In this document: one piece after another, positions 1-64,000 of the stretch
How the letters are laid out: every line of letters begins with the position of its first letter
Position numbering within the stretch: position 1 is the stretch's first letter
From: Brevundimonas pondensis
GTDB lineage: Bacteria > Pseudomonadota > Alphaproteobacteria > Caulobacterales > Caulobacteraceae
DNA length: 64,000 nucleotides
Direction: 5' to 3'
Assembly (NCBI RefSeq): GCF_017487345.1
Contig: NZ_CP062006.1
Span: forward strand, 1,370,001-1,434,000
Position numbers and translations under genes: made by a program
Notes under the pieces: generated by a model
Databases searched by the model: none
The model's input: only the letters and a program-made list of their open reading frames with translations
Told to the model about the DNA's origin: nothing

Positions 1-762
1 GTGTGCGCGCTCGGCTTCCTGCTTGGTCTTGTTGGCCTCCATCAGCCGCAGGCGTTCGGCCCGCGTCTTTTCGAAGGTGTCGTAGTTGCCGGTGTAAAGG
101 TCCAGCTTGCGGTTCGACAGTTGCAGGATGTGGGTGCAGACGCCGTTCAGCAGCTCGCGGTCGTGGCTGATGATCAGGGCCGTGTGCGGATAGCGTTTCA
201 ACCGCTGTTCCAGCCACAGGGCGCCTTCCAGATCGAGGTAGTTGGTCGGTTCGTCCAGCAGCAGCATGTCCGGCTCGGCGAACAGGGCGGCAGCCAATGC
301 GACGCGCATCCGCCACCCGCCCGAGAACTCGGCCATCGGGCGCTGCATGTCGTCCTGGCTGAAACCCAGGCCGACCAGGATTTCCGAGGCGCGCGAGGGT
401 GCGCTGTCGGCGTCGATCTCGATCAGGCGGCCCCAGATCTCGCCCATTTCCTCGGGCTCGGCGGTTTCCAGCCGCGTCAGCAGGTCGTGGCGCTCGACGT
501 CGGCCTCAAGGATGGTGTCCAGCACGCTGACGGGCGTGGCGGGGTGTTCCTGGTCCACCGAGCCGATGCGGGCGGTCTTGGGCAGGGAGATTTCATCGCC
601 GTTGGCGGCCAGCTCGCCCAGGATCAGCTTGAACAGGGTCGACTTGCCGATGCCGTTGCGGCCGACCAGGCCCACCTTGGACCCTGGCGGCAGGCTGACG
701 GAGGCGTCATCCAGGAACTCGCGGCCCCAGGCGTTGTAGGTCAGGTTTTTGATCTGCAGCAT
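1..762 (-). CDS. ABC-F family ATP-binding protein, N-terminal part (gene runs off the window)
   Basis: The first 254 residues of a soluble twin-ATPase protein of the ABC-F class, which acts on ribosomes rather than as a transporter. Walker A (GRNGIGKST, about residues 34-42), the ABC signature (FSGGWRMR), Walker B with the ABC-F hallmark [11 protein letters not shown], and the switch histidine (IISHDREL) are all visible. The window edge cuts the protein in the charged linker that joins the two ATPase domains, so the second domain lies outside. The start is the ATG at 762, giving [10 protein letters not shown], the normal ABC-F beginning. The gene is divergent from ndk. Which ABC-F subfamily (Uup, EttA or other) cannot be decided from this half. 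Confidence 0.93.
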
Positions 763-799
763 GGGAACCGGGAGAAAAAAGGCTTACGCGCGGGGGATA

Positions 800-828
800 T
801 TGGAAAGATGAGTGGCGCTCGCTATAAG
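800..828 (+). promoter_or_regulatory. Candidate sigma-70 type promoter of ndk
   Basis: TTGGAA at 800-805, a 17-nt spacer and TATAAG at 823-828, about 40 nt before the ndk ATG. The hexamers are reasonable matches to the housekeeping consensus, and the spot is the only AT-richer stretch between the divergent ABC-F and ndk genes. No transcript data are available. Confidence 0.5.
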
Positions 829-867
829 CCGCCGACCCTCAAACTCCCAAACAAGAAGTCACTTCCC

Positions 868-1287
868 ATGACCGAACGTACCTTCTCGATCATCAAGCCC
901 GACGCCACGCGCCGCAACCTGACGGGCGCCATCAACGCCGTGATCGAAGGCGCCGGCCTGCGCATCGTCGGCCAACGCCGCGTCAAGCTGACCGAAGCCC
1001 AGGCCAAGAAGTTCTACGAAGTGCACGCCGAGCGTCCCTTCTACGGCGAGCTGGTCTCGCAGATGATCGCCGAGCCGGTCGTCGTGCAGGTGCTGGAAGC
1101 CGAAGGCGCCGTCGCCAAATACCGCGAAGTCATGGGCGCCACCAACCCGAACGACGCCGCTGAAGGCACGATCCGCAAGCTGTTCGCCCTGTCGATCGGC
1201 GAGAACTCGGTCCACGGTTCGGACTCGCTGGAAAACGCCGGCATCGAAATCGCTCAGTTCTTCACCGACGCTGACATCGTTGGCTAA
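868..1287 (+). CDS. ndk: Nucleoside diphosphate kinase
   Basis: Cytoplasmic enzyme that passes the gamma-phosphate of ATP to other nucleoside diphosphates through a phosphohistidine. The 139-residue length is typical of the bacterial family. The phosphate-binding lysine is in FSIIKPDA (K10), and the phosphorylated histidine is H116 in NSVHGSDS. The ATG at 868 fits the family start [12 protein letters not shown]. An open frame extends upstream in phase, but that part is only the antisense of the ABC-F gene. A strong hairpin terminator follows at 1330, so ndk is probably a single-gene transcript. Confidence 0.98.
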
Positions 1288-1329
1288 GGTTTGAGCAGGC
1301 CGCCTTGTGCGGCTTGGCGAGAACATCAG

Positions 1330-1370
1330 ACGGCCCGCCTTCGGAAACGGAGGCGGGCCGTTTGTTTTTT
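1330..1370 (+). terminator. Rho-independent terminator of ndk
   Basis: An 11-bp perfect GC-rich stem (1330-1340 with 1351-1361) with a 10-nt loop, followed by TTTGTTTTTT. It lies about 40 nt after the ndk stop codon. Confidence 0.85.
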
Positions 1371-1396
1371 GTGCCGCCCTGAGCACACCTGCCGTC

Positions 1397-1425
1397 GTCA
1401 TCCTCGGGTCAAGCCCGAGGATGAC
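1397..1425. repeat. Intergenic palindromic repeat unit
   Basis: Two 12-nt arms (1397-1408 and 1414-1425; GTCATCCTCGGG and its complement) around a 5-nt loop, between the ndk terminator and the peptidase terminator. It has the look of the short palindromic elements scattered between genes in GC-rich alphaproteobacteria. It has no U-tract, so I do not call it a terminator. Confidence 0.5.
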
Positions 1426-1448
1426 GGCAGAGTGGGGAAGACAAAGAA

Positions 1449-1476
1449 ACGGCGTCGGCTTTGCAGCCGACGCCGT
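1449..1476 (-). terminator. Rho-independent terminator of the M13 peptidase gene
   Basis: A perfect 12-bp stem (1449-1460 with 1465-1476) with a 4-nt loop. On the minus strand it is followed by TTTCTTTGTCTTCC, a T-rich tail. It lies 26 nt beyond the stop codon of the minus-strand peptidase gene. Confidence 0.7.
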
Positions 1477-1501
1477 CCTCATGTCCGCAGGGACGTCGGG
1501 C

Positions 1502-3568
1502 CTACCAGATGCGGGCGCGGCCTTCCGGGGCGATGTATTCCGCCTGACCCGGGGTGACGCCGAAGGCGGCGTACCAGGCGTCGATGTTGCGCGGCGGGGT
1601 GGCGGCGCGGGCGGCGCCCGGCGAGTGCGGGTCGGTCGTCAACTGCTCCTTGAGGGCCGCCTCACGCGACTTCTCGCGCCAGACCTGAGCCCAGCCGAGG
1701 AAGACGCGCTGGTCGCCGGTCAGGCCGTCGATGACCGGGGCCGGTTGGCCGTTCAGGCTGCGGTGATAGGCGTCCAGCGCCATCAGCAGCCCGCCCAGAT
1801 CGGCGATGTTCTCGCCCATGGTCAGGTCGCCGTTGATATGCACCCCCGGAACGGGCTCCTGAGCGTCGTAGAGGGCGCCAAGGACCTTGGCGCGTTCTTC
1901 GAAGCGGGCGGCGTCTTCGGGCGTCCACCAGTCGCGCAGGACGCCGTTGGCGTCGGACTTGCGGCCCTGATCGTCGAAGCCGTGCGTGATCTCGTGGCCG
2001 ATGACGGCGCCGATGCCGCCGTAGTTGACCGCCGGATCGGCGTTCGGGTCGAAGAAGGGCGGCTGCAGGATGGCGGCCGGGAAAACGATCTCGTTGCGCG
2101 GCGGGTTGTAGTAGGCGTTCACCGTCTGGGGCGTCATGCCCCATTCCAGCGGATCGACGGGCTGACCGATCTTGCCGCGCTTCCAGGCCCAGTCGAAGGC
2201 TGAGGCGCGCTCGACGTTGCCGTAGAGGTCGCCGGCCGACAGCTCCAGGCCGTCGTAGCTGCGCCACTTGTCTGCATAGCCGATCTTCACGCCGAACTTG
2301 GACATCTTCAGCAGGGCCTGCTCGCGCGTCGGCTCGCTCATCCAGTCCAGGGCCTTGAGGCGCTCGGTCATGGCGGCGCTGAGGTTGCCGACAAGAGCCT
2401 CCATCTGGGTCTTGGACGAGGCCGGGAAGTGCAGGCGGACGTATTCCTGGCCCAGAACCTCGCCCAGCTGGCCGTCGACCAGGGCGACGCCGCGGTTCCA
2501 GCGCGGACGGTTCTCGGGCTGACCGCGCAGGGTCTTGCCACGGAACTCGAAGCGCGAGTCGACGAAGGCGTCTGACAGGTAGGGGCCGGCCTGATCGACG
2601 ATCTGGAAGGCTTCCCACGCCTTCAGCGTGTCCAGAGACGTGTCGGCGAAGACTTGGGCGATGCCTGGGATGGCGGTGTTTTCCATCAGGACGATGGTCG
2701 GCACGTTGGCAATCTGGGCGCCTTGCAGGAAGGCGGTCCAGTCAAAGCCGGGGGCCAGCTTGGCCAGGTCGGCGGTTGCGGCCGGGTTGTAGATCTTGTC
2801 GATCTGGCGACGCTCGACCGTGGTCCAGTGCTTCTCGGCCACCTTGGTCTCGAAAGCCAGGATGTCGGCGGCTGCCTGGGCCGGGTTGTTCCAGCCGGCG
2901 GCCGTCAGGGCGCGGGTGATGTAGGCGACATAGGCCTCGCGCTGAGGCGCGAAGTCGGCCTTCAGATAATAGTCGCGGTCGGGCAGGCCGAGGCCGCCCT
3001 GACCCATGTAGGCCGAGTTGAGGTTGGGGTTCTGCAGGTCCTCGAACACGTCGACGCCGAACAGCGAGCCGCCGAAGCCGGCGTGGCTTTCGCCCATCAG
3101 GCGGGCCATGCCGCTGTGGTCCGCGACGGCGCGCACGGCGGCCAGATCAGCGGCCAGGGGCTGGGCGCCCAGCTGGTTGACGCGGGCCTCGTCCATGAAG
3201 CTGGCGTAGAGGGCGCCGACCTTCTGCGCATTGGCGTTGGTCGGGTTGGCGGCGCTGGCCTCGATGATGGATTTCAGCTGACTCTGGGCGTTTTCATACA
3301 GGACGTCGAACGGACCGAATCGGGCCTTGTCCGAAGGAATCTCGGTGTCCCGCAGATAGGTCCCGTTGGCGTATTCGTTGAAGTCGTCGCCCGGCTTCAC
3401 CGCCAGGTCGCGACCGTTCAGGTCAAAGCCCCAGGGATGGATCTGGGGCGCGTCGTCGGCGGGTGCGGCGGCGTGGCCGGCGTGGGCGTTCTGGGCCGAG
3501 GCGGCTTGAGCGGAGAGCGCGAGGGCGAGCGCCAGGCCGGCGGCGCCCATCAGGCGGGTCTTGGACAT
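1502..3568 (-). CDS. Secreted M13 (neprilysin/PepO-like) zinc metallopeptidase
   Basis: A 688-residue exported endopeptidase, full length for bacterial M13 enzymes. Residues 1-25 form a signal peptide (SKTRLMGAAGLALALALS ... ASAQ). The zinc site is HEITH at 525-529, with the third ligand E586 in GENIADLGG. These are the two signature motifs of the family. The ATG at 3568 is chosen because it begins the signal peptide; the frame stays open 255 nt further but has no signal sequence there. It is expected to act in the periplasm or outside the cell on small peptides. A terminator-like hairpin follows. Confidence 0.95.
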   Translation of the reverse strand: MSKTRLMGAAGLALALALSAQAASAQNAHAGHAAAPADDAPQIHPWGFDLNGRDLAVKPGDDFNEYANGTYLRDTEIPSDKARFGPFDVLYENAQSQLKSIIEASAANPTNANAQKVGALYASFMDEARVNQLGAQPLAADLAAVRAVADHSGMARLMGESHAGFGGSLFGVDVFEDLQNPNLNSAYMGQGGLGLPDRDYYLKADFAPQREAYVAYITRALTAAGWNNPAQAAADILAFETKVAEKHWTTVERRQIDKIYNPAATADLAKLAPGFDWTAFLQGAQIANVPTIVLMENTAIPGIAQVFADTSLDTLKAWEAFQIVDQAGPYLSDAFVDSRFEFRGKTLRGQPENRPRWNRGVALVDGQLGEVLGQEYVRLHFPASSKTQMEALVGNLSAAMTERLKALDWMSEPTREQALLKMSKFGVKIGYADKWRSYDGLELSAGDLYGNVERASAFDWAWKRGKIGQPVDPLEWGMTPQTVNAYYNPPRNEIVFPAAILQPPFFDPNADPAVNYGGIGAVIGHEITHGFDDQGRKSDANGVLRDWWTPEDAARFEERAKVLGALYDAQEPVPGVHINGDLTMGENIADLGGLLMALDAYHRSLNGQPAPVIDGLTGDQRVFLGWAQVWREKSREAALKEQLTTDPHSPGAARAATPPRNIDAWYAAFGVTPGQAEYIAPEGRARIW

Positions 3569-3689
3569 CGGGTCTTCCCATGTGGAAACAGCGAGCGGTC
3601 GCCAGCAGAACTGGTCCGATCGTTCGCGGGGAAACTGCTCCTGCCTGCGACGCCCTGTCGCATTAAAAATCGTTAAGGTTGGCTGCGAT

Positions 3690-4280
3690 TCAGCGGGCGA
3701 CGAAGGCCGCCAGGGTCTGCGGATACAGCCTATGCTCCGCCGCCTTGACCCGCTCGGACAGGGTTTCAGCGTCATCGTCCGGCAGGATCGGCACACGCGT
3801 TTGACCCAGGACCGGGCCCTCATCGACGCCTTCTGTCACGATGTGGACCGTGCAGCCCGCCTCAAGGTCGCCAGCCTCAATGGCGCGCGCATGGGTGTTC
3901 AGGCCGGGATAGAGGGGCAGCAGCGACGGGTGGATGTTGACCATCCGCCCCGCCCATTTCCGTACCAGCCAGGGCGTCAGCAGGCGCATGTAGCCGGCCA
4001 GGGCGATGACCTCGACCTTGCGTTCGGCAAGCAGGGCGTCGATGGCGCGCTCATGCGCCTCACGGTCCTTGCCGAACGCCTTGTGCTCGACGGCCAGGGC
4101 CTCGACCCCGGCGGCGCGCGCCTTGTCCAACCCCGCCACGTCCGCGACGTTGGAGACGACGACCACGACTTCATAGGGCGCGTCGGCTGCCTGACCGGCG
4201 GCGATCAGCGAGGCCATGTTGGTGCCGGAGCCGGAGATCAGCACCGCCACGCGCGTCTTGGGCTTGCGGGTTTCAGTCAT
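3690..4280 (-). CDS. purN: Phosphoribosylglycinamide formyltransferase (GAR transformylase)
   Basis: Third step of purine synthesis: transfers the formyl group of 10-formyl-THF to glycinamide ribonucleotide. The 196-residue length is standard. The nucleotide-binding loop is LISGSGTNMASLI. The catalytic Asn-His pair lies in VNIHPSLLP, and the catalytic aspartate lies in the stretch VTEGVDEGPVLGQ. In many relatives purN follows purM directly. Here the two genes keep the same strand but are separated by a divergent S10 peptidase gene at 4449-6041. Confidence 0.97.
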   Translation of the reverse strand: MTETRKPKTRVAVLISGSGTNMASLIAAGQAADAPYEVVVVVSNVADVAGLDKARAAGVEALAVEHKAFGKDREAHERAIDALLAERKVEVIALAGYMRLLTPWLVRKWAGRMVNIHPSLLPLYPGLNTHARAIEAGDLEAGCTVHIVTEGVDEGPVLGQTRVPILPDDDAETLSERVKAAEHRLYPQTLAAFVAR

Positions 4281-4448
4281 GGAGCGGCTCGGGCGACAGA
4301 TCGGGGAGGAGGCGAGGGATGCGGCGGCAGCGGCTGCTTGGCAAGCCCATGCCGCTGATCAGGGCGTTATAAAGTCCGTTGCCGGATCGCCCGACTTGGC
4401 GTTAGCGTCCCGGCGCCGGGATGTCCGGCGCGTGAGGGGGAGTTCACA

Positions 4449-6041
4449 ATGCGTCATCTGCTTACCGCCGTCTGTGCGACGGCGCTGCTGGCTGTGCCGA
4501 TGGTTTCCGCGGCTCAAGAAGCGTCCGGCGGCGGCTCCGGCCCGGTTCGCTCGGCTTCGGACCGTCTGCGCAACGCCAACGCTGAGCAGGTGGAGCGCAA
4601 CTGGGCACGCGCCACGCCGGAAGAGAAGGAGGTGACGACCAGCCATTCGATCACCGCCCACGGCCGCGTCATGCGCTACAAGGCCACGGCTGGCACCCTG
4701 ACCATTCGCGACGACGCGGGCATGCCGACGGCCAGCCTGTTCTACGTCGCATACACCCTGGACGGTCAGCCGGTCGGGCGGCGTCCGGTGACCTACCTCT
4801 ATAACGGCGGGCCGGGCTCGCCGACGGTCTGGCTGCACATGGGCGCCTTCGGGCCGGTGCGGGTGCTGACGGATGATCCGGTGGTCGAGCGCCCGGCGCC
4901 CTTCAACGTCGGCCCCAATGACATGACCCTGCTGGACAAGACCGACCTGGTCTTCATCGACATGGTCGGCGCTGGCTATTCGCGCCCTCTGGCCGAGACG
5001 CCGGGTTCGACTTTCTGGGGCGTGGATCAGGACGCCGACGCCTTCACCCGCGCCATCATGCGCTACACGACCAAGTTCAACCGCTGGTCCAGCCCGAAAT
5101 ACGTCCTGGGCGAAAGCTACGGCACACTACGCACGGGGGCGGTGGCGCATCAGCTGGAAAGCCGGGGGATGTCGTTGAACGGCGTCATCCTGCTGTCGTC
5201 GATCATGAACTACGGCGTGCGCCAGCCGGGCTATGCGCAGAACTTCATCACCCTGCTGCCGACCTATGCGGCGACGGCCTGGTATCACAACAAGGTCCCG
5301 AACCGTCCGGCCACGATCGAGGCCCATGTCCAGCGGGCGCGTGACTTCGCCATGGGGCCCTATGCGGCGGCCCTGGCCAAGGGCCACATGATCTCGGACG
5401 CCGAGCGCGCCCAGATCGCCCAGCAGATGAGCGAGCTGATCGGCGTCTCGCCGACCTTCATCGACAACGCCAATCTGCGGGTCGAACTGTCGCCCTTCCG
5501 CAAGGAGCTGCTGCGAGACCGCCGCGAGACCATCGGCCGTCTGGACACCCGCTATCTGGGCATGGACGCCGACGCCGTGGGCGGCGAGCCGGAGGAAGAC
5601 CCGTCGAGCAGCGCCATCACCGGGGCCTATTTCGGCGTCTTCAACGACTATATCGCCAATACGCTGAACTTCCGCACCGACATGGATTATCGCCAGTCGG
5701 CGCGCGGCCTGCCGGGGTTCAACTGGAACTGGAGCCACCGCCCGCCAGTGGGCGGTCCGCAGACCACGCCGAACACGGCGGTTGATCTGGCCACGACCAT
5801 GCGGCGCAATCCGCACCTGAAGGTGCTGGCGCTGAACGGCTATTACGACGCCGCCACGCCCTTCTTCTCGACCGAGTTCGACCTGGCGCAGATGATGCTG
5901 GAGCCGCACCTGCGAGACAATCTGGAGTTCACCTATTATGAGGGCGGGCACATGATGTACACGAGCCGCAAGGCGCTTGAGGAACTGCACGTCGATCTGG
6001 CCAAGTTCTATGACGAGACCCAGAACGGCGGCGTGCGCTGA
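4449..6041 (+). CDS. Secreted S10 family serine carboxypeptidase-like peptidase
   Basis: A 530-residue alpha/beta hydrolase with an N-terminal signal peptide (MRHLLTAVCATALLAVPMVSAA). The oxyanion region NGGPGSPTVW lies at about 119-128, the nucleophile is S223 in GESYG, D467 is in GYYDAATPF and H501 is in EGGHMMYT. This is the complete triad in the S10 order. It is probably a periplasmic or outer-face exopeptidase. The gene stands between purN and purM and points the opposite way to both. A bidirectional terminator follows, consistent with an independent transcript. The substrate cannot be read from sequence. Confidence 0.93.
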   Translation: MRHLLTAVCATALLAVPMVSAAQEASGGGSGPVRSASDRLRNANAEQVERNWARATPEEKEVTTSHSITAHGRVMRYKATAGTLTIRDDAGMPTASLFYVAYTLDGQPVGRRPVTYLYNGGPGSPTVWLHMGAFGPVRVLTDDPVVERPAPFNVGPNDMTLLDKTDLVFIDMVGAGYSRPLAETPGSTFWGVDQDADAFTRAIMRYTTKFNRWSSPKYVLGESYGTLRTGAVAHQLESRGMSLNGVILLSSIMNYGVRQPGYAQNFITLLPTYAATAWYHNKVPNRPATIEAHVQRARDFAMGPYAAALAKGHMISDAERAQIAQQMSELIGVSPTFIDNANLRVELSPFRKELLRDRRETIGRLDTRYLGMDADAVGGEPEEDPSSSAITGAYFGVFNDYIANTLNFRTDMDYRQSARGLPGFNWNWSHRPPVGGPQTTPNTAVDLATTMRRNPHLKVLALNGYYDAATPFFSTEFDLAQMMLEPHLRDNLEFTYYEGGHMMYTSRKALEELHVDLAKFYDETQNGGVR

Positions 6042-6060
6042 CGTTTCGGCGGTAAAGAAA

Positions 6061-6088
6061 AAGGCCCCGGTCGCGAGACCGGGGCCTT
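6061..6088. terminator. Bidirectional terminator between the S10 peptidase and purM
   Basis: A 12-bp stem (6061-6072 with 6077-6088; AAGGCCCCGGTC and its complement) with a 4-nt loop. It is preceded by an A-rich run and followed by TTGTCGTTT, so it can serve both of the converging genes. Confidence 0.8.
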
Positions 6089-6110
6089 TGTCGTTTCAGG
6101 CGCTGAAAGC

Positions 6111-7148
6111 TCAGGCGGCTTCCAGCTGTCCGCAGATGAAGGCTTCCTCGCCTGCATTCAGCAGGGCGGCCAGGACCGGCTCGGCGTTTTCCGGCGAGAC
6201 GATCAGCATGAAGCCGACGCCGCAGTTGAAGGTGCGGCGCAGTTCGTGATCAGAAATGCCGCCGACAACGCCCAGCCATTCGAAGACCGGGGGCAGGGAC
6301 CAGGCGTTCCAGTCGAAGGCGGCCTGCAGGCCCTCGGCGATGCAGCGCGGCGGGTTTTCGATCAGGCCGCCGCCCGTGATGTGGGCCGCGCCCTTGATCA
6401 GGCCGGCCTTCATCAGCGGCAGGATCGGCTTCACATAGATGCGGGTCGGCTCCATCAGGGCCTGGGCCAGGGTGCAGTCCTTGGCGAAGGGGGCGTCGTC
6501 GCCCCAGGCCAGGCCGGACTTCTCGACCACCTTGCGGATCAGCGAATAGCCGTTCGAGTGCGGACCCGAGGAGGCCAGACCGATGATGATGTCGCCAGCC
6601 TTCTGTTGATCCAGATAGGGCAGGACCTGACCGCGCTCGACGGCGCCGACCGAGAAGCCGGCCAGATCATAGTCGCCGCCCGAATACATGCCCGGCATTT
6701 CGGCCGTCTCGCCGCCGACCAGGGCGCTGCCCGACTGACGGCAGCCCTCGGCGATGCCGGCGACGACGCGGCGCGCGGCGTCCACGTCCAGCTTGCCGGT
6801 GGCGTAGTAGTCCAGGAACATCAGCGGCTCGGCGCCCTGCGCCAGCAGGTCGTTGACGCACATGGCGACCAGATCGACGCCCACGCCGTCATGACGGCCG
6901 GTTTCGATAGCGATCTTCAGCTTGGTGCCGACGCCGTCCGTGGTGGTGACGATCAGCGGGTCTTCAAAACCGGCGGCCTTCAGGTCGAACAGGGCGCCGA
7001 ATCCGCCCAGCGAAGCCTCGGCGCCAGGGCGGCGAGTCGACTTGGCCAGCGGCTTGATAGCATCGACCAACATTTCTCCGGCGTCGATATCCACGCCTGC
7101 ATCGGCGTAGGTAAGGCCGTTTTTCAGGGCTTCAGGGGTGTCGCTCAT
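6111..7148 (-). CDS. purM: Phosphoribosylformylglycinamidine cyclo-ligase (AIR synthetase)
   Basis: ATP-dependent ring closure of FGAM to AIR, the fifth step of purine synthesis. The 345-residue length is normal. Family blocks are clear: [14 protein letters not shown] at the N-terminus, [24 protein letters not shown] and [12 protein letters not shown]. The start ATG at 7148 gives [11 protein letters not shown]. It is transcribed divergently from rnd. Confidence 0.98.
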
Positions 7149-7192
7149 CGGTCACGGCTCGAAATCGGGGGCGAAAATCTGTCGCGGCGCTC

Positions 7193-7223
7193 TTGCCACA
7201 ACGGCGTCGCGCGGGGCTATAGC
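7193..7223 (+). promoter_or_regulatory. Candidate promoter of rnd; the transcript may be leaderless
   Basis: TTGCCA at 7193-7198, and CTATAG (7217-7222) or TATAGC (7218-7223) after 18-19 nt. The rnd ATG is at 7230, about where transcription would begin, and no Shine-Dalgarno sequence lies between. Leaderless mRNAs are common in Caulobacter, so this is plausible but unproven. Confidence 0.4.
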
Positions 7224-7229
7224 ATCGGA

Positions 7230-8381
7230 ATGACGCCAATCACCACCAATGACGCGCTAATCGAGTTCTGTGAACGTCTGGCCAAGGCCCCGTTCATCAC
7301 GGTCGATACCGAATTCATGCGCGAGACGACCTACTGGCCCAAGCTTTGCCTGATCCAGGCCGCTTCGCCGACGGACGCCGCCATCATCGATCCGATGGCC
7401 GAGGATCTGAACCTGGAGCCCTTCCTCGCCCTGCTGCGCGACGAATCGATCATCAAGGTCTTCCACGCCGCCCGCCAGGACGTCGAAATCTTCAACCGCT
7501 TGGGCGCCATGCCCAAGCCCATGTTCGACACCCAGGTCGCGGCCATGGCCGCCGGCTTCGGCGATCAGGTCAGCTATGAGCAGCTGGTGCGCCAGATGCT
7601 GCGTCAGGAACTGGACAAGGGCAGCCGCTTCACCGACTGGGCGCGCCGTCCGCTGTCGGAGGCGCAGCTGGTCTATGCCCTGGGCGACGTGACCCACCTG
7701 GCCGCGCTCTATCCCAAGCTGCGCGACCGGCTTCAGAAGGAAGGTCGTCTGGACTGGGTCATGTCCGAAATGGGCGCCCTGACCGATCCGGCCCTCTATG
7801 ACACCACGCCCGAGAATGCGTGGAAGCGCCTGAAGCCCAAGAAGTTCAGCGCCAAATACCTGGCCGCCTTTGTCGCCACCGCCGTCTGGCGCGAGCGCGC
7901 GGCCCAGGAACGCGATCAGCCGCGCGGCCGCATCCTCAAGGACGAGGGCATCGACGAGATCGCGGTTCAGGCCCCGACCGACCCTGAGGCCTTCAACCGC
8001 CTGCGTTCGGTGCCCAAGGGCTTTGGCGGTTCGCGCCTGGGTCTGGAACTGGCCGCTGAACTGAAGCGCGTCCTGGCTGACCCGGAAGCCCATGCGCCCA
8101 AGCTGGAGCGCCCGGCGCACAGCCAGCCAGCCCCGCCGTCGGTGGTGGAACTGCTGAAGGTGCTGCTGAAGGCCAAGAGCGACAACGCCGGCGTGGCCAC
8201 CAAGCTGATCGCCAACGTCGCCGATCTGGAAAAGATCGCCAATGACGACAACGCCGACGTCGAGGCCATGAAGGGCTGGCGCCGCCAGCTGTTCGGCGAC
8301 GACGCCCTGAAGCTCAAGAAGGGCGAGATCGCCCTGGTTCTGAACGGCTCGCGCGTCGAAGTCGTCGAAATCGAAGGCTAG
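7230..8381 (+). CDS. rnd: Ribonuclease D
   Basis: A 3'-5' exoribonuclease that trims the 3' ends of tRNA precursors and other structured RNAs. The 383 residues match RNase D. The DEDD exonuclease site is visible: D26 and E28 in VDTEFMRE, D84 in ARQDVEIF, and Y149/D153 in YALGDVTHL, making it the DEDDy subtype. A helical HRDC-type region follows from about residue 200. The ATG at 7230 is chosen because the exonuclease fold starts directly after it; the long upstream frame is antisense to purM. Confidence 0.96.
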   Translation: MTPITTNDALIEFCERLAKAPFITVDTEFMRETTYWPKLCLIQAASPTDAAIIDPMAEDLNLEPFLALLRDESIIKVFHAARQDVEIFNRLGAMPKPMFDTQVAAMAAGFGDQVSYEQLVRQMLRQELDKGSRFTDWARRPLSEAQLVYALGDVTHLAALYPKLRDRLQKEGRLDWVMSEMGALTDPALYDTTPENAWKRLKPKKFSAKYLAAFVATAVWRERAAQERDQPRGRILKDEGIDEIAVQAPTDPEAFNRLRSVPKGFGGSRLGLELAAELKRVLADPEAHAPKLERPAHSQPAPPSVVELLKVLLKAKSDNAGVATKLIANVADLEKIANDDNADVEAMKGWRRQLFGDDALKLKKGEIALVLNGSRVEVVEIEG

Positions 8382-8387
8382 TCGGGA

Positions 8388-8756
8388 TTATGCTGGCGGT
8401 GACGCCGGCTCCCACAGCTCGATCGGATTGCCCTCGGGATCGTGGATGCGCGCAAAGCGTCCGATCTCGGGGGTTGCGTCCCATTCCGGCTTGGTGATGA
8501 CCTCGATCCCGGCGGCTTTCAGCGAGGCGATCAGGTCGTCCAGCCCCTCGACCCGCAGGTTCAGCATCCAGCGGTGGTCGGCGGCGAAATAGTCGCTGTC
8601 TTCCTTGAACGGCGCGAAGACGGTCGGTCCGGCCTGCTGGTTCCAGATCCAGACGTTTTCCGGCGCCCCGACGCCGAGGTGGGTCAGATACCAGTCGGCC
8701 AGGGCCTTGGTGTCTCTGGAGCGGAAGAAGAAGCCGCCGATTCCGGTCACGGGCAT
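8388..8756 (-). CDS. VOC (glyoxalase/bleomycin-resistance fold) protein
   Basis: A 122-residue single-domain member of the vicinal oxygen chelate superfamily. It opens with the characteristic GIGGFFFRSRDTKALADWY and ends with IHDPEGNPIELWEP, whose glutamate is the usual metal ligand. A good Shine-Dalgarno (AGAGGA) precedes the ATG at 8756. The substrate is not predictable: members include dioxygenases, isomerases and antibiotic-binding proteins. It converges with rnd, 6 nt from its stop, and lies downstream of ppx on the same strand. Confidence 0.85.
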   Translation of the reverse strand: MPVTGIGGFFFRSRDTKALADWYLTHLGVGAPENVWIWNQQAGPTVFAPFKEDSDYFAADHRWMLNLRVEGLDDLIASLKAAGIEVITKPEWDATPEIGRFARIHDPEGNPIELWEPASPPA

Positions 8757-8767
8757 GGATCGTTCCT

Positions 8768-10270
8768 CTAGATTCTCAGCGTCAGGTTCATGGCCTCGGC
8801 CAGGGCCTTGGCGCGACGGCGGGTCTGTTCCCCCAGAAGCATGTCGGCATAGCCCTCGGCCGCCGTGATGCGCAGCGCGCCTTTTTCGACGGTGGCGGCG
8901 GCGTTGGCCAGCAGTTGCGGCGAGCGACCCGACAGGTCGCAGGCCAGTCGCATGGCCAGGCCCAGGGCGCGGGCGCGTTTCTGGCCGGCTGGGGGCAACA
9001 GGCGGTCCACCACGTTCGGCGACGGCGTCTTGGCCTCGCCGCCATAGCGGGCGTTCATGGCGACGGCGAGGAAGGCGCGCTCGGCGTGGGTCTGGCCCGG
9101 AATGGGCGAGCGCAGCACCTGATCGAAGACCAGATCGACGCGGTGGTCGGGGTGCAGCCGCGCGCCGAGGTCGGCCAGACGACAGACCGAGGCGGTCAGC
9201 AGGGCGTCGCGCTCCTCGCCGAAGGCCTCGGGCATGGCCGAGACGACCGGCTGCAGCCAGCCGTCCAGCGCGCGGGGCAGGGCGGGGTCAACGCCCTGAC
9301 GTCCGCCCCAGGCGGAACAGCCGGCCAGCAGGGGATCGACCGCCGCCATCTCGGGCGACAGGCCAGCGTAGAGCAGGCCCTCGCGCACGCCCCAGGCGGA
9401 GAAGGTGATGGATTTCAGGCTCAGGGCCTCGATCAGTCCGTCCAGCACCAGGGCGGCGTAGGGCAGGGTTTCCGCCCTGCGCTTTGATACGCCCGGCAGC
9501 TTCTCCAGCGAGGCCCTGGACTGACGCGCCACCAGACGGGCCAGGTCGCGCGCGTCGGCGGCGCTCATGGCGTATTCGTGGACGATCCGCAGCGGATGAT
9601 CGGTCATGGCCATGTGCATCTGGGCCAGGCTGCGCCAGGCGCCGCCGACGGCGTGCAGATCGGTCGTGGCGTAGGCCTCGGCCACCGGAGCCAGCCGCTT
9701 GGCGATGCGCGAGCGCAGGCGGTCGACGTCGAACCCCTTGGGATCGGTCAGGGCGAAGGGGCCGAGCGGCAGGGTCACGCCCTTGTCCAGCGGCCGGTTG
9801 CGGCCGCCGTTGCCGATGCGGGTCAGCTCCAGGCTGGCGCCGCCCATGTCGGCGGCCACGCCGCGTGATGCCGGCGCGCCGGCCAGGACGCCGAGCGCCG
9901 AATATCGGGCTTCTTCCTCGCCGCTGAGGACGCGGACCTGCAGACCGGTTTCGGCGGCGACCCGAGCGCAGAACCCGGCGCCGTCCTCGGCTTCTCGCAC
10001 AGCGGCGGTGGCGGCGATGATGGTCTGGTCCGGCTGGACCCCTTCGATGACGGCGGCGAAGCGGCGCAGCGCCGTCATGGCCGAGACGACGCCGGGCACA
10101 GACAGACGCTTGGTCGTGGCCAGATCACGGCCCAGACCGGCCAGGACCTTTTCGTTGAACATGGTCCAGACGGCCCGGCCTTCCAGCCGATAAAGCACCA
10201 GACGCACCGAGTTGGAGCCGATGTCGATGACGGCGATCTGACGCGACGGATATTCGGCCTCGACGCCCAT
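8768..10270 (-). CDS. ppx: Exopolyphosphatase / Ppx-GppA phosphatase
   Basis: Releases phosphate from the ends of polyphosphate chains; some members also hydrolyse pppGpp. This 500-residue protein has the actin-like ATPase fold: phosphate-1 motif IAVIDIGSNSVRLVLY, the AATAAVREAEDG block, EEARYSALG, and phosphate-2 loop ADMGGASLEL. A longer helical C-terminal part follows. Its ATG overlaps the ppk1 stop by one base, so degradation and synthesis of polyphosphate are translationally coupled in one operon. Confidence 0.94.
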   Translation of the reverse strand: MGVEAEYPSRQIAVIDIGSNSVRLVLYRLEGRAVWTMFNEKVLAGLGRDLATTKRLSVPGVVSAMTALRRFAAVIEGVQPDQTIIAATAAVREAEDGAGFCARVAAETGLQVRVLSGEEEARYSALGVLAGAPASRGVAADMGGASLELTRIGNGGRNRPLDKGVTLPLGPFALTDPKGFDVDRLRSRIAKRLAPVAEAYATTDLHAVGGAWRSLAQMHMAMTDHPLRIVHEYAMSAADARDLARLVARQSRASLEKLPGVSKRRAETLPYAALVLDGLIEALSLKSITFSAWGVREGLLYAGLSPEMAAVDPLLAGCSAWGGRQGVDPALPRALDGWLQPVVSAMPEAFGEERDALLTASVCRLADLGARLHPDHRVDLVFDQVLRSPIPGQTHAERAFLAVAMNARYGGEAKTPSPNVVDRLLPPAGQKRARALGLAMRLACDLSGRSPQLLANAAATVEKGALRITAAEGYADMLLGEQTRRRAKALAEAMNLTLRI

Positions 10271-12501
10271 CAGCGGCGCTTCCGGGCCTTGAGCCCTGCA
10301 TAGGACAGGGCGCCGGGCAGGGTCTTCACCTTGCGGCCGCGGCCCGACAGGCTGGGATTGGTCATGAAATACTTGTGGGCCGAGAAGGGACGTTCAGGAC
10401 CGGAGGGCGTGACGCGGTGATAGGTTCCGTCAGCAGCCAGGGTCCAGCTCTGGGCGTCGTCCTTCAGGTTGGCGACCATGATCTGATCCAGCACCTGATC
10501 GTGGACCGTGGCGTTCAGGATCGGCGTCATCAGTTCGACCCGGCGGTCCAGATTGCGCGGCATCCAGTCGGCGGACGAGATGTAGAGGCGGGCCTTGTTG
10601 CTGGGCAGGTCGTGGCCGTTGGCGAAGGCGATGATGCGGCTGTGCTCCAGGAAGCGGCCGACGATCGACTTGACCCGGATGTTCTCTGACAGGCCCGGCA
10701 CGCCGGGGCGCAGGCAGCAGATGCCGCGAATGACCAGTTCGATGCGCACGCCCCACTGACTGGCGCGATACAGGGCGTCAATGATCTCGGGATCGACCAG
10801 GGCGTTCATCTTGGCCCAGATGGCGGCGGGCTTGCCCTTGGCGGCGGCTGACATCTCCTTGCCGATCATTTCCAGCAGGGAGGTTTTCATGTTCAGCGGC
10901 GAAACGACCAGGGCTTCCAGCTCGTCGGGCTCGGCGTAGCCGGTGATGTAGTTGAACACCCGCGTCGCATCCTGGCCCAGGACCGGGTTGCAGGTGAACA
11001 GGCTGAGGTCAGTGTAGATCTTGGCCGTGGTCGGGTGATAGTTGCCGGTGCCGAAGTGGCAGTAGGTGCGCAAGGCGTCGCCCTCGCGCCGCACCACGAC
11101 GCTCAGCTTGGCGTGGGTCTTGTACTCGACGAAGCCGAAGACGACGTGGACGCCGGCCCGTTCCATCTGCCGCGCCCAGCGCAGGTTGGCCTCTTCGTCA
11201 AAACGCGCCTTCAGTTCGATCAAGGCGGTGACGTTCTTGCCGTTTTCGGCCGCCTCGATCAGGGCCGCGACGATGGGGCTGTCCTTGGAGGTGCGATACA
11301 GGGTCTGCTTGATGGCGATGACGTTCGGATCGCGGGCCGCCTGACGCAGGAACTGGACCACCACGTCGAAGCTTTCGAACGGGTGGTGGATCAGCATGTC
11401 CTTTTCGCGAACGGCCGCGAAGATGTCGCCGCCGTTGTCGCGCACCCGCTCGGGATAGCGCGGCTCATAGCCCTTGAACTTCAGGTCCGGGTGGCCGCCG
11501 GGGATCAGTTCGGCCAGCTGCGCCAGACCCAACATCCCCTCGACCAGAACCACGTCCTGCGGCTGGGCGTGCAGTTCGGCGATGATGAAGTTGCGCAGGT
11601 CCTCGGGCATCGACGCCTGGATCTTGATGCGGACGACCGAGCCCATGCGGCGCTGCTTCAACGCTTCCTCGAACTCCATGACCAGGTCCTCGGCCTCTTC
11701 CTCGATCTCGATGTCCGAGTCGCGGATCAGGCGGAACAGGCCCTTTTCCAGGATTTCGCACCCCGGGAAGAGGTGGTCGATGAAGAGCAGCAGCAGGTTT
11801 TCCAGCGAGACGAAGCGCTTGCGGCCCGGCGCCGAGCGCCCGTCCGTCGCCAGGGCCCAGAAGCGACGCACCTGGGTCGGCACCGGCACCAGGGCGTAGA
11901 GGACGCGGTTGTCGCTGTTGCGGCGCAGCTTCAGCGCCAGCGAGAAGCCCAGGTTGGGCAGGAAGGGGAAGGGGTGGGCCGGATCGATCGCCATCGGCGT
12001 CAGCACGGCGAACAACTGGCTGAGGAACTCGGGCTCCAACCGTTCGCGTTCGGTGCGGGTGATCTTTGAGCCTTCGACCACCTCGATCCCGGCGGCGGCC
12101 ATTTCCTTGCGCAGGACGCGCCAGCGGCGCTGCTGTTCGGCCATCAGGCCCCCGGCGGCGGCGTTGACCTGTTCCAGCTGTTCGGCGGGCGTCAGACCGT
12201 CGGGCGAGACGACGCGGACACGCTCGCGCACCTGACCCTTCAGGCCCGCCACGCGGGTCATGAAGAACTCATCGAGGTTGTTGGCCGAGATTGACAGGAA
12301 GCGGACCCGCTCCAGCAGCGGATGGCCTTCGTTGGCGGCTTCCTCCAGCACGCGCCCATTGAAGGCCAGCCACGACAGCTCGCGGTTGATGAAGCGCTCG
12401 GGCGAGGTCATCAGGGCCTCGGACAGCTCCAGCTGCGGGGCGCGCGAGGAAGGGACTTCCTCACCGGTGGTGTCGACGGCGATGGGCGCGATTTCAGTCA
12501 T
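10270..12501 (-). CDS. ppk1: Polyphosphate kinase 1
   Basis: Reversible polymerisation of the ATP gamma-phosphate into polyphosphate. The protein has 743 residues, slightly longer than usual because of about 30 extra N-terminal residues before the conserved [12 protein letters not shown]. The phosphorylated histidine is H463 in KTHAKL, and the second essential histidine is H482 in CHFGTGNYH. Their 19-residue spacing equals that of the E. coli H435/H454 pair. The start ATG at 12501 gives [10 protein letters not shown]. It is first of the ppk1-ppx pair and lies 48 nt downstream of hdaA on the same strand. Confidence 0.97.
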
Positions 12502-12549
12502 TTGAGTGTTGTCGCGCGGGCCTGTGACGGCTGCAACCGCGATGTGGCG

Positions 12550-13227
12550 TTATCCGTCAGACATCTCGTCGCTGTCGCCCAGGACCTGGCGGGCCAGAAC
12601 ACGGGTGACCGGCCGGTGATAGGCGTCCAACTGGTCGACGATGCGTTCGACCGCGTCGGCCGAGCGATCGATGCGGCGGGCCAGATAGTCGATGACCTCG
12701 TCGCCCGGCGTGATGTTGCGAGTGGCGAAGGCGCGCTTCAGCATGGCTCCCAGCACGACGTCATCGGGCGCTTCGATGCCCACGGTGCGGATGGCGTTCA
12801 AGCGCGAGCGCAGGTCGGGCAGGTCGCAGGCCCAGGCCGCCGGTGGATCGCGCGACACCAGCAGCAGGGCGCCGCCGCCCGACTGCGTCAGGTTGATCAG
12901 GTGGAACAGGCTCTCGTCGTCTGCGTCCTGGGCGCGATCCAGCAGGACGATCTGGCCCTCGAGCTCCAGCGGATCGACCAGGGCGGCCTCGGCCCCGTGC
13001 AGGGCGACGGCGCCCGTGCGCTCGACCCAGGCGGCGGCCAGGTGGCTCTTGCCGCTGCCCGGCGGACCGAAGATCGACAGGACCGAACCGGCCATTTCGG
13101 GCCAGGTCGCCAGCACCGAGGTCGCGGCCGCATTGGATTCGGACACCACGAAATCAGCCGCGCGTTGCGACGCCTCCTGCCGCAGGGGCAGGCGCAGTTG
13201 CCGGATGTCGGAACCGAGTGCGGTCAT
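12550..13227 (-). CDS. hdaA: HdaA, DnaA-regulatory inactivator
   Basis: A 225-residue AAA+ protein homologous to the ATPase core of DnaA but without a DNA-binding domain. With the sliding clamp it stimulates ATP hydrolysis on DnaA and prevents re-initiation. A beta-clamp-binding motif, QLRLPL, lies at 10-15. Walker A is GPPGSGKS at 54-61, and the Walker B strand is GQIVLLDRAQD. The AAA+ lid follows to the C-terminus. It probably heads the hdaA-ppk1-ppx run. Some DnaA-box-like nonamers lie upstream (see findings). Confidence 0.92.
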   Translation of the reverse strand: MTALGSDIRQLRLPLRQEASQRAADFVVSESNAAATSVLATWPEMAGSVLSIFGPPGSGKSHLAAAWVERTGAVALHGAEAALVDPLELEGQIVLLDRAQDADDESLFHLINLTQSGGGALLLVSRDPPAAWACDLPDLRSRLNAIRTVGIEAPDDVVLGAMLKRAFATRNITPGDEVIDYLARRIDRSADAVERIVDQLDAYHRPVTRVLARQVLGDSDEMSDG

Positions 13228-13401
13228 CGGGAGACCATAGCAGAGGCCGCCGGATGCGCTGTGGGCAGGTTCCCGGCGGCGGTGGACAACCGTGAGACGC
13301 TGTGGATTTAGCCGCCAGCCTTGACTTTCCGGGGCGATGATGGGCCTTTCGCCCCTCCTAATTCACGCTGTTCTACAGCCGTTTTCAGACGATATCCGAT
13401 C

Positions 13402-15231
13402 ATGCACGCCTATCGCACCCATACCTGCGGCGCCCTCCGTTCGACGGATGCGGGCGCGAATGTTCGTCTGTCGGGCTGGGTCCATCGCAAGCGCGACCAC
13501 GGCGGCCTGCTGTTCATCGACCTGCGCGACCACTACGGCCTGACCCAACTGGTGCTGCACCCGGAGACGCCGGGCTTTGAAGCTGTCGAGCGTCTGCGCG
13601 CTGAAAGCGTCATCAAGATTGACGGCGAAGTGGTCAGCCGCTCGGCGGAAACCACCAACGCCAACCTGCCGACCGGCGAGATCGAAGTCCGCGTCCTGTC
13701 GGTCGAGGTCCTGTCGGAAGCCGCCGAGCTGCCGCTGCCGGTCTTTGGCGAGCCGGAATACCCGGAAGAGATTCGCCTCAAGAACCGCTTCCTCGACCTG
13801 CGCCGCGAAACCCTGCACAAGAACATCGTCCTGCGCTCCAAGGTGATCCATTCGATCCGCCAGCGCATGGTCGAGCAGGGCTTCCTTGAGTATCAGACCC
13901 CGATCCTGACGGCGTCGTCGCCGGAAGGCGCGCGCGACTTCCTGGTGCCGTCGCGCATGCACCCGGGCAAGTTCTACGCCCTGCCGCAGGCTCCGCAGCA
14001 GTTCAAGCAACTGCTGATGGTGTCGGGCTTCGACCGCTACTTCCAGATCGCGCCCTGCTTCCGCGACGAAGACCTGCGCGCCGACCGTTCGCTGGAATTC
14101 TACCAGCTCGACGTCGAGATGAGCTTCGTCACCCAGGAAGACGTTTTCGCCGCCATCGAGCCGCTGATGAACGGCGTCTTCAACGAATTCGGCGAAGGCA
14201 AGCCGGTGTCGCCTATCGACGGCGTCCACACCTTCACCAACGACTTCGGCGACACGTTCGAGCACAAGGGCTTTGAGCGCCTGACCTATGCCCAGTCGAT
14301 GAAGTGGTACGGCTCGGACAAGCCGGACCTGCGCAACCCGATCAAGATGCAGGACGTCTCGGACCACTTCCGTGACGGCGGCTTCGGCCTGTTCGCCAAG
14401 ATCCTCGGCGCTGACGCCAAGAACGCCGTCTGGGCCATCCCGGCGCCGACCGGCGGTTCGCGCGCCTTCTGCGACCGCATGAACTCCTGGGCGCAGGGCG
14501 AGGGCCAGCCGGGTCTGGGCTACATCTTCTGGTCGGACGATCAGCAGGCCTGGGGCGGTCCTATCGCCAAGAACCTGGGCCAGGAGCCGACCGAGGCCCT
14601 GATGACCTCGCTGGGGCTGGGCAAGGGCGACGCCGCCTTCTTCACCGCCGGCGACCCCGCCGTCTTCGCCAAGTTCGCCGGTCTGGCTCGCACCCGCGTC
14701 GGCACAGAGCTGAAGCTGGTCGACGAGGAGCAGTTCAAATTCTGCTGGATCGTCGACTTCCCGATGTTCGAATGGTCGGAAGAAGAGAAGAAGGTCGATT
14801 TCAGCCACAACCCCTTCTCGATGCCGCAGGGCGGCATGGAGGCCCTGGAGACCCAGGACCCGCTGACCATCCGCGCCTATCAGTATGACATCGTCTGCAA
14901 CGGCTATGAGCTGTGCTCGGGCGCGATCCGGAACCACAAGGCCGAGATCATGCTGAAGGCCTTCGAGATCGCCGGCTACGACGCCTCGGTGGTCGAGGAG
15001 CAGTTCGGCGGCATGCTGAACGCCTTCCGCTTCGGCGCCCCGCCGCACGGCGGTCTGGCCCCCGGCATCGACCGTATCGTCATGCTGCTGGCCAACCAGA
15101 CGGCCATCCGCGAAGTCATCGCCTTCCCGCTGAACCAGCAGGGTCAGGACCTGCTGATGAGCGCGCCGGCCGAGGCGGCCGACAAGCAACTGAAGGAACT
15201 GTCGATCCGCACGGCCCTGCCGCTCAAGTAG
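13402..15231 (+). CDS. aspS: Aspartyl-tRNA synthetase
   Basis: A class II synthetase of 609 residues, the bacterial length. An N-terminal OB-fold anticodon-binding domain ([25 protein letters not shown]) is followed by the catalytic domain with motif 2 ([23 protein letters not shown], described in part here), the bacterial GAD insertion, and motif 3 ([14 protein letters not shown]). The ATG at 13402 starts [10 protein letters not shown], as in relatives. From sequence I cannot tell whether it is discriminating or also charges tRNA-Asn. A terminator follows. Confidence 0.97.
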
Positions 15232-15254
15232 GCGGCGACCGTCAGTTGAATTGG

Positions 15255-15284
15255 AAAGGGCGGCCTTCGCGGGCCGCCCTTTTT
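15255..15284 (+). terminator. Rho-independent terminator of aspS
   Basis: A 9-bp stem (15257-15265 with 15272-15280; AGGGCGGCC and its complement) with a 6-nt loop, followed by a T-run. It begins about 24 nt after the aspS stop and separates aspS from the converging pentapeptide-repeat gene. Confidence 0.85.
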
Positions 15285-15302
15285 CTTTGGGGGTCTAAGG
15301 GG

Positions 15303-16205
15303 CTAGTGGCCCGAGGCGACGACCAGATTGCGTTGGCGCGGCGGTACCGGCGGCGCAGGAGGGGTCGGAGGTGTCCGAATGACGCGGATGCCGCCGCCGC
15401 CGCACGACCGCACGGTCAGGCCGTTAGGCAGGCGGGTCGCACCGTCGCCGCAGGCGTCGTGCACCTGATCCTGGGTCAAACCGCGGGCGTTGGACAGGTC
15501 GGCGCCGCGAATATCGGTTCGCCGCATCGAGGCGCCCGAGAAGTTCGCACCGTCAAAACTGGCGCCGGTCAGACGGGCGCTGTCTAGCGAGGCTTCGCGG
15601 AACGAAGCCCGGTCGAACACCCCGTTGGACAGGTTGGAGGCGTTGATCTCAGCGCTGGTGAAGTCGGCGCCCGTGGCGCGAACATTGGCCAGGGTGGCGC
15701 CAAACATCTCGCTGCTGTTGAAGCGGGTGCGCACCAGGACGGCGCGATTGAAGTTGACGCCGTTCAGCTCCGCCGAGGACAGGTTGGCGTCCTGGAGGTT
15801 GGTCTGGATCAGGTTGGCGCCTGTGGCCTCGGCGCCGGTCAGATTGGCGCTGGCGAAGGTGCTGCCCTGGAAGTTGGCGCCGACCATTTCGACGCCGCGC
15901 ATGTCGGCGCGGCTGAAGTCACTGCCCGCGAAGTTGGAGCCGATCAGTTCGGCGCCGCGCAGGGTGGCGCCGACCAGGGTGGCGTTGGTGAAACTGGCCC
16001 CGGTAAAGGTGGCGCCCGACAGATCGCGGCCGGACAGTTCGCAGCGGTTGCAACTGCCGCCGAGTGAAACCATGCGGGCGACGTCGCGGTCCTGCATCTG
16101 CGACAGGCTGACCACGCCGGCGAAGGCGGGGGCGGCGACCAGCGCGCCGGTGAGGGCAGCGGCTGCTGGAGCCAGGCGACGGAGAAGGACGAGCGGGCGT
16201 TTCAT
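15303..16205 (-). CDS. Secreted pentapeptide-repeat protein (long form)
   Basis: A 300-residue protein with a signal peptide ending near APAFAG. About 180 residues of A(D/N)LxX-type pentapeptide repeats follow (for example GATLRGAELIGSNFAGSDFS), which should fold as a right-handed quadrilateral beta-helix. A CNRCEL motif precedes the repeats. After them comes a module GLTQDQVHDACGDGATRLPNGL...C and a proline-rich tail. The ATG at 16205 is preferred to the GTG three bases upstream. The next gene upstream encodes a shorter protein of the same design. The function is unknown; such helices usually serve as structural scaffolds. Confidence 0.88.
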   Translation of the reverse strand: MKRPLVLLRRLAPAAAALTGALVAAPAFAGVVSLSQMQDRDVARMVSLGGSCNRCELSGRDLSGATFTGASFTNATLVGATLRGAELIGSNFAGSDFSRADMRGVEMVGANFQGSTFASANLTGAEATGANLIQTNLQDANLSSAELNGVNFNRAVLVRTRFNSSEMFGATLANVRATGADFTSAEINASNLSNGVFDRASFREASLDSARLTGASFDGANFSGASMRRTDIRGADLSNARGLTQDQVHDACGDGATRLPNGLTVRSCGGGGIRVIRTPPTPPAPPVPPRQRNLVVASGH

Positions 16206-16270
16206 CACGCTACCTAGATGCGCCCATCGCTCGAAAAACCCTACTTAAATCGTGGTAACGATGGGGGCTC

Positions 16271-16762
16271 TCAACAGGCGGGAATGCGCAGGCCTGACGG
16301 CAGGACGGTGGCGTCGTCGCCGCAGGCCTGGTTCAGTTGGCCTTGCGTCAGGCCGATGGCACGCGCCAGCTGGGCGCCGGACAGGTTGGTCCCGCTGAGC
16401 TTGGCGCCCGACATGGTGGAGCCGTCCAGATAGGCGCCGACGAAGCTGGCGTTGGTCAGGTCCGCCCCGGCGAAGTTCGAGCCGGAGAAGACGCCGCCAT
16501 AGGCTTCGACGTCGCGCATGTCGGCGCGCGAGAAGCGGGTGCGGTTCATCACCGTCAGGCTGAGGTCGGCTTGACGCAGGCGGGCGCCGGCCAGATTGAG
16601 ACCGCGCACCTCCATGCCTGAAAAATCGCCCTGGAACAGATTGCAGCCGGGGCAGCTGGCGCCGCCGCGCACGCGGCTGATTTGCGAGGCGTTCTGGGCG
16701 ACGGCGGGCAGGGCCGTAGCGGCGACCAGCGAGGCGACGAGTGCGATTGCGAGACGGTTCAT
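16271..16762 (-). CDS. Secreted pentapeptide-repeat protein (short form)
   Basis: A 163-residue paralogue of the neighbour at 15303-16205. It has a signal peptide (MNRLAIALVASLVAATALPAVA), a CPGCNL motif, about 90 residues of pentapeptide repeats, and the same closing module: GLTQGQLNQACGDDATVLPSGL...C at the very C-terminus. The Shine-Dalgarno GGAG precedes the ATG at 16762. The two genes are in tandem with a 65-nt gap. The matching cysteine pairs at both ends suggest disulfide-capped beta-helices in the periplasm. No enzymatic motif is visible. Confidence 0.87.
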   Translation of the reverse strand: MNRLAIALVASLVAATALPAVAQNASQISRVRGGASCPGCNLFQGDFSGMEVRGLNLAGARLRQADLSLTVMNRTRFSRADMRDVEAYGGVFSGSNFAGADLTNASFVGAYLDGSTMSGAKLSGTNLSGAQLARAIGLTQGQLNQACGDDATVLPSGLRIPAC

Positions 16763-16821
16763 GCGAAGGCTCCGGGATTTGAAGCCATCTCAGCAAGAAG
16801 CGGGCCGAAAGCGAGTCCCGC

Positions 16822-19461
16822 CTAGCCCTGCATCTGCGGCGCGGCCCCGCATGTGTCGCAAATCCAACCTCCGCCGCGATTCTGCAGGCTGAAGTCGCCG
16901 CAGGCGGGACAGGCGACGGCCTCGGTCGGGAGCGTGTCGCGGGGCGCCTCGGACTTGCGTCCAAATGGGACGACGACGAGATTGTCGGGCGCGGCTCCGC
17001 GCGCGAAGCCTTTGGAAATGAACCGGGCGGCGGGCACGGGCTCGGCGTCGTTCGTGGCCACGCCCAGGCCATCGGGATTGCCCTCGGGCTCAGCGTTGGC
17101 CAGTTCCTGACGCTCCAGATAGGAGACGCCCAGCTCGCGGAAGATATAGTCGAGAATGGAGGTCGCGGACCGGATTGAATCGTTGCCGGTCACGCGTCCG
17201 GCGGGCTCGAACCGGGTGAAGACGAAGGCGTCGACGAACTCGTCCAGCGGCACGCCGTATTGCAGGCCGATCGAGATGGCGATGGCGAAGTTGTTCATCA
17301 GGCTGCGGAAGGCGGCGCCTTCCTTGTGCATGTCGATGAAGATTTCGCCCAGTTCACCGTCTTCGTACTCGCCGGTGTGGATATAGACCTTGTGGCCGCC
17401 CACAGCCGCCTTCTGGATATAGCCCTTGCGGCGGTCAGGCAGCTTACGGCGGGTGCGGTCGCGCTCGATGACCTTCTCGATCACGCGTTCGACCGCCTTG
17501 GATTCCGGCTCGGCGCGGCGCTGAACGGGGGCGTCGGCCTCGGGCAGGTCCAGGTGGAAATCGGCAGGCGGGGCTGCGCGGCGCATGACGACGGCGCGGC
17601 GACCGTCACGGGCGGCCTGACCCAGGGTGCGGGCGGCCTGAAGCGAACCGAAACGCCAGTCGATCAGGTCGGGCGAGGTGTCGGGCGCGTCGCTGAACGG
17701 CTCGATCGCGCGCCGCAGCTCAGCTTCGAAGGCGACGGGATCGGCGGCCAGCAAGTCACGCAGGGCCTCGGGTGCGGCCTCCCAGCCGGACAGCTCGGCG
17801 TGGCCGAAGGCATAGGTGCGCGCGGCCTCTATCGCACCGGCGTCAAAGCCGAGCCGTGGCAGAAGGTCCGCGCCATCCTCAACTGACAGGCCCAGAACAT
17901 CGCCGATGAAGCCCGCGTCCAGCACAGGCGGAGCGAAGACCGCCGGCAGTTGGTCCGTTTGACCCAGGGCGAGCTCGACGGCCTCTAGCTCTACGTCGGT
18001 GAAGCCCAGGTCGCGAAGGGCCGAATGGTTGACGCCGGGCGCGCCGACCAGGGTGCGACGACCGAACAGGCGGCGCTCGGCGCTCTCAACGTCGCCGCCG
18101 GCGCGGACGATGGCGCGGGACAGAGAAGGGCGCAGGCGACGCTCGGTTTCGCCGTCCTCGGTCTGGAAAAGGTCAGTGGCGGCGAATGGCGAGGCGCCGA
18201 GGCGCAGTTCCAGCTCAGGATCTCGCACGAACAGGCTGATGGCGGCATGGCGACGGCCGCAGCGTTTCAGGGCCTTGGTATCCTGACCGCGCTGGACAGT
18301 GGCGTCGACGACTTCATCGCTGGCGGCGTCCCATTCGGCGCAGCGGCCGAGCAGGGCGGCGAGATCGGTCGAGGCGGCGCTGGCCGCGGCTGAAACGCAC
18401 GCGCCGGCTGAAGCGGCAAGGGCGGTCGGGCTCTCAGCGTTGGCCGCGATGGTCCAGTCGGCCAGGCCGGACAAACCCAGGGCGATGGGGCGGACGGCGT
18501 CGCGCCTTGGCGAGCTGGCGCTGATGGCGGTCTCGATCTCCAGCGCCACGACCCAGAGCCGGGTCAGATCGTCCAGAGCCTCGTTGAAATGCTCACCTGC
18601 GACAGCGGCCAGGGCCGGCAGGTTCAGGGCGACGCGGGCTTCAAGGACGCTGTCGGTGAGGGTTTCGGCGTCGCGTGGCGTAAAGGTCAGCGCCAGGTCA
18701 CCTTCCAGCGCGGCCGCGGCCACGGCCAGGGCTTCGGGACCGCCTGAGGCGATGGCGTCGCGTGGAGCCAGGACGGGCGTCAGAACGTGGGTGGCTGGTG
18801 CGGCCAGGGCGACTGTCTGGATTTCGCCCTCGACGGCGCGAATGATATCGGCGTCGCTCGCGCCGCAGCGGCGGGCGATCAGGGCGGCGCGGGCCAAGGC
18901 TGGATTGGCGACGGGGTCGGCGCAAGCCTCTCGCGGGCCTTCGCAGCGGTCCACGGCGTTGGCGACGCCCTTCAATGCATCAGCCAGGGCCTCGGCGGCG
19001 CGTCCCGCCAGACGCTCGCCCCGTCGGGCGGCGGTCAGATCCGCCAGGCTTCGCGCAGCGCCGGGTTCGATCAGAGACAGGCAGGTCGGAACGGAGGAAG
19101 GGGTCTGGCGGGTCTGGGGCGCGGCCAGGCCGAGCAGCAGCGAGGCCCACAGTTCGTCTGTGAAGATTTCGACCTCTTCGGCGCTGTCGAACAGGCCCAG
19201 CTCATGACCCCAGGCCCCAAGGCGATGGGCCCAGTTGTCAGCGGCTCCGCCCAGCCAGGCGGCGTGATCTTCGTCCAGAGCGACGGCGCTTGCCGGCAGG
19301 TCTGTCGGCAAGCTCTGGGCCCAGTCCAGCCAGGCCTCCACACGGGCGTCCGACCAGTCGGCGGGCGCCAGCGTCGGCGTCATGGCGCCGGGGCGTTCGA
19401 TCAGGCGAGGGTCCAGCGCCACGGTGGCGGCCAGGGGAGCGAAACGGGGCTTGATGCGCAT
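16822..19461 (-). CDS. Class II ribonucleotide reductase-like protein with TSCPD domain and zinc ribbon, apparently without catalytic centre
   Basis: An 879-residue protein. Its C-terminal ~210 residues are strongly NrdJ-like: [20 protein letters not shown] leads into the TSCPD region (about 671-785), and a zinc ribbon follows with C851, C854, C868 and C871. Residues 1-650 are alanine-rich, and I find no NPC-type or other recognisable active-site cysteine motif of the reductase barrel. One stretch ([20 protein letters not shown]) resembles the helical part before the canonical tail. The start ATG at 19461 follows GGAGACGTCTG, a clear ribosome-binding site, and reads MRIKPRF. It is probably a non-catalytic paralogue, perhaps regulatory; the role is unknown. 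Confidence 0.72.
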
Positions 19462-19679
19462 CAGACGTCTCCGCGCGTGTCCTGATCGCGACATTAACGA
19501 CGCCTCAGAAGGCGTTTCAATAAATCTTGGGTCCATGCGACGGGTTACCCCCAAGATGTTGATGTCGGGCGGCGGCGCTCTATGCCGCTCTCGGGCTGGA
19601 CGCGGGCGGCTGCGGTTTCTATGATCACGCCGCGTCGCCGGACCTCCCCGGGCGACGGGATTCGAGTAGGTTCGACGAC

Positions 19680-20072
19680 GTGCTGAGCAAGATCTTCACC
19701 TGGTGGAACGGCGCCACGATCGGCACCCTGTTCACCGTCGGCAAACGCGGCCAGTTGGTCGGCACGGACGAATTCGGCAACCGCTATTACCAGTCGCGCG
19801 ATAACGTCAGCTATGACGGGCGCAAGCGCCGCTGGGTCATCTATGACGGCTATGCCGAGGCGTCGAAGGTTCCGCCGGAATGGCAGGGCTGGCTGCGCTA
19901 CACCTATGACGAGACCCCGGTCGAGAAGCCGCTGCCGCGTCGCGCCTGGGAAAAGGAACACTTGCCGAACCTGACCGGCACGCCGATGGCGTGGCGTCCG
20001 CAGGGTTCGCTGGCCAATGAGGGCAAGCGCCCCGCCGCCACCGGCGACTATCAGGCCTGGAGCCCGGAATGA
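19680..20072 (+). CDS. NADH:ubiquinone oxidoreductase accessory subunit NDUFA12 family
   Basis: A 130-residue homologue of the mitochondrial complex I accessory subunit NDUFA12 (B17.2), found in alphaproteobacteria. Typical blocks are [31 protein letters not shown] and [19 protein letters not shown]. It is expected at the matrix-equivalent (cytoplasmic) side of complex I. The start codon appears to be GTG at 19680. Its stop overlaps the start of the DUF2155 gene by 4 nt, a conserved pairing in the class. Confidence 0.95.
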
Positions 20073-20749
20073 CCCTGCGCCGCCTCCTGCTTGTCGGCGT
20101 GGCGGCAGCGGGACTGGCGGTCGCGGGCGCCGGCATGGCCAACGCCCTGATGGATTTGCCGCAGGACGCCGTGCCGGTTCAGGATCCGGTCGGCGATCTG
20201 CTACGGGACACCAACCGCACCCCTCTTCAGAACCCGCAGGCGACGCCTTCGGCGCCTTCGGTTCAGGGGCCGGCGTCCTCGACGGCCACGACGGCTGCAC
20301 CCGGCACGCCGGTTGTTGTCGTGACGCCCGAGGCCGAGATCGCCGCCGTGCAGGAAGACATCCCGCCTGAAGCCGAGGCTGAAGCGCCCAAACCGGCAGC
20401 TGAGCCAGTCGCCACGCCGGGGCGTCGTCAGCGTCGGCCGGTCGCCATCGTTCAGGCCATCGACAAGGTCACTGCCGAATCCATGCGGTTCGAGGTCGAG
20501 GTGGGCGGCCGTCCGGTGCGCTTCAACAAGACCCTGATCTTCAGCGCTCGGGCTTGCGAGGTCTCGGCGTCCGACGAACAGACCGAGGACGCCATCGCCT
20601 ATCTGGAAGTCGGGGTTCAGCCGCGCGGGATCGCCGTGCCGACCGAGGCGCGTCAGATCTTCAAGGGCTGGATGTTCGCCTCATCGCCGGGCGTCAGCGG
20701 CCTGCAACACCCGATCTACGACGCCTGGGTGGTCGGCTGTAAGGCATAG
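20069..20749 (+). CDS. DUF2155 domain protein, secreted
   Basis: A 226-residue protein with a signal peptide ([26 protein letters not shown]) and a long Pro/Ala-rich spacer. The C-terminal ~95-residue DUF2155 domain runs from [16 protein letters not shown] to [10 protein letters not shown]. It includes a pair of cysteines (ARACEV and VGCKA) that could form a disulfide in the periplasm. It is translationally coupled to NDUFA12 through an ATGA overlap. Its last 34 nt overlap the 3' end of the converging aat gene. The function of the family is unknown. Confidence 0.88.
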
Positions 20750-21411
20750 GCTACGGCCTCCGCCCCTGTCAGGGGCGCGGAAAGGGCCGACTTGTCAGGC
20801 GTCAGGCGCAGGGCGGGCTTCAGCAGCCGCAGATAGGCCGCCTGCGGCGTCTCGACCGCGCCGAACTGACTGAGGTGCTCGGTCAGGAACTGGGCGTCCA
20901 GCAAGCTCCAGCCGCCCTTTCGCAGCCGCGCCACCAAGTGGACCAGAGCGACCTTTGATGCATCGCGCTCCCGGCTAAACATGCTCTCGCCGAAGAAGGC
21001 GCCGCCCAGCGTCACGCCATAGAGACCGCCGACCAGAAACTCGTCCCGCCAGCACTCGAGGCTGTGGGCGTGGCCGCGTGCGTGCAGTTCCAGATAGAGG
21101 CGGCGGATCGGATCATTGATCCAGGTGTCCTCGCGCCCCGGCATGGACGCGGCGCAGGCGCCCAGCACGGCGGCGAAGGCCGTGTCCACGCGCACCTGAA
21201 AGGGCTCGCCCCGGACGGTGCGGCGCAGGCGCGTGGGGATGTGGAAGCGATCCAGCGGCACGACGCCCCGCTGGTCCGGCTCGACCAGAAAGACGCGCGG
21301 ATCGTCGCGCGCCTCGGCCATGGGAAAGACGCCGCGAGCGTAGCAGGCCAGCAACTCCTCGGGTCCGAAGACGCTGGAGGGGCTGCTGGCGCTGAACTCG
21401 GGTTCGTCCAA
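20716..21411 (-). CDS. aat: Leucyl/phenylalanyl-tRNA-protein transferase
   Basis: Adds Leu or Phe from aminoacyl-tRNA to N-terminal Arg/Lys of proteins, marking them for ClpS/ClpAP degradation. The 231 residues contain the family blocks [12 protein letters not shown], the NDPIRRLY region and [20 protein letters not shown]. The start is uncertain. The in-frame TTG at 21411 is used, only 6 nt after the accC stop, and no better ATG precedes the conserved [12 protein letters not shown]. The window also encodes the second bacterial N-degron transferase (bpt, 54240-54971). Confidence 0.93.
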
Positions 21412-21417
21412 GAGGGG

Positions 21418-22770
21418 TTAGGCCTTGGCCTTCTGGGCGGCGGCCCATTTCTCCAGCCAGTGGATGTCGTAGTCGCCCGACAGAATATCGGGCTCCTGCA
21501 ACAGCTTCTGGAACAGGGGGATGGTGGTGTCGACGCCGCCGATGACCATTTCACCCAGGCTGCGCTTGAGGCGAGCCAGGGCTTCCTCGCGGTCACGACC
21601 GTGGACGATCAGCTTGCCGATCAGGCTGTCGTAGTAGGGCGGGATCGAATAGCCGGCGTAGATGGCGCTATCCAGACGCACGCCCAGGCCGCCCGGGGCG
21701 TGGAAGTCCGTGATCGTGCCCGGCGACGGGGTGAAGGTCTCGGCGTTCTCGGCATTGATCCGCACTTCGATGGAGTGACCCTCGAAGTGGATGTCGTCCT
21801 GCGTGAACGACAGCGGCAGGCCGGCGGCGATGCGGACCTGTTCGCGCACCAGATCGACGCCGGTGATCATTTCCGTGACCGGGTGTTCGACCTGCAGGCG
21901 GGTGTTCATCTCGATGAAGAAGAACTCTCCGTCTTCCCACAGGAACTCGATGGTGCCGACGCCCAGGTAGCCGATGGCGGCGATGGCCTTGTTGACCGTC
22001 TCGCCGATCTTCTTGCGACCCTCGGCCGACAGGGCGGGCGAGGGGGCCTCTTCCAGCACCTTCTGGTGGCGGCGTTGCAGCGAGCAGTCGCGTTCGCCCA
22101 GGTGGACGACGTTGCCGTGGCTGTCGGCGATGACCTGGATCTCGATGTGGCGCGGCTTCTGGAGGTAGCGCTCCATATAGACGGCGCCGTTGCCGAAGGC
22201 GGCCTTGGCCTCGGTCTGGGCCGTCTGGACGGCCTCGACCAAGTCGTCAGCGGTCAGGGCGACCTTCATGCCGCGACCGCCGCCGCCGGCGGCGGCCTTG
22301 ACGATCAGGGGGAAGCCGATGGTCTTGGACGCCTCGATGGCGGCCTCGACGGTTTCGACCTCGCCGTCAGAGCCGGGGACGACGGGGATGCCCGCCTCCA
22401 TGACCGTCTTCTTGGCGGTGATCTTGTCGCCCATGACCCGGATGTGCTCGGGCTTGGGACCGATGAAGGTCAGGCCGTGGGCCTCGATGATCTCAGCGAA
22501 GCGGGCGTTTTCCGACAGGAAGCCATAGCCCGGGTGGATCGCCTGGGCGCCGGTGATTTCGGCCGCCGCGATGATCTGCGGGATGTTCAGATAGGACTTG
22601 GCCGCCGGCGCGGGGCCGATGCAGACGCTTTCGTCGGCCAGGCGCACCCACATGGCGCCGCGGTCGGCTTCGGAGTGCACGGCGACGGTGGAGATGCCCA
22701 TCTCCTTGCACGCCCGGTGGATGCGCAGGGCGATTTCGCCGCGGTTGGCGATCAGGACCTTGGTGAACAT
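21418..22770 (-). CDS. accC: Acetyl-CoA carboxylase, biotin carboxylase subunit
   Basis: ATP-dependent carboxylation of the biotin on AccB, the first half-reaction of fatty-acid synthesis. The 450-residue length is standard. It shows the N-terminal fold ([25 protein letters not shown], read in part), the glycine-rich ATP-grasp loop [12 protein letters not shown], the block [14 protein letters not shown] with catalytic glutamates, and RINAENAE. It lies 8 nt downstream of accB on the same strand, and aat follows, so aroQ-accB-accC-aat is probably one operon. Confidence 0.98.
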
Positions 22771-22778
22771 ATCCGGTC

Positions 22779-23273
22779 TCAGGCTTCCAGCAGGACCAGG
22801 GCTTCGCCGAACTCGACCGGCTGGGCGTCGCCCACCAGGATTTCCGACACCACGCCGTCGCGCGGGGCCTGGATCGGGTTCATGGTCTTCATGGCTTCGA
22901 CGATCAGCAGGGTCTGGCCCTTCTTGACCTTGTCGCCCGGCTTCACGAACTGCGGAGCTTCCGGCGAGGGCTGCAGGTAGGCGGTGCCGACCATCGGCGA
23001 CTTCACCTCTTCGCCCTTGCGCGAGACGATGGTGGCCGGGTCCGACGGCATCGAGGCCGGAGCGGCGGCGGGCGCGGCGTGGGCGACCGGAGCCGGAGCG
23101 GCGGCGTACTGGATCGGCGCAGCGGCCGTCATGGTGACTTCACGGGCGACGCGGATACGCAGTTCGCCGCGCTCGACCTCGATTTCCGTCAGGTCGGTTT
23201 CGTTCAGGATGTCGGCCAGGCTGCGGATCAGGCCGGCGTCGATGCCTTCGTTCTTGTGCTTGTCGTCGGACAT
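22779..23273 (-). CDS. accB: Acetyl-CoA carboxylase biotin carboxyl carrier protein
   Basis: A 164-residue carrier. An N-terminal helical part is followed by an Ala/Pro-rich flexible linker (about 48-78) and a C-terminal biotinyl domain with the modified lysine K129 in EAMKTM. The ATG at 23273 follows an AGAGAG ribosome-binding site. An upstream in-frame extension exists but overlaps the end of aroQ in another frame and lacks family similarity. It carries CO2 from AccC to the carboxyltransferase. Confidence 0.97.
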
Positions 23274-23286
23274 GGTGCGTCTCTCT

Positions 23287-23760
23287 TTAGATCTTGGGCG
23301 AACGAGCCCCGGCCGCCGCGCGTTCCCGCGCCAGCCGAAGGGCGGCCTTGACGGCCAGTTCGTAGCTGTGGGGGCCGAAGCCCGAAATGACGCCGGTCGC
23401 AACCAGCGAAACATAGGAATGACGCCGGAAATCCTCGCGCGCGGCAGGGCTCGACAGGTGGCATTCGACGACGGGCACGCTGAGCGTCTTCAACGCATCC
23501 AGCAGGGCCACCGAGGTATGGGTGAAGGCGGCGGGATTGATCACCAGGGCGCTGGCCTCGTTGCGCGCCTCATGGATCCAGTCGACAAGCTGGCCTTCGT
23601 GATTGGATTGCTTGAACACCACGCGCGCGCCCTCGGCCGCCGCCTCGCACATCGCCTGGACGTCGGCCAGGGTCTCGCGGCCATAGATGTCCGGCTCCCG
23701 AACCCCGAGAAGGTTCAGGTTGGGCCCGTTCAGGACATAGAGGGTGAGGGTTTCGGGCAT
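23287..23760 (-). CDS. aroQ: 3-dehydroquinate dehydratase, type II
   Basis: Third step of the shikimate pathway, in the small dodecameric type II form. It has 157 residues. Catalytic Y26 lies in the [10 protein letters not shown] loop; [17 protein letters not shown] and the general acid histidine in ECHLSSP are present. It is first gene of the probable aroQ-accB-accC-aat transcription unit, an arrangement seen in many alphaproteobacteria. Confidence 0.97.
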
Positions 23761-23953
23761 TCGCTCGCAAAACAGGCGCGCCGTGTCCGCGCGGAATCGA
23801 GCGCGCGTTGTAGCTCAGGTGGCGCGCGGCGCAAAGCGGGTGGTTGAAAAGGTTGACGCTGGGGGAGGCGCGGGCAATCTCCATCAGACTCGTCGGATAG
23901 CGGCTACCAGGAGCAACTTTGCGTCTAAGGTATCGCGCAGTTTGATCGCACTT

Positions 23954-24217
23954 ATGGTGTGCATGGGTATGAGAAGTAGAAGAATAAAGCCTGCGTATTT
24001 GACGAGCTTGGCGCTATACGGTGCATGGGGGGCAGCGACATATGTCTATCACTCTCTGTCTTCAGTTCGACCTGAGGGATTTAGAACATATGCTGTGAGC
24101 TTTGGTAGCGGGTGGCTTTATACCTCCTTCGTTCCCTTTATTGCTTTTTGGTCGGTCGTTCCTGTTACCGTTGGTGTTGCGGTGTTGTTCCTGTTTCGAC
24201 CTTCATGGGAAGAGTAG
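23954..24217 (+). CDS. Small two-helix membrane protein in an AT-richer patch
   Basis: An 87-residue open frame with two hydrophobic segments (AYLTSLALYGAWGAATYVYH and FIAFWSVVPVTVGVAVLFLF) and an Arg-rich start (MRSRRIKP), so the N-terminus is probably cytoplasmic. I recognise no family. Codon use differs from all neighbours: AGA, ATA and many T-ending codons appear where the rest of the window uses C/G endings. Either ATG at 23954 or 23969 may be the start, and neither has a clear ribosome-binding site. It may be a recent acquisition or a decaying remnant. Confidence 0.5.
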   Translation: MVCMGMRSRRIKPAYLTSLALYGAWGAATYVYHSLSSVRPEGFRTYAVSFGSGWLYTSFVPFIAFWSVVPVTVGVAVLFLFRPSWEE

Positions 24218-24327
24218 CTGCGAACCAGAGGCCCAAAAGAACGTTTTGCACCGGTGCCGGCGCCAGCATATCTCCACGCCATTCGATGGAGGCTTGCCTC
24301 CTGCCTGCATCCTCTGGAGCGAACAGT

Positions 24328-24525
24328 TTGCGTATCGAAGTCAACGGCGAGGGGCGGGACACCGCCGCCACGACCATTCTGGGCCTGGTTCAGGAGTTGT
24401 CGCTGGACCCGAAGAAGGTGGCGGTCGAGCGCAATCTGGAGATCGTGCCGCGTTCGCTGCACGGGGAGACCGCGCTGGCGGAGGGCGACAGGATCGAGCT
24501 GGTGCAGTTCGTCGGGGGCGGCTGA
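24328..24525 (+). CDS. thiS: Sulfur carrier protein ThiS
   Basis: A 65-residue ubiquitin-like protein that carries sulfur as a C-terminal thiocarboxylate for thiazole formation. The sequence ends FVGGG, giving the essential Gly-Gly terminus. The start is the TTG at 24328, placed 8 nt after GGAG in CTCTGGAGCG; it gives the normal ThiS beginning MRIEVNGEGRDT. Longer readings in the same frame run through the AT-richer patch and do not fit the family. thiG follows after 195 nt that contain a large inverted repeat. Confidence 0.93.
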   Translation: MRIEVNGEGRDTAATTILGLVQELSLDPKKVAVERNLEIVPRSLHGETALAEGDRIELVQFVGGG

Positions 24526-24540
24526 CGTCTCCCTAAAACC

Positions 24541-24648
24541 CCGCTCATCCCCGCGGAGGCGGGGACCCAGTTCTTTGGCGACAGACTTGACGGTCCAAGT
24601 GGGAGCATGGGGTTCTTACTGGGTCCCCGCCTCCGCGGGGATGAGCGG
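24541..24648. repeat. Perfect 30-bp inverted repeat pair (REP-like) between thiS and thiG
   Basis: The left arm at 24541-24570 and right arm at 24619-24648 are exact reverse complements over 30 nt, with a 48-nt spacer. Each arm also contains its own small hairpin (CCCCGC ... GCGGGG). The paired-palindrome form matches REP doublets. It lies inside the presumed thiS-thiG operon, where it would form a very stable RNA stem. Confidence 0.85.
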
Positions 24649-24720
24649 AAAGGGTGGGCGCGGTTATCAAATCCCGTGTCGACGCTTCCCCCCGGCGCAT
24701 GGCGGCGCTAGGTCAGGGGC

Positions 24721-25509
24721 ATGACCGATACAGCCCCCCGCACCGACAGCTGGACCGTCGCCGGCCGCACCTTCAACTCGCGCCTGATCGTGGGCACCGG
24801 CAAGTACCGGGACTATGCCCAGAACGCGGCGGCGGCCGAGGCTTCGGGCGCCGAGATCGTCACCGTGGCCGTGCGCCGGGTCAATCTGACCGATCCGAAC
24901 CAGCCGGTGCTGACGGACTTCCTCGATCCCAAGAAATACACCTACCTGCCCAATACGGCGGGCTGCTTCACCGGCGAGGACGCGGTGCGGACCCTGCGTC
25001 TGGCGCGCGAGGCGGGCGGCTGGACCCTGGTCAAGCTGGAGGTCCTGTCCGACCAGCGCACCCTGTTCCCGGACATGGAAGAAACCCTGCGGTCGCTGAA
25101 GCTGCTTACGGCCGAGGGTTTCGAGGTCATGGTCTATTGCACCGACGATCCCGTCTATGCGCGTAAGCTGGAAGACGCAGGCGCCGTGGCCATCATGCCG
25201 CTGGGCGCGCCGATCGGCTCGGGCCTGGGGGTGCAGAACCCCATCAATATCCGTCTGATCGTCGAGCAGTCCAAGGTGCCGGTCCTGGTCGATGCGGGCG
25301 TCGGCACGGCTTCGGACGCCGCCATCGCCATGGAGCTGGGCTGCGACGGCGTGCTGATGAATACCGCCATCGCCGAGGCGCGCGATCCGATCCTGATGGC
25401 CAGCGCCATGAAGCACGCGGTCATCGCGGGGCGGGAATCCTATCTGGCCGGACGGATGAAGAAGCGCTTCTACGCCGATCCGTCCTCGCCGCTGGCGGGT
25501 CTGATCTAG
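24721..25509 (+). CDS. thiG: Thiazole synthase
   Basis: Builds the thiazole phosphate of thiamine from DXP, dehydroglycine and ThiS-bound sulfur. The 262-residue TIM barrel has the Schiff-base lysine K105 in [10 protein letters not shown], plus [23 protein letters not shown] and [12 protein letters not shown]. The ATG at 24721 is preceded by GGTCAGGGGC. It is paired with thiS upstream. No thiF or thiO is in the window, and no TPP riboswitch signature (CTGAGA plus ACCTGA pattern) is visible upstream of thiS or thiG. Confidence 0.97.
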
Positions 25510-25523
25510 CGTATTGCGACGCT

Positions 25524-25541
25524 GAGGCCGCTTGCGGCCTC
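25524..25541 (+). terminator. Possible terminator after thiG
   Basis: A 7-bp stem (24-30 with 35-41 of this hundred block; GAGGCCG and its complement) closed by a CTTG tetraloop, 14 nt after the thiG stop. The following GTTGT is a poor U-tract, so strength is doubtful. Confidence 0.4.
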
Positions 25542-25585
25542 GTTGTCTGGCGCGCACTCTTCCGGCGACTGAGGGAGAGGGTGCG

Positions 25586-27280
25586 ATGCGTTTCGGATTG
25601 ATGGCCTGTACGGCCGTGGCGGCCTGCATGATCGGGCCGATGGCGGTGGCGGACGCGACGGCGGACAAGGCGGTGCGCGACCTGCTGGACCAGCCGCAGG
25701 TCTGCGGGCCGGGCGGCTCGTCCATCGAGGCCATCCCGACCAACGACATCGTCATGGTCGAAGGCTTTGGTAGCGGCGGCTTCAAGGTCGATACCGCTAG
25801 TCCTGAAGCCCAGGCCTGGTTCGACCACGGCGTGCGGCTGCGCTGGGCCTTCGAGCATACCGAATCGGTGCGGGCTTTCCGCAAGGCGCGGGCGCTGGAT
25901 CCGTCGTGCGGGATGTGCGCCTGGGGCGAGGCCTGGGCCATCGGCCCCAACCTGAACGGCGGCGGTCAGGACAAGGCCTCCATCGACGCCGCCCGCACGG
26001 CCGCCCGCGAGGCGCGCCGTCTGGCCCGCGACGCCACGCCGGTTCAGCGTCAGATGATCGATGCTCTGATCCAACGCTATTCCGGCGGGGACAAGAGCCG
26101 CGCTGACCGCTTCGCCCAGCGCATGGACCGGATCGCGCGCCAGAACCCGGACGACGTCGCCATCGCCAACATCACCGCTGACGCCTGGCTTCTGGCCGCC
26201 GATGAATGGTGGGACGACGACGGCAAGGCCGCCGATCCGGCCATTCCGCGCGCCATGGGCCTGCTGAAACACGCCTTGGCGAAGGACCCCAATGATCCGG
26301 GCGCGATCCACCTCTATATCCACCTGACCGAGTGGTCGGACGATCCGCACAAGGCCATTCCCTATGGCGAGAGGCTGGCCCTGCTGGCCCCGGCGGCCAG
26401 CCATCTGGTGCATATGCCGTCGCATACCTATTACCGGGTCGGGCGCTATCGGGACGCGATGATGTCCAACGTCAACGCCGTGGCGCTGGACCGGCGCTAT
26501 GACGCCCTGGCCAGGCCGCCGGGCGGGGTGCCGGCGATGCGGCTGCACGCCCACAACATCCACTTCGGCATGGGCGGCGCCCTGATGGCCGGGGGCGGCG
26601 AGGAGGGGCTGAAGCTCGCTGACTGGTTCCTGAGCACCTATCCGAACATCGGCGCCCAGGAATACTGGCGGCAGATCGTCGCCAACAACGCCTACGCTCT
26701 TTACGGTCGATTCGGTTCGCCGGAGCAGGTGGCGGCGCTGAAAGAGCCGCCGGCCACTCATCCGCTGCTGCGCATCAGTTGGCGTTATGCGCGGGGCGAG
26801 GCGGCGGCGAGGGCTGGCGACGCCGCCGCTGTGCGGGCCGAGGCGGACGCCATCAAGGCCCTGCGCGAGGCCACGCCCTTCACCGGGCCCATGGCCGAGC
26901 AGCGGGCCGTCTTCACCGAACTGTCCCAGCGTATCCTCGAAGGCCGCGCGGCGATGATCGAGGGCCATGCGAGCGCCGCCGTCGCCGCCTTCACTCGCGC
27001 GGCGCAAATTCAGGCCATGGACGACGAGGGCGGCGATCCGCCGATCATCTGGTATCCGACGCGTCGCAGTCTGGCGGCGGCCATGCTGGCCAGCGGCGAC
27101 GCCGCCGGGGCCAAGGTCAAGATCGAGGAATTGCTGAAGGACTGGCCCAGCGATCCCTACAGCTATTTCGTTCTGGCCGAGGCCGAACGGAAGCTGGGAA
27201 ACGCCGAAGCCGCCGCCGAGGCGACCCGACGTTCGACCATCGAGTGGATTGGCGGCGAGCGGAGCCTGGCCGCAGCCTAG
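25586..27280 (+). CDS. Secreted tetratricopeptide-repeat protein
   Basis: A 564-residue protein with a signal peptide (MRFGLMACTAVAACMIGPMAVA) and a chain of helical hairpins of TPR type, for example WAFEHTESVRAFRKARALDP near residue 85 and YSYFVLAEAERKLGNAEAA near the end. Two cysteines in DPSCGMCAWGEAW may be a disulfide or metal pair. The ATG at 25586 follows a strong GGGAGAGG ribosome-binding site. No catalytic motif is visible. It probably acts as a periplasmic protein-interaction scaffold. It converges with the DsbA-like gene, overlapping it by 4 nt. Confidence 0.85.
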   Translation: MRFGLMACTAVAACMIGPMAVADATADKAVRDLLDQPQVCGPGGSSIEAIPTNDIVMVEGFGSGGFKVDTASPEAQAWFDHGVRLRWAFEHTESVRAFRKARALDPSCGMCAWGEAWAIGPNLNGGGQDKASIDAARTAAREARRLARDATPVQRQMIDALIQRYSGGDKSRADRFAQRMDRIARQNPDDVAIANITADAWLLAADEWWDDDGKAADPAIPRAMGLLKHALAKDPNDPGAIHLYIHLTEWSDDPHKAIPYGERLALLAPAASHLVHMPSHTYYRVGRYRDAMMSNVNAVALDRRYDALARPPGGVPAMRLHAHNIHFGMGGALMAGGGEEGLKLADWFLSTYPNIGAQEYWRQIVANNAYALYGRFGSPEQVAALKEPPATHPLLRISWRYARGEAAARAGDAAAVRAEADAIKALREATPFTGPMAEQRAVFTELSQRILEGRAAMIEGHASAAVAAFTRAAQIQAMDDEGGDPPIIWYPTRRSLAAAMLASGDAAGAKVKIEELLKDWPSDPYSYFVLAEAERKLGNAEAAAEATRRSTIEWIGGERSLAAA

Positions 27281-28080
27281 CGCTTGGCGTCTTCGATCAT
27301 CTTGGCGACGGCGGCAGGCTCGATGCTGGCGCTTGCCTTGCCGTTGATGAAGAAGGTCGGGGTGCCTTGCAGGCCCAGGGTCGCGGCCACGGTGTGGATG
27401 TCGGTGACGTGGCGGGTCATCTCGGGCGAGGCGATGGCCGCCTGGGCCTTGGTCATGTCGACGCCGTGCTGGACCAGGATGCCGTCGATGGCCGCGCGGT
27501 CCAGGGCGCGCTCAGTCATCAGGGCGTCATAGACCTCCAGATACTTGCCCTGCTGATGCGCGGCCAGGGCGGCGCGGGCGGCGTATTGCGAGGTGACGTC
27601 GTCGCCCCGGTCCAGGATGGGCCAGTCCTTGAAGACGAAGCGGACCTCAGGATGGGCGGCCATCAGGGCGCGGTAGTCATGCGCCACGGCCTTGCAGCCC
27701 GGGCAGCGGAAGTCGAAGAACTCGATCACCGTGACCTTGGCGTCGGCGGGGCCGAAGCTGGGGTCGCGGGCGTCGGCGGCCAGCAGGGCCGGATTGGCCT
27801 TGACGGCGGCGTTGATGGTCTGGACGCGGGACTGCTCCTCGTGGGCCTGACGCGCGGCCAGAACCTCGTCCAGAACTTGCGGATTGGCGACCAGATAGGC
27901 GCGCACGCGTCCGCCGAAATCGCCGCCGGTCAGGTAGGGGGCGACCGACGCGCCCAAGGCCAGGACCGAGACGGCCAGAGCCGCGCCGGCCAGGGTCTTG
28001 CCGGACAGTGACGACAGGATACTGCCTTGGGGAGCGGGCGTCGGGGTATGGGCGTCAGGCCGGGCTTCGTCGTCGGTCAT
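27277..28080 (-). CDS. Membrane-anchored DsbA-family thiol oxidoreductase
   Basis: A 267-residue protein with one N-terminal transmembrane anchor (about 28-50) and a periplasmic thioredoxin-fold domain. The active site is C126-P-G-C129 in FFDFRCPGCK, and the cis-proline loop is GTPTFFING. The architecture resembles the ScsC/DsbG-like DSBA proteins of alphaproteobacteria, which either oxidise or isomerise disulfides in exported proteins. It lies 31 nt downstream of the M48 protease on the same strand. The electron partner is unknown. Confidence 0.92.
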   Translation of the reverse strand: MTDDEARPDAHTPTPAPQGSILSSLSGKTLAGAALAVSVLALGASVAPYLTGGDFGGRVRAYLVANPQVLDEVLAARQAHEEQSRVQTINAAVKANPALLAADARDPSFGPADAKVTVIEFFDFRCPGCKAVAHDYRALMAAHPEVRFVFKDWPILDRGDDVTSQYAARAALAAHQQGKYLEVYDALMTERALDRAAIDGILVQHGVDMTKAQAAIASPEMTRHVTDIHTVAATLGLQGTPTFFINGKASASIEPAAVAKMIEDAKR

Positions 28081-28111
28081 GCAGATCTCGGTATTGGCAG
28101 GTCAGGCGGCG

Positions 28112-29536
28112 TCAGGTGTTGGGCAGGATGACGCCGCGGTTGGTGCGCTGCTCGTTGCGGCGCTCGGCGTCATCGATGTCTCTTTGCGTGGCGCCGGACG
28201 AGAAGACGATGTCGGTCGCGCGGCGCCATTCGATGGAGTTGCGGTCCAGCATGTCACGGGCGCGCATGGCGAACTGGTTGGCCTGTTCCGTGCGGCCCAG
28301 GGCGAACCAGTACTCGGCCGAGGCCAAGCGCGCCTCGCCCTCCTTGCCCTGGCTGGCGTAGGCCTGGCCCAGCAGACGCCAGGCCAGGGTGTTGTCTTTT
28401 TCCAGCGCGACGGCGCGTTTCAATTGATCGACGGCGGCGTCCAGGTTGGCGGGGTCGCTGGTTTCGATCAGGGCATGGGCCAGGTTGATCTTCAGCAACG
28501 GAGCGTCAGGTTTCAGCTCGACCGCCTTTTGGTGGGCGCCGATGGCCTCGGCCGGGCGGCCTTCCTCGAACAGGATCTGGCCCTTCAACTCCCAGAAGTA
28601 GGGATTGGCGGGCTGTTCGCTCAACAAGGCATCGACGGCGTCCAGCGCCTTGTCCGTCTGGCCGTCGCGATACCAGGCGATTGACCGCGCATAGCGAGCG
28701 GGCAGGGAGGTATCGGACGAGGGATAGTCGCGCAGGGCCGCGTTCGGCGATTCCATGAAGGAGCGGATCTTGGCCACGACCAGGGCGTGCTGAGCCATCC
28801 GCTCGGGACTGTCCTGATGGTTGTAGTGGGCGGCGGCCTCGACCGGACGACGCAGGGCCTCGATGCGTTGCGACGACAGGGGATGGCTGCGGAAATAGGG
28901 GTAGCGGCGCTGGTCCGAGAAGACTTCCTGCGAGCGGAAGTTTTCGAAGAACTCGACCATGCCCTTGCCGGATTCCCCGGCGCGCTCCAGGGCGCGGGCG
29001 CCGGTGATGTCGGCCTCGCCCTCCTGGCTCTGCATGTAGCGCAGGGCGCCCAGGGTGCCGAAATACTGGCTGGACGCCAACAGAGCGGCGCCTGCATCCG
29101 GCGCGCCGGCGATCGCGGCCAGGGCCCCCAGGGCCATGGTCATGATCATCGGCTGCATGCCGGCGTTCTGGGCGCCGTCGCGCAGGGTGTGGCGGTTCTT
29201 GATGTGACCGGCCTCGTGGGCGATCACGCCTAGAAGCTGGTTCGGGGTCTTGGTCTGCAGGATCAGGCCGGTGTTCAGGCCCATGATCCGCCCGCGCGTG
29301 GCGAAGGCGTTCAGGTCCTGGTCGTTGACCAGCAGGATCTCGACCTCGCTTGGGTCCAGCCCCATGGCGACGAAGACCGGCTCGGACCATTCATGAATGA
29401 TCCCCTCGATCTCGGTATCGCGGATCAGGCTTTGGGCCGAGGCCGACCCCGCCGCCGCCAGCACCGCCACAGTAGCAATGGCGGAGACGAGGATGCGTGA
29501 TGCGACGCCCTTTGCGACACGGGGAAGCCTGGTCAT
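28112..29536 (-). CDS. M48 family metalloprotease with TPR domain (BepA-like)
   Basis: A 474-residue exported protein. A signal peptide (to about residue 35) is followed by an M48 catalytic domain with HEAGH at 107-111 and the third zinc ligand in EGEADITGARAL. A C-terminal stack of TPR motifs runs from about 290 to 430 (AWYRDGQTDKALDAVDALLSE, described in part). The layout matches BepA/YfgC, which helps assemble or degrade outer-membrane proteins and LptD in E. coli. Proximity to a DsbA-like gene fits envelope quality control. Confidence 0.92.
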   Translation of the reverse strand: MTRLPRVAKGVASRILVSAIATVAVLAAAGSASAQSLIRDTEIEGIIHEWSEPVFVAMGLDPSEVEILLVNDQDLNAFATRGRIMGLNTGLILQTKTPNQLLGVIAHEAGHIKNRHTLRDGAQNAGMQPMIMTMALGALAAIAGAPDAGAALLASSQYFGTLGALRYMQSQEGEADITGARALERAGESGKGMVEFFENFRSQEVFSDQRRYPYFRSHPLSSQRIEALRRPVEAAAHYNHQDSPERMAQHALVVAKIRSFMESPNAALRDYPSSDTSLPARYARSIAWYRDGQTDKALDAVDALLSEQPANPYFWELKGQILFEEGRPAEAIGAHQKAVELKPDAPLLKINLAHALIETSDPANLDAAVDQLKRAVALEKDNTLAWRLLGQAYASQGKEGEARLASAEYWFALGRTEQANQFAMRARDMLDRNSIEWRRATDIVFSSGATQRDIDDAERRNEQRTNRGVILPNT

Positions 29537-29590
29537 GACGTACTCCAGAGCGACAGTCTCCCCCGTGTCTTCAAGCTTAATCGTGTCCGA

Positions 29591-32272
29591 TCAACGGCGC
29601 CACCAGCCGCGCTTGGGCTTTTCGGGCGGCGCGACGATCTGATTGGGGTCTTCGGCGATGATGGCGGCCACGTCGACCTCGGGGGTCGGAGCAGGCGTCG
29701 GTTCGACGACCGCGACCGGTTCGGGCGCGATTTCAGGCTCGAGCGCCTGTTCGATGGCCGCTTCGATCTTGGCGGCCACCACAGGTTCCACGTCCAGTTG
29801 GGCGGGGATTGCGACCGGTTCCGCTTCGACCACGGCTTCGGCAGGCGTTTCCTGGGCGGGAGCTTCGATCACAGCTTCGCTGGCGACATCAGCACTGACC
29901 TTGCGGCGGACACGGCGACGCTTGGGCGCCTCGACGGCTTCAACGACGACTTCCGGTGCGCCATCGGTCGCTTCCTCGGTCGGGATGATCGTGGCGATGG
30001 GCGTGTCCGGCGAGCCGACGGGGGGCAGGCCCTCGTTGACAGCGCGATCCTCGACCTTGGCTTCGTGGGCCAGGCCGCCCCGATCACGGCCGCGACCGCG
30101 CCCGCGACGACGGCGCGAACGACCGCCTTCACGCTCGGCACGTTCGCCTTCCGGACGCTCGCCAGCGACGACGTCGGCGTCACGGGTTTCCGCGGTTTCG
30201 ACCGGCGCGCGTTCGGCGCGGGGCGAGGGGTTGATCGGGTCGAACCAGACGTAGGGATCGTCCAGCGACGGCGTGCGTCCGCGCACCCAGGTGAAGGCGT
30301 CGCGTTCACCGTCCTCACGCATGCGACGACCGCCGCGACGGCCGCGACGACGGCGACGGCCGGCCTCGCTGTCGTCATCCTCGTCATCAGCAGCGACGAC
30401 ATCAGCCGAGCCTTCGTCCGAGGCTTCCTCGTCACGGCGACCGCCGCGACGACGACGACGGCGGCCACGACCGCGGCCTTCGCCGTCGTGTTGCTCGGCG
30501 CGCTCGCGGGCTTCGTCGTCGTCACCGTCTTCACGGTCCAGATCGGCGTCGTCCTCGTCGTCGCCTTCGATGACTTCGTCGTCCTCGTCTTCGTCCTCAT
30601 GGTCGAAGGCGCTGTCGTCGAAGCCGTCGTCCAGCTCGGCGGCCGAGATGTGGGTGACGACCGGCACGAAGTCTTCGTTGGTCGAGGTGCGCTCGATGGC
30701 GTGTTCGCCCTGGGCCAGGCTGTCGTCGATCTGGATGACGACGTTCAGGCCGCGCTGGTCCAGCAGGCGCTGCAGATAGCTGCGCTTGTGGTTCAGGATA
30801 TAGAGGGCGACAGCGGTCGAGACGCGCAGGTTGATCGAACCGGCGCCGTTGCGGCCAGCCTCGATGTCCACGGCGCGCAGGGTGGTCAGGGCGGCGCTTT
30901 CCGCCGAACGGATGCGACCGGCGCCCTGGCAGCAGGCGCAGACCTCGGTGGCGCCTTCGATCACGCCCAGGCGGCGACGCTGGCGGCTGATCTCCATCAG
31001 GCCGAAGCCCGAGATGCGGCCCATCTGGATGCGGGCGCGATCCTTGGCCAGCGCGTCCTTCAGCGCCTTCTCGACGGCGCGGTTGTTCTTGCCTTCATCC
31101 ATGTCGATGAAGTCGATGACGATCAGGCCGGCGAGGTCGCGCAGACGCAGCTGGCGGGCGGCCTCGACGGCGGCTTCCAGGTTGGTCTTGGTGGCGGTGG
31201 CCTCGACGTTGCGTTCCTTGGTCGAACGACCCGAGTTCACGTCGATGGCGACCAGGGCCTCGGTCTGGTTGATCACCAGATAGCCGCCCGACTTCAGAGG
31301 CACGACCGGCTGGTGGATCTGGGTCAGCACCTCTTCGATGCCGTTGGCTGCGAACAGGGGCTTGGACCCCTGGTAGAGGTGGATCTTCTTGGCCTGCGAC
31401 GGCATCAGCACGCGCATGAAGTCACGGGCTTCCTTGAAGCCTTCCAGGCCCTCGACCTGAATGCCGTCGAAGTCCTTGTCGTACATGTCGCGCACGGCGC
31501 GGCGGACCAGGTTTTCTTCTTCGTAGATGACGGCCGGGGCGTTCGACTTCAGCGTCGTCTCGCGGATCGTCTCCCACAGTCGCAGCAGGTATTCGTAGTC
31601 GCGCTTGATCTCGGCGCGGGTGCGCTTGGCGCCGGCCGTGCGGATGATCAGGCCCATGCCCTTGGGCACCTTCAGCGCCGAGGCGGCGGCCTTCAGGCGG
31701 CGACGGTCCGAGGTGTTGGTGATCTTGCGCGAAATGCCGCCGCCCTTGCCGGTGTTCGGCATCAGGACGCAGTAGCGGCCGGCCAGCGACAGCCAGGTGG
31801 TCAGGGCCGCGCCCTTGGCGCCGCGCTCGTCCTTGACGACCTGCACCAGCAGGATCTGGCGGCGCTTGATGACGTCCTGGATCTTGTAGCGACGCATCAG
31901 GCGGCGCTTCAGGCGCTCCTCGTCAGCCAGGCCGCCTTCGGACTCATCGTCGCCTTCACGGCCCAGATCGTCGTGATCGTCGTCGTCCGAGTGCGCTTCA
32001 GCCATGATGGCTTCGCGGTCGGCGACCGGGATCTGGTAATAGTCCGGGTGGATTTCGTTGAAGGCCAGGAAGCCGTGACGGTTGCCGCCGTACTCGACGA
32101 AGGCCGCCTGAAGGCTGGGCTCTACGCGGGTGACCTTGGCGAGGTAGATGTTGCCGCGAAGCTGACGGCGGGCCGTGGATTCGAAATCGAATTCCTCAAC
32201 CTGGCGTCCGTCCACGATGGCGACGCGGGTTTCTTCCGCGTGCGCCGCATCGATCAGCATAGTCTTTGACAT
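29591..32272 (-). CDS. rne: Ribonuclease E
   Basis: An essential endoribonuclease for mRNA decay and rRNA/tRNA processing. The protein has 893 residues. The S1 domain (about 36-150) is interrupted by an acidic insert (93-118). RNase-H-like and DNase-I-like parts follow, with the metal ligands D344 (AIDVNSGR) and D387 (IDFIDMD). Their 43-residue spacing equals that of E. coli D303/D346. The Zn-link cysteines are C445/C447/C448 in EVCACCQG. The C-terminal third is low-complexity, alternating acidic and Arg-rich, as expected for an RNA and degradosome scaffold. The 454-nt upstream region may carry a long leader. Confidence 0.97.
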   Translation of the reverse strand: MSKTMLIDAAHAEETRVAIVDGRQVEEFDFESTARRQLRGNIYLAKVTRVEPSLQAAFVEYGGNRHGFLAFNEIHPDYYQIPVADREAIMAEAHSDDDDHDDLGREGDDESEGGLADEERLKRRLMRRYKIQDVIKRRQILLVQVVKDERGAKGAALTTWLSLAGRYCVLMPNTGKGGGISRKITNTSDRRRLKAAASALKVPKGMGLIIRTAGAKRTRAEIKRDYEYLLRLWETIRETTLKSNAPAVIYEEENLVRRAVRDMYDKDFDGIQVEGLEGFKEARDFMRVLMPSQAKKIHLYQGSKPLFAANGIEEVLTQIHQPVVPLKSGGYLVINQTEALVAIDVNSGRSTKERNVEATATKTNLEAAVEAARQLRLRDLAGLIVIDFIDMDEGKNNRAVEKALKDALAKDRARIQMGRISGFGLMEISRQRRRLGVIEGATEVCACCQGAGRIRSAESAALTTLRAVDIEAGRNGAGSINLRVSTAVALYILNHKRSYLQRLLDQRGLNVVIQIDDSLAQGEHAIERTSTNEDFVPVVTHISAAELDDGFDDSAFDHEDEDEDDEVIEGDDEDDADLDREDGDDDEARERAEQHDGEGRGRGRRRRRRGGRRDEEASDEGSADVVAADDEDDDSEAGRRRRRGRRGGRRMREDGERDAFTWVRGRTPSLDDPYVWFDPINPSPRAERAPVETAETRDADVVAGERPEGERAEREGGRSRRRRGRGRGRDRGGLAHEAKVEDRAVNEGLPPVGSPDTPIATIIPTEEATDGAPEVVVEAVEAPKRRRVRRKVSADVASEAVIEAPAQETPAEAVVEAEPVAIPAQLDVEPVVAAKIEAAIEQALEPEIAPEPVAVVEPTPAPTPEVDVAAIIAEDPNQIVAPPEKPKRGWWRR

Positions 32273-32726
32273 TAAGAGTCTCTCTCTGGCGCGCCAGGCC
32301 GGGCCCTGCGGAAGTCTCCGCGGACAAGGGGGCGGCTCGCCGAATGGAAATGGGGGCCAGGGCGCGCGTCATCCCCTCGCGGATTGCGAGAGCGGCAAGG
32401 GTCTGCCGGTCGGGAGCGCAGGCGGGTCGGCCCATGAGGTTCTGTCGGTCCTGGATCCGAACGCGCCGTTCAAGGCCGCGTCCCGGACCCGTTCTTCGGA
32501 TCGTCGGCCAGGCCGGGCGATCCTCGGAATGAGGTGAAAGTCAGCGCCGCGAGGAGGGCGCGCCCGACCCTGCGGAAATATGCAGAGGGCGCGATCGTTC
32601 GCTTGCGGACCAGATCATAGGCATATGTAGCGGAAAATAAAAGAACCACGACCGTTACAGGTATTAACGAAATCCTTAGTCGCGCCGCTCATTCTGCTGT
32701 CTGAACCAGAAGGGTGAAGTCCGTCC
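32273..32726. other. 454-nt intergenic region between rne and the amidase gene
   Basis: This is the only gap over 300 nt without a gene. The rne-proximal 330 nt are GC-rich, with many self-complementary stretches and no convincing open frame. The amidase-proximal part (about 32610-32690) is clearly AT-richer and probably holds promoters for both divergent genes. The layout fits a long rne 5' untranslated leader, which in E. coli mediates autoregulation. No known riboswitch or small-RNA signature was recognised. Confidence 0.55.
32614..32642 (-). promoter_or_regulatory. Candidate rne promoter
   Basis: On the minus strand, TATGAT (32619-32614) is an excellent -10 element. The -35 position 17 nt upstream reads TTTTAT, a weak match. 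Transcription from here would give an rne leader of about 335 nt. Confidence 0.4.
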
Positions 32727-33944
32727 ATGTATGGCCGGTGGCGTGACAATCTGGCCCGTTGGGGCGTGCGTGAATGGGCGATGACGGGCCTGGCCTTCGT
32801 CGTGATTTGCGCCGTCGTGCTGACGGCTGGGCGCGGCCTGGCCTTTGGGCCGGACGGCCAGATTTCCGGCATTCGCTTCGGCGGCGACGCCCAGCGCACG
32901 CGGGTCGTGCTGGATCTAGGCAAGACCACGCGCGGTCAGGTGATCGAGGACGGCACGACCGGCCGCGTCGTCGTGGCTCTTTCTGATGTGGCGCCGGGGC
33001 GTGGACTGGATGGCAGTGGGTCTGGTCTGGTGCGCGGCTATGTGGTGGCTTCCGCCGGCACGTCCTCGCGCGTCCGTCTGGACCTGGCCCGCGGGGCCGA
33101 GATCGAGCGCCGCTTCCTGCTGCCACCGGGCGACGGGGTCCCGCATTATCGCTACGTTATCGATCTGAAGGCCACCGGCGCTGCTGCTGCGGTCGCCGCC
33201 AGCACCCCGCCGCGTCGTGAGCAGGCGCGCAGGGAAAAACCGCTGATCGTCATTGACGCCGGTCACGGCGGCCGCGATCCGGGCGCGCAAGGCCAGCATG
33301 CCCAGGAAAAGGCCGTCACCCTGGCCGCCGCCCGCGACCTGAAGGCCGCCATCGAGCGCACCGGCCGCTATCGCGTGCGTCTGACGCGTGACAGCGACGT
33401 CTATGTCATTCACGGCCGCCGGGTGCAGATCGCCCGCGACGCCGGGGCCGACCTGTTCATCTCCCTGCACGCCGACGCCGGGACCGATCCGGCCCTGCGC
33501 GGCGCCAGCGTCTATACCCTGTCGGAACAGGGCGCGGGCCGGGCTGTGCGCGAATACACGCGCGGCGACGACTGGCAGCGCGATCTGCGTCTGCCAGGAC
33601 GTGATCCCTCGGTCGATCGCATCCTGCTGGACATGACCCAGCGCGCCACCCAGAACCGCTCGGCCCAGTTCGCGCGGGTCCTGCTGACCCATTTGGAAGG
33701 CGACAGCCATCCCTTGCTGCGCCGCAGCCATCGCGACGCGGGTCTGGCCGTGCTGCTGGCCCCGGACGTGCCCGCCATCCTGCTGGAGATGGGCTTCATC
33801 ACCAATCCGGAAGACGAGCGCGTCCTGACCGATGAGCGCGCGCGCCGCCGTCTGATGCGCTCGGTAGCCGAGGGGATCGACCGTTACTTCCGTGAACCCT
33901 CGGCGCCGGTGATGGTGGCCGGCGAGGTCGCCGGCGGCGGCTGA
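32727..33944 (+). CDS. amiC: N-acetylmuramoyl-L-alanine amidase (AmiC type)
   Basis: A zinc amidase that cuts between MurNAc and the stem peptide during cell separation. It has 405 residues. A membrane or signal segment (about 17-40) is followed by a septal-targeting AMIN-like domain (about 45-150), a short linker, and the Amidase_3 domain. Zinc ligands are H180 (IDAGHGG), E194 and H248 (SLHADA), and the catalytic glutamate is E355 in LLEMGFITN. The uncleaved-looking N-terminus could be an anchor. It is divergent from rne and converges with the UDG gene, one base apart. Confidence 0.94.
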   Translation: MYGRWRDNLARWGVREWAMTGLAFVVICAVVLTAGRGLAFGPDGQISGIRFGGDAQRTRVVLDLGKTTRGQVIEDGTTGRVVVALSDVAPGRGLDGSGSGLVRGYVVASAGTSSRVRLDLARGAEIERRFLLPPGDGVPHYRYVIDLKATGAAAAVAASTPPRREQARREKPLIVIDAGHGGRDPGAQGQHAQEKAVTLAAARDLKAAIERTGRYRVRLTRDSDVYVIHGRRVQIARDAGADLFISLHADAGTDPALRGASVYTLSEQGAGRAVREYTRGDDWQRDLRLPGRDPSVDRILLDMTQRATQNRSAQFARVLLTHLEGDSHPLLRRSHRDAGLAVLLAPDVPAILLEMGFITNPEDERVLTDERARRRLMRSVAEGIDRYFREPSAPVMVAGEVAGGG

Positions 33945-33945
33945 G

Positions 33946-34590
33946 CTATTCCGCGAGCGCCAGCCTGGCGCGGTGGAAAATTTCCTCGAACATGTCCGGG
34001 GTCAGGCGGCCCGTATTCGTGTTCAGACGCGAGCAGTGATAGCTGTTGATGATGGTGTAGGCTCCGACCTTGCCTTCGACGCCGTGCCCGGCGGGGATGG
34101 CCGTGCCGGGGTGACCGAGCGTCCGCAGGATGCTGCGCCGGGACACGTCGCCCAGGGTCACGATCACTTTCAGGCGGGGCAGGGCGGCCAGACGGTCGAT
34201 CAGGAAGGGCCGGCAAGTGTTTTCCTCGGCGCCCGTCGGCTTGTTCAGCGGCGGGGCGCAGCGCACGGCGTTGGTGATCATGCAGTCGATCAGGGCCAGA
34301 TCGTCCTTGCCGTCAGGATCATAGTTGCCCTTGGCGAATCCGGTCTTCCTGAGGGTGTCGTAAAGCAACCATCCGGCATGGTCGCCGGTGAAGGGGCGGC
34401 CGGTGCGGTTGGCGCCCATACGGCCCGGCGCCAGGCCCGCGATCAGCAGGCGCGCGTTCGGATCGCCGAAAGAGGGGGCCGGGCCGTTCCACCAGTCGGG
34501 GTTCTGACGGATGTTCTCCTGCCGATAGGCGACCAGCCGTGGGCACAGAGGGCAGTCGCGGGCCGGTTCCGGGTTCAGGACGCGGTTCAT
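33946..34590 (-). CDS. Uracil-DNA glycosylase, family 5 (UDGb-like)
   Basis: A 214-residue DNA repair enzyme removing uracil and possibly other deaminated bases. An Fe-S cysteine pair (CPLC, 18-21) opens the protein, and two further cysteines lie downstream. Motif 1 is GLAPGRMGANRTGRPFTGDHAG (read in part), without the Asp/Asn of family 1. The closing motif YHCSRLNTNTGRLT is typical of family 5. The ATG overlaps the stop of the upstream NYN-domain gene (ATGA), so the pair is translationally coupled. Confidence 0.9.
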   Translation of the reverse strand: MNRVLNPEPARDCPLCPRLVAYRQENIRQNPDWWNGPAPSFGDPNARLLIAGLAPGRMGANRTGRPFTGDHAGWLLYDTLRKTGFAKGNYDPDGKDDLALIDCMITNAVRCAPPLNKPTGAEENTCRPFLIDRLAALPRLKVIVTLGDVSRRSILRTLGHPGTAIPAGHGVEGKVGAYTIINSYHCSRLNTNTGRLTPDMFEEIFHRARLALAE

Positions 34591-35168
34591 GGGCGGTCGT
34601 CCCGTTCAAAGGTGCGCGCCAAGGTCTGGGGTGCGGCGTTCTTGGGCTTGCTGAAATGGGCGGCGGCGTCGGCCAGGTCGATGAAGGCGTCGGCCTGACG
34701 GCGCAGTTCATCAGCGATCTGTGGCGGCTGGGTCTTGGTGGTCGAAACCACCGTGACACGCACGCCCCTGGCCTGGATCGCCTGCACCAGCCGCCGGAAG
34801 TCGCCGTCGCCCGAGAACAGGATCATGTGGTCCAGGTGCGGAGTCAGCTCCAGCATGTCGACAGCGATCTCGATGTCCATATTGCCCTTGATGCGTGACT
34901 GACCATGGGCGTCGGTGAAGCGCTTGACCGGCTTGGTCACGACGGTGAAGCCGTTGTAGTCGAGCCAGTCGACGAGCGGCCGGATGGGCGAGAACTCTTC
35001 GCCCTCGACCACCGCCGTGTAATAATAGGCGCGCACCAGCTGACCCTTCTGCCCGAACCAGTCGGACAGCTTCCTGAAGTCGAGATCGACATTGAGCGCG
35101 CGGGCCGCCGAATAGAGGTTGGCGCCGTCGATGAACAAGGCGATGCGGTCGCCCGTGCGGCCGGTCAT
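34587..35168 (-). CDS. NYN-domain (LabA/DUF88-like) protein
   Basis: A 193-residue PIN-like fold protein, probably a metal-dependent ribonuclease. The acidic cluster is visible: D in ALFIDGANLY, D/E in GNMDIEIAVDML, and D in ILFSGDGDFRRLV. The family fold runs from residue 5 to about 155, then an Ala-rich tail follows. The ATG at 35168 (MTGRTGDRIALF) is chosen over a long antisense extension. It is coupled to the UDG gene by a 4-nt overlap and is divergent from folK with a 30-nt gap. Confidence 0.9.
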   Translation of the reverse strand: MTGRTGDRIALFIDGANLYSAARALNVDLDFRKLSDWFGQKGQLVRAYYYTAVVEGEEFSPIRPLVDWLDYNGFTVVTKPVKRFTDAHGQSRIKGNMDIEIAVDMLELTPHLDHMILFSGDGDFRRLVQAIQARGVRVTVVSTTKTQPPQIADELRRQADAFIDLADAAAHFSKPKNAAPQTLARTFERDDRP

Positions 35169-35198
35169 GAATATGAGTCCGTCGAAATGGTCGAGAAT

Positions 35199-35738
35199 AT
35201 GAGCGTCCCGACCGAAATCCCCGAAGGCGACCTGGATCTGGACGGCGCAGTCATCGTCGCCCTGGGCTGTAATGACAAGGGCGTCTGGGCGTCTTGCGAG
35301 GAGGCGCTGGAGGCCGCACTGGCCCGCTTCCGGGCCGAGGGCGTCGATATTCTGGCGCGATCGTCCTGGTGGTCGTCGCAGGCCTGGCCCGATCCGACCG
35401 ATCCGCCATTTCTGAATGGCGTGGTGATTGTGCGCACCGATCATGATCCGGGCGTTCTGATGAGCAAACTGTCGCGCATGGAGGACGTGTTCGATCGTCG
35501 ACGCAGCGTTCGCAACGCGCCGCGCACCCTGGATCTGGATCTGATCGCCTATGGACGGCTGAGCGGCGACCTGGACGGGCTGATCCTCCCGCATCCGCGT
35601 GCGGCCGAGCGTCTGTTCGTCATGGGGCCCCTGGCTGAAATCGCCCCGACGTGGCGGCACCCGACGGTCGAAGGCGAAGCTGAGTCCCTGGCGAAGCAGG
35701 CGACGGTCGGCGTCGATGCGCGACCATTGAACCGTTGA
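35199..35738 (+). CDS. folK: 2-amino-4-hydroxy-6-hydroxymethyldihydropteridine diphosphokinase
   Basis: Transfers pyrophosphate from ATP to the pterin in folate synthesis. It has 179 residues. The family motifs VALGCNDKG, RRRSVRNAPRTLDLDLIAYG (magnesium aspartates) and LPHPRAAERLFVMGPLAEIAP are clear. Starts at 35199 or 35187 are both possible, and neither has a strong ribosome-binding site. It stands alone, without other fol genes in view. Confidence 0.93.
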   Translation: MSVPTEIPEGDLDLDGAVIVALGCNDKGVWASCEEALEAALARFRAEGVDILARSSWWSSQAWPDPTDPPFLNGVVIVRTDHDPGVLMSKLSRMEDVFDRRRSVRNAPRTLDLDLIAYGRLSGDLDGLILPHPRAAERLFVMGPLAEIAPTWRHPTVEGEAESLAKQATVGVDARPLNR

Positions 35739-35791
35739 CCTGATCTCGAAGCGGGATAGCCTTGTCGAAAATGACACCGGAGGACAAGGCC

Positions 35792-36211
35792 GTGTTCCTA
35801 CCTGCTTTCGCCCTGATCGCCGCCATCCAGGTTGCGCCCGCTTCGCCGCCGGCGGGGACCGGCGTGGTGATCCGCGAGGCGGATGTCATGGTCCGTCAGG
35901 CGCCGCCTCACAACGGGGAGGGTATGAGCACAGCCTATCGCATTTCCGATGGCGTGCCGAACCGTGCCATGGAGTTCCGCAAGCGGATCATGCATCCGGG
36001 CGCCGCCATCGGGCTGCACCCCATTGCTCACGACGAGGTCTACTACGTCGTCAGCGGCGAAGGCGATGTGACGTCTGACGGGGTGACGACGCGGATGCGT
36101 GCGGGCGACGCCGCCTATCTGTTCGACGGCAATGTCGTGGGCATTCGCCAAACGGGAGAGGTGGACCTGGTGCTGATCATCAGCTATCCGCTGGCCCAAA
36201 GGAAGAACTGA
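35792..36211 (+). CDS. Exported cupin-domain protein
   Basis: A 139-residue protein with a single small beta-barrel. Cupin motif 1 is PGAAIGLHPIAHDEVYYVVSGEG, and motif 2 follows near GDAAYLFDGNVVGIR. The start is best read as the GTG at 35792, because GGAGG lies 8 nt upstream and the product then begins with a signal peptide (MFLPAFALIAAIQVAPAS). Earlier ATG or TTG starts would bury that signal. Histidines for a metal are present, but the substrate is unknown. Confidence 0.83.
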   Translation: MFLPAFALIAAIQVAPASPPAGTGVVIREADVMVRQAPPHNGEGMSTAYRISDGVPNRAMEFRKRIMHPGAAIGLHPIAHDEVYYVVSGEGDVTSDGVTTRMRAGDAAYLFDGNVVGIRQTGEVDLVLIISYPLAQRKN

Positions 36212-36244
36212 GGCGTTTTGCGCCGCATTCCGGCCTTCGCGGCG

Positions 36245-36273
36245 TTGCACAATCACGCCTAACCCTATATTTT
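36245..36273 (+). promoter_or_regulatory. Candidate rpoZ promoter
   Basis: TTGCAC at 36245-36250 and TATTTT at 36268-36273 (17-nt spacer; TATATT two bases earlier is an alternative). It lies about 30 nt before the rpoZ start in an otherwise GC-rich stretch. Confidence 0.5.
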
Positions 36274-36304
36274 GTGCGGTTCTCCCTGCCGCCAGAGGAA
36301 TTTC

Positions 36305-36664
36305 ATGGCCCGCGTCACTGTCGAAGACTGCATCGAGAAGGTTCCGAACCGCTTTGGTCTGGTTCTGTTGGCCGGTCACCGCGCCCGCAACATCGCCAAC
36401 GGCGCGCCTCTGACGCTGGACCGCGACAATGACAAGAACCCGGTCGTGGCTCTGCGCGAGATCGCCGACGACACTGTCGTGCCGGACGAACTGCGCGAGA
36501 ACATCATCACCACGCTGCAACGCGTCGATGAACGTACCGAGGCCGAGGATGAAGCCGAAGTCGTGGCCCTGCTGGCCGAGCCGCAGCACATGAACATGGC
36601 CGAGGCCGAGCTGATCCGCGCGCTGCAGAGCGATCGGGACGGCGGTCAGGAGGAACGCTACTGA
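36305..36664 (+). CDS. rpoZ: RNA polymerase omega subunit
   Basis: A 119-residue small subunit that wraps the beta' C-terminus and helps core assembly. It begins [20 protein letters not shown], the family signature, followed by [13 protein letters not shown] and [12 protein letters not shown]. The C-terminal half is acidic and typical of alphaproteobacteria. AGAGGA precedes the ATG. As in many bacteria it stands directly upstream of the (p)ppGpp enzyme gene. Confidence 0.97.
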
Positions 36665-36852
36665 CGGCTGAGCCTGTCAACGGCGTAACCATCCTCCCGG
36701 CGCGGTCCCCCGCGGACCCGTCGCCGGGCCAAGTCGCGAATCAGATAGACCAGACGGCGTCGCTCCTTTCCGGGGCGACGCCGTTGTCGTCTGAAGTTTC
36801 CGAGTCCTCCCCGTCCGTGTCTCAAGTGCCTGAAGCCAAGCGCGCTCCGATC

Positions 36853-39006
36853 ATGCGCCAGTTTGAATTGATCGAGGCGGTCAAGGCCTATGATCCGACA
36901 GCGGACGAGGCGCTGCTGAACCGCGCCTACGTCTATGCGATGAAGATGCATGGCTCGCAGTTGCGGGCTTCGGGCGATCCCTATTTCGCCCATCCCATTC
37001 AGGTCGCGGGCATCCTGACCGATTATCGGCTGGATACGGCCACCATCGTCACGGCCCTGCTGCATGACGTGGTCGAGGACACCTCGGCCACCCGCGACGA
37101 CATCGCCGCCATGTTCGGCGAAGAGATCGCCGTCCTGGTCGAGGGCGTGACCAAGCTGTCGCGGCTGGAGCTTCAGGCCGAGCATACGCGTCAGGCCGAG
37201 AACCTGCGCAAGTTCATTCTGGCCATCTCCAAGGACGTGCGGGTCCTGCTGGTCAAGCTGGCCGACCGCCTGCACAACATGCGCACCCTGCACTTCGTCA
37301 AGCCGGAGAAGCGTGAGCGCATCAGCCGCGAGACCCTGGAAGTCTATGCGCCGCTGGGTCGCTCCATCGGCATCCACTCCATCGCGTCGGAACTGGAAGA
37401 ACTGGCGTTCGAACACCTGAACGCCACGGCCCGCGTCGCCATCCAGCGCCGTCTGGAGGCGCTGAAGCTGGAGCACGGCCGCGCCATCGAGGGCGTGTCG
37501 CGTGAGATCGAGACGGTTCTCAGCGAGGCGGGCATCCCCGCCCATGTGAAGGGTCGCGAAAAGACGCCCTATTCGATCTGGCGCAAGTTGCAGAGGAAGT
37601 CGGTCGGCTTCTCGTCCTTGTCGGACATCTACGGCTTCCGCGTGATTGTTGAGGCCGAGGACGATTGTTACCGCGCCCTGGGCGTCATCCACCGGGCCTG
37701 GCCCATGGTGCCGGAACGGTTCAAGGACTTCATCTCGACGCCCAAGTCGAACAACTATCGCTCGCTGCACACCACGGTGGTCGGCCCGGGCGGTCTGCGC
37801 ATCGAGATGCAGATCCGCACCGAGATCATGGACCGTGTGGCCGAGGACGGGGTTGCCGCGCACTGGGCCTACAAGAACCACTCCTATGGCTTTGACCGCG
37901 AGGCGATGGAGGCCGATGGCGGGCGTGACCCGCTGCTGAACCTGCGCCATCTGGTTCAGGTCATCGAACATGGCGAGGGCGGCGAGGACTGGGTCGAGCA
38001 CGCCAAGCTCGAAATGTACCTGGATCAGGTCTTCGTCTTCACGCCCAAGGGCGCGCTGATCACCCTGCCGCGCGGCGGCATGGCGCTGGACTTCGCCTAT
38101 GCCGTCCACACCGAGGTCGGCGACACGGCCGTGGGCGTCAAGATCAACGGCGAGCTGAAGCCGATGCGCACGGCGCTTCAGAACGGCGACGTGGTCGAGA
38201 TCATTCGCGGCACCAAGCGCGAGGTGCCGACCGACTGGCGCAGTCTGACGGTCACCGGCCGGGCGCGTTCGGCGATCCGCCGCCACATCCGCACTTCGGA
38301 ACGTGACGAGTTCGTGCGTCTGGGCAAGGCGACGCTGGAGCAGACGCTCGAGCGGGCGGGCAAGTCGCTGGCCGACGTCTCGCTGAAGCCGGTGCTGGAA
38401 ACCCACGCCATCGCCACCGAAGAGGACATGTTCGACGCCATCGGGCGGGGACGTCTGGCCGCCACCAAGATCGCCGAGACCATGTTCCCGGCGCTGAAGG
38501 GCCAGTTGAAGGCCGGGCCAGAGCGCAAGCGGATCGGCAATGATCAGGCCCGCCTGTTCGTGCGCGGCAGCGGTCTGACGCCGGGCGTCAGCATCCACTT
38601 CGGCGCCTGTTGTTCGCCGGTGCCGGGCGACCGCATCGTTGGCATCCTGGAACCCGACAAGGGGCTGACGGTGCATACCATCGACTGTCAAAGCCTGGCC
38701 GATTTCGCCGACGACGACAGCGTCTGGCAGGACCTGCAATGGACGCCGCAGGCCGAGCAGGACGCCGTGGCTTCGGCCCGACTGCGCGCAACGATCCGCA
38801 ATGCGCCCGGCGTGCTGGGGCAGGTGGCCACCATTATCGGCGAGGCCGGCGGCAATATCCTGAACCTGTCGATGGCGCATCGTCAGCAGGACTTCTTCGA
38901 CGTCGACATCGACGTGGAGGTCGAAGACGCCCGTCACGCCACCATGATCATCGCGGCGCTGCGCGCCAATCCGTCCGTCGACACCGTGGACCGCGCGCGC
39001 GGCTGA
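36853..39006 (+). CDS. spoT: Bifunctional (p)ppGpp synthetase/hydrolase (Rsh/SpoT)
   Basis: Makes and degrades the alarmone (p)ppGpp. From the ATG at 36853 it has 717 residues. The HD hydrolase domain has H71-D72 in LLHDVVEDT, so hydrolysis should be intact. Next come the synthetase domain (YSIWRKLQRKS, SDIYGFRVIVEAED), a TGS domain (VFVFTPKGALITLPRG) and a C-terminal ACT domain (ATIRNAPGVLGQVATIIGEAGG). Earlier in-frame GTG/TTG codons down to 36784 could add about 20 poorly conserved residues. It follows rpoZ, as is common. Confidence 0.95.
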   Translation: MRQFELIEAVKAYDPTADEALLNRAYVYAMKMHGSQLRASGDPYFAHPIQVAGILTDYRLDTATIVTALLHDVVEDTSATRDDIAAMFGEEIAVLVEGVTKLSRLELQAEHTRQAENLRKFILAISKDVRVLLVKLADRLHNMRTLHFVKPEKRERISRETLEVYAPLGRSIGIHSIASELEELAFEHLNATARVAIQRRLEALKLEHGRAIEGVSREIETVLSEAGIPAHVKGREKTPYSIWRKLQRKSVGFSSLSDIYGFRVIVEAEDDCYRALGVIHRAWPMVPERFKDFISTPKSNNYRSLHTTVVGPGGLRIEMQIRTEIMDRVAEDGVAAHWAYKNHSYGFDREAMEADGGRDPLLNLRHLVQVIEHGEGGEDWVEHAKLEMYLDQVFVFTPKGALITLPRGGMALDFAYAVHTEVGDTAVGVKINGELKPMRTALQNGDVVEIIRGTKREVPTDWRSLTVTGRARSAIRRHIRTSERDEFVRLGKATLEQTLERAGKSLADVSLKPVLETHAIATEEDMFDAIGRGRLAATKIAETMFPALKGQLKAGPERKRIGNDQARLFVRGSGLTPGVSIHFGACCSPVPGDRIVGILEPDKGLTVHTIDCQSLADFADDDSVWQDLQWTPQAEQDAVASARLRATIRNAPGVLGQVATIIGEAGGNILNLSMAHRQQDFFDVDIDVEVEDARHATMIIAALRANPSVDTVDRARG

Positions 39007-39036
39007 TCGCCCGCGCGTCTGACTCTGAAGGCCGAA

Positions 39037-39816
39037 ATGTCTCCCGAACAGCAAGCTCTCGCCAACGCCGCTCAACTGGCGTCGCCCTCCTATCGTCTGG
39101 CGGCTCTGGATCAGGACTTCCTGCTGGGCGAGTCGATGCGCGGCGTGCGCTTCCTGATGGAGTACGAAAAGGCCGAGGAGGCGCTGAAGGCCTGGGGCGT
39201 GCGTTCGACCCTGGTGGTGTTCGGCAGCGCCCGCGTCGGCGCCAACGGGGGCGGACGGCACGCCTACTGGTACGAGCAGGCACGCCAGTTCGGCCGCATC
39301 GCCTCGGAACGGGGCGGGGCCTTCCGCGGCTCGCCGGGCGAGGTGCGCGACAACGTCATCGCCACTGGCGGCGGGCCGGGCATCATGCAGGCCGCCAATC
39401 AGGGCGCGCACGAAGCGGGCGCCCCGTCGATCGGCTTCAACGTCACCCTGCCGCACGAGCAGGTGCCGAACCCCTGGTCGACGCCGGAGCTGACCTTCCA
39501 GTTCCACTACTTCGCCATGCGCAAGATGCACCTGGCCATGCGGGCCAATGGTCTGGTGGTCTTCCCCGGCGGCTTCGGCACCCTGGACGAGCTGTTCGAG
39601 ATCCTGACCCTGCGTCAGACCGACAAGGCGCCGCCGATCCCCATCGTCCTGTTCGACGAGGCCTATTGGCGCTCGGTCATCAACTTCGACACCCTGATCG
39701 AGCACGGCATGGTCAAGGCTTCGGACATGGCGCTGTTCTCGTTCGCCGACGACGCCGAGACGGTGTGGGCGAAGTTGCTGGAAGGCGGACTGAAGCCGAA
39801 CTGCGACATCAAGTAG
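39037..39816 (+). CDS. LOG/TIGR00730 family Rossmann-fold protein
   Basis: A 259-residue member of the family once annotated as lysine decarboxylase; characterised relatives are nucleotide 5'-monophosphate phosphoribohydrolases (cytokinin-activating LOG). The nucleotide motif PGGFGTLDELFE is present, with GGGPGIMQAANQGAHEAG upstream. An N-terminal helix of about 50 residues precedes the Rossmann fold. It lies 30 nt downstream of the Rsh gene and upstream of pyrE, so it may share their transcript. A role in nucleotide salvage is inference. Confidence 0.9.
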   Translation: MSPEQQALANAAQLASPSYRLAALDQDFLLGESMRGVRFLMEYEKAEEALKAWGVRSTLVVFGSARVGANGGGRHAYWYEQARQFGRIASERGGAFRGSPGEVRDNVIATGGGPGIMQAANQGAHEAGAPSIGFNVTLPHEQVPNPWSTPELTFQFHYFAMRKMHLAMRANGLVVFPGGFGTLDELFEILTLRQTDKAPPIPIVLFDEAYWRSVINFDTLIEHGMVKASDMALFSFADDAETVWAKLLEGGLKPNCDIK

Positions 39817-39863
39817 GTCGCTCGGCTTGAGGGGCGGGGATGCAGGGTCTAAGGGAGCCTCTC

Positions 39864-40448
39864 ATGAACACTGAAGACGTCCTCAACGAATTCCGCGACG
39901 CCGGCGCCCTGCGCGAAGGCCATTTCGTCCTGTCGTCCGGCCTGCACAGCCCGGTCTTCCTGCAGAAGAACCTGGTCTTCATGGACGGTCGTCGCTGCGA
40001 GCGCCTGTGCAAGGCACTGGCCGAGAAGATCGTCGCCACGGTCGGCCCGGTCGATGTGGCCATCTCGCCCGCCGTCGGCGGCATCATACCCGGCTATGAG
40101 ACAGCCAAGCACCTGAACGTGCGTTCGCTCTACGTCGAGCGCGAGGGCGGCGAGTTCAAGCTGCGCCGCGGCTTCACCGTCGAGCCGGGCGAGAAGGTCG
40201 TCATGGTCGAGGACATCGTCACGACCGGCCTGTCGTCGCGCGAATGCATCGCCGCCATCCAGAAGGCCGGGGGCGAGGTCGTCGCCGCCGCCTGCATCGT
40301 CGACCGCTCAGGCGGTCGTGCTGACGTGGGCGTGCCGCTGATCGCGCTGGCGACGCTCGATGTGCCGGCCTATCCGGCCGACGCCCTGCCGCCAGAACTG
40401 GCCGCCCTGCCGGTTGAGGACCCGGGCAGCCGCCGGCTGTCCAAGTAG
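39864..40448 (+). CDS. pyrE: Orotate phosphoribosyltransferase
   Basis: Joins orotate to PRPP to give OMP in pyrimidine synthesis. It has 194 residues. The PRPP-binding motif is [14 protein letters not shown], with [15 protein letters not shown] and [16 protein letters not shown] upstream. The ATG at 39864 follows AAGGGAGCC, a good ribosome-binding site. pdxJ begins 15 nt after its stop. Confidence 0.97.
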
Positions 40449-40463
40449 AAGAAAGAGAACGGG

Positions 40464-41222
40464 ATGAAGCGCGAGCGAGTTCGTCTGGGCGTCAACATCG
40501 ACCACGTCGCCACGGTTCGTAACGCGCGCGGCGGCGCTCATCCCGATCCGGCCCGCGCGGCTGAGGCGGCGCTAGCGGCGGGAGCGGACGGCATCACCGC
40601 CCACCTGCGCGAAGATCGCCGCCACATCACCGACGCCGACATCGACGTGCTGACGGCCCTGTGCCGTCGCGCGGGCAAGCCGCTGAACTTCGAGATGGCC
40701 GTAACGGAGGAGATGCTGGCCATCGCCCTGCGTCACCGTCCGCATGCCGCCTGTCTGGTGCCGGAACGGCGCGAGGAGGTTACGACCGAGGGCGGTCTGG
40801 CCGTCGCCGGTCACGAGGCGCGCATCGCGCCCGTGGTGAAGGCCCTGTCGGAGGCGGGCATCCGCGTCAGCCTGTTCATCGAACCGTCCGAGGCCCAGGT
40901 CGAGGCCGCCGCCGCCGTGGGCGCCCAGGTGGTTGAGTTCCACACCGGCCGCTATTGCCACCTGACCGATCCGGCCGAACGCGCGTTCGAGCTGGACCGT
41001 CTGGCCGCCGCCGCCGCCCAGGCTGACATCCTGGGGCTGGAGGTCCATGCTGGGCACGGCCTCGACTACGCTACCGCCAGCGTGGTTCTGGAAATCCCTG
41101 AGATCAAGGAACTGAACATCGGCCACTTCCTGATCGGTGAGGCGGTCTTCGTCGGCCTGGACGCCGCCATCCGCCGGATGCGGACGGCGATGGACGAGGC
41201 GGTGGCGGGGGCGAACCGGTGA
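40464..41222 (+). CDS. pdxJ: Pyridoxine 5'-phosphate synthase
   Basis: Condenses 3-amino-2-oxopropyl phosphate with DXP to pyridoxine phosphate (DXP-dependent vitamin B6 route). The 252-residue TIM barrel shows [52 protein letters not shown] and the closing [16 protein letters not shown]. Its TGA overlaps the GTG start of acpS, the classical pdxJ-acpS pair. Confidence 0.98.
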
Positions 41223-41620
41223 TCATCGGTATCGGCGCCGATATGTCGGATATCCGGCGCATCGAGGCGTCGCTGGATCGGTTTGGCGACCGCTTCAAGA
41301 ACCGCGTCTTCACCGAGATCGAACGCACCCGTTCGGACCGCAAGCCTGACCCGGCCTGGAGCTACGCCAAGCGGTTCGCGGCCAAGGAGGCCTGCGCGAA
41401 GGCCCTGGGGACGGGGATGCGCGCCGACGTCTATTGGCGCGACATGGGGGTGGTGAACCTGAAGTCGGGTCAGCCGACCCTGGCCCTGACCGGCCACGCC
41501 GCCGAGCATCTGGCGCGTCTGACCCCGCCGGGTCATGAAGCGCGCATCCATCTGACCCTCAGCGACGAACATCCTTATGCTCTCGCTTTCGTGGTCATCG
41601 AAGCCTTGCCCGTGGCGTAA
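41219..41620 (+). CDS. acpS: Holo-[acyl-carrier-protein] synthase
   Basis: Transfers 4'-phosphopantetheine from CoA to ACP. It has 133 residues. Magnesium-binding Asp8 is in [10 protein letters not shown], and the second motif is [15 protein letters not shown]. The start is GTG at 41219, in a 4-nt overlap with pdxJ that ensures coupled translation. lepB follows after 57 nt. Confidence 0.96.
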
Positions 41621-41677
41621 TCAGCCATTACGCCTCAGGCTTCCAACCCCGCGTTCTGTGGGGGATTCGAGCAGACC

Positions 41678-42604
41678 ATGAGCGACGACCCCAAGGCGAA
41701 CGGCGACGCCGGCAATCCTGCCATCGATCCGACCGAGCAACGACCGATCTGGAGCGATGACGGTGACGCCCCCTTCGACATGGGCGACGATCCCGAAGCC
41801 CTCGACAGCGACAAGCCGATCTACGCCACGCCGCGTCCCAAGAAAGCCAAACGTGTGAAAAAAGAGAAGTCCGCGAGCAACGAGACGGTCGAGATCATCA
41901 AGACCATCGTCTTCGCCCTGCTGATCGCCTTCGTGCTGCGGGTGCTGCTGTTCCAGCCCTTCACCATCCCGTCGGCCTCGATGGAGCCCAACCTCTATGA
42001 GGGCGACTACATCGTCGTGTCGAAGTGGTCCTATGGCTATTCCAAGCACTCGATCCCGTGGAGCCCGCCGCTGTTCGACGGTCGCATCCTGGGCAAGGAC
42101 CCGACGCGCGGCGACATCGTGGTGTTCAAGCTGCCGCGCGACAACAAGACCGACTACATCAAGCGCGTGATCGGCCTGCCGGGCGACAAGGTGCAGATGA
42201 TCGCCAATAAGCTCTACATCAACGGCGCCCCGGTGAAGGACGTCGTCGTCAGCCGCGCCGAGATGGCCGATATGTTCGGCCCGCGTCCGGTGACACAGGT
42301 CCGCGAGACCCTGCCTAACGGCAAGAGCTTCATGACCCAGGACTTCGGTCCGGGGGGCGACCTGGACGACACCCCGGTCTATGAGGTTCCGAGCGGCCAC
42401 TTCTTCATGATGGGCGACAACCGCGACAACTCGATTGACAGCCGTGTCGAGATGTCGGCGGGCGTGGGCATGGTTCCGGCTGAGAACCTGGTCGGCAAGG
42501 CCGAGATCATCATGTTCTCCTGGTCGCCGGGCGCGTCTCTGTTCAACCCGGTCAGCTGGTTCGCCAACCTGCGTCCCAGCCGGTTCTTCAAGATCCTGGA
42601 CTGA
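41678..42604 (+). CDS. lepB: Signal peptidase I
   Basis: Cleaves Sec and Tat signal peptides at the periplasmic face of the inner membrane. It has 308 residues. An unusually long acidic-then-basic cytoplasmic N-terminus (1-70) is followed by one transmembrane helix (about 72-92), the nucleophile S101 in PSASMEP, and the general base K162 in YIKRVIGLPGD. The closing block MMGDNRDNSIDSR is standard. Its TGA overlaps the ATG of rnc by one base; lepB-rnc-era is a conserved operon. Confidence 0.97.
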   Translation: MSDDPKANGDAGNPAIDPTEQRPIWSDDGDAPFDMGDDPEALDSDKPIYATPRPKKAKRVKKEKSASNETVEIIKTIVFALLIAFVLRVLLFQPFTIPSASMEPNLYEGDYIVVSKWSYGYSKHSIPWSPPLFDGRILGKDPTRGDIVVFKLPRDNKTDYIKRVIGLPGDKVQMIANKLYINGAPVKDVVVSRAEMADMFGPRPVTQVRETLPNGKSFMTQDFGPGGDLDDTPVYEVPSGHFFMMGDNRDNSIDSRVEMSAGVGMVPAENLVGKAEIIMFSWSPGASLFNPVSWFANLRPSRFFKILD

Positions 42605-43317
42605 TGGCGAACGTTCGGGCCGAGGCCGTCGCCGCGCTCCGGCGTCGGCTGGGCCATGACTTTGCTGATCCGTCGTTGCTGGAACGCGCCCTGACCCACG
42701 CCAGCGTGGGCGAGGGCGGGGGACAGGCGGACGGTCGCCGTCCCGCCGACAACGAGCGGCTGGAGTTCCTGGGCGACCGGGTGCTGGGCCTGCTGGTCGC
42801 TGACCGTTTGACGCGCGAGTTTCCCTCGGCGGACGAAGGTCAGTTGTCGGCCCGCCTGCACGCCCTGGTGGACAAGAGCGCCTGCGCTCGTGTCGGCGAG
42901 CGGTTGGGTGTGGGCGCGGCGCTGCGCCTGTCGGCGGGCGAGACCAAGACGGGCGGCCGCAGAAAGGCCGGAGTCATCGCCGATGCTGTAGAGGCTATTC
43001 TGGCGGCCGTCTATCGCGACGGCGGTCTGGGGGCGGCCAAGGCCATGTTCGATATCGCCTGGGCCGAGGAGTTTGCGTCTCCTCCGGCGCCGGCCCTGAC
43101 CAATCCCAAGTCCGCTCTGCAGGAGTGGGCCCAAGCCCAAGGGCGTCCGCTGCCGACCTATCGGGTGGTGGAACGCACCGGATCAGATCATGCTCCGACC
43201 TTCGTGGTCGAGGCGACGGTGGTCGGCTTCGACCCCGTGAAACAAACAGGACGTTCGCGTCAGGAGGCGGAGAAAGCCGCCGCCACGGCGCTGTTGAAAC
43301 GAGAAGGCGTAATTTGA
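42604..43317 (+). CDS. rnc: Ribonuclease III
   Basis: A double-strand-specific endoribonuclease that processes rRNA precursors and some mRNAs. It has 237 residues. The catalytic signature NERLEFLGDRVLGLL (about 50-64) is present, a second acidic site lies in DAVEAILAAVYRDGG, and a C-terminal double-stranded RNA-binding domain starts near NPKSALQEWAQ. The start overlaps lepB (TGATG) and the stop overlaps era (TTGA). Confidence 0.97.
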   Translation: MANVRAEAVAALRRRLGHDFADPSLLERALTHASVGEGGGQADGRRPADNERLEFLGDRVLGLLVADRLTREFPSADEGQLSARLHALVDKSACARVGERLGVGAALRLSAGETKTGGRRKAGVIADAVEAILAAVYRDGGLGAAKAMFDIAWAEEFASPPAPALTNPKSALQEWAQAQGRPLPTYRVVERTGSDHAPTFVVEATVVGFDPVKQTGRSRQEAEKAAATALLKREGVI

Positions 43318-44267
43318 CCGAGACCCTCAACCCCAATCAGCGCGCGGGCTTCGCCGCCATCATTGGCGCGCCCAACGCCGGCAAGTCGACGCTGGTGAAC
43401 CGCCTGACGGGCTCCAAGGTCTCGATCGTGACCCAGAAGGTCCAGACCACGCGCTTCCCCGTGCGCGGCATCGCCATCGAGGGGGACGCCCAGATCGTCC
43501 TGGTGGACACGCCCGGCATCTTTACGCCGCGCCGCCGTCTGGACCGCGCCATGGTCGCCTCGGCCTGGGGCGGGGCGCAGGACGCCGACGTGGTGCTGCA
43601 CCTGATCGACGCCCCGTCGCACATCGCCTCGGAAGGCCGTGACGGCACCCCCGCCGACCGCAAGTCGGCCGAGGACACCGAGACCATCATCGCCAACCTG
43701 AAGGCGACGGGGACCAAGGTCATCCTGGGTCTGAACAAGATCGATGGGATGCGCCGCGACACCCTGCTGGCCTTGTCGCACCGCCTGTTCGAAACCGGCG
43801 TCTATGAAGAGGTCTATATGATCTCTGCCCTCAGCGGCGACGGCGTGGACGACCTGAAGAAACGTCTGGCTCGCTCCATGCCTGCCGGTCCGTGGCTCTA
43901 CCCGGAAGATCAGTCGGCTGACGTGCCCGTGCGCGTGCTGGCTGCCGAGATCACCCGCGAGAAGGTCTATCTGCGCGTCCACGAAGAGCTGCCCTATTCG
44001 GCGGCGGTCGAGACGACGGCTTTCGAGGAAAAGGCCGATGGTTCGGCCCGTATCGAACAGACCATCTATGTCGAACGCGAAAGCCAGCGCCCCATCGTTC
44101 TGGGCAAGGGCGGTCAGACGCTGAAGTGGATCGGCCAGAAGTCGCGCGAGGAGCTGATGGAGCTGCTCGACCGTCCGGTTCACCTGTTTCTGACCGTCAA
44201 GGTCGACCCGAAATGGCAGGACAGCCGCGCCCTTTACGCCCAGTTCGGGCTGGAGTTCGACGTCTAG
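43314..44267 (+). CDS. era: GTPase Era
   Basis: A GTPase that binds the 3' end of 16S rRNA and assists 30S maturation. It has 317 residues. G1 is GAPNAGKST, G3 is DTPGIF and G4 is NKID; the C-terminal KH domain is ERESQRPIVLGKGGQTLKWIG (read in part). The start is TTG at 43314, overlapping the rnc stop; it gives MTETLNPNQRAGFAAIIGAP. Longer in-frame readings overlap rnc and are unlikely. Confidence 0.96.
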   Translation: MTETLNPNQRAGFAAIIGAPNAGKSTLVNRLTGSKVSIVTQKVQTTRFPVRGIAIEGDAQIVLVDTPGIFTPRRRLDRAMVASAWGGAQDADVVLHLIDAPSHIASEGRDGTPADRKSAEDTETIIANLKATGTKVILGLNKIDGMRRDTLLALSHRLFETGVYEEVYMISALSGDGVDDLKKRLARSMPAGPWLYPEDQSADVPVRVLAAEITREKVYLRVHEELPYSAAVETTAFEEKADGSARIEQTIYVERESQRPIVLGKGGQTLKWIGQKSREELMELLDRPVHLFLTVKVDPKWQDSRALYAQFGLEFDV

Positions 44268-44284
44268 GATCGTAGTTCAGTATC

Positions 44285-45523
44285 GTGTTTGTAGTTCCCA
44301 AGTCCGCAGGCGGGCGGCCCTGGTTCCTCGGATCCCTGGCCGCGGTCGCCCTTGCCTCCGCCGGCGCCGGCGCCTGGATCGTCCACGCCATTGCGCCTGA
44401 AACCCAGGCGGCGGTCGCGAAGCCCAGGCTGCCGGAACGGCCGCCGGTCGAGGTGGTCGAGGCTCTGCCGCAACTGAAGGCGCGGCTGGACTATCTGGGC
44501 GAGCACAAGCAGTTCATGGGCGCCATCCTGGTGGCCAAGGGCGATCAGGTCCTGTTCCGTCAGGTCTATGGCAAGGCGAACTACGAGAACGATCAGCCGC
44601 TGCAGCTGGACACCCGCTTCCGCCTGGCTTCGGTGTCCAAGCAGTTCACCGCCGCCGCCATCCTGAAGCTGCAGGACGAGGGCAAACTCACGGTCAACGA
44701 CCCGGTCTGCAAATGGATCGAGGCCTGCCCGGATGCGTGGAAGCCGCTGCGCATCCACCACCTGCTGTCGCATACCTCGGGCATTCCCGACCTGATGGCA
44801 CAGTCCGAGTGGGGGCGCATCCGCATCACCCCGCGCACGCCGCAGGAACTGACCGAGACCTCGGCCCGCTATGGCCTGCAGTTTGAGCCGGGGACCAAGA
44901 TCCGCTACGACAACGCCGCCTATAATCTGGCCGCCGAGATCGTGGCCAAGGCCAGCGGCAAGCCGTTCGAGACCTATCTGAACAACGCCATCCTGAAACC
45001 GCTGGGCCTGAAGGATACGGGGTCGGACGCCCACGCCGACGCCCAGGGTTTGGCCATGGGCTACGCCAACTTCCCCGGCGGGCTGGCGGCTCAGCCGATC
45101 GCGAACGTCAGCGTCGTCTTCGGCGCCGGCGCCCTTTATTCGACGCTGGACGATATGCTGGTGTGGAACCGGGCGCTGCATGGAGGTCATGTCCTCAGCG
45201 ACGCCTCCTACGCCCAGATGATCGCCGACCATGCGCCCGAAGGCACGCCCAAGGAGCGGGGCCGCGCGCATCGGGCCTATGGCTACGGCATCTACGTCAA
45301 CAGCCTGGGCGAGCAGGTGACGCCCGCCTTTGACGACAAGCAGATCTATCACACGGGCAGTTGGGCCGGGTTCCGCAACCTGGTCCTCTATCAGCCCGAG
45401 GCCGACGTGACCGTGGTGGTGCTGTCCAACAACTACCACCAGCGCGACCTGGTCTTCATGCTGAGCCAGCAGGCCATGGCCGAGGCCCTGGGGCGTGAGT
45501 TCCCGACGGGGCTGAACCGCTAG
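44285..45523 (+). CDS. Serine hydrolase, class C beta-lactamase-like fold
   Basis: A 412-residue exported or anchored member of the beta-lactamase/DD-peptidase superfamily. It has an N-terminal membrane segment (about 13-36). The nucleophile motif SVSK is S116-K119, a YDN element lies in [11 protein letters not shown], and the third motif is HTGSW instead of KTG. This combination fits family VIII/EstB-like esterases or D-aminopeptidases as well as AmpC, so antibiotic hydrolysis is not implied. The GTG start at 44285 lacks a clear ribosome-binding site. It is the first of four genes between era and recO. Confidence 0.88.
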
Positions 45524-45538
45524 ATAGCGCTCTGATTT

Positions 45539-45559
45539 CCTCCCCATGAAATGGGGAGG
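45539..45559. terminator. Hairpin between converging genes, possible terminator
   Basis: A 9-bp stem (45539-45547 with 45551-45559; CCTCCCCAT and its complement) with a 3-nt loop, in the 47-nt gap between the serine hydrolase and CoA transferase genes. U-tracts are poor. It could also be a fragment of a palindromic repeat. Confidence 0.45.
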
Positions 45560-45570
45560 GGAAGAGCGAC

Positions 45571-47193
<1,623 letters not shown>

Positions 47194-47634
47194 TCAGCCG
47201 CCGGGTTTCCAGTCCGACGTGGGATTGGTGTTGACCATCCAGGGGATGCCGAACCTGTCGGTGAAGCTGCCGAAGCCGGGCGACCAGAAGGTCTCGGCGA
47301 AGGGCATGCCCACCTTGCCGCCCTCGGACAGGGCGTCGAACACCCGGCGACCCTCGGCGACATTGTCGGTGTGATAGGAGACGTCGAAGCCGTTCTTGGG
47401 CTTGTCGATATTCGGCGCGAACTCGGGCGGCATGTCGGCCCCCATGATGGCCTGATCTCCGACCTCCAGCCATCCGTGCATCAGCCAGTCCTTGTATTTG
47501 GGATCGACCGGCATGTCGGGCGGGCCGTCGCCGAACGGAAAGGCGGCCGTGACCTTGCCGCCCAGGACGCGGGCGTAGAAGTCCAGCGCCTCGCGGCACT
47601 GGCCCTGGAAGCTGAGACTGGTGACGATCTTCAT
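47194..47634 (-). CDS. PhnB-like VOC family protein
   Basis: A 146-residue protein of the PhnB/3-demethylubiquinone-methyltransferase-like VOC type. It begins MKIVTSLSFQGQCREALDFYARVLGG and ends with FGSFTDRFGIPWMVN. The ATG at 47634 follows GGAGAGG, which settles the start over a longer frame. No metal ligand set typical of active glyoxalases is obvious. The function is unknown, as for most of this group. Confidence 0.87.
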   Translation of the reverse strand: MKIVTSLSFQGQCREALDFYARVLGGKVTAAFPFGDGPPDMPVDPKYKDWLMHGWLEVGDQAIMGADMPPEFAPNIDKPKNGFDVSYHTDNVAEGRRVFDALSEGGKVGMPFAETFWSPGFGSFTDRFGIPWMVNTNPTSDWKPGG

Positions 47635-47741
47635 GAGACCTCTCCGGGTTGTCGGGTTGGAGGTCTGAACGCGCGGCGTCGCGTATCTTTCCGTCAAAGC
47701 GGGAGCTTTCGTCGTCGCGAGAACAGGACTAGAACAAAGGC

Positions 47742-48221
47742 ATGATCACCGTCGCCCTGATGATGCTCCAACTGTCCGCCGCTCCTGTTCAGGCCGCGCC
47801 TGCGCCCGAGGCTGAAATCGCGCCAGTGAACCGCGTGCTGGACGCCATGCACGCCGCCGCGTCGCGGGCCGACGGCGACGCCTATTTCGCGACCTTCACG
47901 GCGGACGGCCGCTTCATCGGCACGGACGCGACCGAGCGGTGGACCCTGCCGGAGTTCAGGGCCTACGCCATGCCCTACTTCTCGCAGGGTAAGGGCTGGA
48001 CCTATCGGCCGGTGACGCGGACCGTGACCATCGCCCCCATCGCCTGCCGCTGCGTCGCCTGGTTCGACGAGGTGCTGGACAACGACGCCTATGGGACCAC
48101 GCGCGGGTCGGGCGTGCTGCGCCTGACCGAGGACGGCTGGAAGATCGAGCAGTATGTCCTCAGCTTCGCCGTACCGAACGACAAGGCGCGCGCCGTCGTC
48201 GGCGTGATCAAGGCCGACTGA
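47742..48221 (+). CDS. Exported SnoaL/NTF2-like domain protein
   Basis: A 159-residue protein with a probable signal peptide (MITVALMMLQLSAAPVQAAP). The NTF2-like cone fold covers VNRVLDAMHAAASRADGDAYFATFTADGRFIGTD (read in part) and the C-terminal sheet GSGVLRLTEDGWKIEQYVLSF. This pattern is common in proteins annotated as nuclear transport factor 2 family or DUF4440-like. Its TGA overlaps the ATG of recO by one base, so recO translation may depend on it. Confidence 0.82.
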   Translation: MITVALMMLQLSAAPVQAAPAPEAEIAPVNRVLDAMHAAASRADGDAYFATFTADGRFIGTDATERWTLPEFRAYAMPYFSQGKGWTYRPVTRTVTIAPIACRCVAWFDEVLDNDAYGTTRGSGVLRLTEDGWKIEQYVLSFAVPNDKARAVVGVIKAD

Positions 48222-48952
48222 TGGAGGTTCAGGACGACGCCTTCGTCCTGTCGGCGCGGGCGCATGGGGATACGGGGGCGGTGGTCGAGCTGTTGACCGA
48301 GCGGCATGGGCGACGTGCCGCCTATGTCGCCGGCGGGGCGTCGCGCAAGATGCGGCCCTTCCTGCAGGCCGGAGCGCGGGTCGTGGCCGATCTGCGGTCG
48401 CGGACCTCGGACCAACTGGGGTCTGCAAGGCTGGAGCCGGTGGGCGAGGGGCCAGCGGCCCTGTTCGACGATCCCCTGGCTCTGGTCGGGTTGAACGCCG
48501 CCGCTGCGGTGGCGCAAGGGGCCTTGCCCGAGCGAGAGGCGCATCCGGGCGCCTTCTACGCCTTCGAGGCCCTGATGGGGGCCTTCGTCATGCCCGAGGT
48601 CTGGCCCGCCATCTTCGTGCGGTTCGAGGCGGGGCTGCTGGAAGATCTGGGCTTTGGTCTGGACCTGTCGCGCTGCGCCGCGACCGGGTCGATGGATGAC
48701 CTGATCTACGTCAGCCCCCGCACGGGCCGCGCCGTCAGCCGCGAGGCGGGCGCGCCCTATGCCGACAAGCTGCTGAACCTCCCGCCCTTCATGCTGGGGG
48801 CGCAGGCGGGCTTAAGCGAAGGCGACGTGAAGGCGGGGCTGGACCTGACCGGGCATTTCCTCGAGCAGTTTGTTTTTCACGCCCTGAACAAGCCCCTGCC
48901 GCCCGCGCGGGTGTGGATGATCGAGCGGTTGGCCGAGGCGGGCCGGCTCTAG
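48221..48952 (+). CDS. recO: DNA repair protein RecO
   Basis: A recombination mediator that loads RecA on SSB-coated DNA with RecR. It has 243 residues. An N-terminal OB-fold (MEVQDDAFVLSARAHGDTGAVVELLTERHG, read in part) is followed by a helical domain and the C-terminal part ending LPPARVWMIERLA. I do not see a full zinc-binding cysteine set. In relatives recO often follows era; here four genes intervene. Confidence 0.93.
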   Translation: MEVQDDAFVLSARAHGDTGAVVELLTERHGRRAAYVAGGASRKMRPFLQAGARVVADLRSRTSDQLGSARLEPVGEGPAALFDDPLALVGLNAAAAVAQGALPEREAHPGAFYAFEALMGAFVMPEVWPAIFVRFEAGLLEDLGFGLDLSRCAATGSMDDLIYVSPRTGRAVSREAGAPYADKLLNLPPFMLGAQAGLSEGDVKAGLDLTGHFLEQFVFHALNKPLPPARVWMIERLAEAGRL

Positions 48953-48983
48953 TCCGCCAACCACCCCGCTCTTCCCGGCGAAG

Positions 48984-50051
48984 TCAGGGGCGGGGCAGCC
49001 CCGCGATCGCCTCGCGCATTTCCCTTCTCAAAACCGAGACCAGTTCGGCGGCGGGGAGGGCGCGGGACAGCGGCGCAGCCTGACCGGCCCATTGCGGTGC
49101 GTAGCCGTCATCGCCCTGCAGGCTGGCGGCGGCGTTCAGCGCCTTGCCGAGGTCATAGGCATAGGGATAGCCGGCGGTCAGGGCCTCGTCGGCGCGCTGC
49201 ATGAAGGTGTTTTCGACGCCGCGCGCAGGACGGCCCGAGATGACCGGGCTGACGCGGGTGCGCTCGGCGCGAGGACCGGCCAGAGCCGCGCGGTAGGCGG
49301 CGTTGGCGGCGGACTCGGGGCAGGAGACGAAGGCCGTGCCCAGCTGCGCGCCCGCTGCGCCCAGCGCCAGCGCCGCCGCGATCCCCGCGCCGTCCATGAT
49401 CCCGCCAGCTGCGATGACCGGGACATCCAGCTCGCGGGCCAGCAGACGGGTCAGGGGCAGGGTCGCGAAGCGCGGGTCGTCGGCGGGATCGAAGACGCCG
49501 CGATGGCCGCCGGCCTCGACCCCCTGGGCGACGACCATGTCGATCCCCGCCGCCTGGGCCTGACGGCCTTCGTCCGGCGTGGTGGCGCTGGCGATCAGGA
49601 TGCAGTCGACAGCTTTCAGCGCCGCGATCCTGTCAGATTGCGGCAGGCCGAAGTGGAAGCTCACCACGGCGGGCCTTTCCTCCAGCAGGACGGCCATCTT
49701 GGCGTCGTCGGTCAGGAAGCTTTTGTAGATCTCGTTCAGGGTCTCGGGCGGCGCGACGCCGAACCCGGTGAAGATCGGGCGCAGGCTGTCGATCCAGATG
49801 CGGTCGCGCGAGGGATCGGGCGGCGTCGGGGCATGGCAGAAGACATTGATGTTGAACGGGCGCGTCGTCAGGGCCTTCAACGCCTGAATCTGGCGTCGCC
49901 CCTCGACCGCATCGACCGCGGCGATGGAGATGGAGCCGAGCGCTCCGGCGTTCGACACGGCCGCCGCCAGTTCGGGCGTCGAGGTCCCGGCCATGGGCGC
50001 CTGAACGATGGGCAGGTCCAGTCCGAGGCGGTCGGTGAGGGCGGTCTTCAT
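48984..50051 (-). CDS. Nitronate monooxygenase-like flavin oxidoreductase
   Basis: A 355-residue FMN-dependent TIM barrel of the 2-nitropropane dioxygenase/NMO family. The N-terminal PIVQAPMAGTSTPELAAAVSNAG, the AQGVEAGGHRG motif with the likely catalytic histidine, and the phosphate-binding ALGAAGAQLGTAF are present. Members oxidise alkyl nitronates or reduce quinones, and the exact substrate is open. It is divergent from parC with a 112-nt gap. Confidence 0.93.
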   Translation of the reverse strand: MKTALTDRLGLDLPIVQAPMAGTSTPELAAAVSNAGALGSISIAAVDAVEGRRQIQALKALTTRPFNINVFCHAPTPPDPSRDRIWIDSLRPIFTGFGVAPPETLNEIYKSFLTDDAKMAVLLEERPAVVSFHFGLPQSDRIAALKAVDCILIASATTPDEGRQAQAAGIDMVVAQGVEAGGHRGVFDPADDPRFATLPLTRLLARELDVPVIAAGGIMDGAGIAAALALGAAGAQLGTAFVSCPESAANAAYRAALAGPRAERTRVSPVISGRPARGVENTFMQRADEALTAGYPYAYDLGKALNAAASLQGDDGYAPQWAGQAAPLSRALPAAELVSVLRREMREAIAGLPRP

Positions 50052-50163
50052 GCGCGGTTTCTGCCTTTTCGACGACGGCGCTCCACAGATAGGCGCGGAT
50101 CGTCCCCGCGTCAGCCGCGCGCTGCGCTAGACTTTGTCGTTCAGATCACCGATTCGAAGTCGC

Positions 50164-52377
50164 ATGACCATCCACACCCCGACGCCCGAAGGCGGCCGCA
50201 TCGTCGAAGAGCCGATGGGCGATGCGCTGTCGAAGCGCTATCTGGCCTACGCCCTGTCGACCATCACCAACCGCGCGCTGCCCGACGTGCGCGACGGCTT
50301 CAAGCCGGTGCACCGGCGCATCATGTACGCCATGCACCAGATGCGGCTGAACCCGCAGGCGGCGGCGCGCAAGTGCGCCAAGGTCGTCGGCGAGGTCATG
50401 GGCGGCTATCACCCGCACGGCGACGCCTCCATCTATGAGGCCCTGGTGCGGCTGGCCCAGGATTTCGCCCAGCGCTATCCGCTGGTCGACGGGCAGGGGA
50501 ACTTCGGCAACATCGACGGCGATAGCGCGGCCGCCATGCGCTATACCGAGTGCAAGCTGACGCCCGCCGCTGTCCTTCTGCTGGACGGGATTGATCAGGA
50601 CGCGGTCGACTTCCGCCCCACCTATGACGATCAGGACGAGGAGCCGGTGGTTCTGCCGGCCGGTTTCCCCAACCTGTTGGCCAACGGGTCGTCGGGCATC
50701 GCCGTGGGTATGGCGACCTCGATCCCGCCGCACAACGTCGGCGAACTGATCGATGCTTGCCAGCTGCTGCTGGAACGGCCCGAGGCGACGACCGCGGAAC
50801 TGGTGCAGATCGTGCCGGGACCGGACTTCCCGACGGGCGGTGTTTCGGTCGAGGGTCATGCCTCCATCCTCGACGCCTATGAGACAGGTCGCGGCGGCGT
50901 GCGCCTGCGCGCGCGCTGGGAGACCGAGGACCTGGGGCGCGGCGTCTGGCGCATCATCGTCACCGAGATGCCCTATCAGGTGCAGAAGAGCCGTCTGATC
51001 GAGGGTCTGGCCGACCTGATCGAGAACAAGAAGGCGCCGCTGCTGGGCGACGTGCGCGACGAGTCGGCGGAAGACATCCGCCTGATCCTCGAGCCCAAGA
51101 ACCGCACCATCGAGCCTGAGATGCTGATGGAGAGCCTGTTCAAGCTGTCCGATCTGGAGGTCCGCTTCCCGATCAACATGAACGTGCTGGACGCCAGCGG
51201 CACGCCGCGCGTCATGGGCCTCAAGGACTGCCTGCGCGCCTTCCTCGATCACCGCCGCGAGGTGCTGAACCGCCGCAGCCAGTGGCGGATCGAACGGGTC
51301 GAGAAGCGACTGCACCTGCTGGAAGGCCTGCGCATCGTCTTCCTGAACCTGGACGAGGTGATCCGCATCGTCCGCGAGGAGGAGCAGCCCAAGGCCGTCC
51401 TGATCGCGCGCTTCGGCCTGACCGAGGTCCAGGCCGACTTCATCCTCGACACCCGCCTGCGTCAGCTGGCGCGGCTTGAGGAAATGACGATCGAGAAGGA
51501 ATTCAACGAGCTGTCGGCGGAACTTGCGGCGCTGAAGGCGCTGACCTCGTCCGAAGGCAAGCAGTGGAAGGCCATTTCCAAGGAACTGGAGGCGGTCCGC
51601 AAGGCCCTGATCTCGCCGCGCCGCACGACCATCGGCGAGGCGGTGGACTCTTCGGCCTTCGTCGCACCCGAAGCCTTCATCCCGCGCGAAGCCATCACCG
51701 TCATCCTGTCGGAGCGCGGCTGGATCCGCGCCGCCAAGGGCAAGGTCGAAGACCCGTCGGAGCTAAAGTTCAAGGAAGGCGACAGCTTGGACTTCCTCGT
51801 GCCCGCCTTCACGACGGACAAGCTGCTGATCGGGGCGTCGGACGGGCGTATCTTCACCATCGGCGCCGACAAGCTGGCCTCTGGCCGGGGTCATGGCGAG
51901 CCGCTGCGCCTGATGATCGATCTCGACGAAAAGGCCGAAATTATCAACGTCGTGGCGCACGAACCCAATGCAAAGCTTCTGGTCGCGTCCAAGGCCGGTT
52001 ACGGCTTCGTCGCGCCGGAGAATGACCTTCTGGCCCAGAAGCGCGGCGGCAAGCAGGTGCTGAACGGCGACATGCTGTCGATGCTGCGCATTCCGTCGAA
52101 CCCGCAGGGCGACCACGTCGCGGTCATCGGCGAGAACATCAAGGCGCTGATCTTCCCGCTGGCCGAACTGCCCGAAATGGGTCGGGGCAAGGGCGTGAAG
52201 CTGCAGAACTACAAGCAGGGCGGTCTGGTCGATGTTTCGGTGTTCAACGCCGAGGCGGGACCGGAGTGGGCCGATGGCGGCGGTCGGCGTCGCAACTGGC
52301 CCGACTGGAAAGACTGGCTGGGCAAACGCGCTGGCGCTGGTCGCCAGGGACCGCGCGGGATGCGCAAGTTCCGCTGA
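50164..52377 (+). CDS. parC: DNA topoisomerase IV subunit A
   Basis: The cleavage subunit that decatenates sister chromosomes. It has 737 residues. The catalytic tyrosine is Y127 in AAAMRYTEC. The N-terminal winged-helix region [23 protein letters not shown] (read in part) is followed by the tower and coiled-coil parts and a C-terminal pinwheel domain shorter than that of GyrA. No GyrA-box (QRRGGRG type) is seen; [13 protein letters not shown] is the nearest element. The ATG at 50164 gives [11 protein letters not shown]. Confidence 0.96.
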
Positions 52378-52467
52378 CGCCAAGGTGACGGCGATTTCAT
52401 TGGAGGTCGCCGTCAGCCCTTGCGATAATCTCGCCCAAGGCCGATCCGGCCGGGGCTGGAGATTTCA

Positions 52468-53037
52468 ATGATCACCTGGATCATCATCGGCGTCATCGTC
52501 GTCGTTCTGCTGTTCGTCGTCGTCGGCGCTTACAACAGGCTGGTGGCGCTGGATCAGGCGGCCAATCAGTCATTCGCGGACATCGACGTGCAGTTGAAGC
52601 AGCGTCAGGATCTGATCCCCAACCTGGTCGAGACGGTGAAGGGCTACGCCACGCATGAGCGCGGCACCCTGGACGCCGTAACCCAGGCCCGCGCCGCCGC
52701 CGCCGGCGCCCGCACGGTCGACGAGAAGGTGCAGGCCGAGAACATGCTGACCGGCGCTTTGGGCCGTCTGTTCGCCGTGTCGGAGGCCTATCCGGACCTC
52801 AAGGCCAACGCCAACTTCCAGCAGTTGCAGATGGATCTGTCGGACATCGAGAACAAGCTGGCCGCCGCGCGCCGCTTCTTCAACAACGCCGTCAGCGAAT
52901 TCAACGCCGTGCGCCGCCAGTTCCCGACCGTCCTGTTCGCCGGGATGTTCGGCTTCGGCGCGGACAAGCCCTTCTTCGACGTGGGCGAGGGCGAGCGCGC
53001 CGCCCTGAACGCGGCCCCGCCGACGGTGAAGTTCTAG
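52468..53037 (+). CDS. lemA: LemA family protein
   Basis: A 189-residue protein with an N-terminal transmembrane helix (MITWIIIGVIVVVLLFVVVG) and a long helical bundle. Family blocks are YNRLVALDQAANQSFADIDVQLKQRQDLIPNLVETVKGY (read in part) and SDIENKLAAARRFFNNAVSEFN. The function is not settled. It is followed after 6 nt by an M48/HtpX-like protease gene, a recurrent pairing that suggests membrane protein quality control. Confidence 0.94.
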   Translation: MITWIIIGVIVVVLLFVVVGAYNRLVALDQAANQSFADIDVQLKQRQDLIPNLVETVKGYATHERGTLDAVTQARAAAAGARTVDEKVQAENMLTGALGRLFAVSEAYPDLKANANFQQLQMDLSDIENKLAAARRFFNNAVSEFNAVRRQFPTVLFAGMFGFGADKPFFDVGEGERAALNAAPPTVKF

Positions 53038-53043
53038 GCCCCG

Positions 53044-54066
53044 ATGGCGGTTTTCGGTCAGGCCGTCGGCCTCAAGACCCACATCTGGCAAAACAACACC
53101 CGGTCGGCGATTCTGCTGGCCGGGTTTCCGGTGCTGCTGGTCCTGATTCTGTTCGGGATTCAGGTGCTGATGATGGGGTTCGGTTTGCTGCCCAACTCGG
53201 GTGGTAGTCTGTCGCAGGATCTGGCGCTGGCGGCGTCCATGCTGGGCTGGACGGTGCCGACGGCTCTGGTCGCGGCCGCCGTCTGGTTCGTCATCGCCTA
53301 TTTCGGCAATCAGGTGATGATCGACGCCATGACGGGCGCGCGAAAGGTCGAGCGGCGGATCGAGCCGGAACTCTACAATCTGCTGGAGAACCTCGCGATC
53401 TCACGTGGTTTGCGGACGCCGACGCTGAGGATCATCGAAAGCCCGTCGCTGAACGCCTATGCCTCGGGCCTGCATGAGGGGAACTACAGCGTCACTGTCA
53501 CGCGGGGGCTGATGCAGACCCTCAGCCGCGACGAGATGGAGTGCGTGCTGGCGCACGAGCTGACCCACGTCATCAACAAGGACGTGCGGACCATGGTGAT
53601 CGCCTCGATCTTCGCGGGCATCATCAGCGTGATCGCCGAACTGGTGTTCCGCAGCCTCTTCTACATGCGCGGCGGGCGTAGCCGGGACAACAAGAACGCC
53701 ATGCCGCTGATCCTGATCGGTCTGGCCATCGGGGTGATCGGCTTTGGTCTGGCGACCGTCATCCGCATGACCCTGTCGCGGACGCGGGAATATGTGGCCG
53801 ACGCCGGAGCGGTGGAGCTGACCAAGAACCCCGACGCCATGATCTCGGCCCTGCGCAAGGTGTCGGGCCAGTCCAAGATCGAGGCGCCTGACGAACTGCG
53901 CGGCATGTTCCTGGACAATACGGCGGACAAGGCGGACTTCGCCGGCTTGTTCGCGACCCATCCGCCGATCGAGAAGCGGATCGCGGCCCTGGTGAAGTTC
54001 GCCGGCGGTCGGGACCAGGGGCCGTGGGGGCCGACGCGCACCAGCACGGCGGTTCCTACGACGTAG
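53044..54066 (+). CDS. M48 HtpX-like membrane metalloprotease
   Basis: A 340-residue integral membrane protein with several transmembrane segments: two near the N-terminus (about 20-45 and 65-95) and two around residues 180-240. The zinc site is HELTH in VLAHELTHVINKD, and the third ligand is the glutamate in TREYVADAGAVEL. It ends with the usual FATHPPIEKRIAAL. It is likely a cytoplasmic-side protease for damaged membrane proteins, operonic with lemA. A long palindromic repeat follows its stop. Confidence 0.93.
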   Translation: MAVFGQAVGLKTHIWQNNTRSAILLAGFPVLLVLILFGIQVLMMGFGLLPNSGGSLSQDLALAASMLGWTVPTALVAAAVWFVIAYFGNQVMIDAMTGARKVERRIEPELYNLLENLAISRGLRTPTLRIIESPSLNAYASGLHEGNYSVTVTRGLMQTLSRDEMECVLAHELTHVINKDVRTMVIASIFAGIISVIAELVFRSLFYMRGGRSRDNKNAMPLILIGLAIGVIGFGLATVIRMTLSRTREYVADAGAVELTKNPDAMISALRKVSGQSKIEAPDELRGMFLDNTADKADFAGLFATHPPIEKRIAALVKFAGGRDQGPWGPTRTSTAVPTT

Positions 54067-54071
54067 TGCCT

Positions 54072-54234
54072 TTCTCCCCTTGAGGGAGAAGGTGGCCCGT
54101 CAGGGCCGGATGAGGGGTGTCGGCGCGATGGCTGAATGTTTGGCGATCCGGCGAGGCGGCCTTGTCGGATGCGGAGCCGCTAACACCCCTCATCCGTCAG
54201 GCTTCGCCTGCCACCTTCTCCCTCAAGGGGAGAA
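54072..54234. repeat. Imperfect long inverted repeat (REP doublet) between htpX-like gene and bpt
   Basis: The left part, 54072-54120, and right part, 54183-54234, are inverted copies. Perfect stretches are 25 nt (54072-54096 with 54210-54234) and 14 nt (54107-54120 with 54183-54196), with mismatches between them. The outer stretch contains its own palindrome (CTCCCCTTGAGGGAG). It may serve as a bidirectional terminator for the converging genes. Confidence 0.8.
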
Positions 54235-54239
54235 GGAAG

Positions 54240-54971
54240 CTAGAGACGTTCCCAGCCCAGCGGGCGCAGGGCTTCCATGGGCCTGAACTTCGCCTTGTAG
54301 TCCATCTTGGGCGAGCCCTGGACCCAGTAGCCCAGATAGACATAGGGCAGGCCGACCATAGCCGCCTGGCGCAGGTGATCCATGATGGCGAACTGGCCCA
54401 GGCTGCGGCGGTCCAGATCGGGGGCGAAGAAGCTGTAGACCATGGACAGGCCGTCGTGCAGCAGGTCGGTCAGGCAGACGCCGACCAGATCGCCGGGGCC
54501 GTCGTCGGTTGCGGGCAGGCGGTATTCGATCAGGTGGGTGCGAACCGCCGTGTCCTCGACCATCGACACATAGTCGGACCAGCCCATGTCGCTCATGCCG
54601 CCACCGGGATGGCGGGCGGTCAGGTAGCGACGCAGCAGGTCGAACTGCTCCATCGTCGCCTCAGCCTCGACCAGATCGCGCGACAGGTCGGCGTTGCGGT
54701 TCAGGACCTTGCGCTGCGAGCGGGAGAAGACGAACTCGCCGACCGGAATCCGCACCGAGACGCAAGCCGCGCAGGCCTCGCAGGCCGGGCGATAGGCGAT
54801 GTTCTGGCTGCGACGGAAACCGGCCTGGGTCAGGGCGTCGTTGACGTCGGCGCCGTCGCTGAAGGGCAAGTTGGCGAAGACCTTGCGCTCGAACTGGCCG
54901 GGCAGATAGGGGCAGGGCGCGTTGGCGGTCATGAAGAACCGCAGCTGCCGGGTCGGGAAATGTTGGGTCAC
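54240..54971 (-). CDS. bpt: Aspartate/glutamate leucyltransferase (Bpt)
   Basis: Transfers Leu from tRNA to N-terminal Asp or Glu, the second bacterial branch of the N-degron pathway. It has 243 residues. An N-terminal cysteine cluster is shared with eukaryotic ATE1 relatives (APCPYLPGQ, then ACEACAACVSVRIP). The acetyltransferase-like core ends LGYWVQGSPKMDYKAKFRPME. The start is GTG at 54971. Together with aat this genome stretch encodes both leucyl-type transferases. Confidence 0.95.
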   Translation of the reverse strand: MTQHFPTRQLRFFMTANAPCPYLPGQFERKVFANLPFSDGADVNDALTQAGFRRSQNIAYRPACEACAACVSVRIPVGEFVFSRSQRKVLNRNADLSRDLVEAEATMEQFDLLRRYLTARHPGGGMSDMGWSDYVSMVEDTAVRTHLIEYRLPATDDGPGDLVGVCLTDLLHDGLSMVYSFFAPDLDRRSLGQFAIMDHLRQAAMVGLPYVYLGYWVQGSPKMDYKAKFRPMEALRPLGWERL

Positions 54972-55083
54972 GGCCTTACGTCCGTTTCCAATCGTTTCGG
55001 CGGATTTGCGCTCGGGTCGTCATGTTTCGATTTGGCGCGCAACCGGAGGATTTCGCAAGCGCCGAGAGGCTCGGCGCTAGCGA

Positions 55084-55986
55084 TCACAGGCTGGTGTCCG
55101 TGGGCAGGACCGGGGCCTCGCGCAGCAGGACGATGGCGATGCGACGGTTGCCGGCCAGCGACGGGTCGTCGGGATAGAGAGGATCGGAGCCCGCCTTGCC
55201 AGCCACCGAATAGACCCGGTCGGCGTTCACGCCCGCACCTTGCAACGTCAGACGCGAGGCGTCGGCGCGGGCGGACGACAGCGACCAGTCGCCGGCGCCG
55301 CTGGCGCGGCTGGAGCCAGCCACGGCGCTGGTGTGGCCGGTGATGGAGATGCGGTTGGGCAGCTGGTTGATGACCTTGGCGATGGCCCGCAGCAGCAGTT
55401 GAGCGCGCGGGTTGGGACGCGAGGAGCCGTTCTCGAACATCGAGCGGCCTTCCTGATCGACCAGCTGGATACGCAGGCCCTCTGGCGTCTGGTCGATGAT
55501 CAGCTGTTTCGACAGTTCGGCCAGTTCGGGCATGGCCTGCATGGCCTGACGCAGGCTTTCGGCGGCGCTGGCGAAGTCGGCGGCCTCGCGGCGAGCGATC
55601 TCGGCGCGCAGGGCGGATTCGCTGGCGGCCGCGAGATTGGAATTCTGACCGGCCTGTTCTGGCGATTCTGGAGCTTCGGGGGCAAGCTGCTCGATGACGG
55701 CGTTTGAGCCCGCGCCCTTGGCGCCCATGTCGTCGCCCAGAGCCGTGCCGCCCAGAATACCGCCAGAGCCCGAAGTCGAGGCCGAGACGTTGGCGGGGGC
55801 GAAGTATTCAGCGATGCCGCGCTTCTGTTCCGGATCGGTCGTGTTGATCAACCACATCAGCAGGAAGAAGGCCATCATGGCCGTCACGAAGTCAGCGTAG
55901 GCCACCTTCCACGCGCCGCCGTGATGGCCGCCGCCGGAGACCTTCTTCACCTTCTTGATCAGGATCGGGCGATCGCTCGCGGACAT
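55084..55986 (-). CDS. motB: Flagellar motor stator protein MotB
   Basis: A peptidoglycan-anchored stator subunit that powers flagellar rotation. It has 300 residues. A basic cytoplasmic N-terminus is followed by one transmembrane helix with the proton-carrying D32 in YADFVTAMMAFF, a periplasmic linker with a Gly/Ser-rich plug region, and the C-terminal OmpA-like peptidoglycan-binding domain (ISITGHTSAV). No motA is adjacent, as in Caulobacter. A 100-nt gap to bpt contains a GC-rich hairpin at 55058-55078 without a U-tract. Confidence 0.95.
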   Translation of the reverse strand: MSASDRPILIKKVKKVSGGGHHGGAWKVAYADFVTAMMAFFLLMWLINTTDPEQKRGIAEYFAPANVSASTSGSGGILGGTALGDDMGAKGAGSNAVIEQLAPEAPESPEQAGQNSNLAAASESALRAEIARREAADFASAAESLRQAMQAMPELAELSKQLIIDQTPEGLRIQLVDQEGRSMFENGSSRPNPRAQLLLRAIAKVINQLPNRISITGHTSAVAGSSRASGAGDWSLSSARADASRLTLQGAGVNADRVYSVAGKAGSDPLYPDDPSLAGNRRIAIVLLREAPVLPTDTSL

Positions 55987-56110
55987 AGCAGGCCAATCTT
56001 AACGTCGTTCGTTAGTCGTAAATCTCATGTGGCCGTTAAGAAGCGGTTGCGGTGCGGGCCTTTCGGGGTGCGACCTTGCCGCGCGGCGGCCCACGGCTTA
56101 GGTCAGGCCT

Positions 56111-56611
56111 GTGACCGTGACCTCATCCCCTTCCGAATTCGACGCCAAGGCCTATCGCAAGGCGCTGGGCGGTTTCGCCACCGGCGTCTGCGTGGTGACG
56201 GCCCATACGGCCGAGGGGCCGTTGGGCATTACGGTCAACAGCTTCACCTCGGTGTCGCTGGACCCGCCGCTGGTCCTGTGGTGCCTGGACGTGAAGTCGG
56301 ATCGCCACGACGCCTTCGCCGGGGCCGAGCGCTTCGCCGTGCATATGCTGCCGGTCGAGGATCAGGCCATGTCGGACCGCTTCGCCTGGGGCGTCTGCAC
56401 CCTGTCGGACGACGAGTTCGAGGTCGGCGACCCGGCCCCGCCGCGTCTGCGGAACGCCGTGACACGGCTGGACTGCACGACCCACGACCGGATCGTCATG
56501 GGGGACCATCTGGTCATCGTCGGGCGGGTGGCGGCGTTTGAGAGCCACCCTGGCGACGCCCTGACCTATTTCCGCGGCAAGTACGGACAGGCCGTCGATC
56601 CGACGGCCTGA
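56111..56611 (+). CDS. Flavin reductase family protein
   Basis: A 166-residue FMN-binding split-barrel protein. It has the family pattern KALGGFATGVCVVTA, GITVNSFTSVSLDPPLVLWCL and DHLVIVGRV. Members supply reduced flavin to two-component monooxygenases (HpaC-like) or act alone. No monooxygenase partner is adjacent. The start is the GTG at 56111. Its stop lies 6 nt from the 3' end of the converging hemB gene. Confidence 0.9.
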   Translation: MTVTSSPSEFDAKAYRKALGGFATGVCVVTAHTAEGPLGITVNSFTSVSLDPPLVLWCLDVKSDRHDAFAGAERFAVHMLPVEDQAMSDRFAWGVCTLSDDEFEVGDPAPPRLRNAVTRLDCTTHDRIVMGDHLVIVGRVAAFESHPGDALTYFRGKYGQAVDPTA

Positions 56612-56617
56612 ACCGGA

Positions 56618-57622
56618 TCAGGCCCCCAGCAGCCGCGCCGCCTTGGGCGCGAAGTAGCTGAGGACGCCGGAGGCGCCCGCGCGCTTGAAGGCGTGCAGGG
56701 TTTCCAGGATGGCGCGGTCTTCCTCCAGCCAGCCGTTGGCGATGGACGCCTGCATCATCGCGTACTCGCCGGACACCTGATAGGCGAAGGTCGGGATCTT
56801 GAAGGTGTCCGAGACCAGACGGACGATGTCGAGATAGGGCAGACCCGGCTTGACGATCAGGGCGTCGGCGCCTTCGGAAATGTCCATCGCCACCTCGCGC
56901 AGCGCCTCGTCGGCGTTGGCGAAGTCCATCTGATAGGTCTTCTTGTCGCCGGTCAGCGACTTCGACGAGCCGACGGCGTCGCGGTAGGGGCCATAGAAGC
57001 TTGAGGCGTATTTGGCCGCATAGCTGATGATCAGGGTGTCGGGTAGGCCGTTGGCTTCCAGGGCTTCGCGGATGGCCTGAACCCGGCCGTCCATCATGTC
57101 CGACGGAGCCACGGCGTCGGCGCCGGCATGGGCGTGGATGAAGGCTTGTTCAACCAGGCGCTCGATGCTGGCGTCGTTGAGGATGCGGCCGTTCTCCACG
57201 ACACCGTCATGGCCGTGGTCGGTGTAGCAGTCCAGGGCCACGTCGGTCATGACGCCGATCTCGGGCGCGGCGTCCTTGATGGCCTTGATGCAGTCGGGGA
57301 TCAGGCCGTCCGGGTCGCTGGCGGCCGTGCCGACGCTGTCCTTGATGGCGCCGTCCACATTCGGGAAGAGGGCGATCATGGGGATGCCCAGATCGCGAGC
57401 CTCGACAGCGGCCTTGGCGGCCTCCTTGGGCGACAGGCGGAAGACGCCCGGCATGGAGGCGACCGGTACGCGGTCCTCGGCCCCGTCATGGACGATGATC
57501 GGCCAGATCAGATCGGCGGGCGTCAGGGTCGTCTCGGCGACCAGACGGCGCACCCAGGGCTGCGAACGCAGGCGACGCGGGCGGGCGTAGGGAAAAGCGG
57601 CGGGCTGGAACGGCATGGTCAT
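56618..57622 (-). CDS. hemB: Delta-aminolevulinic acid dehydratase (porphobilinogen synthase)
   Basis: Joins two ALA molecules to porphobilinogen in heme synthesis. It has 334 residues. Schiff-base lysines lie in SYAAKYASSFYGPYRDA and LIVKPGLPYLD. The metal-site stretch reads DVALDCYTDHGHDG: the three cysteines of the zinc-type enzyme are replaced by Ala/Asp, so it is probably the magnesium/potassium type, with one stray cysteine. ATGs at 57622 and two codons later are both possible starts. Confidence 0.96.
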   Translation of the reverse strand: MTMPFQPAAFPYARPRRLRSQPWVRRLVAETTLTPADLIWPIIVHDGAEDRVPVASMPGVFRLSPKEAAKAAVEARDLGIPMIALFPNVDGAIKDSVGTAASDPDGLIPDCIKAIKDAAPEIGVMTDVALDCYTDHGHDGVVENGRILNDASIERLVEQAFIHAHAGADAVAPSDMMDGRVQAIREALEANGLPDTLIISYAAKYASSFYGPYRDAVGSSKSLTGDKKTYQMDFANADEALREVAMDISEGADALIVKPGLPYLDIVRLVSDTFKIPTFAYQVSGEYAMMQASIANGWLEEDRAILETLHAFKRAGASGVLSYFAPKAARLLGA

Positions 57623-57816
57623 GCAGGGCTAATAGTCCGGTAGGCGGGGCAGGGAAACGGCCTTGGAGGTCGCATATCGGACCTCGGTCGGGAAAAAACA
57701 GAGTCCAATTCGTCTGAATCGTCTGAAATCGCGGCGTCGAAAGGCAGAGGCTAGCGCGTGCCTGCGTCATTGGCGGACACAAGATGCGGCGCAGGGCGCT
57801 GGCGGGGTGACGTTTC

Positions 57817-57828
57817 CCAAGCGCTTGG
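57817..57828. promoter_or_regulatory. Perfect 12-bp palindrome, candidate operator of the valine-degradation operon
   Basis: CCAAGCGCTTGG lies 52 nt before the acyl-CoA dehydrogenase start, directly upstream of GGATAAAA, which may be a -10 element. The AAGCGCTT core with a central CG is typical of LacI-family operators. No regulator gene is adjacent, so the binding protein is unknown. Confidence 0.5.
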
Positions 57829-57879
57829 ATAAAAGCGGCATGAACGCCCCGTCAGAGGGCAGAGCCGGGAGTATAGATC

Positions 57880-59016
57880 ATGGACTTCGCCCTCAACGAC
57901 GACCAGCGCGCCATTCAGGACGCGGCGCGGGCCTTTGCCGACGCTGAACTGGCGCCGCACTCGGCCCAGTGGGACGAGGACAAGCATTTCCCGGTCGACG
58001 TGATGAAGTCGGCGGCCGAGATGGGCTTCTGCGGCATCTATACCGGTGAAGAGCACGGGGGCATGGCCCTGGGCCGCGTCGAGGCGGCGGTGATCTTCGA
58101 GGAGCTGTCGCGCGGAGACGTGGCGACGGCGGCCTTTATCTCGATCCACAATATGGCGACGTGGATGATCGACAAGTTCGGCTCTGCTGAACTGCGCTCG
58201 CGCTTCGTGCCGTCGCTGGTGGCGATGGACAAGATGGCCAGCTACTGCCTGACCGAGCCGGGCTCGGGGTCGGACGCGGCGGCGCTGCGGACGACGGCGG
58301 TGCGCGACGGCGACCACTATGTGCTGAACGGCTCCAAGGCCTTCATTTCCGGCGCGGGCGTGTCGGACGTCTATGTCGTCATGGTCCGCACCGGCGGCGA
58401 GGGGGCGAAGGGCGTCTCGACCATCGTGGTCGAGGCGGGGACGCCCGGTCTGTCGTTCGGCGCCAATGAGAAGAAGATGGGCTGGAACGCCCAGCCGACC
58501 GCCGTGGTCAGCTTCGACGACTGCCGCGTGCCGGTCGGCAATCTGGTGGGCGAGGAGGGCGCGGGCTTCAAATACGCCATGGCCGGTCTGGACGGCGGGC
58601 GCCTGAACATCGCCGCCTGCTCGCTGGGCGGGGCGCGGCTGGCGCTGGAGACGGCGCAGGAATACGTGACCACGCGCAAGCAGTTCGGTCAGGCTATCGG
58701 CCAGTTTCAGGCCCTGCAGTTCCGCCTGGCCGACATGGCGACGGACCTGGAGGCGGCGCGCCTGATGGTGCAGCGCGGGGCCTGGGCCATCGACAACAAC
58801 CACCCGGAAAAGACCAAGTGGTGCGCCATGGCCAAGCGTCTGGCCACCGACGCCTGCTTCCAGCTGGCTGACGAAGCGCTGCAACTGCACGGCGGCTACG
58901 GCTATCTGAAGGACTATCCGCTGGAGCGGATCGTGCGCGACCTGCGGGTCCACCGCATCCTGGAAGGCACCAACGAGATCATGCGCGTCATCATCGCGCG
59001 GGAGCTGGCCCGATGA
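57880..59016 (+). CDS. Acyl-CoA dehydrogenase, probably isobutyryl-CoA type
   Basis: A 378-residue FAD enzyme oxidising a short acyl-CoA at the alpha-beta bond. Blocks: YCLTEPGSGSDAAALRT (flavin contact), GSKAFISGAG, RKQFGQAIGQFQALQFRLADM (read in part), and the C-terminal RILEGTNEIMRVIIAREL. The partner gene encodes 3-hydroxyisobutyryl-CoA hydrolase, coupled by an ATGA overlap, which argues for valine catabolism and hence isobutyryl-CoA as substrate. GGGAG precedes the ATG. Confidence 0.93.
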   Translation: MDFALNDDQRAIQDAARAFADAELAPHSAQWDEDKHFPVDVMKSAAEMGFCGIYTGEEHGGMALGRVEAAVIFEELSRGDVATAAFISIHNMATWMIDKFGSAELRSRFVPSLVAMDKMASYCLTEPGSGSDAAALRTTAVRDGDHYVLNGSKAFISGAGVSDVYVVMVRTGGEGAKGVSTIVVEAGTPGLSFGANEKKMGWNAQPTAVVSFDDCRVPVGNLVGEEGAGFKYAMAGLDGGRLNIAACSLGGARLALETAQEYVTTRKQFGQAIGQFQALQFRLADMATDLEAARLMVQRGAWAIDNNHPEKTKWCAMAKRLATDACFQLADEALQLHGGYGYLKDYPLERIVRDLRVHRILEGTNEIMRVIIARELAR

Positions 59017-60059
59017 GCGACGCTGAAGTTCTGACGCGCATCGAAGGCGGCGTCGGTCGCATCACCCTGAACCGGCCCAAGGCGATTCATGCGCTGAACC
59101 GGGGCATGTGCGAGGCGATGATTGAGGCGCTGCTGGCGTGGCGCGGCGACGACGCGGTGTCGTCGGTGCTGATCGACCATGCGGGCGAGCGCGGCTTCTG
59201 TGCCGGGGGCGACATCCGCATGATCGCCGAGAGCGGGGCAGGGGATGCGTCGGAGGCCAAGGCCTTCTTCAGGACCGAGTATCAGCTGAACCATCTGATG
59301 TTCGAATACCTCAAGCCGATCACGGCCATCGTGGACGGCATCGTCATGGGCGGGGGCGTGGGCATCAGCGAGCCGGCAGATGTCCGTATCGCCACCGAGC
59401 GGACCACCTACGCCATGCCCGAGACAGGCATCGGCCTGTTCCCTGACGTGGGCGGCGGCTGGTTCCTGCCGCGGCTGCCGGGGCAGACGGGCGTCTGGCT
59501 GGCGCTGACGGGCGCACGCCTGAAGGCGGCGGACACGGTGGCCCTGGGCATCCATACCCATTTCACGCCAAGCGAAGGCGTCGAGGTGCTGAAGGCCGAA
59601 CTGCTGGCGGCGCCCGCTGATCCCAAGGCCGTGGTTGACCGTCTGGCGGGCGACGCCGGTCCGGCTCCGTTGGACGCGCACCGCGAGGCCATCGACCGGC
59701 TGTTCGCCTTCGATACCGTCGAGGAGATCTTCGCCGCGCTGGAGGCCGATGGTTCGGACTGGGCGCTGAAGCAGCTCGGCATCCTGAAGACCAAGTCGCC
59801 GCAGTCGCTGAAGGTTTCGCTGCGCCAGATCCGCACCGGGGCAGGCCTGGCGTCCTTCGCCGAGAACATGGCGATGGAATATGCGCTGGGCGGTCGGGTG
59901 GTGCAGACCCATGACTTCCAGGAAGGCGTGCGCGCCGTCATCGTCGACAAGGACAACGTCCCGAAGTGGTCCCCCGCCGACCTGTCGGGCGTCAGCGACG
60001 CGACGCTGGACGCTCTGTTCGCGCCTCTGCCCGCCGACGAGGCTTGGTCGCCGCTCTGA
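59013..60059 (+). CDS. 3-hydroxyisobutyryl-CoA hydrolase / enoyl-CoA hydratase family
   Basis: A 348-residue crotonase-fold protein. The length and the pattern GERGFCAGGDIRMIAE, GIVMGGGVGISEPADVRIATE (read in part) and PETGIGLFPDVGGGWFLPRLPG fit HIBCH rather than a short enoyl-CoA hydratase. It would hydrolyse 3-hydroxyisobutyryl-CoA in the valine pathway, two steps after the dehydrogenase with which it overlaps by 4 nt. The intervening hydratase must be encoded elsewhere. Confidence 0.92.
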   Translation: MSDAEVLTRIEGGVGRITLNRPKAIHALNRGMCEAMIEALLAWRGDDAVSSVLIDHAGERGFCAGGDIRMIAESGAGDASEAKAFFRTEYQLNHLMFEYLKPITAIVDGIVMGGGVGISEPADVRIATERTTYAMPETGIGLFPDVGGGWFLPRLPGQTGVWLALTGARLKAADTVALGIHTHFTPSEGVEVLKAELLAAPADPKAVVDRLAGDAGPAPLDAHREAIDRLFAFDTVEEIFAALEADGSDWALKQLGILKTKSPQSLKVSLRQIRTGAGLASFAENMAMEYALGGRVVQTHDFQEGVRAVIVDKDNVPKWSPADLSGVSDATLDALFAPLPADEAWSPL

Positions 60060-60084
60060 AAACATCGCTGCGGCGCAACATTTG

Positions 60085-60113
60085 TTGTTCCGAAGGCCTG
60101 ACAGGACTATCTA
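60085..60113 (+). promoter_or_regulatory. Candidate promoter of the DAHP synthase gene; the transcript may be leaderless
   Basis: TTGTTC at 60085-60090, 17 nt, then TATCTA at 60108-60113. The ATG at 60120 lies 6-7 nt after the -10 element, where transcription should start. No ribosome-binding site fits between. Confidence 0.45.
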
Positions 60114-60119
60114 GGCGGC

Positions 60120-61490
60120 ATGAGTAAGCGCTGGACCCCTGAATCCTGGAGAAACAAGCCCGTCGTCCATATGCCGACGGACTATCCTGACATGGCCGAA
60201 CTGGCCCGTGTCGAAGACGAGCTGCGGGCCATGCCGCCCCTGGTGTTTGCCGGCGAGGCCCGCAAACTGACCCAGCATCTCGCACAGGTGGAGGCGGGCA
60301 ACGCCTTCCTGCTTCAGGGCGGCGACTGCGCCGAGAGCTTCAAGGAGTTCTCGACCGACAACATCCGCGACACCTTCCGCCTGATCCTGCAGATGGCGGT
60401 GGTCCTGACCTTCGCCGGCCGCAAGCCGGTGGTGAAGGTCGGCCGCATCGCCGGTCAGTTCGCCAAGCCGCGCTCGTCGCCGCTGGAAGAGATCGGCGGG
60501 GTCGAGCTGCCGTCCTATCGCGGCGACATCATCAACGGCATGGGCTTCACCGCTGAAGAGCGCGTGCCCGATCCGCAGCGCCTGCTGAAGGCCTACAACC
60601 AGTCGGCCTCGACGCTGAACTTGCTGCGCGCCTTCGCCGGCGGCGGCTATGCCGACCTGTACAATATCCATCGCTGGACCCTGGGCTTCGCCGACAACGG
60701 CGCGGGCGCAGCCTACCGGGAGCTGGCCGACAAGATCACCGAGGCCCTGGCCTTCATGGAGGCGGTCGGCGTCACGCCCGAGACGCATCCTGACCTGTCG
60801 CGCGTCGAGGTCTTCACCAGCCACGAAGCCCTGCTGCTGAACGTCGAGAGCGCCCTGACGCGGCTGGAAGGCTCATCGGGCGAATGGTTCGACACCTCGG
60901 CCCACATGCTGTGGATCGGCGAGCGCACCCGTCAGCTAGACGGCGCGCATATCGAGTTCATGCGCGGCATCTCGAACCCCATCGGCGTGAAGTGCGGGCC
61001 CACCATGACGGCGGAGGACATCCTGCCGCTGATCGACGCCCTGAACCCGAACAATATTCCTGGGCGCCTGACCCTGATCGGCCGCTTTGGTCATGACAAG
61101 GTCGGTGATCGCCTGCCGGCGCTGATGCGGGCGGTGAAGGCCGAGGGCAAGCGCGTCATCTGGTCGATCGACCCGATGCACGGCAACACCCTCAAGGCGG
61201 CCAACGGCTACAAGACCCGGCCGTTCGACCGCGTCATGGGCGAGGTTCGCACCTTCATCGACGTGGCCGAGGCTGAGGGCGTCCACCCCGGCGGCGTCCA
61301 CCTGGAGATGACCGGCCAGAACGTCACCGAATGCCTGGGCGGCGCCCAGGCGGTGACCGAGGACGATCTGTCGAGCCGCTATCACACCCACTGCGATCCG
61401 CGCCTCAATGCCGATCAGGCGCTGGAGCTGGCCTTCCTGGTCGCTGAGCGTCTCAAGGCCGGGCGTCAGGCCCGCGCCGAGGCCGCGTGA
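60120..61490 (+). CDS. aroF: Class II 3-deoxy-7-phosphoheptulonate (DAHP) synthase
   Basis: First step of the shikimate pathway, the plant/mycobacterial-like class II enzyme. The 456-residue length is typical. Signature parts are [51 protein letters not shown]-like [12 protein letters not shown], and [20 protein letters not shown] (read in part). It lacks an obvious added regulatory domain. Its stop overlaps the GTG of the prephenate dehydratase gene by 4 nt, linking the entry of the pathway with the Phe branch. Confidence 0.96.
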
Positions 61491-62059
61491 CCACGCCGAC
61501 CGAAGACGAAGGGCCGGGCCGCGTCGCCTATCAGGGCGCGCCCGGCGCCTTCAGCCATGAAGCCTGCCTCGACCTGCGTCCGTGGGACGAGGCGGTGGGC
61601 TATGAGACCTTTCAGGGGGCGATCGAGGCCCTGTTGTCGGGCGATTGCCAGTCGGCGCTGATCCCGGTCGAGAATTCGACCATCGGCGTGGTCGAGCCTG
61701 CCGCCAGTCTGGTGCGGGAGGCGGGGCTGACGGTGGTCAGCGAAGCCTGGCGTCCGATCCGGCTGGCCCTTCTGGGCCTGCCCGAGGCGCGACTGTCGGA
61801 CATCCGGACGGCCGAGAGCCACCCGGTGGCCCTGCAGCAGTGCTCGAAAGCCCTGGGCGAAATGCGCATCGCCTCGGTCGAGGTCTTCGACACGGGCGGC
61901 GCCGCCGCCGCCGTGGCCGAAGCGGGCGACGTGACCCGCGCCGCCGTGGCGCCGGCTCGTGCAGCCGAGGTTTATGGCCTGTCGGTTCTGCGCAACGATC
62001 TGCAGGATTTCAGCGACAACCGGACGCGATTTGTCCTGTTAAGCGCCCCTCAGGGTTGA
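61487..62059 (+). CDS. pheA: Prephenate dehydratase, catalytic domain only
   Basis: Converts prephenate to phenylpyruvate. It has 190 residues. The N-terminal [14 protein letters not shown], the block [20 protein letters not shown], and the catalytic TRF motif (180-182) in [11 protein letters not shown] are present. The protein stops 8 residues after TRF. The family normally continues for about 90 residues as an ACT domain that binds Phe and gives feedback inhibition. The chain is complete, not frameshifted as far as I can see. The GTG start overlaps the DAHP synthase stop. Confidence 0.93.
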
Positions 62060-62084
62060 CTGCGCATAGTCTTTGCGCGCTTAA
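62056..62084 (+). promoter_or_regulatory. Possible promoter in front of the aromatic leader frame
   Basis: TTGACT (62056-62061) overlaps the pheA stop. Seventeen nt downstream is GCTTAA, a weak -10. A small hairpin (GCGCA ... TGCGC) sits in the spacer. If active, it would give the leader and chorismate mutase their own transcript. Confidence 0.3.
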
Positions 62085-62127
62085 GAGAGGATCGGATCGA
62101 CCCTGATCCTGAAACCGGACCGGATTC

Positions 62128-62229
62128 ATGTCCTCGCTGCGCGCACAACTGACCCTTGAAACCACCACGCGCGCGGTGGCCGGCTTTTATTTTGGCTACG
62201 GCTATTACGGCTTTCGATACGCCGGCTGA
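62128..62229 (+). CDS. Putative Phe/Tyr-rich leader peptide upstream of chorismate mutase
   Basis: A 33-codon frame, ATG at 62128 to TGA at 62227-62229. Residues 20-31 read FYFGYGYYGFRY: three Phe and five Tyr in twelve positions. Codons there include TTT three times and TAT twice, although the surrounding genes nearly always use TTC and TAC. The frame lies between pheA and the chorismate mutase gene and is followed by alternative RNA stems. This is the architecture of an amino-acid attenuation leader; the peptide itself would have no other role. The ribosome-binding site is weak (GGACCGGATTC). Confidence 0.7.
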   Translation: MSSLRAQLTLETTTRAVAGFYFGYGYYGFRYAG

Positions 62230-62295
62230 GGCGTCGGGCTTCTAACCAACCCTGACTGTCTCGCTGGCGACCGCTCCTTTCGAGCGGCCCGTGCA

Positions 62296-62354
62296 CGCGT
62301 TCCTGCCTGATGTTTCGGCGGACGCGATCTCCCCATCGAAATTCCATGCCGAAA
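62296..62354 (+). promoter_or_regulatory. Mutually exclusive RNA stems before the chorismate mutase start
   Basis: Stem E pairs CGCGT (62296-62300) plus CTGCC (62303-62307) with GGCGG (62317-62321) plus ACGCG (62322-62326). Stem F pairs TTTCGGC (62313-62319) with GCCGAAA (62348-62354), seven perfect pairs. They share 62317-62319 and cannot coexist. Stem F ends 10 nt before the ATG and would cover the ribosome-binding region. No U-run follows either stem, so translational control is more likely than termination. Confidence 0.45.
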
Positions 62355-62364
62355 GCCAAATCCC

Positions 62365-63126
62365 ATGTCGCAATCCAACATCCAGCAAGTCTGGCCCGCT
62401 GAAACCGTCGAGCTGAGCCCCGAGCAGAAGGCGCTGGCCGCCCTGCGCGCCGAGATCGACAGCCTGGATGATCAGATCCTGAACCTGTTCGAGCGCCGTC
62501 TCGCCGTCGCCGCCCAGGTCGGCAAGGCCAAGGACGCGCCGACTGGCCCCCACACCAAGCTGCGTCCCGACCGCGAACAGGCCGTTCAGGCCCGCGTCCT
62601 GAAGCAGTGCGAACCTGAAAACCGCGAGGCGGTCGAGCACCTGTGGCGCGAGATCGTCGGCTGGGGTCTGGCCCGTCAGGGCCGGCTGCAGGTCCATGTC
62701 TGGGCCCCGATCGATCCGGCCAAGGCCGTGGACGGCGCCCGCTTGCGCTTCGGCGCCGCCGCTGACATCAAGCTGGTCCGCGACCCGCAGGCCGCTCTGG
62801 CCCATGCCGCCGAAGGCCATGGCGTCTCGGTGCTGTCGATCAATACCGAGGACGCCTGGTGGATGGGTCTGCGTCGCGAATGGTCGATGCTGAGCGTCTT
62901 CGACGGCTACGGCGGTGAAACCCCGACCTCGCTGGCCGTGGGCAAGATCGATCCGCCGGCCCTGCCGACGGGGCGTCGCGTGGTGGTGACGGTCGGGGGC
63001 GACGCCGGCGACGGCTCGGGCGCGCGCCGCTGGGGCCTGAACACCAACCACGGCTGGACCCTGGCCCTGACCGACGCCGACGTGGCGCCGGGCGATGTGG
63101 AAGGCTGCGTCGGCGCCATCGGCTGA
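62365..63126 (+). CDS. Chorismate mutase domain protein with an unassigned C-terminal domain
   Basis: A 253-residue protein. Residues ~20-105 are a type II (AroQ-class) chorismate mutase helix bundle: LAALRAEIDSLDDQILNLFERRLAVAAQVGKAK (read in part), then KLRPDREQAVQARVL. Chorismate is converted to prephenate, the substrate of the PheA encoded just upstream. The remaining ~150 residues (from LQVHVWAPIDPAK) match no family I know; part of it faintly resembles a prephenate dehydratase-like lobe. It could be the sensor that PheA lacks, but that is speculation. The ATG at 62365 has a poor ribosome-binding site. Confidence 0.85.
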   Translation: MSQSNIQQVWPAETVELSPEQKALAALRAEIDSLDDQILNLFERRLAVAAQVGKAKDAPTGPHTKLRPDREQAVQARVLKQCEPENREAVEHLWREIVGWGLARQGRLQVHVWAPIDPAKAVDGARLRFGAAADIKLVRDPQAALAHAAEGHGVSVLSINTEDAWWMGLRREWSMLSVFDGYGGETPTSLAVGKIDPPALPTGRRVVVTVGGDAGDGSGARRWGLNTNHGWTLALTDADVAPGDVEGCVGAIG

Positions 63127-63195
63127 TGAAGGTGTGAACGGGCGTTAAGCCTGTTCTTCAACCCTGTCTCAAAAGACTGGGTTCAGCATGACGGC

Positions 63196-63837
63196 ATGAA
63201 CGCTTCCGTCATTCTGCGGCTCGGATCGGTCGGCGCCCTCGCGGCGCTGCTGTCCGGCTGCGGCATGGCGGAGGCCGATCCCCATCGTTTCGAGGGCGTA
63301 GCCAAGAACATCGCGGCCATTCCCCTGTCGACGAAGCCTGAAGCCAGACGTGAGCCCGCCGGGCCGCGCAACGCCGAGGAGGCGGGGCTGAGGCCTTTGA
63401 AGGTCGAGCTTCTGACGCCGCATCAGCTTTGGGACGCCCGTGACGGGCTGACCGCCAAGGCTGCCGCTGTCCTGCCAGCCGTGCCGGCGGTTTTCCATGA
63501 TCCCGAGGCCCCGGCGGACGTGCAGGCTGCGCAGCGGGCTGAGGCTCAGCCGTCGCGTCCCGCCGCAGTCGCGGTCGCTGCTGCGCCTGCCGTTCTGATC
63601 CAACTTGGAGCCTACGCCAGTCAGGCTTCGGCCCAGGCGGCCTGGGAGCGTTTGGGACAGGGGAGCCAAGGCCTGAACCCGGTGTTTGAGCCGGTCGAGG
63701 TCAACGGTCGGCGACTGGTGCGGTTGAAGGTTCGCGCCGGATCGGCTCAGGCTTCGGCGCTTTGCGCCAAGGCGGCGGCGTCCGATCCGTGGTGCGTGCG
63801 GGCCGCAGAGGCGGCGTCGTCCACAGGCGCGGCTTAA
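63196..63837 (+). CDS. SPOR-domain lipoprotein
   Basis: A 213-residue lipoprotein. The signal peptide ends with the lipobox LLSGC, and C22 would be lipidated. A Pro/Ala-rich linker follows. The C-terminal SPOR domain starts near VLIQLGAYASQASAQAAWERL (read in part) and ends about residue 200 with a cysteine pair (LCAKAAASDPWC). SPOR domains bind denuded glycan at the septum, so a role in division-site peptidoglycan is likely. It is immediately upstream of mipZ. Confidence 0.88.
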   Translation: MNASVILRLGSVGALAALLSGCGMAEADPHRFEGVAKNIAAIPLSTKPEARREPAGPRNAEEAGLRPLKVELLTPHQLWDARDGLTAKAAAVLPAVPAVFHDPEAPADVQAAQRAEAQPSRPAAVAVAAAPAVLIQLGAYASQASAQAAWERLGQGSQGLNPVFEPVEVNGRRLVRLKVRAGSAQASALCAKAAASDPWCVRAAEAASSTGAA

Positions 63838-63849
63838 GGTTTCGTTGAC
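63834..63849 (+). promoter_or_regulatory. CtrA-like site upstream of mipZ
   Basis: TTAA, 7 nt, TTGAC: one mismatch from the Caulobacter CtrA consensus TTAA-N7-TTAA(C). It overlaps the stop of the SPOR gene, about 85-100 nt before the mipZ ATG. Confidence 0.3.
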
Positions 63850-63901
63850 GACTGACGCCCTTGGCCCGATCTAGGGCGTCTGGGACGGGCCGCGACCACT
63901 T

Positions 63902-63906
63902 GAGTC
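63902..63906. promoter_or_regulatory. GANTC (CcrM) methylation site upstream of mipZ
   Basis: GAGTC, 28 nt before the mipZ start. In Caulobacter crescentus mipZ transcription is activated through CcrM methylation and GcrA. A site in the corresponding place fits that control, but a 5-mer alone is weak proof. Confidence 0.4.
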
Positions 63907-63933
63907 GCGTCCGTCGAAACATCGGGGTCCAAC

Positions 63934-64000
63934 ATGGCGCAGCCTCAGGTCATCGTCATCGGCAATGAAAAGGGCGGGGCCGGCAAGTCCACCCTGGCCA
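63934..64000 (+). CDS. mipZ: MipZ, ParA-like division-site ATPase (5' end only)
   Basis: The first 22 codons are present: MAQPQVIVIGNEKGGAGKST and two further residues, containing the deviant Walker A of ParA/MinD ATPases. The start with VIVIGNEKGGAGKST closely matches Caulobacterales MipZ, which forms a gradient from the ParB-bound origins and blocks FtsZ away from midcell. An ordinary ParA cannot be excluded from so short a piece, but the SPOR protein upstream and a Caulobacterales background support MipZ. Confidence 0.8.
   Translation, partial: MAQPQVIVIGNEKGGAGKSTLA

Follow-up and report, generated by a model that had tools for sequence, protein, structure and literature searches.

The locus described here lies at the end of a 64,000-nucleotide stretch of Brevundimonas pondensis DNA, called the window throughout. 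The genes at this end follow one another in the order: DAHP synthase class II (60120–61490), prephenate dehydratase (PDT, pheA), a short open reading frame referred to as the leader, chorismate mutase (CM), a SPOR-domain protein (63196–63837) and the start of another gene (table 1). The PDT gene overlaps the stop codon of the DAHP synthase gene. The leader reads MSSLRAQLTLETTTRAVAGFYFGYGYYGFRYAG to its stop codon, with FYFGYGYYGFRYAG as its C-terminal end. Aromatic residues make up eight of the 12 positions of FYFGYGYYGFRY, and the leader is alone among the 672 open reading frames of the window (at least 20 amino acids) in carrying more than five aromatics per 12 residues. The 36 nucleotides 5′ of its last Phe codon hold six Phe and Tyr codons; shuffles of the same bases average 1.1, and 0 of 100 reach six. 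A first-pass annotation of this DNA had described a Phe/Tyr-rich frame between pheA and CM, and both the frame and its position are confirmed. It had also stated that the frame is partly written with TTT and TAT codons that the neighbouring genes avoid. This holds for TTT, which serves for all three Phe codons of the leader, compared with 2/18 in aroG, 2/5 in pheA and 0/3 in CM. It fails for TAT in the two upstream genes (aroG 4/8, pheA 3/3) and fits only CM (0/1). The element reaches further upstream than had been supposed, to the promoter-like TTGACT at 62056. In the CM protein, approximately 150 residues C-terminal of the CM domain have no Pfam family at E 0.001; the best NCBIfam match is below cut-off and is titled just ‘hypothetical protein’.

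Table 1. Features of the leader locus, in window coordinates.
Feature	Position	Strand	Remarks
Prephenate dehydratase (PDT, pheA), without C-terminal ACT domain	61487..62059	+	sole PDT match of the genome
Promoter-like site: TTGACT (62056–62061), 17-nt spacer, GCTTAAG (62079–62085)	62056..62085	+	overlaps PDT stop codon
Leader peptide ORF	62128..62229	+	33 codons, Phe/Tyr 8 of the last 14; conservation and coding tests
A box GGCTTTCGAT	62209..62218	+	within leader (Gly-Phe-Arg codons and first Tyr base); complementary to the CM ribosome-binding region
Hairpin P1 (CGCCGG..GAGG with TCTC..CTGGCG)	62220..62269	+	holds leader stop codon; RNAalifold consensus and pair counts
Hairpin P2 (CCGCTC / GAGCGG)	62271..62287	+	3 of its 7 pairs show compensatory changes
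Pre-box ATCGAAA	62335..62341	+	complementary to TTTCGAT of the A box
SD box CGAAAGCC of CM	62350..62357	+	complementary to GGCTTTCG of the A box
Chorismate mutase (CM), type II / AroQ domain	62365..63126	+	presumed controlled gene; Pfam CM_2, E 3.1e-16

Selection on the coding frame is seen in a set of 57 sequences, left when 99 distinct leaders were thinned so that no two are more than 93% alike. The 12 codons preceding the last Phe carry a mean of 4.8 Phe and Tyr codons in frame 0; the two remaining frames have 0.6 and 1.2, and the frame 0 count lies above 95% of a sequence's own shuffles in 57/57 cases. Phe and Tyr exchange for one another at individual positions. The number of codons from the start to the motif differs between leaders, the length ranges from 26 to 37 amino acids (n = 57), and the aromatic end is retained among leaders whose N-terminal halves vary freely. 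The leader is almost certainly a real, selected open reading frame. That it is instead a small functional protein, or an unselected chance frame, is scarcely credible, even though it is open and has a start codon. The range of lengths and the freedom of the N-terminal half argue against a small protein, as does the position before CM in the fetched loci; chance is excluded by the conservation, the frame and shuffle tests, and the comparison with the 672 open reading frames. Phe and Tyr are the products of prephenate, and Trp branches off the pathway earlier. The codon make-up of the 99 distinct leaders, 347 Phe and 384 Tyr with zero Trp, is as expected for a sensor of the prephenate products rather than of Trp, and it is very likely that the leader responds to the supply of Phe and Tyr.

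The leader is conserved, and it is tied to CM. A search of named genomes with the CM protein yields 65 loci, mostly titled Brevundimonas, with the rest mainly from Caulobacterales or alphaproteobacterial MAGs. Together with 30 loci from a family search, the window included, these give 75 distinct upstream regions; the leader is present in 74, and the remaining locus (L092) is without upstream DNA. The exact pattern YGFRYAG-stop occurs in 64 of 299 family genomes, one match each: 61 come from the window's genus, of which 73 genomes were searched, and three from the genera labelled g9 and g10. Adding 11 variants in fetched DNA, the leader is found in 72/73 genomes of the window's genus. One genome of this genus, G092 (99% complete), has neither a CM match nor a match to the leader pattern. 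Genus g3 (2/2) has YYFRYAG with the stop codon further downstream, and in G010 of g10 the motif ends with TAA. A diverged counterpart, MRDALNLPSVSIPTTR[VL]YYGYRSSAQFSGRQG-stop, is present in genus g17 (2/2), where it separates PDT from a short additional CM gene. These g17 genomes have two CM genes (L224 of G017, L225 of G031): the aromatic leader precedes the short second one, beside PDT, and the other CM gene (two loci) has no such frame upstream. Where PDT sits elsewhere in the genome (G009 of g9, G010 of g10), the leader stays with CM, which bears out the earlier proposal of a Phe- and Tyr-bearing leader peptide belonging to CM.

Beyond these genera the frame is absent from the CM loci sampled. 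Seven other genera of the family (g4, g6, g12, g13, g15, g19 and g22) have it in 0/20 loci, and nine further genera in 0/11, two of them g20 loci in which the stretch was read partly inside the gene. Among these 11 the maximum is four aromatics per 12 residues, reached by an unrelated frame, L259, in which Trp counts for two and Tyr and Phe for one each. The expectation that Caulobacter and Phenylobacterium would share the leader is not borne out among the genera sampled, which are identified by label. The alignment of the PDT–CM gap across genomes that had been suggested does reveal a conserved short aromatic frame with synonymous conservation, within the window's genus and a few other genera. 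A nucleotide pattern, TTTCGAY..CCGGCGACCG, gives 23 matches in 299 genomes of the order, in the window's genus only; it is stricter than the element, misses the window itself, was applied to a sample without g3, g9, g10 and g17, and is no measure of spread.

Transcription of the leader probably starts at a promoter of its own, judging by a conserved element at the end of the PDT gene. TTGAC occurs in the approximately 110 nt 5′ of the leader ATG in 57/57 sequences, versus 19/627 control 110-nt windows from the same loci; the TGA of TTGAC is partly constrained by its overlap with the PDT stop codon. In 16/57 sequences the distance from TTGAC to a leader ATG is 33–37 nt, which would suit a leaderless mRNA. 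The arrangement resembles TTGAC-N17-GCTANAWC, which we take to be the Caulobacter housekeeping promoter type. A consensus scan of 61900–62500 returned no sigma-70 promoter.

The end of the leader is frozen in its nucleotides. TTTCGA, starting at the last Phe codon, is identical in 99/99 distinct leaders, a count to be read together with the locus filter, which itself demanded TTTCGA[TC][AG]CGCCGG; among loci with a recognised CM and at least 250 nt upstream, just two failed this filter, both from leaderless genera. The third positions of TTT, CGA, GCC and GGC are invariant in 57/57 sequences, and the full 99 contain a single GGT. The neighbouring genes seldom use CGA (3/78 CGN codons in four genes). 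These alignments indicate that the leader end is under selection at the RNA level besides coding selection. The amino acids encoded here, FRYAG, are likewise nearly invariant, the Ala–Gly before the stop codon included, and could be taken for a small-molecule-sensing ribosome arrest peptide, with the aromatic run as part of the arrest sequence rather than as control codons. This is very improbable. The frozen synonymous positions are explained by RNA pairing and not by a peptide; two lineages have Arg or His in place of Tyr; in g3 the frame continues past Ala–Gly instead of stopping right after FRYAG; and the upstream aromatics differ in number and identity among leaders.

What the frozen segment is complementary to lies before CM. 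GGCUUUCGAU matches two boxes there: AUCGAAA and CGAAAGCC. The first, in the form [AG]TCGAA[AT], is found in the last 60 nt 5′ of the CM start in 41/57 sequences, conserved despite being too distant from the start for a Shine–Dalgarno (SD) role. For the second, GAAAG lies within 20 nt of the CM start in 45/57, and in the window it is 9 nt 5′ of the ATG. The complementarity between the A box and the last 45 nt before the CM start beats shuffles (p < 0.05) in 51/57 sequences. Its mean score is 19.4. Shuffled sequences score 11.1, the remaining 10-mers of the leader 11.5 and stretches of CM coding sequence 12.5, and the SD sequence (GAAAG) itself accounts for part of the match. The six misses are L126 (marginal, p 0.08), L127, L131 (g3) and L132–L134 (deep lineages of the window's genus). 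The CM start of L127 was mis-picked, so its miss is an artefact that is still inside the counts of 57. The deep lineages L131–L134 keep TTTCGA in the leader and have no clear complementary box before the CM start. In L087–L089 both boxes are merged into one, AUCGAAAGCC, immediately 5′ of a GTG start. Several sequences retain pairing through G-U changes on the side of the ribosome-binding site (RBS). The A box side is invariant in all 99 leaders, so that covariation at the A box cannot demonstrate the pairing. In g17, GGCTATCGC stands opposite GCGAAAGCC, with C-G replacing A-U and one mismatch (read by eye).

Structure prediction places leader–RBS pairing in the ensembles of 53/57 sequences. 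A simulated ribosome on the motif raises the mean predicted accessibility of the SD sequence from 0.33 to 0.50, a figure without shuffled control. The same simulated stall, again without shuffled control, opens the SD by more than 0.1 in 36/57 sequences and closes it by more than 0.1 in 2/57. The predicted opening in the window's own RNA is small, from 0.18 to 0.26. A ribosome simulated at the stop codon gives a mean accessibility of 0.46, almost equal to that of the stall; because this ribosome also opens the SD, the model requires that it depart promptly. The most conserved aromatic codons sit within or just 5′ of the A box, and a stalled ribosome covers approximately 12 nt downstream according to PMC4833913. 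A ribosome stalled on these codons would therefore cover the A box.

Two hairpins follow the A box. An RNAalifold consensus of 53 of the 57 sequences (L090, L007, L040 and L140 left out) contains P1, which encloses the leader stop codon, and, directly after it, P2. The cells of both hairpins are paired in 97.0% of cases, versus 94.1% in shuffles and 40–60% when slid, and 39 cells show double changes versus 15.3 in shuffles. Compensatory changes are mostly in P2, P1 having single ones at two pairs; CTGGCG in P1 of the window retains its pair as G-U. The g17 leader has no excess fold stability (z −0.52). An alternative pairing of the P1 3′ strand with the earlier leader was rejected: it reaches p < 0.05 in 3/57 sequences, and its mean is no better than that of codon shuffles.

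At the base of P1 the sequence is frozen: five of the six pairs there, and also the first two pairs of P2, are invariant in the 53 sequences, and upper P2 covaries freely; in 62220–62287 and its relatives this goes beyond what ordinary pairing explains. The junction UUUCGAUACGCCGG ... CCGGCGACCGC could accordingly be an RNA sensor or a protein-binding site, with the leader frame merely positioning ribosomes, and the g3 lineage retains the motif without an obvious RBS partner. Such a role in place of codon sensing is nevertheless quite improbable: coding, A box pairing and P1 pairing share bases here, and several ordinary constraints may suffice to freeze them. Rfam returns no family match up to E 10 in 61900–62500, and the g17 leader exists without the motif.

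Several traits of the locus are those of the trpL/pheL type: a short upstream open reading frame rich in product codons, followed by a gene (CM_2) in the synthesis of those amino acids. The pheL and pheST attenuators act through an intrinsic terminator. No intrinsic terminator was found in the window scan of 61900–62500, and TTTT within 12 nt 3′ of P1 or P2 occurs in 0/57 sequences, compared with 9/57 elsewhere between the leader stop codon and the CM start. The mechanism of pheL and trpL, premature intrinsic termination, which the first-pass annotation had in mind, is unsupported on this evidence, and the leader is not filed in the pheL class, since the terminator, a part that defines the class, was searched for and not found. 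Control of transcription could take another form, in which Rho loads before CM once the ribosome has left, or a non-canonical hairpin terminates, and stalling prevents either. The leader anatomy would be the same for such a switch. Between 76 and 146 nt of RNA 3′ of the leader stop codon are untranslated (n = 57), and the toiL leader is also accompanied by Rho-dependent termination inside the next gene in the account of PMC12121999. Control at this level is unlikely, given that the window scan showed no terminator-like site and the 57 sequences no T-tract just 3′ of either hairpin, and given that the conserved match of A box to RBS would not be expected from it.

The reading favoured here, and a fairly likely one from sequence comparison and folding models, is that a Phe/Tyr-sensing leader peptide controls the translation of CM by translational attenuation. 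That it would do so through sequestration of the RBS is put forward with a shade less assurance, as somewhat probable. The proposed steps are as follows. (i) Transcription would begin at the leader's own promoter, at the end of the PDT gene. (ii) When Phe and Tyr are plentiful, ribosomes would traverse the leader, halt at the UGA inside P1 and depart. (iii) The A box, formed by the last Phe and Arg codons, would then pair with the AUCGAAA/CGAAAGCC segment and close the CM ribosome-binding site. (iv) When charged Phe- or Tyr-tRNA is scarce, ribosomes would linger where the aromatic codons lie, within the A box and close to it. (v) Lingering ribosomes would block A box pairing, and CM would be made. 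The cell thus probably turns on CM when Phe and Tyr run short.

The PDT encoded beside the leader lacks the usual Phe-sensing ACT domain. It aligns to the catalytic part of solved PDTs only: residues 11–187 of 190 with 25–201 of 308 in PDB 6vh5, and positions 7–182 of 283 in NCBIfam NF008866. A g6 PDT aligns over 6–285, covering the part named ACT. Pfam gave no ACT name to the tail of long PDTs (six long and four short proteins compared), and the tail was judged instead by alignment to PDB 6vh5 and NF008866. No tail is found in 106/106 loci of the window's genus, which represent 87 distinct proteins, with several genomes counted twice and L094 a partial match. Nor is one found in g3 (2/2), g9 (1/1), g17 (2/2) and the two judgeable genomes of g10 (2/2); in the third, G027, PDT is cut by the contig end. 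A tail of 95–109 amino acids is present at every one of 42 loci from 16 other genera. Among 100 genomes of the order, the ten from the window's genus are the only ones whose best PDT frame is shorter than 240 amino acids; the other 90 have 278 or more, and these are lengths of frames, not genes. A second PDT with a short frame of 225 amino acids exists beside a long one in another family of the order (G325:C3:324710-325228). The PDT match crosses one in-frame TAG in two genomes (G040:C62:5406-5933 and G083:C3:117452-117979). The TAG of G040, from g10, lies within the domain, with a stop one codon past it; that of G083 may be the gene's own stop near the domain end.

Presence of the leader and loss of ACT coincide without exception among the genera in which both were judged. 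The window's genus contributes 14 of its 106 loci to a PDT tree of 63 rows, in which every locus from elsewhere except L223 (contig end) is included. The group with leader and without ACT lies on one side of a single branch of this tree (99/94), with long branches present. As one clade, this group points to one event, not several. Other feedback might be carried by the C-terminal part of CM or by a DAHP synthase–CM complex, of which one is known in Mycobacterium (PMC4281200). It is possible, and suggested tentatively, that end-product control of the Phe/Tyr branch shifted in one clade of Caulobacteraceae from allostery to codon sensing: PDT would have lost its Phe-binding ACT domain, and CM would have gained a translational switch that reads Phe and Tyr codons, to which the frozen three-way junction could add sensing of its own.

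Amino-acid-sensing leader peptides are textbook transcription attenuators. A literature search, with most subscription papers outside its reach, found no published description of this leader; in a survey of premature terminators, a search for the terms ‘Caulobacter’ and ‘chorismate’ gave no hit in the main text (PMC2965389). If the proposed mechanism is true, a leader with both Phe and Tyr codons, found genus-wide before a free-standing CM and masking its RBS, would be an uncommon design. The match of leader and ACT loss in the phylogeny would offer a clear, testable case of one type of feedback replacing another, in culturable bacteria.

Four known systems invite comparison. In the rtpLP leader of Bacillus subtilis, which precedes anti-TRAP, a ribosome at the leader stop codon blocks the SD sequence of the next gene. 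Amino acid codons in the leader govern access to a downstream SD there, as proposed here, yet the codons are those of Trp, and the SD is blocked by the ribosome itself rather than by a leader:RBS helix. The Escherichia coli pheL–pheA (mutase–dehydratase) and pheST systems, described in PMC11802643, likewise use a leader peptide and are controlled by the supply of Phe-charged tRNA. The likeness lies in a leader peptide placed before an aromatic-pathway pheA or before pheST. These systems differ in sensing Phe and in acting on transcription; the leader described here has codons for both Phe and Tyr, precedes a separate CM gene, is predicted to pair with the RBS and shows no terminator in the stretches searched. 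The aroR leader of Corynebacterium glutamicum, which bears Phe-Tyr-Phe before the DAHP synthase gene aroF, acts by transcription attenuation and responds to limitation of Phe, not of Tyr, as reported in PMC11802643. It shares a Phe/Tyr-bearing leader before a gene of the aromatic pathway, and is set apart by its level of control, its response to Phe alone and its target, DAHP synthase instead of CM. There is also a likeness in outline to toiL–topAI of E. coli: in the repressed state a hairpin forms between the leader sequence and the RBS, and a stalled ribosome prevents this pairing (PMC12121999). The toiL leader senses ribosome-targeting antibiotics, not amino acids. The likeness would be one of mechanism, namely translational attenuation in which the leader ribosome competes with a leader:RBS helix.
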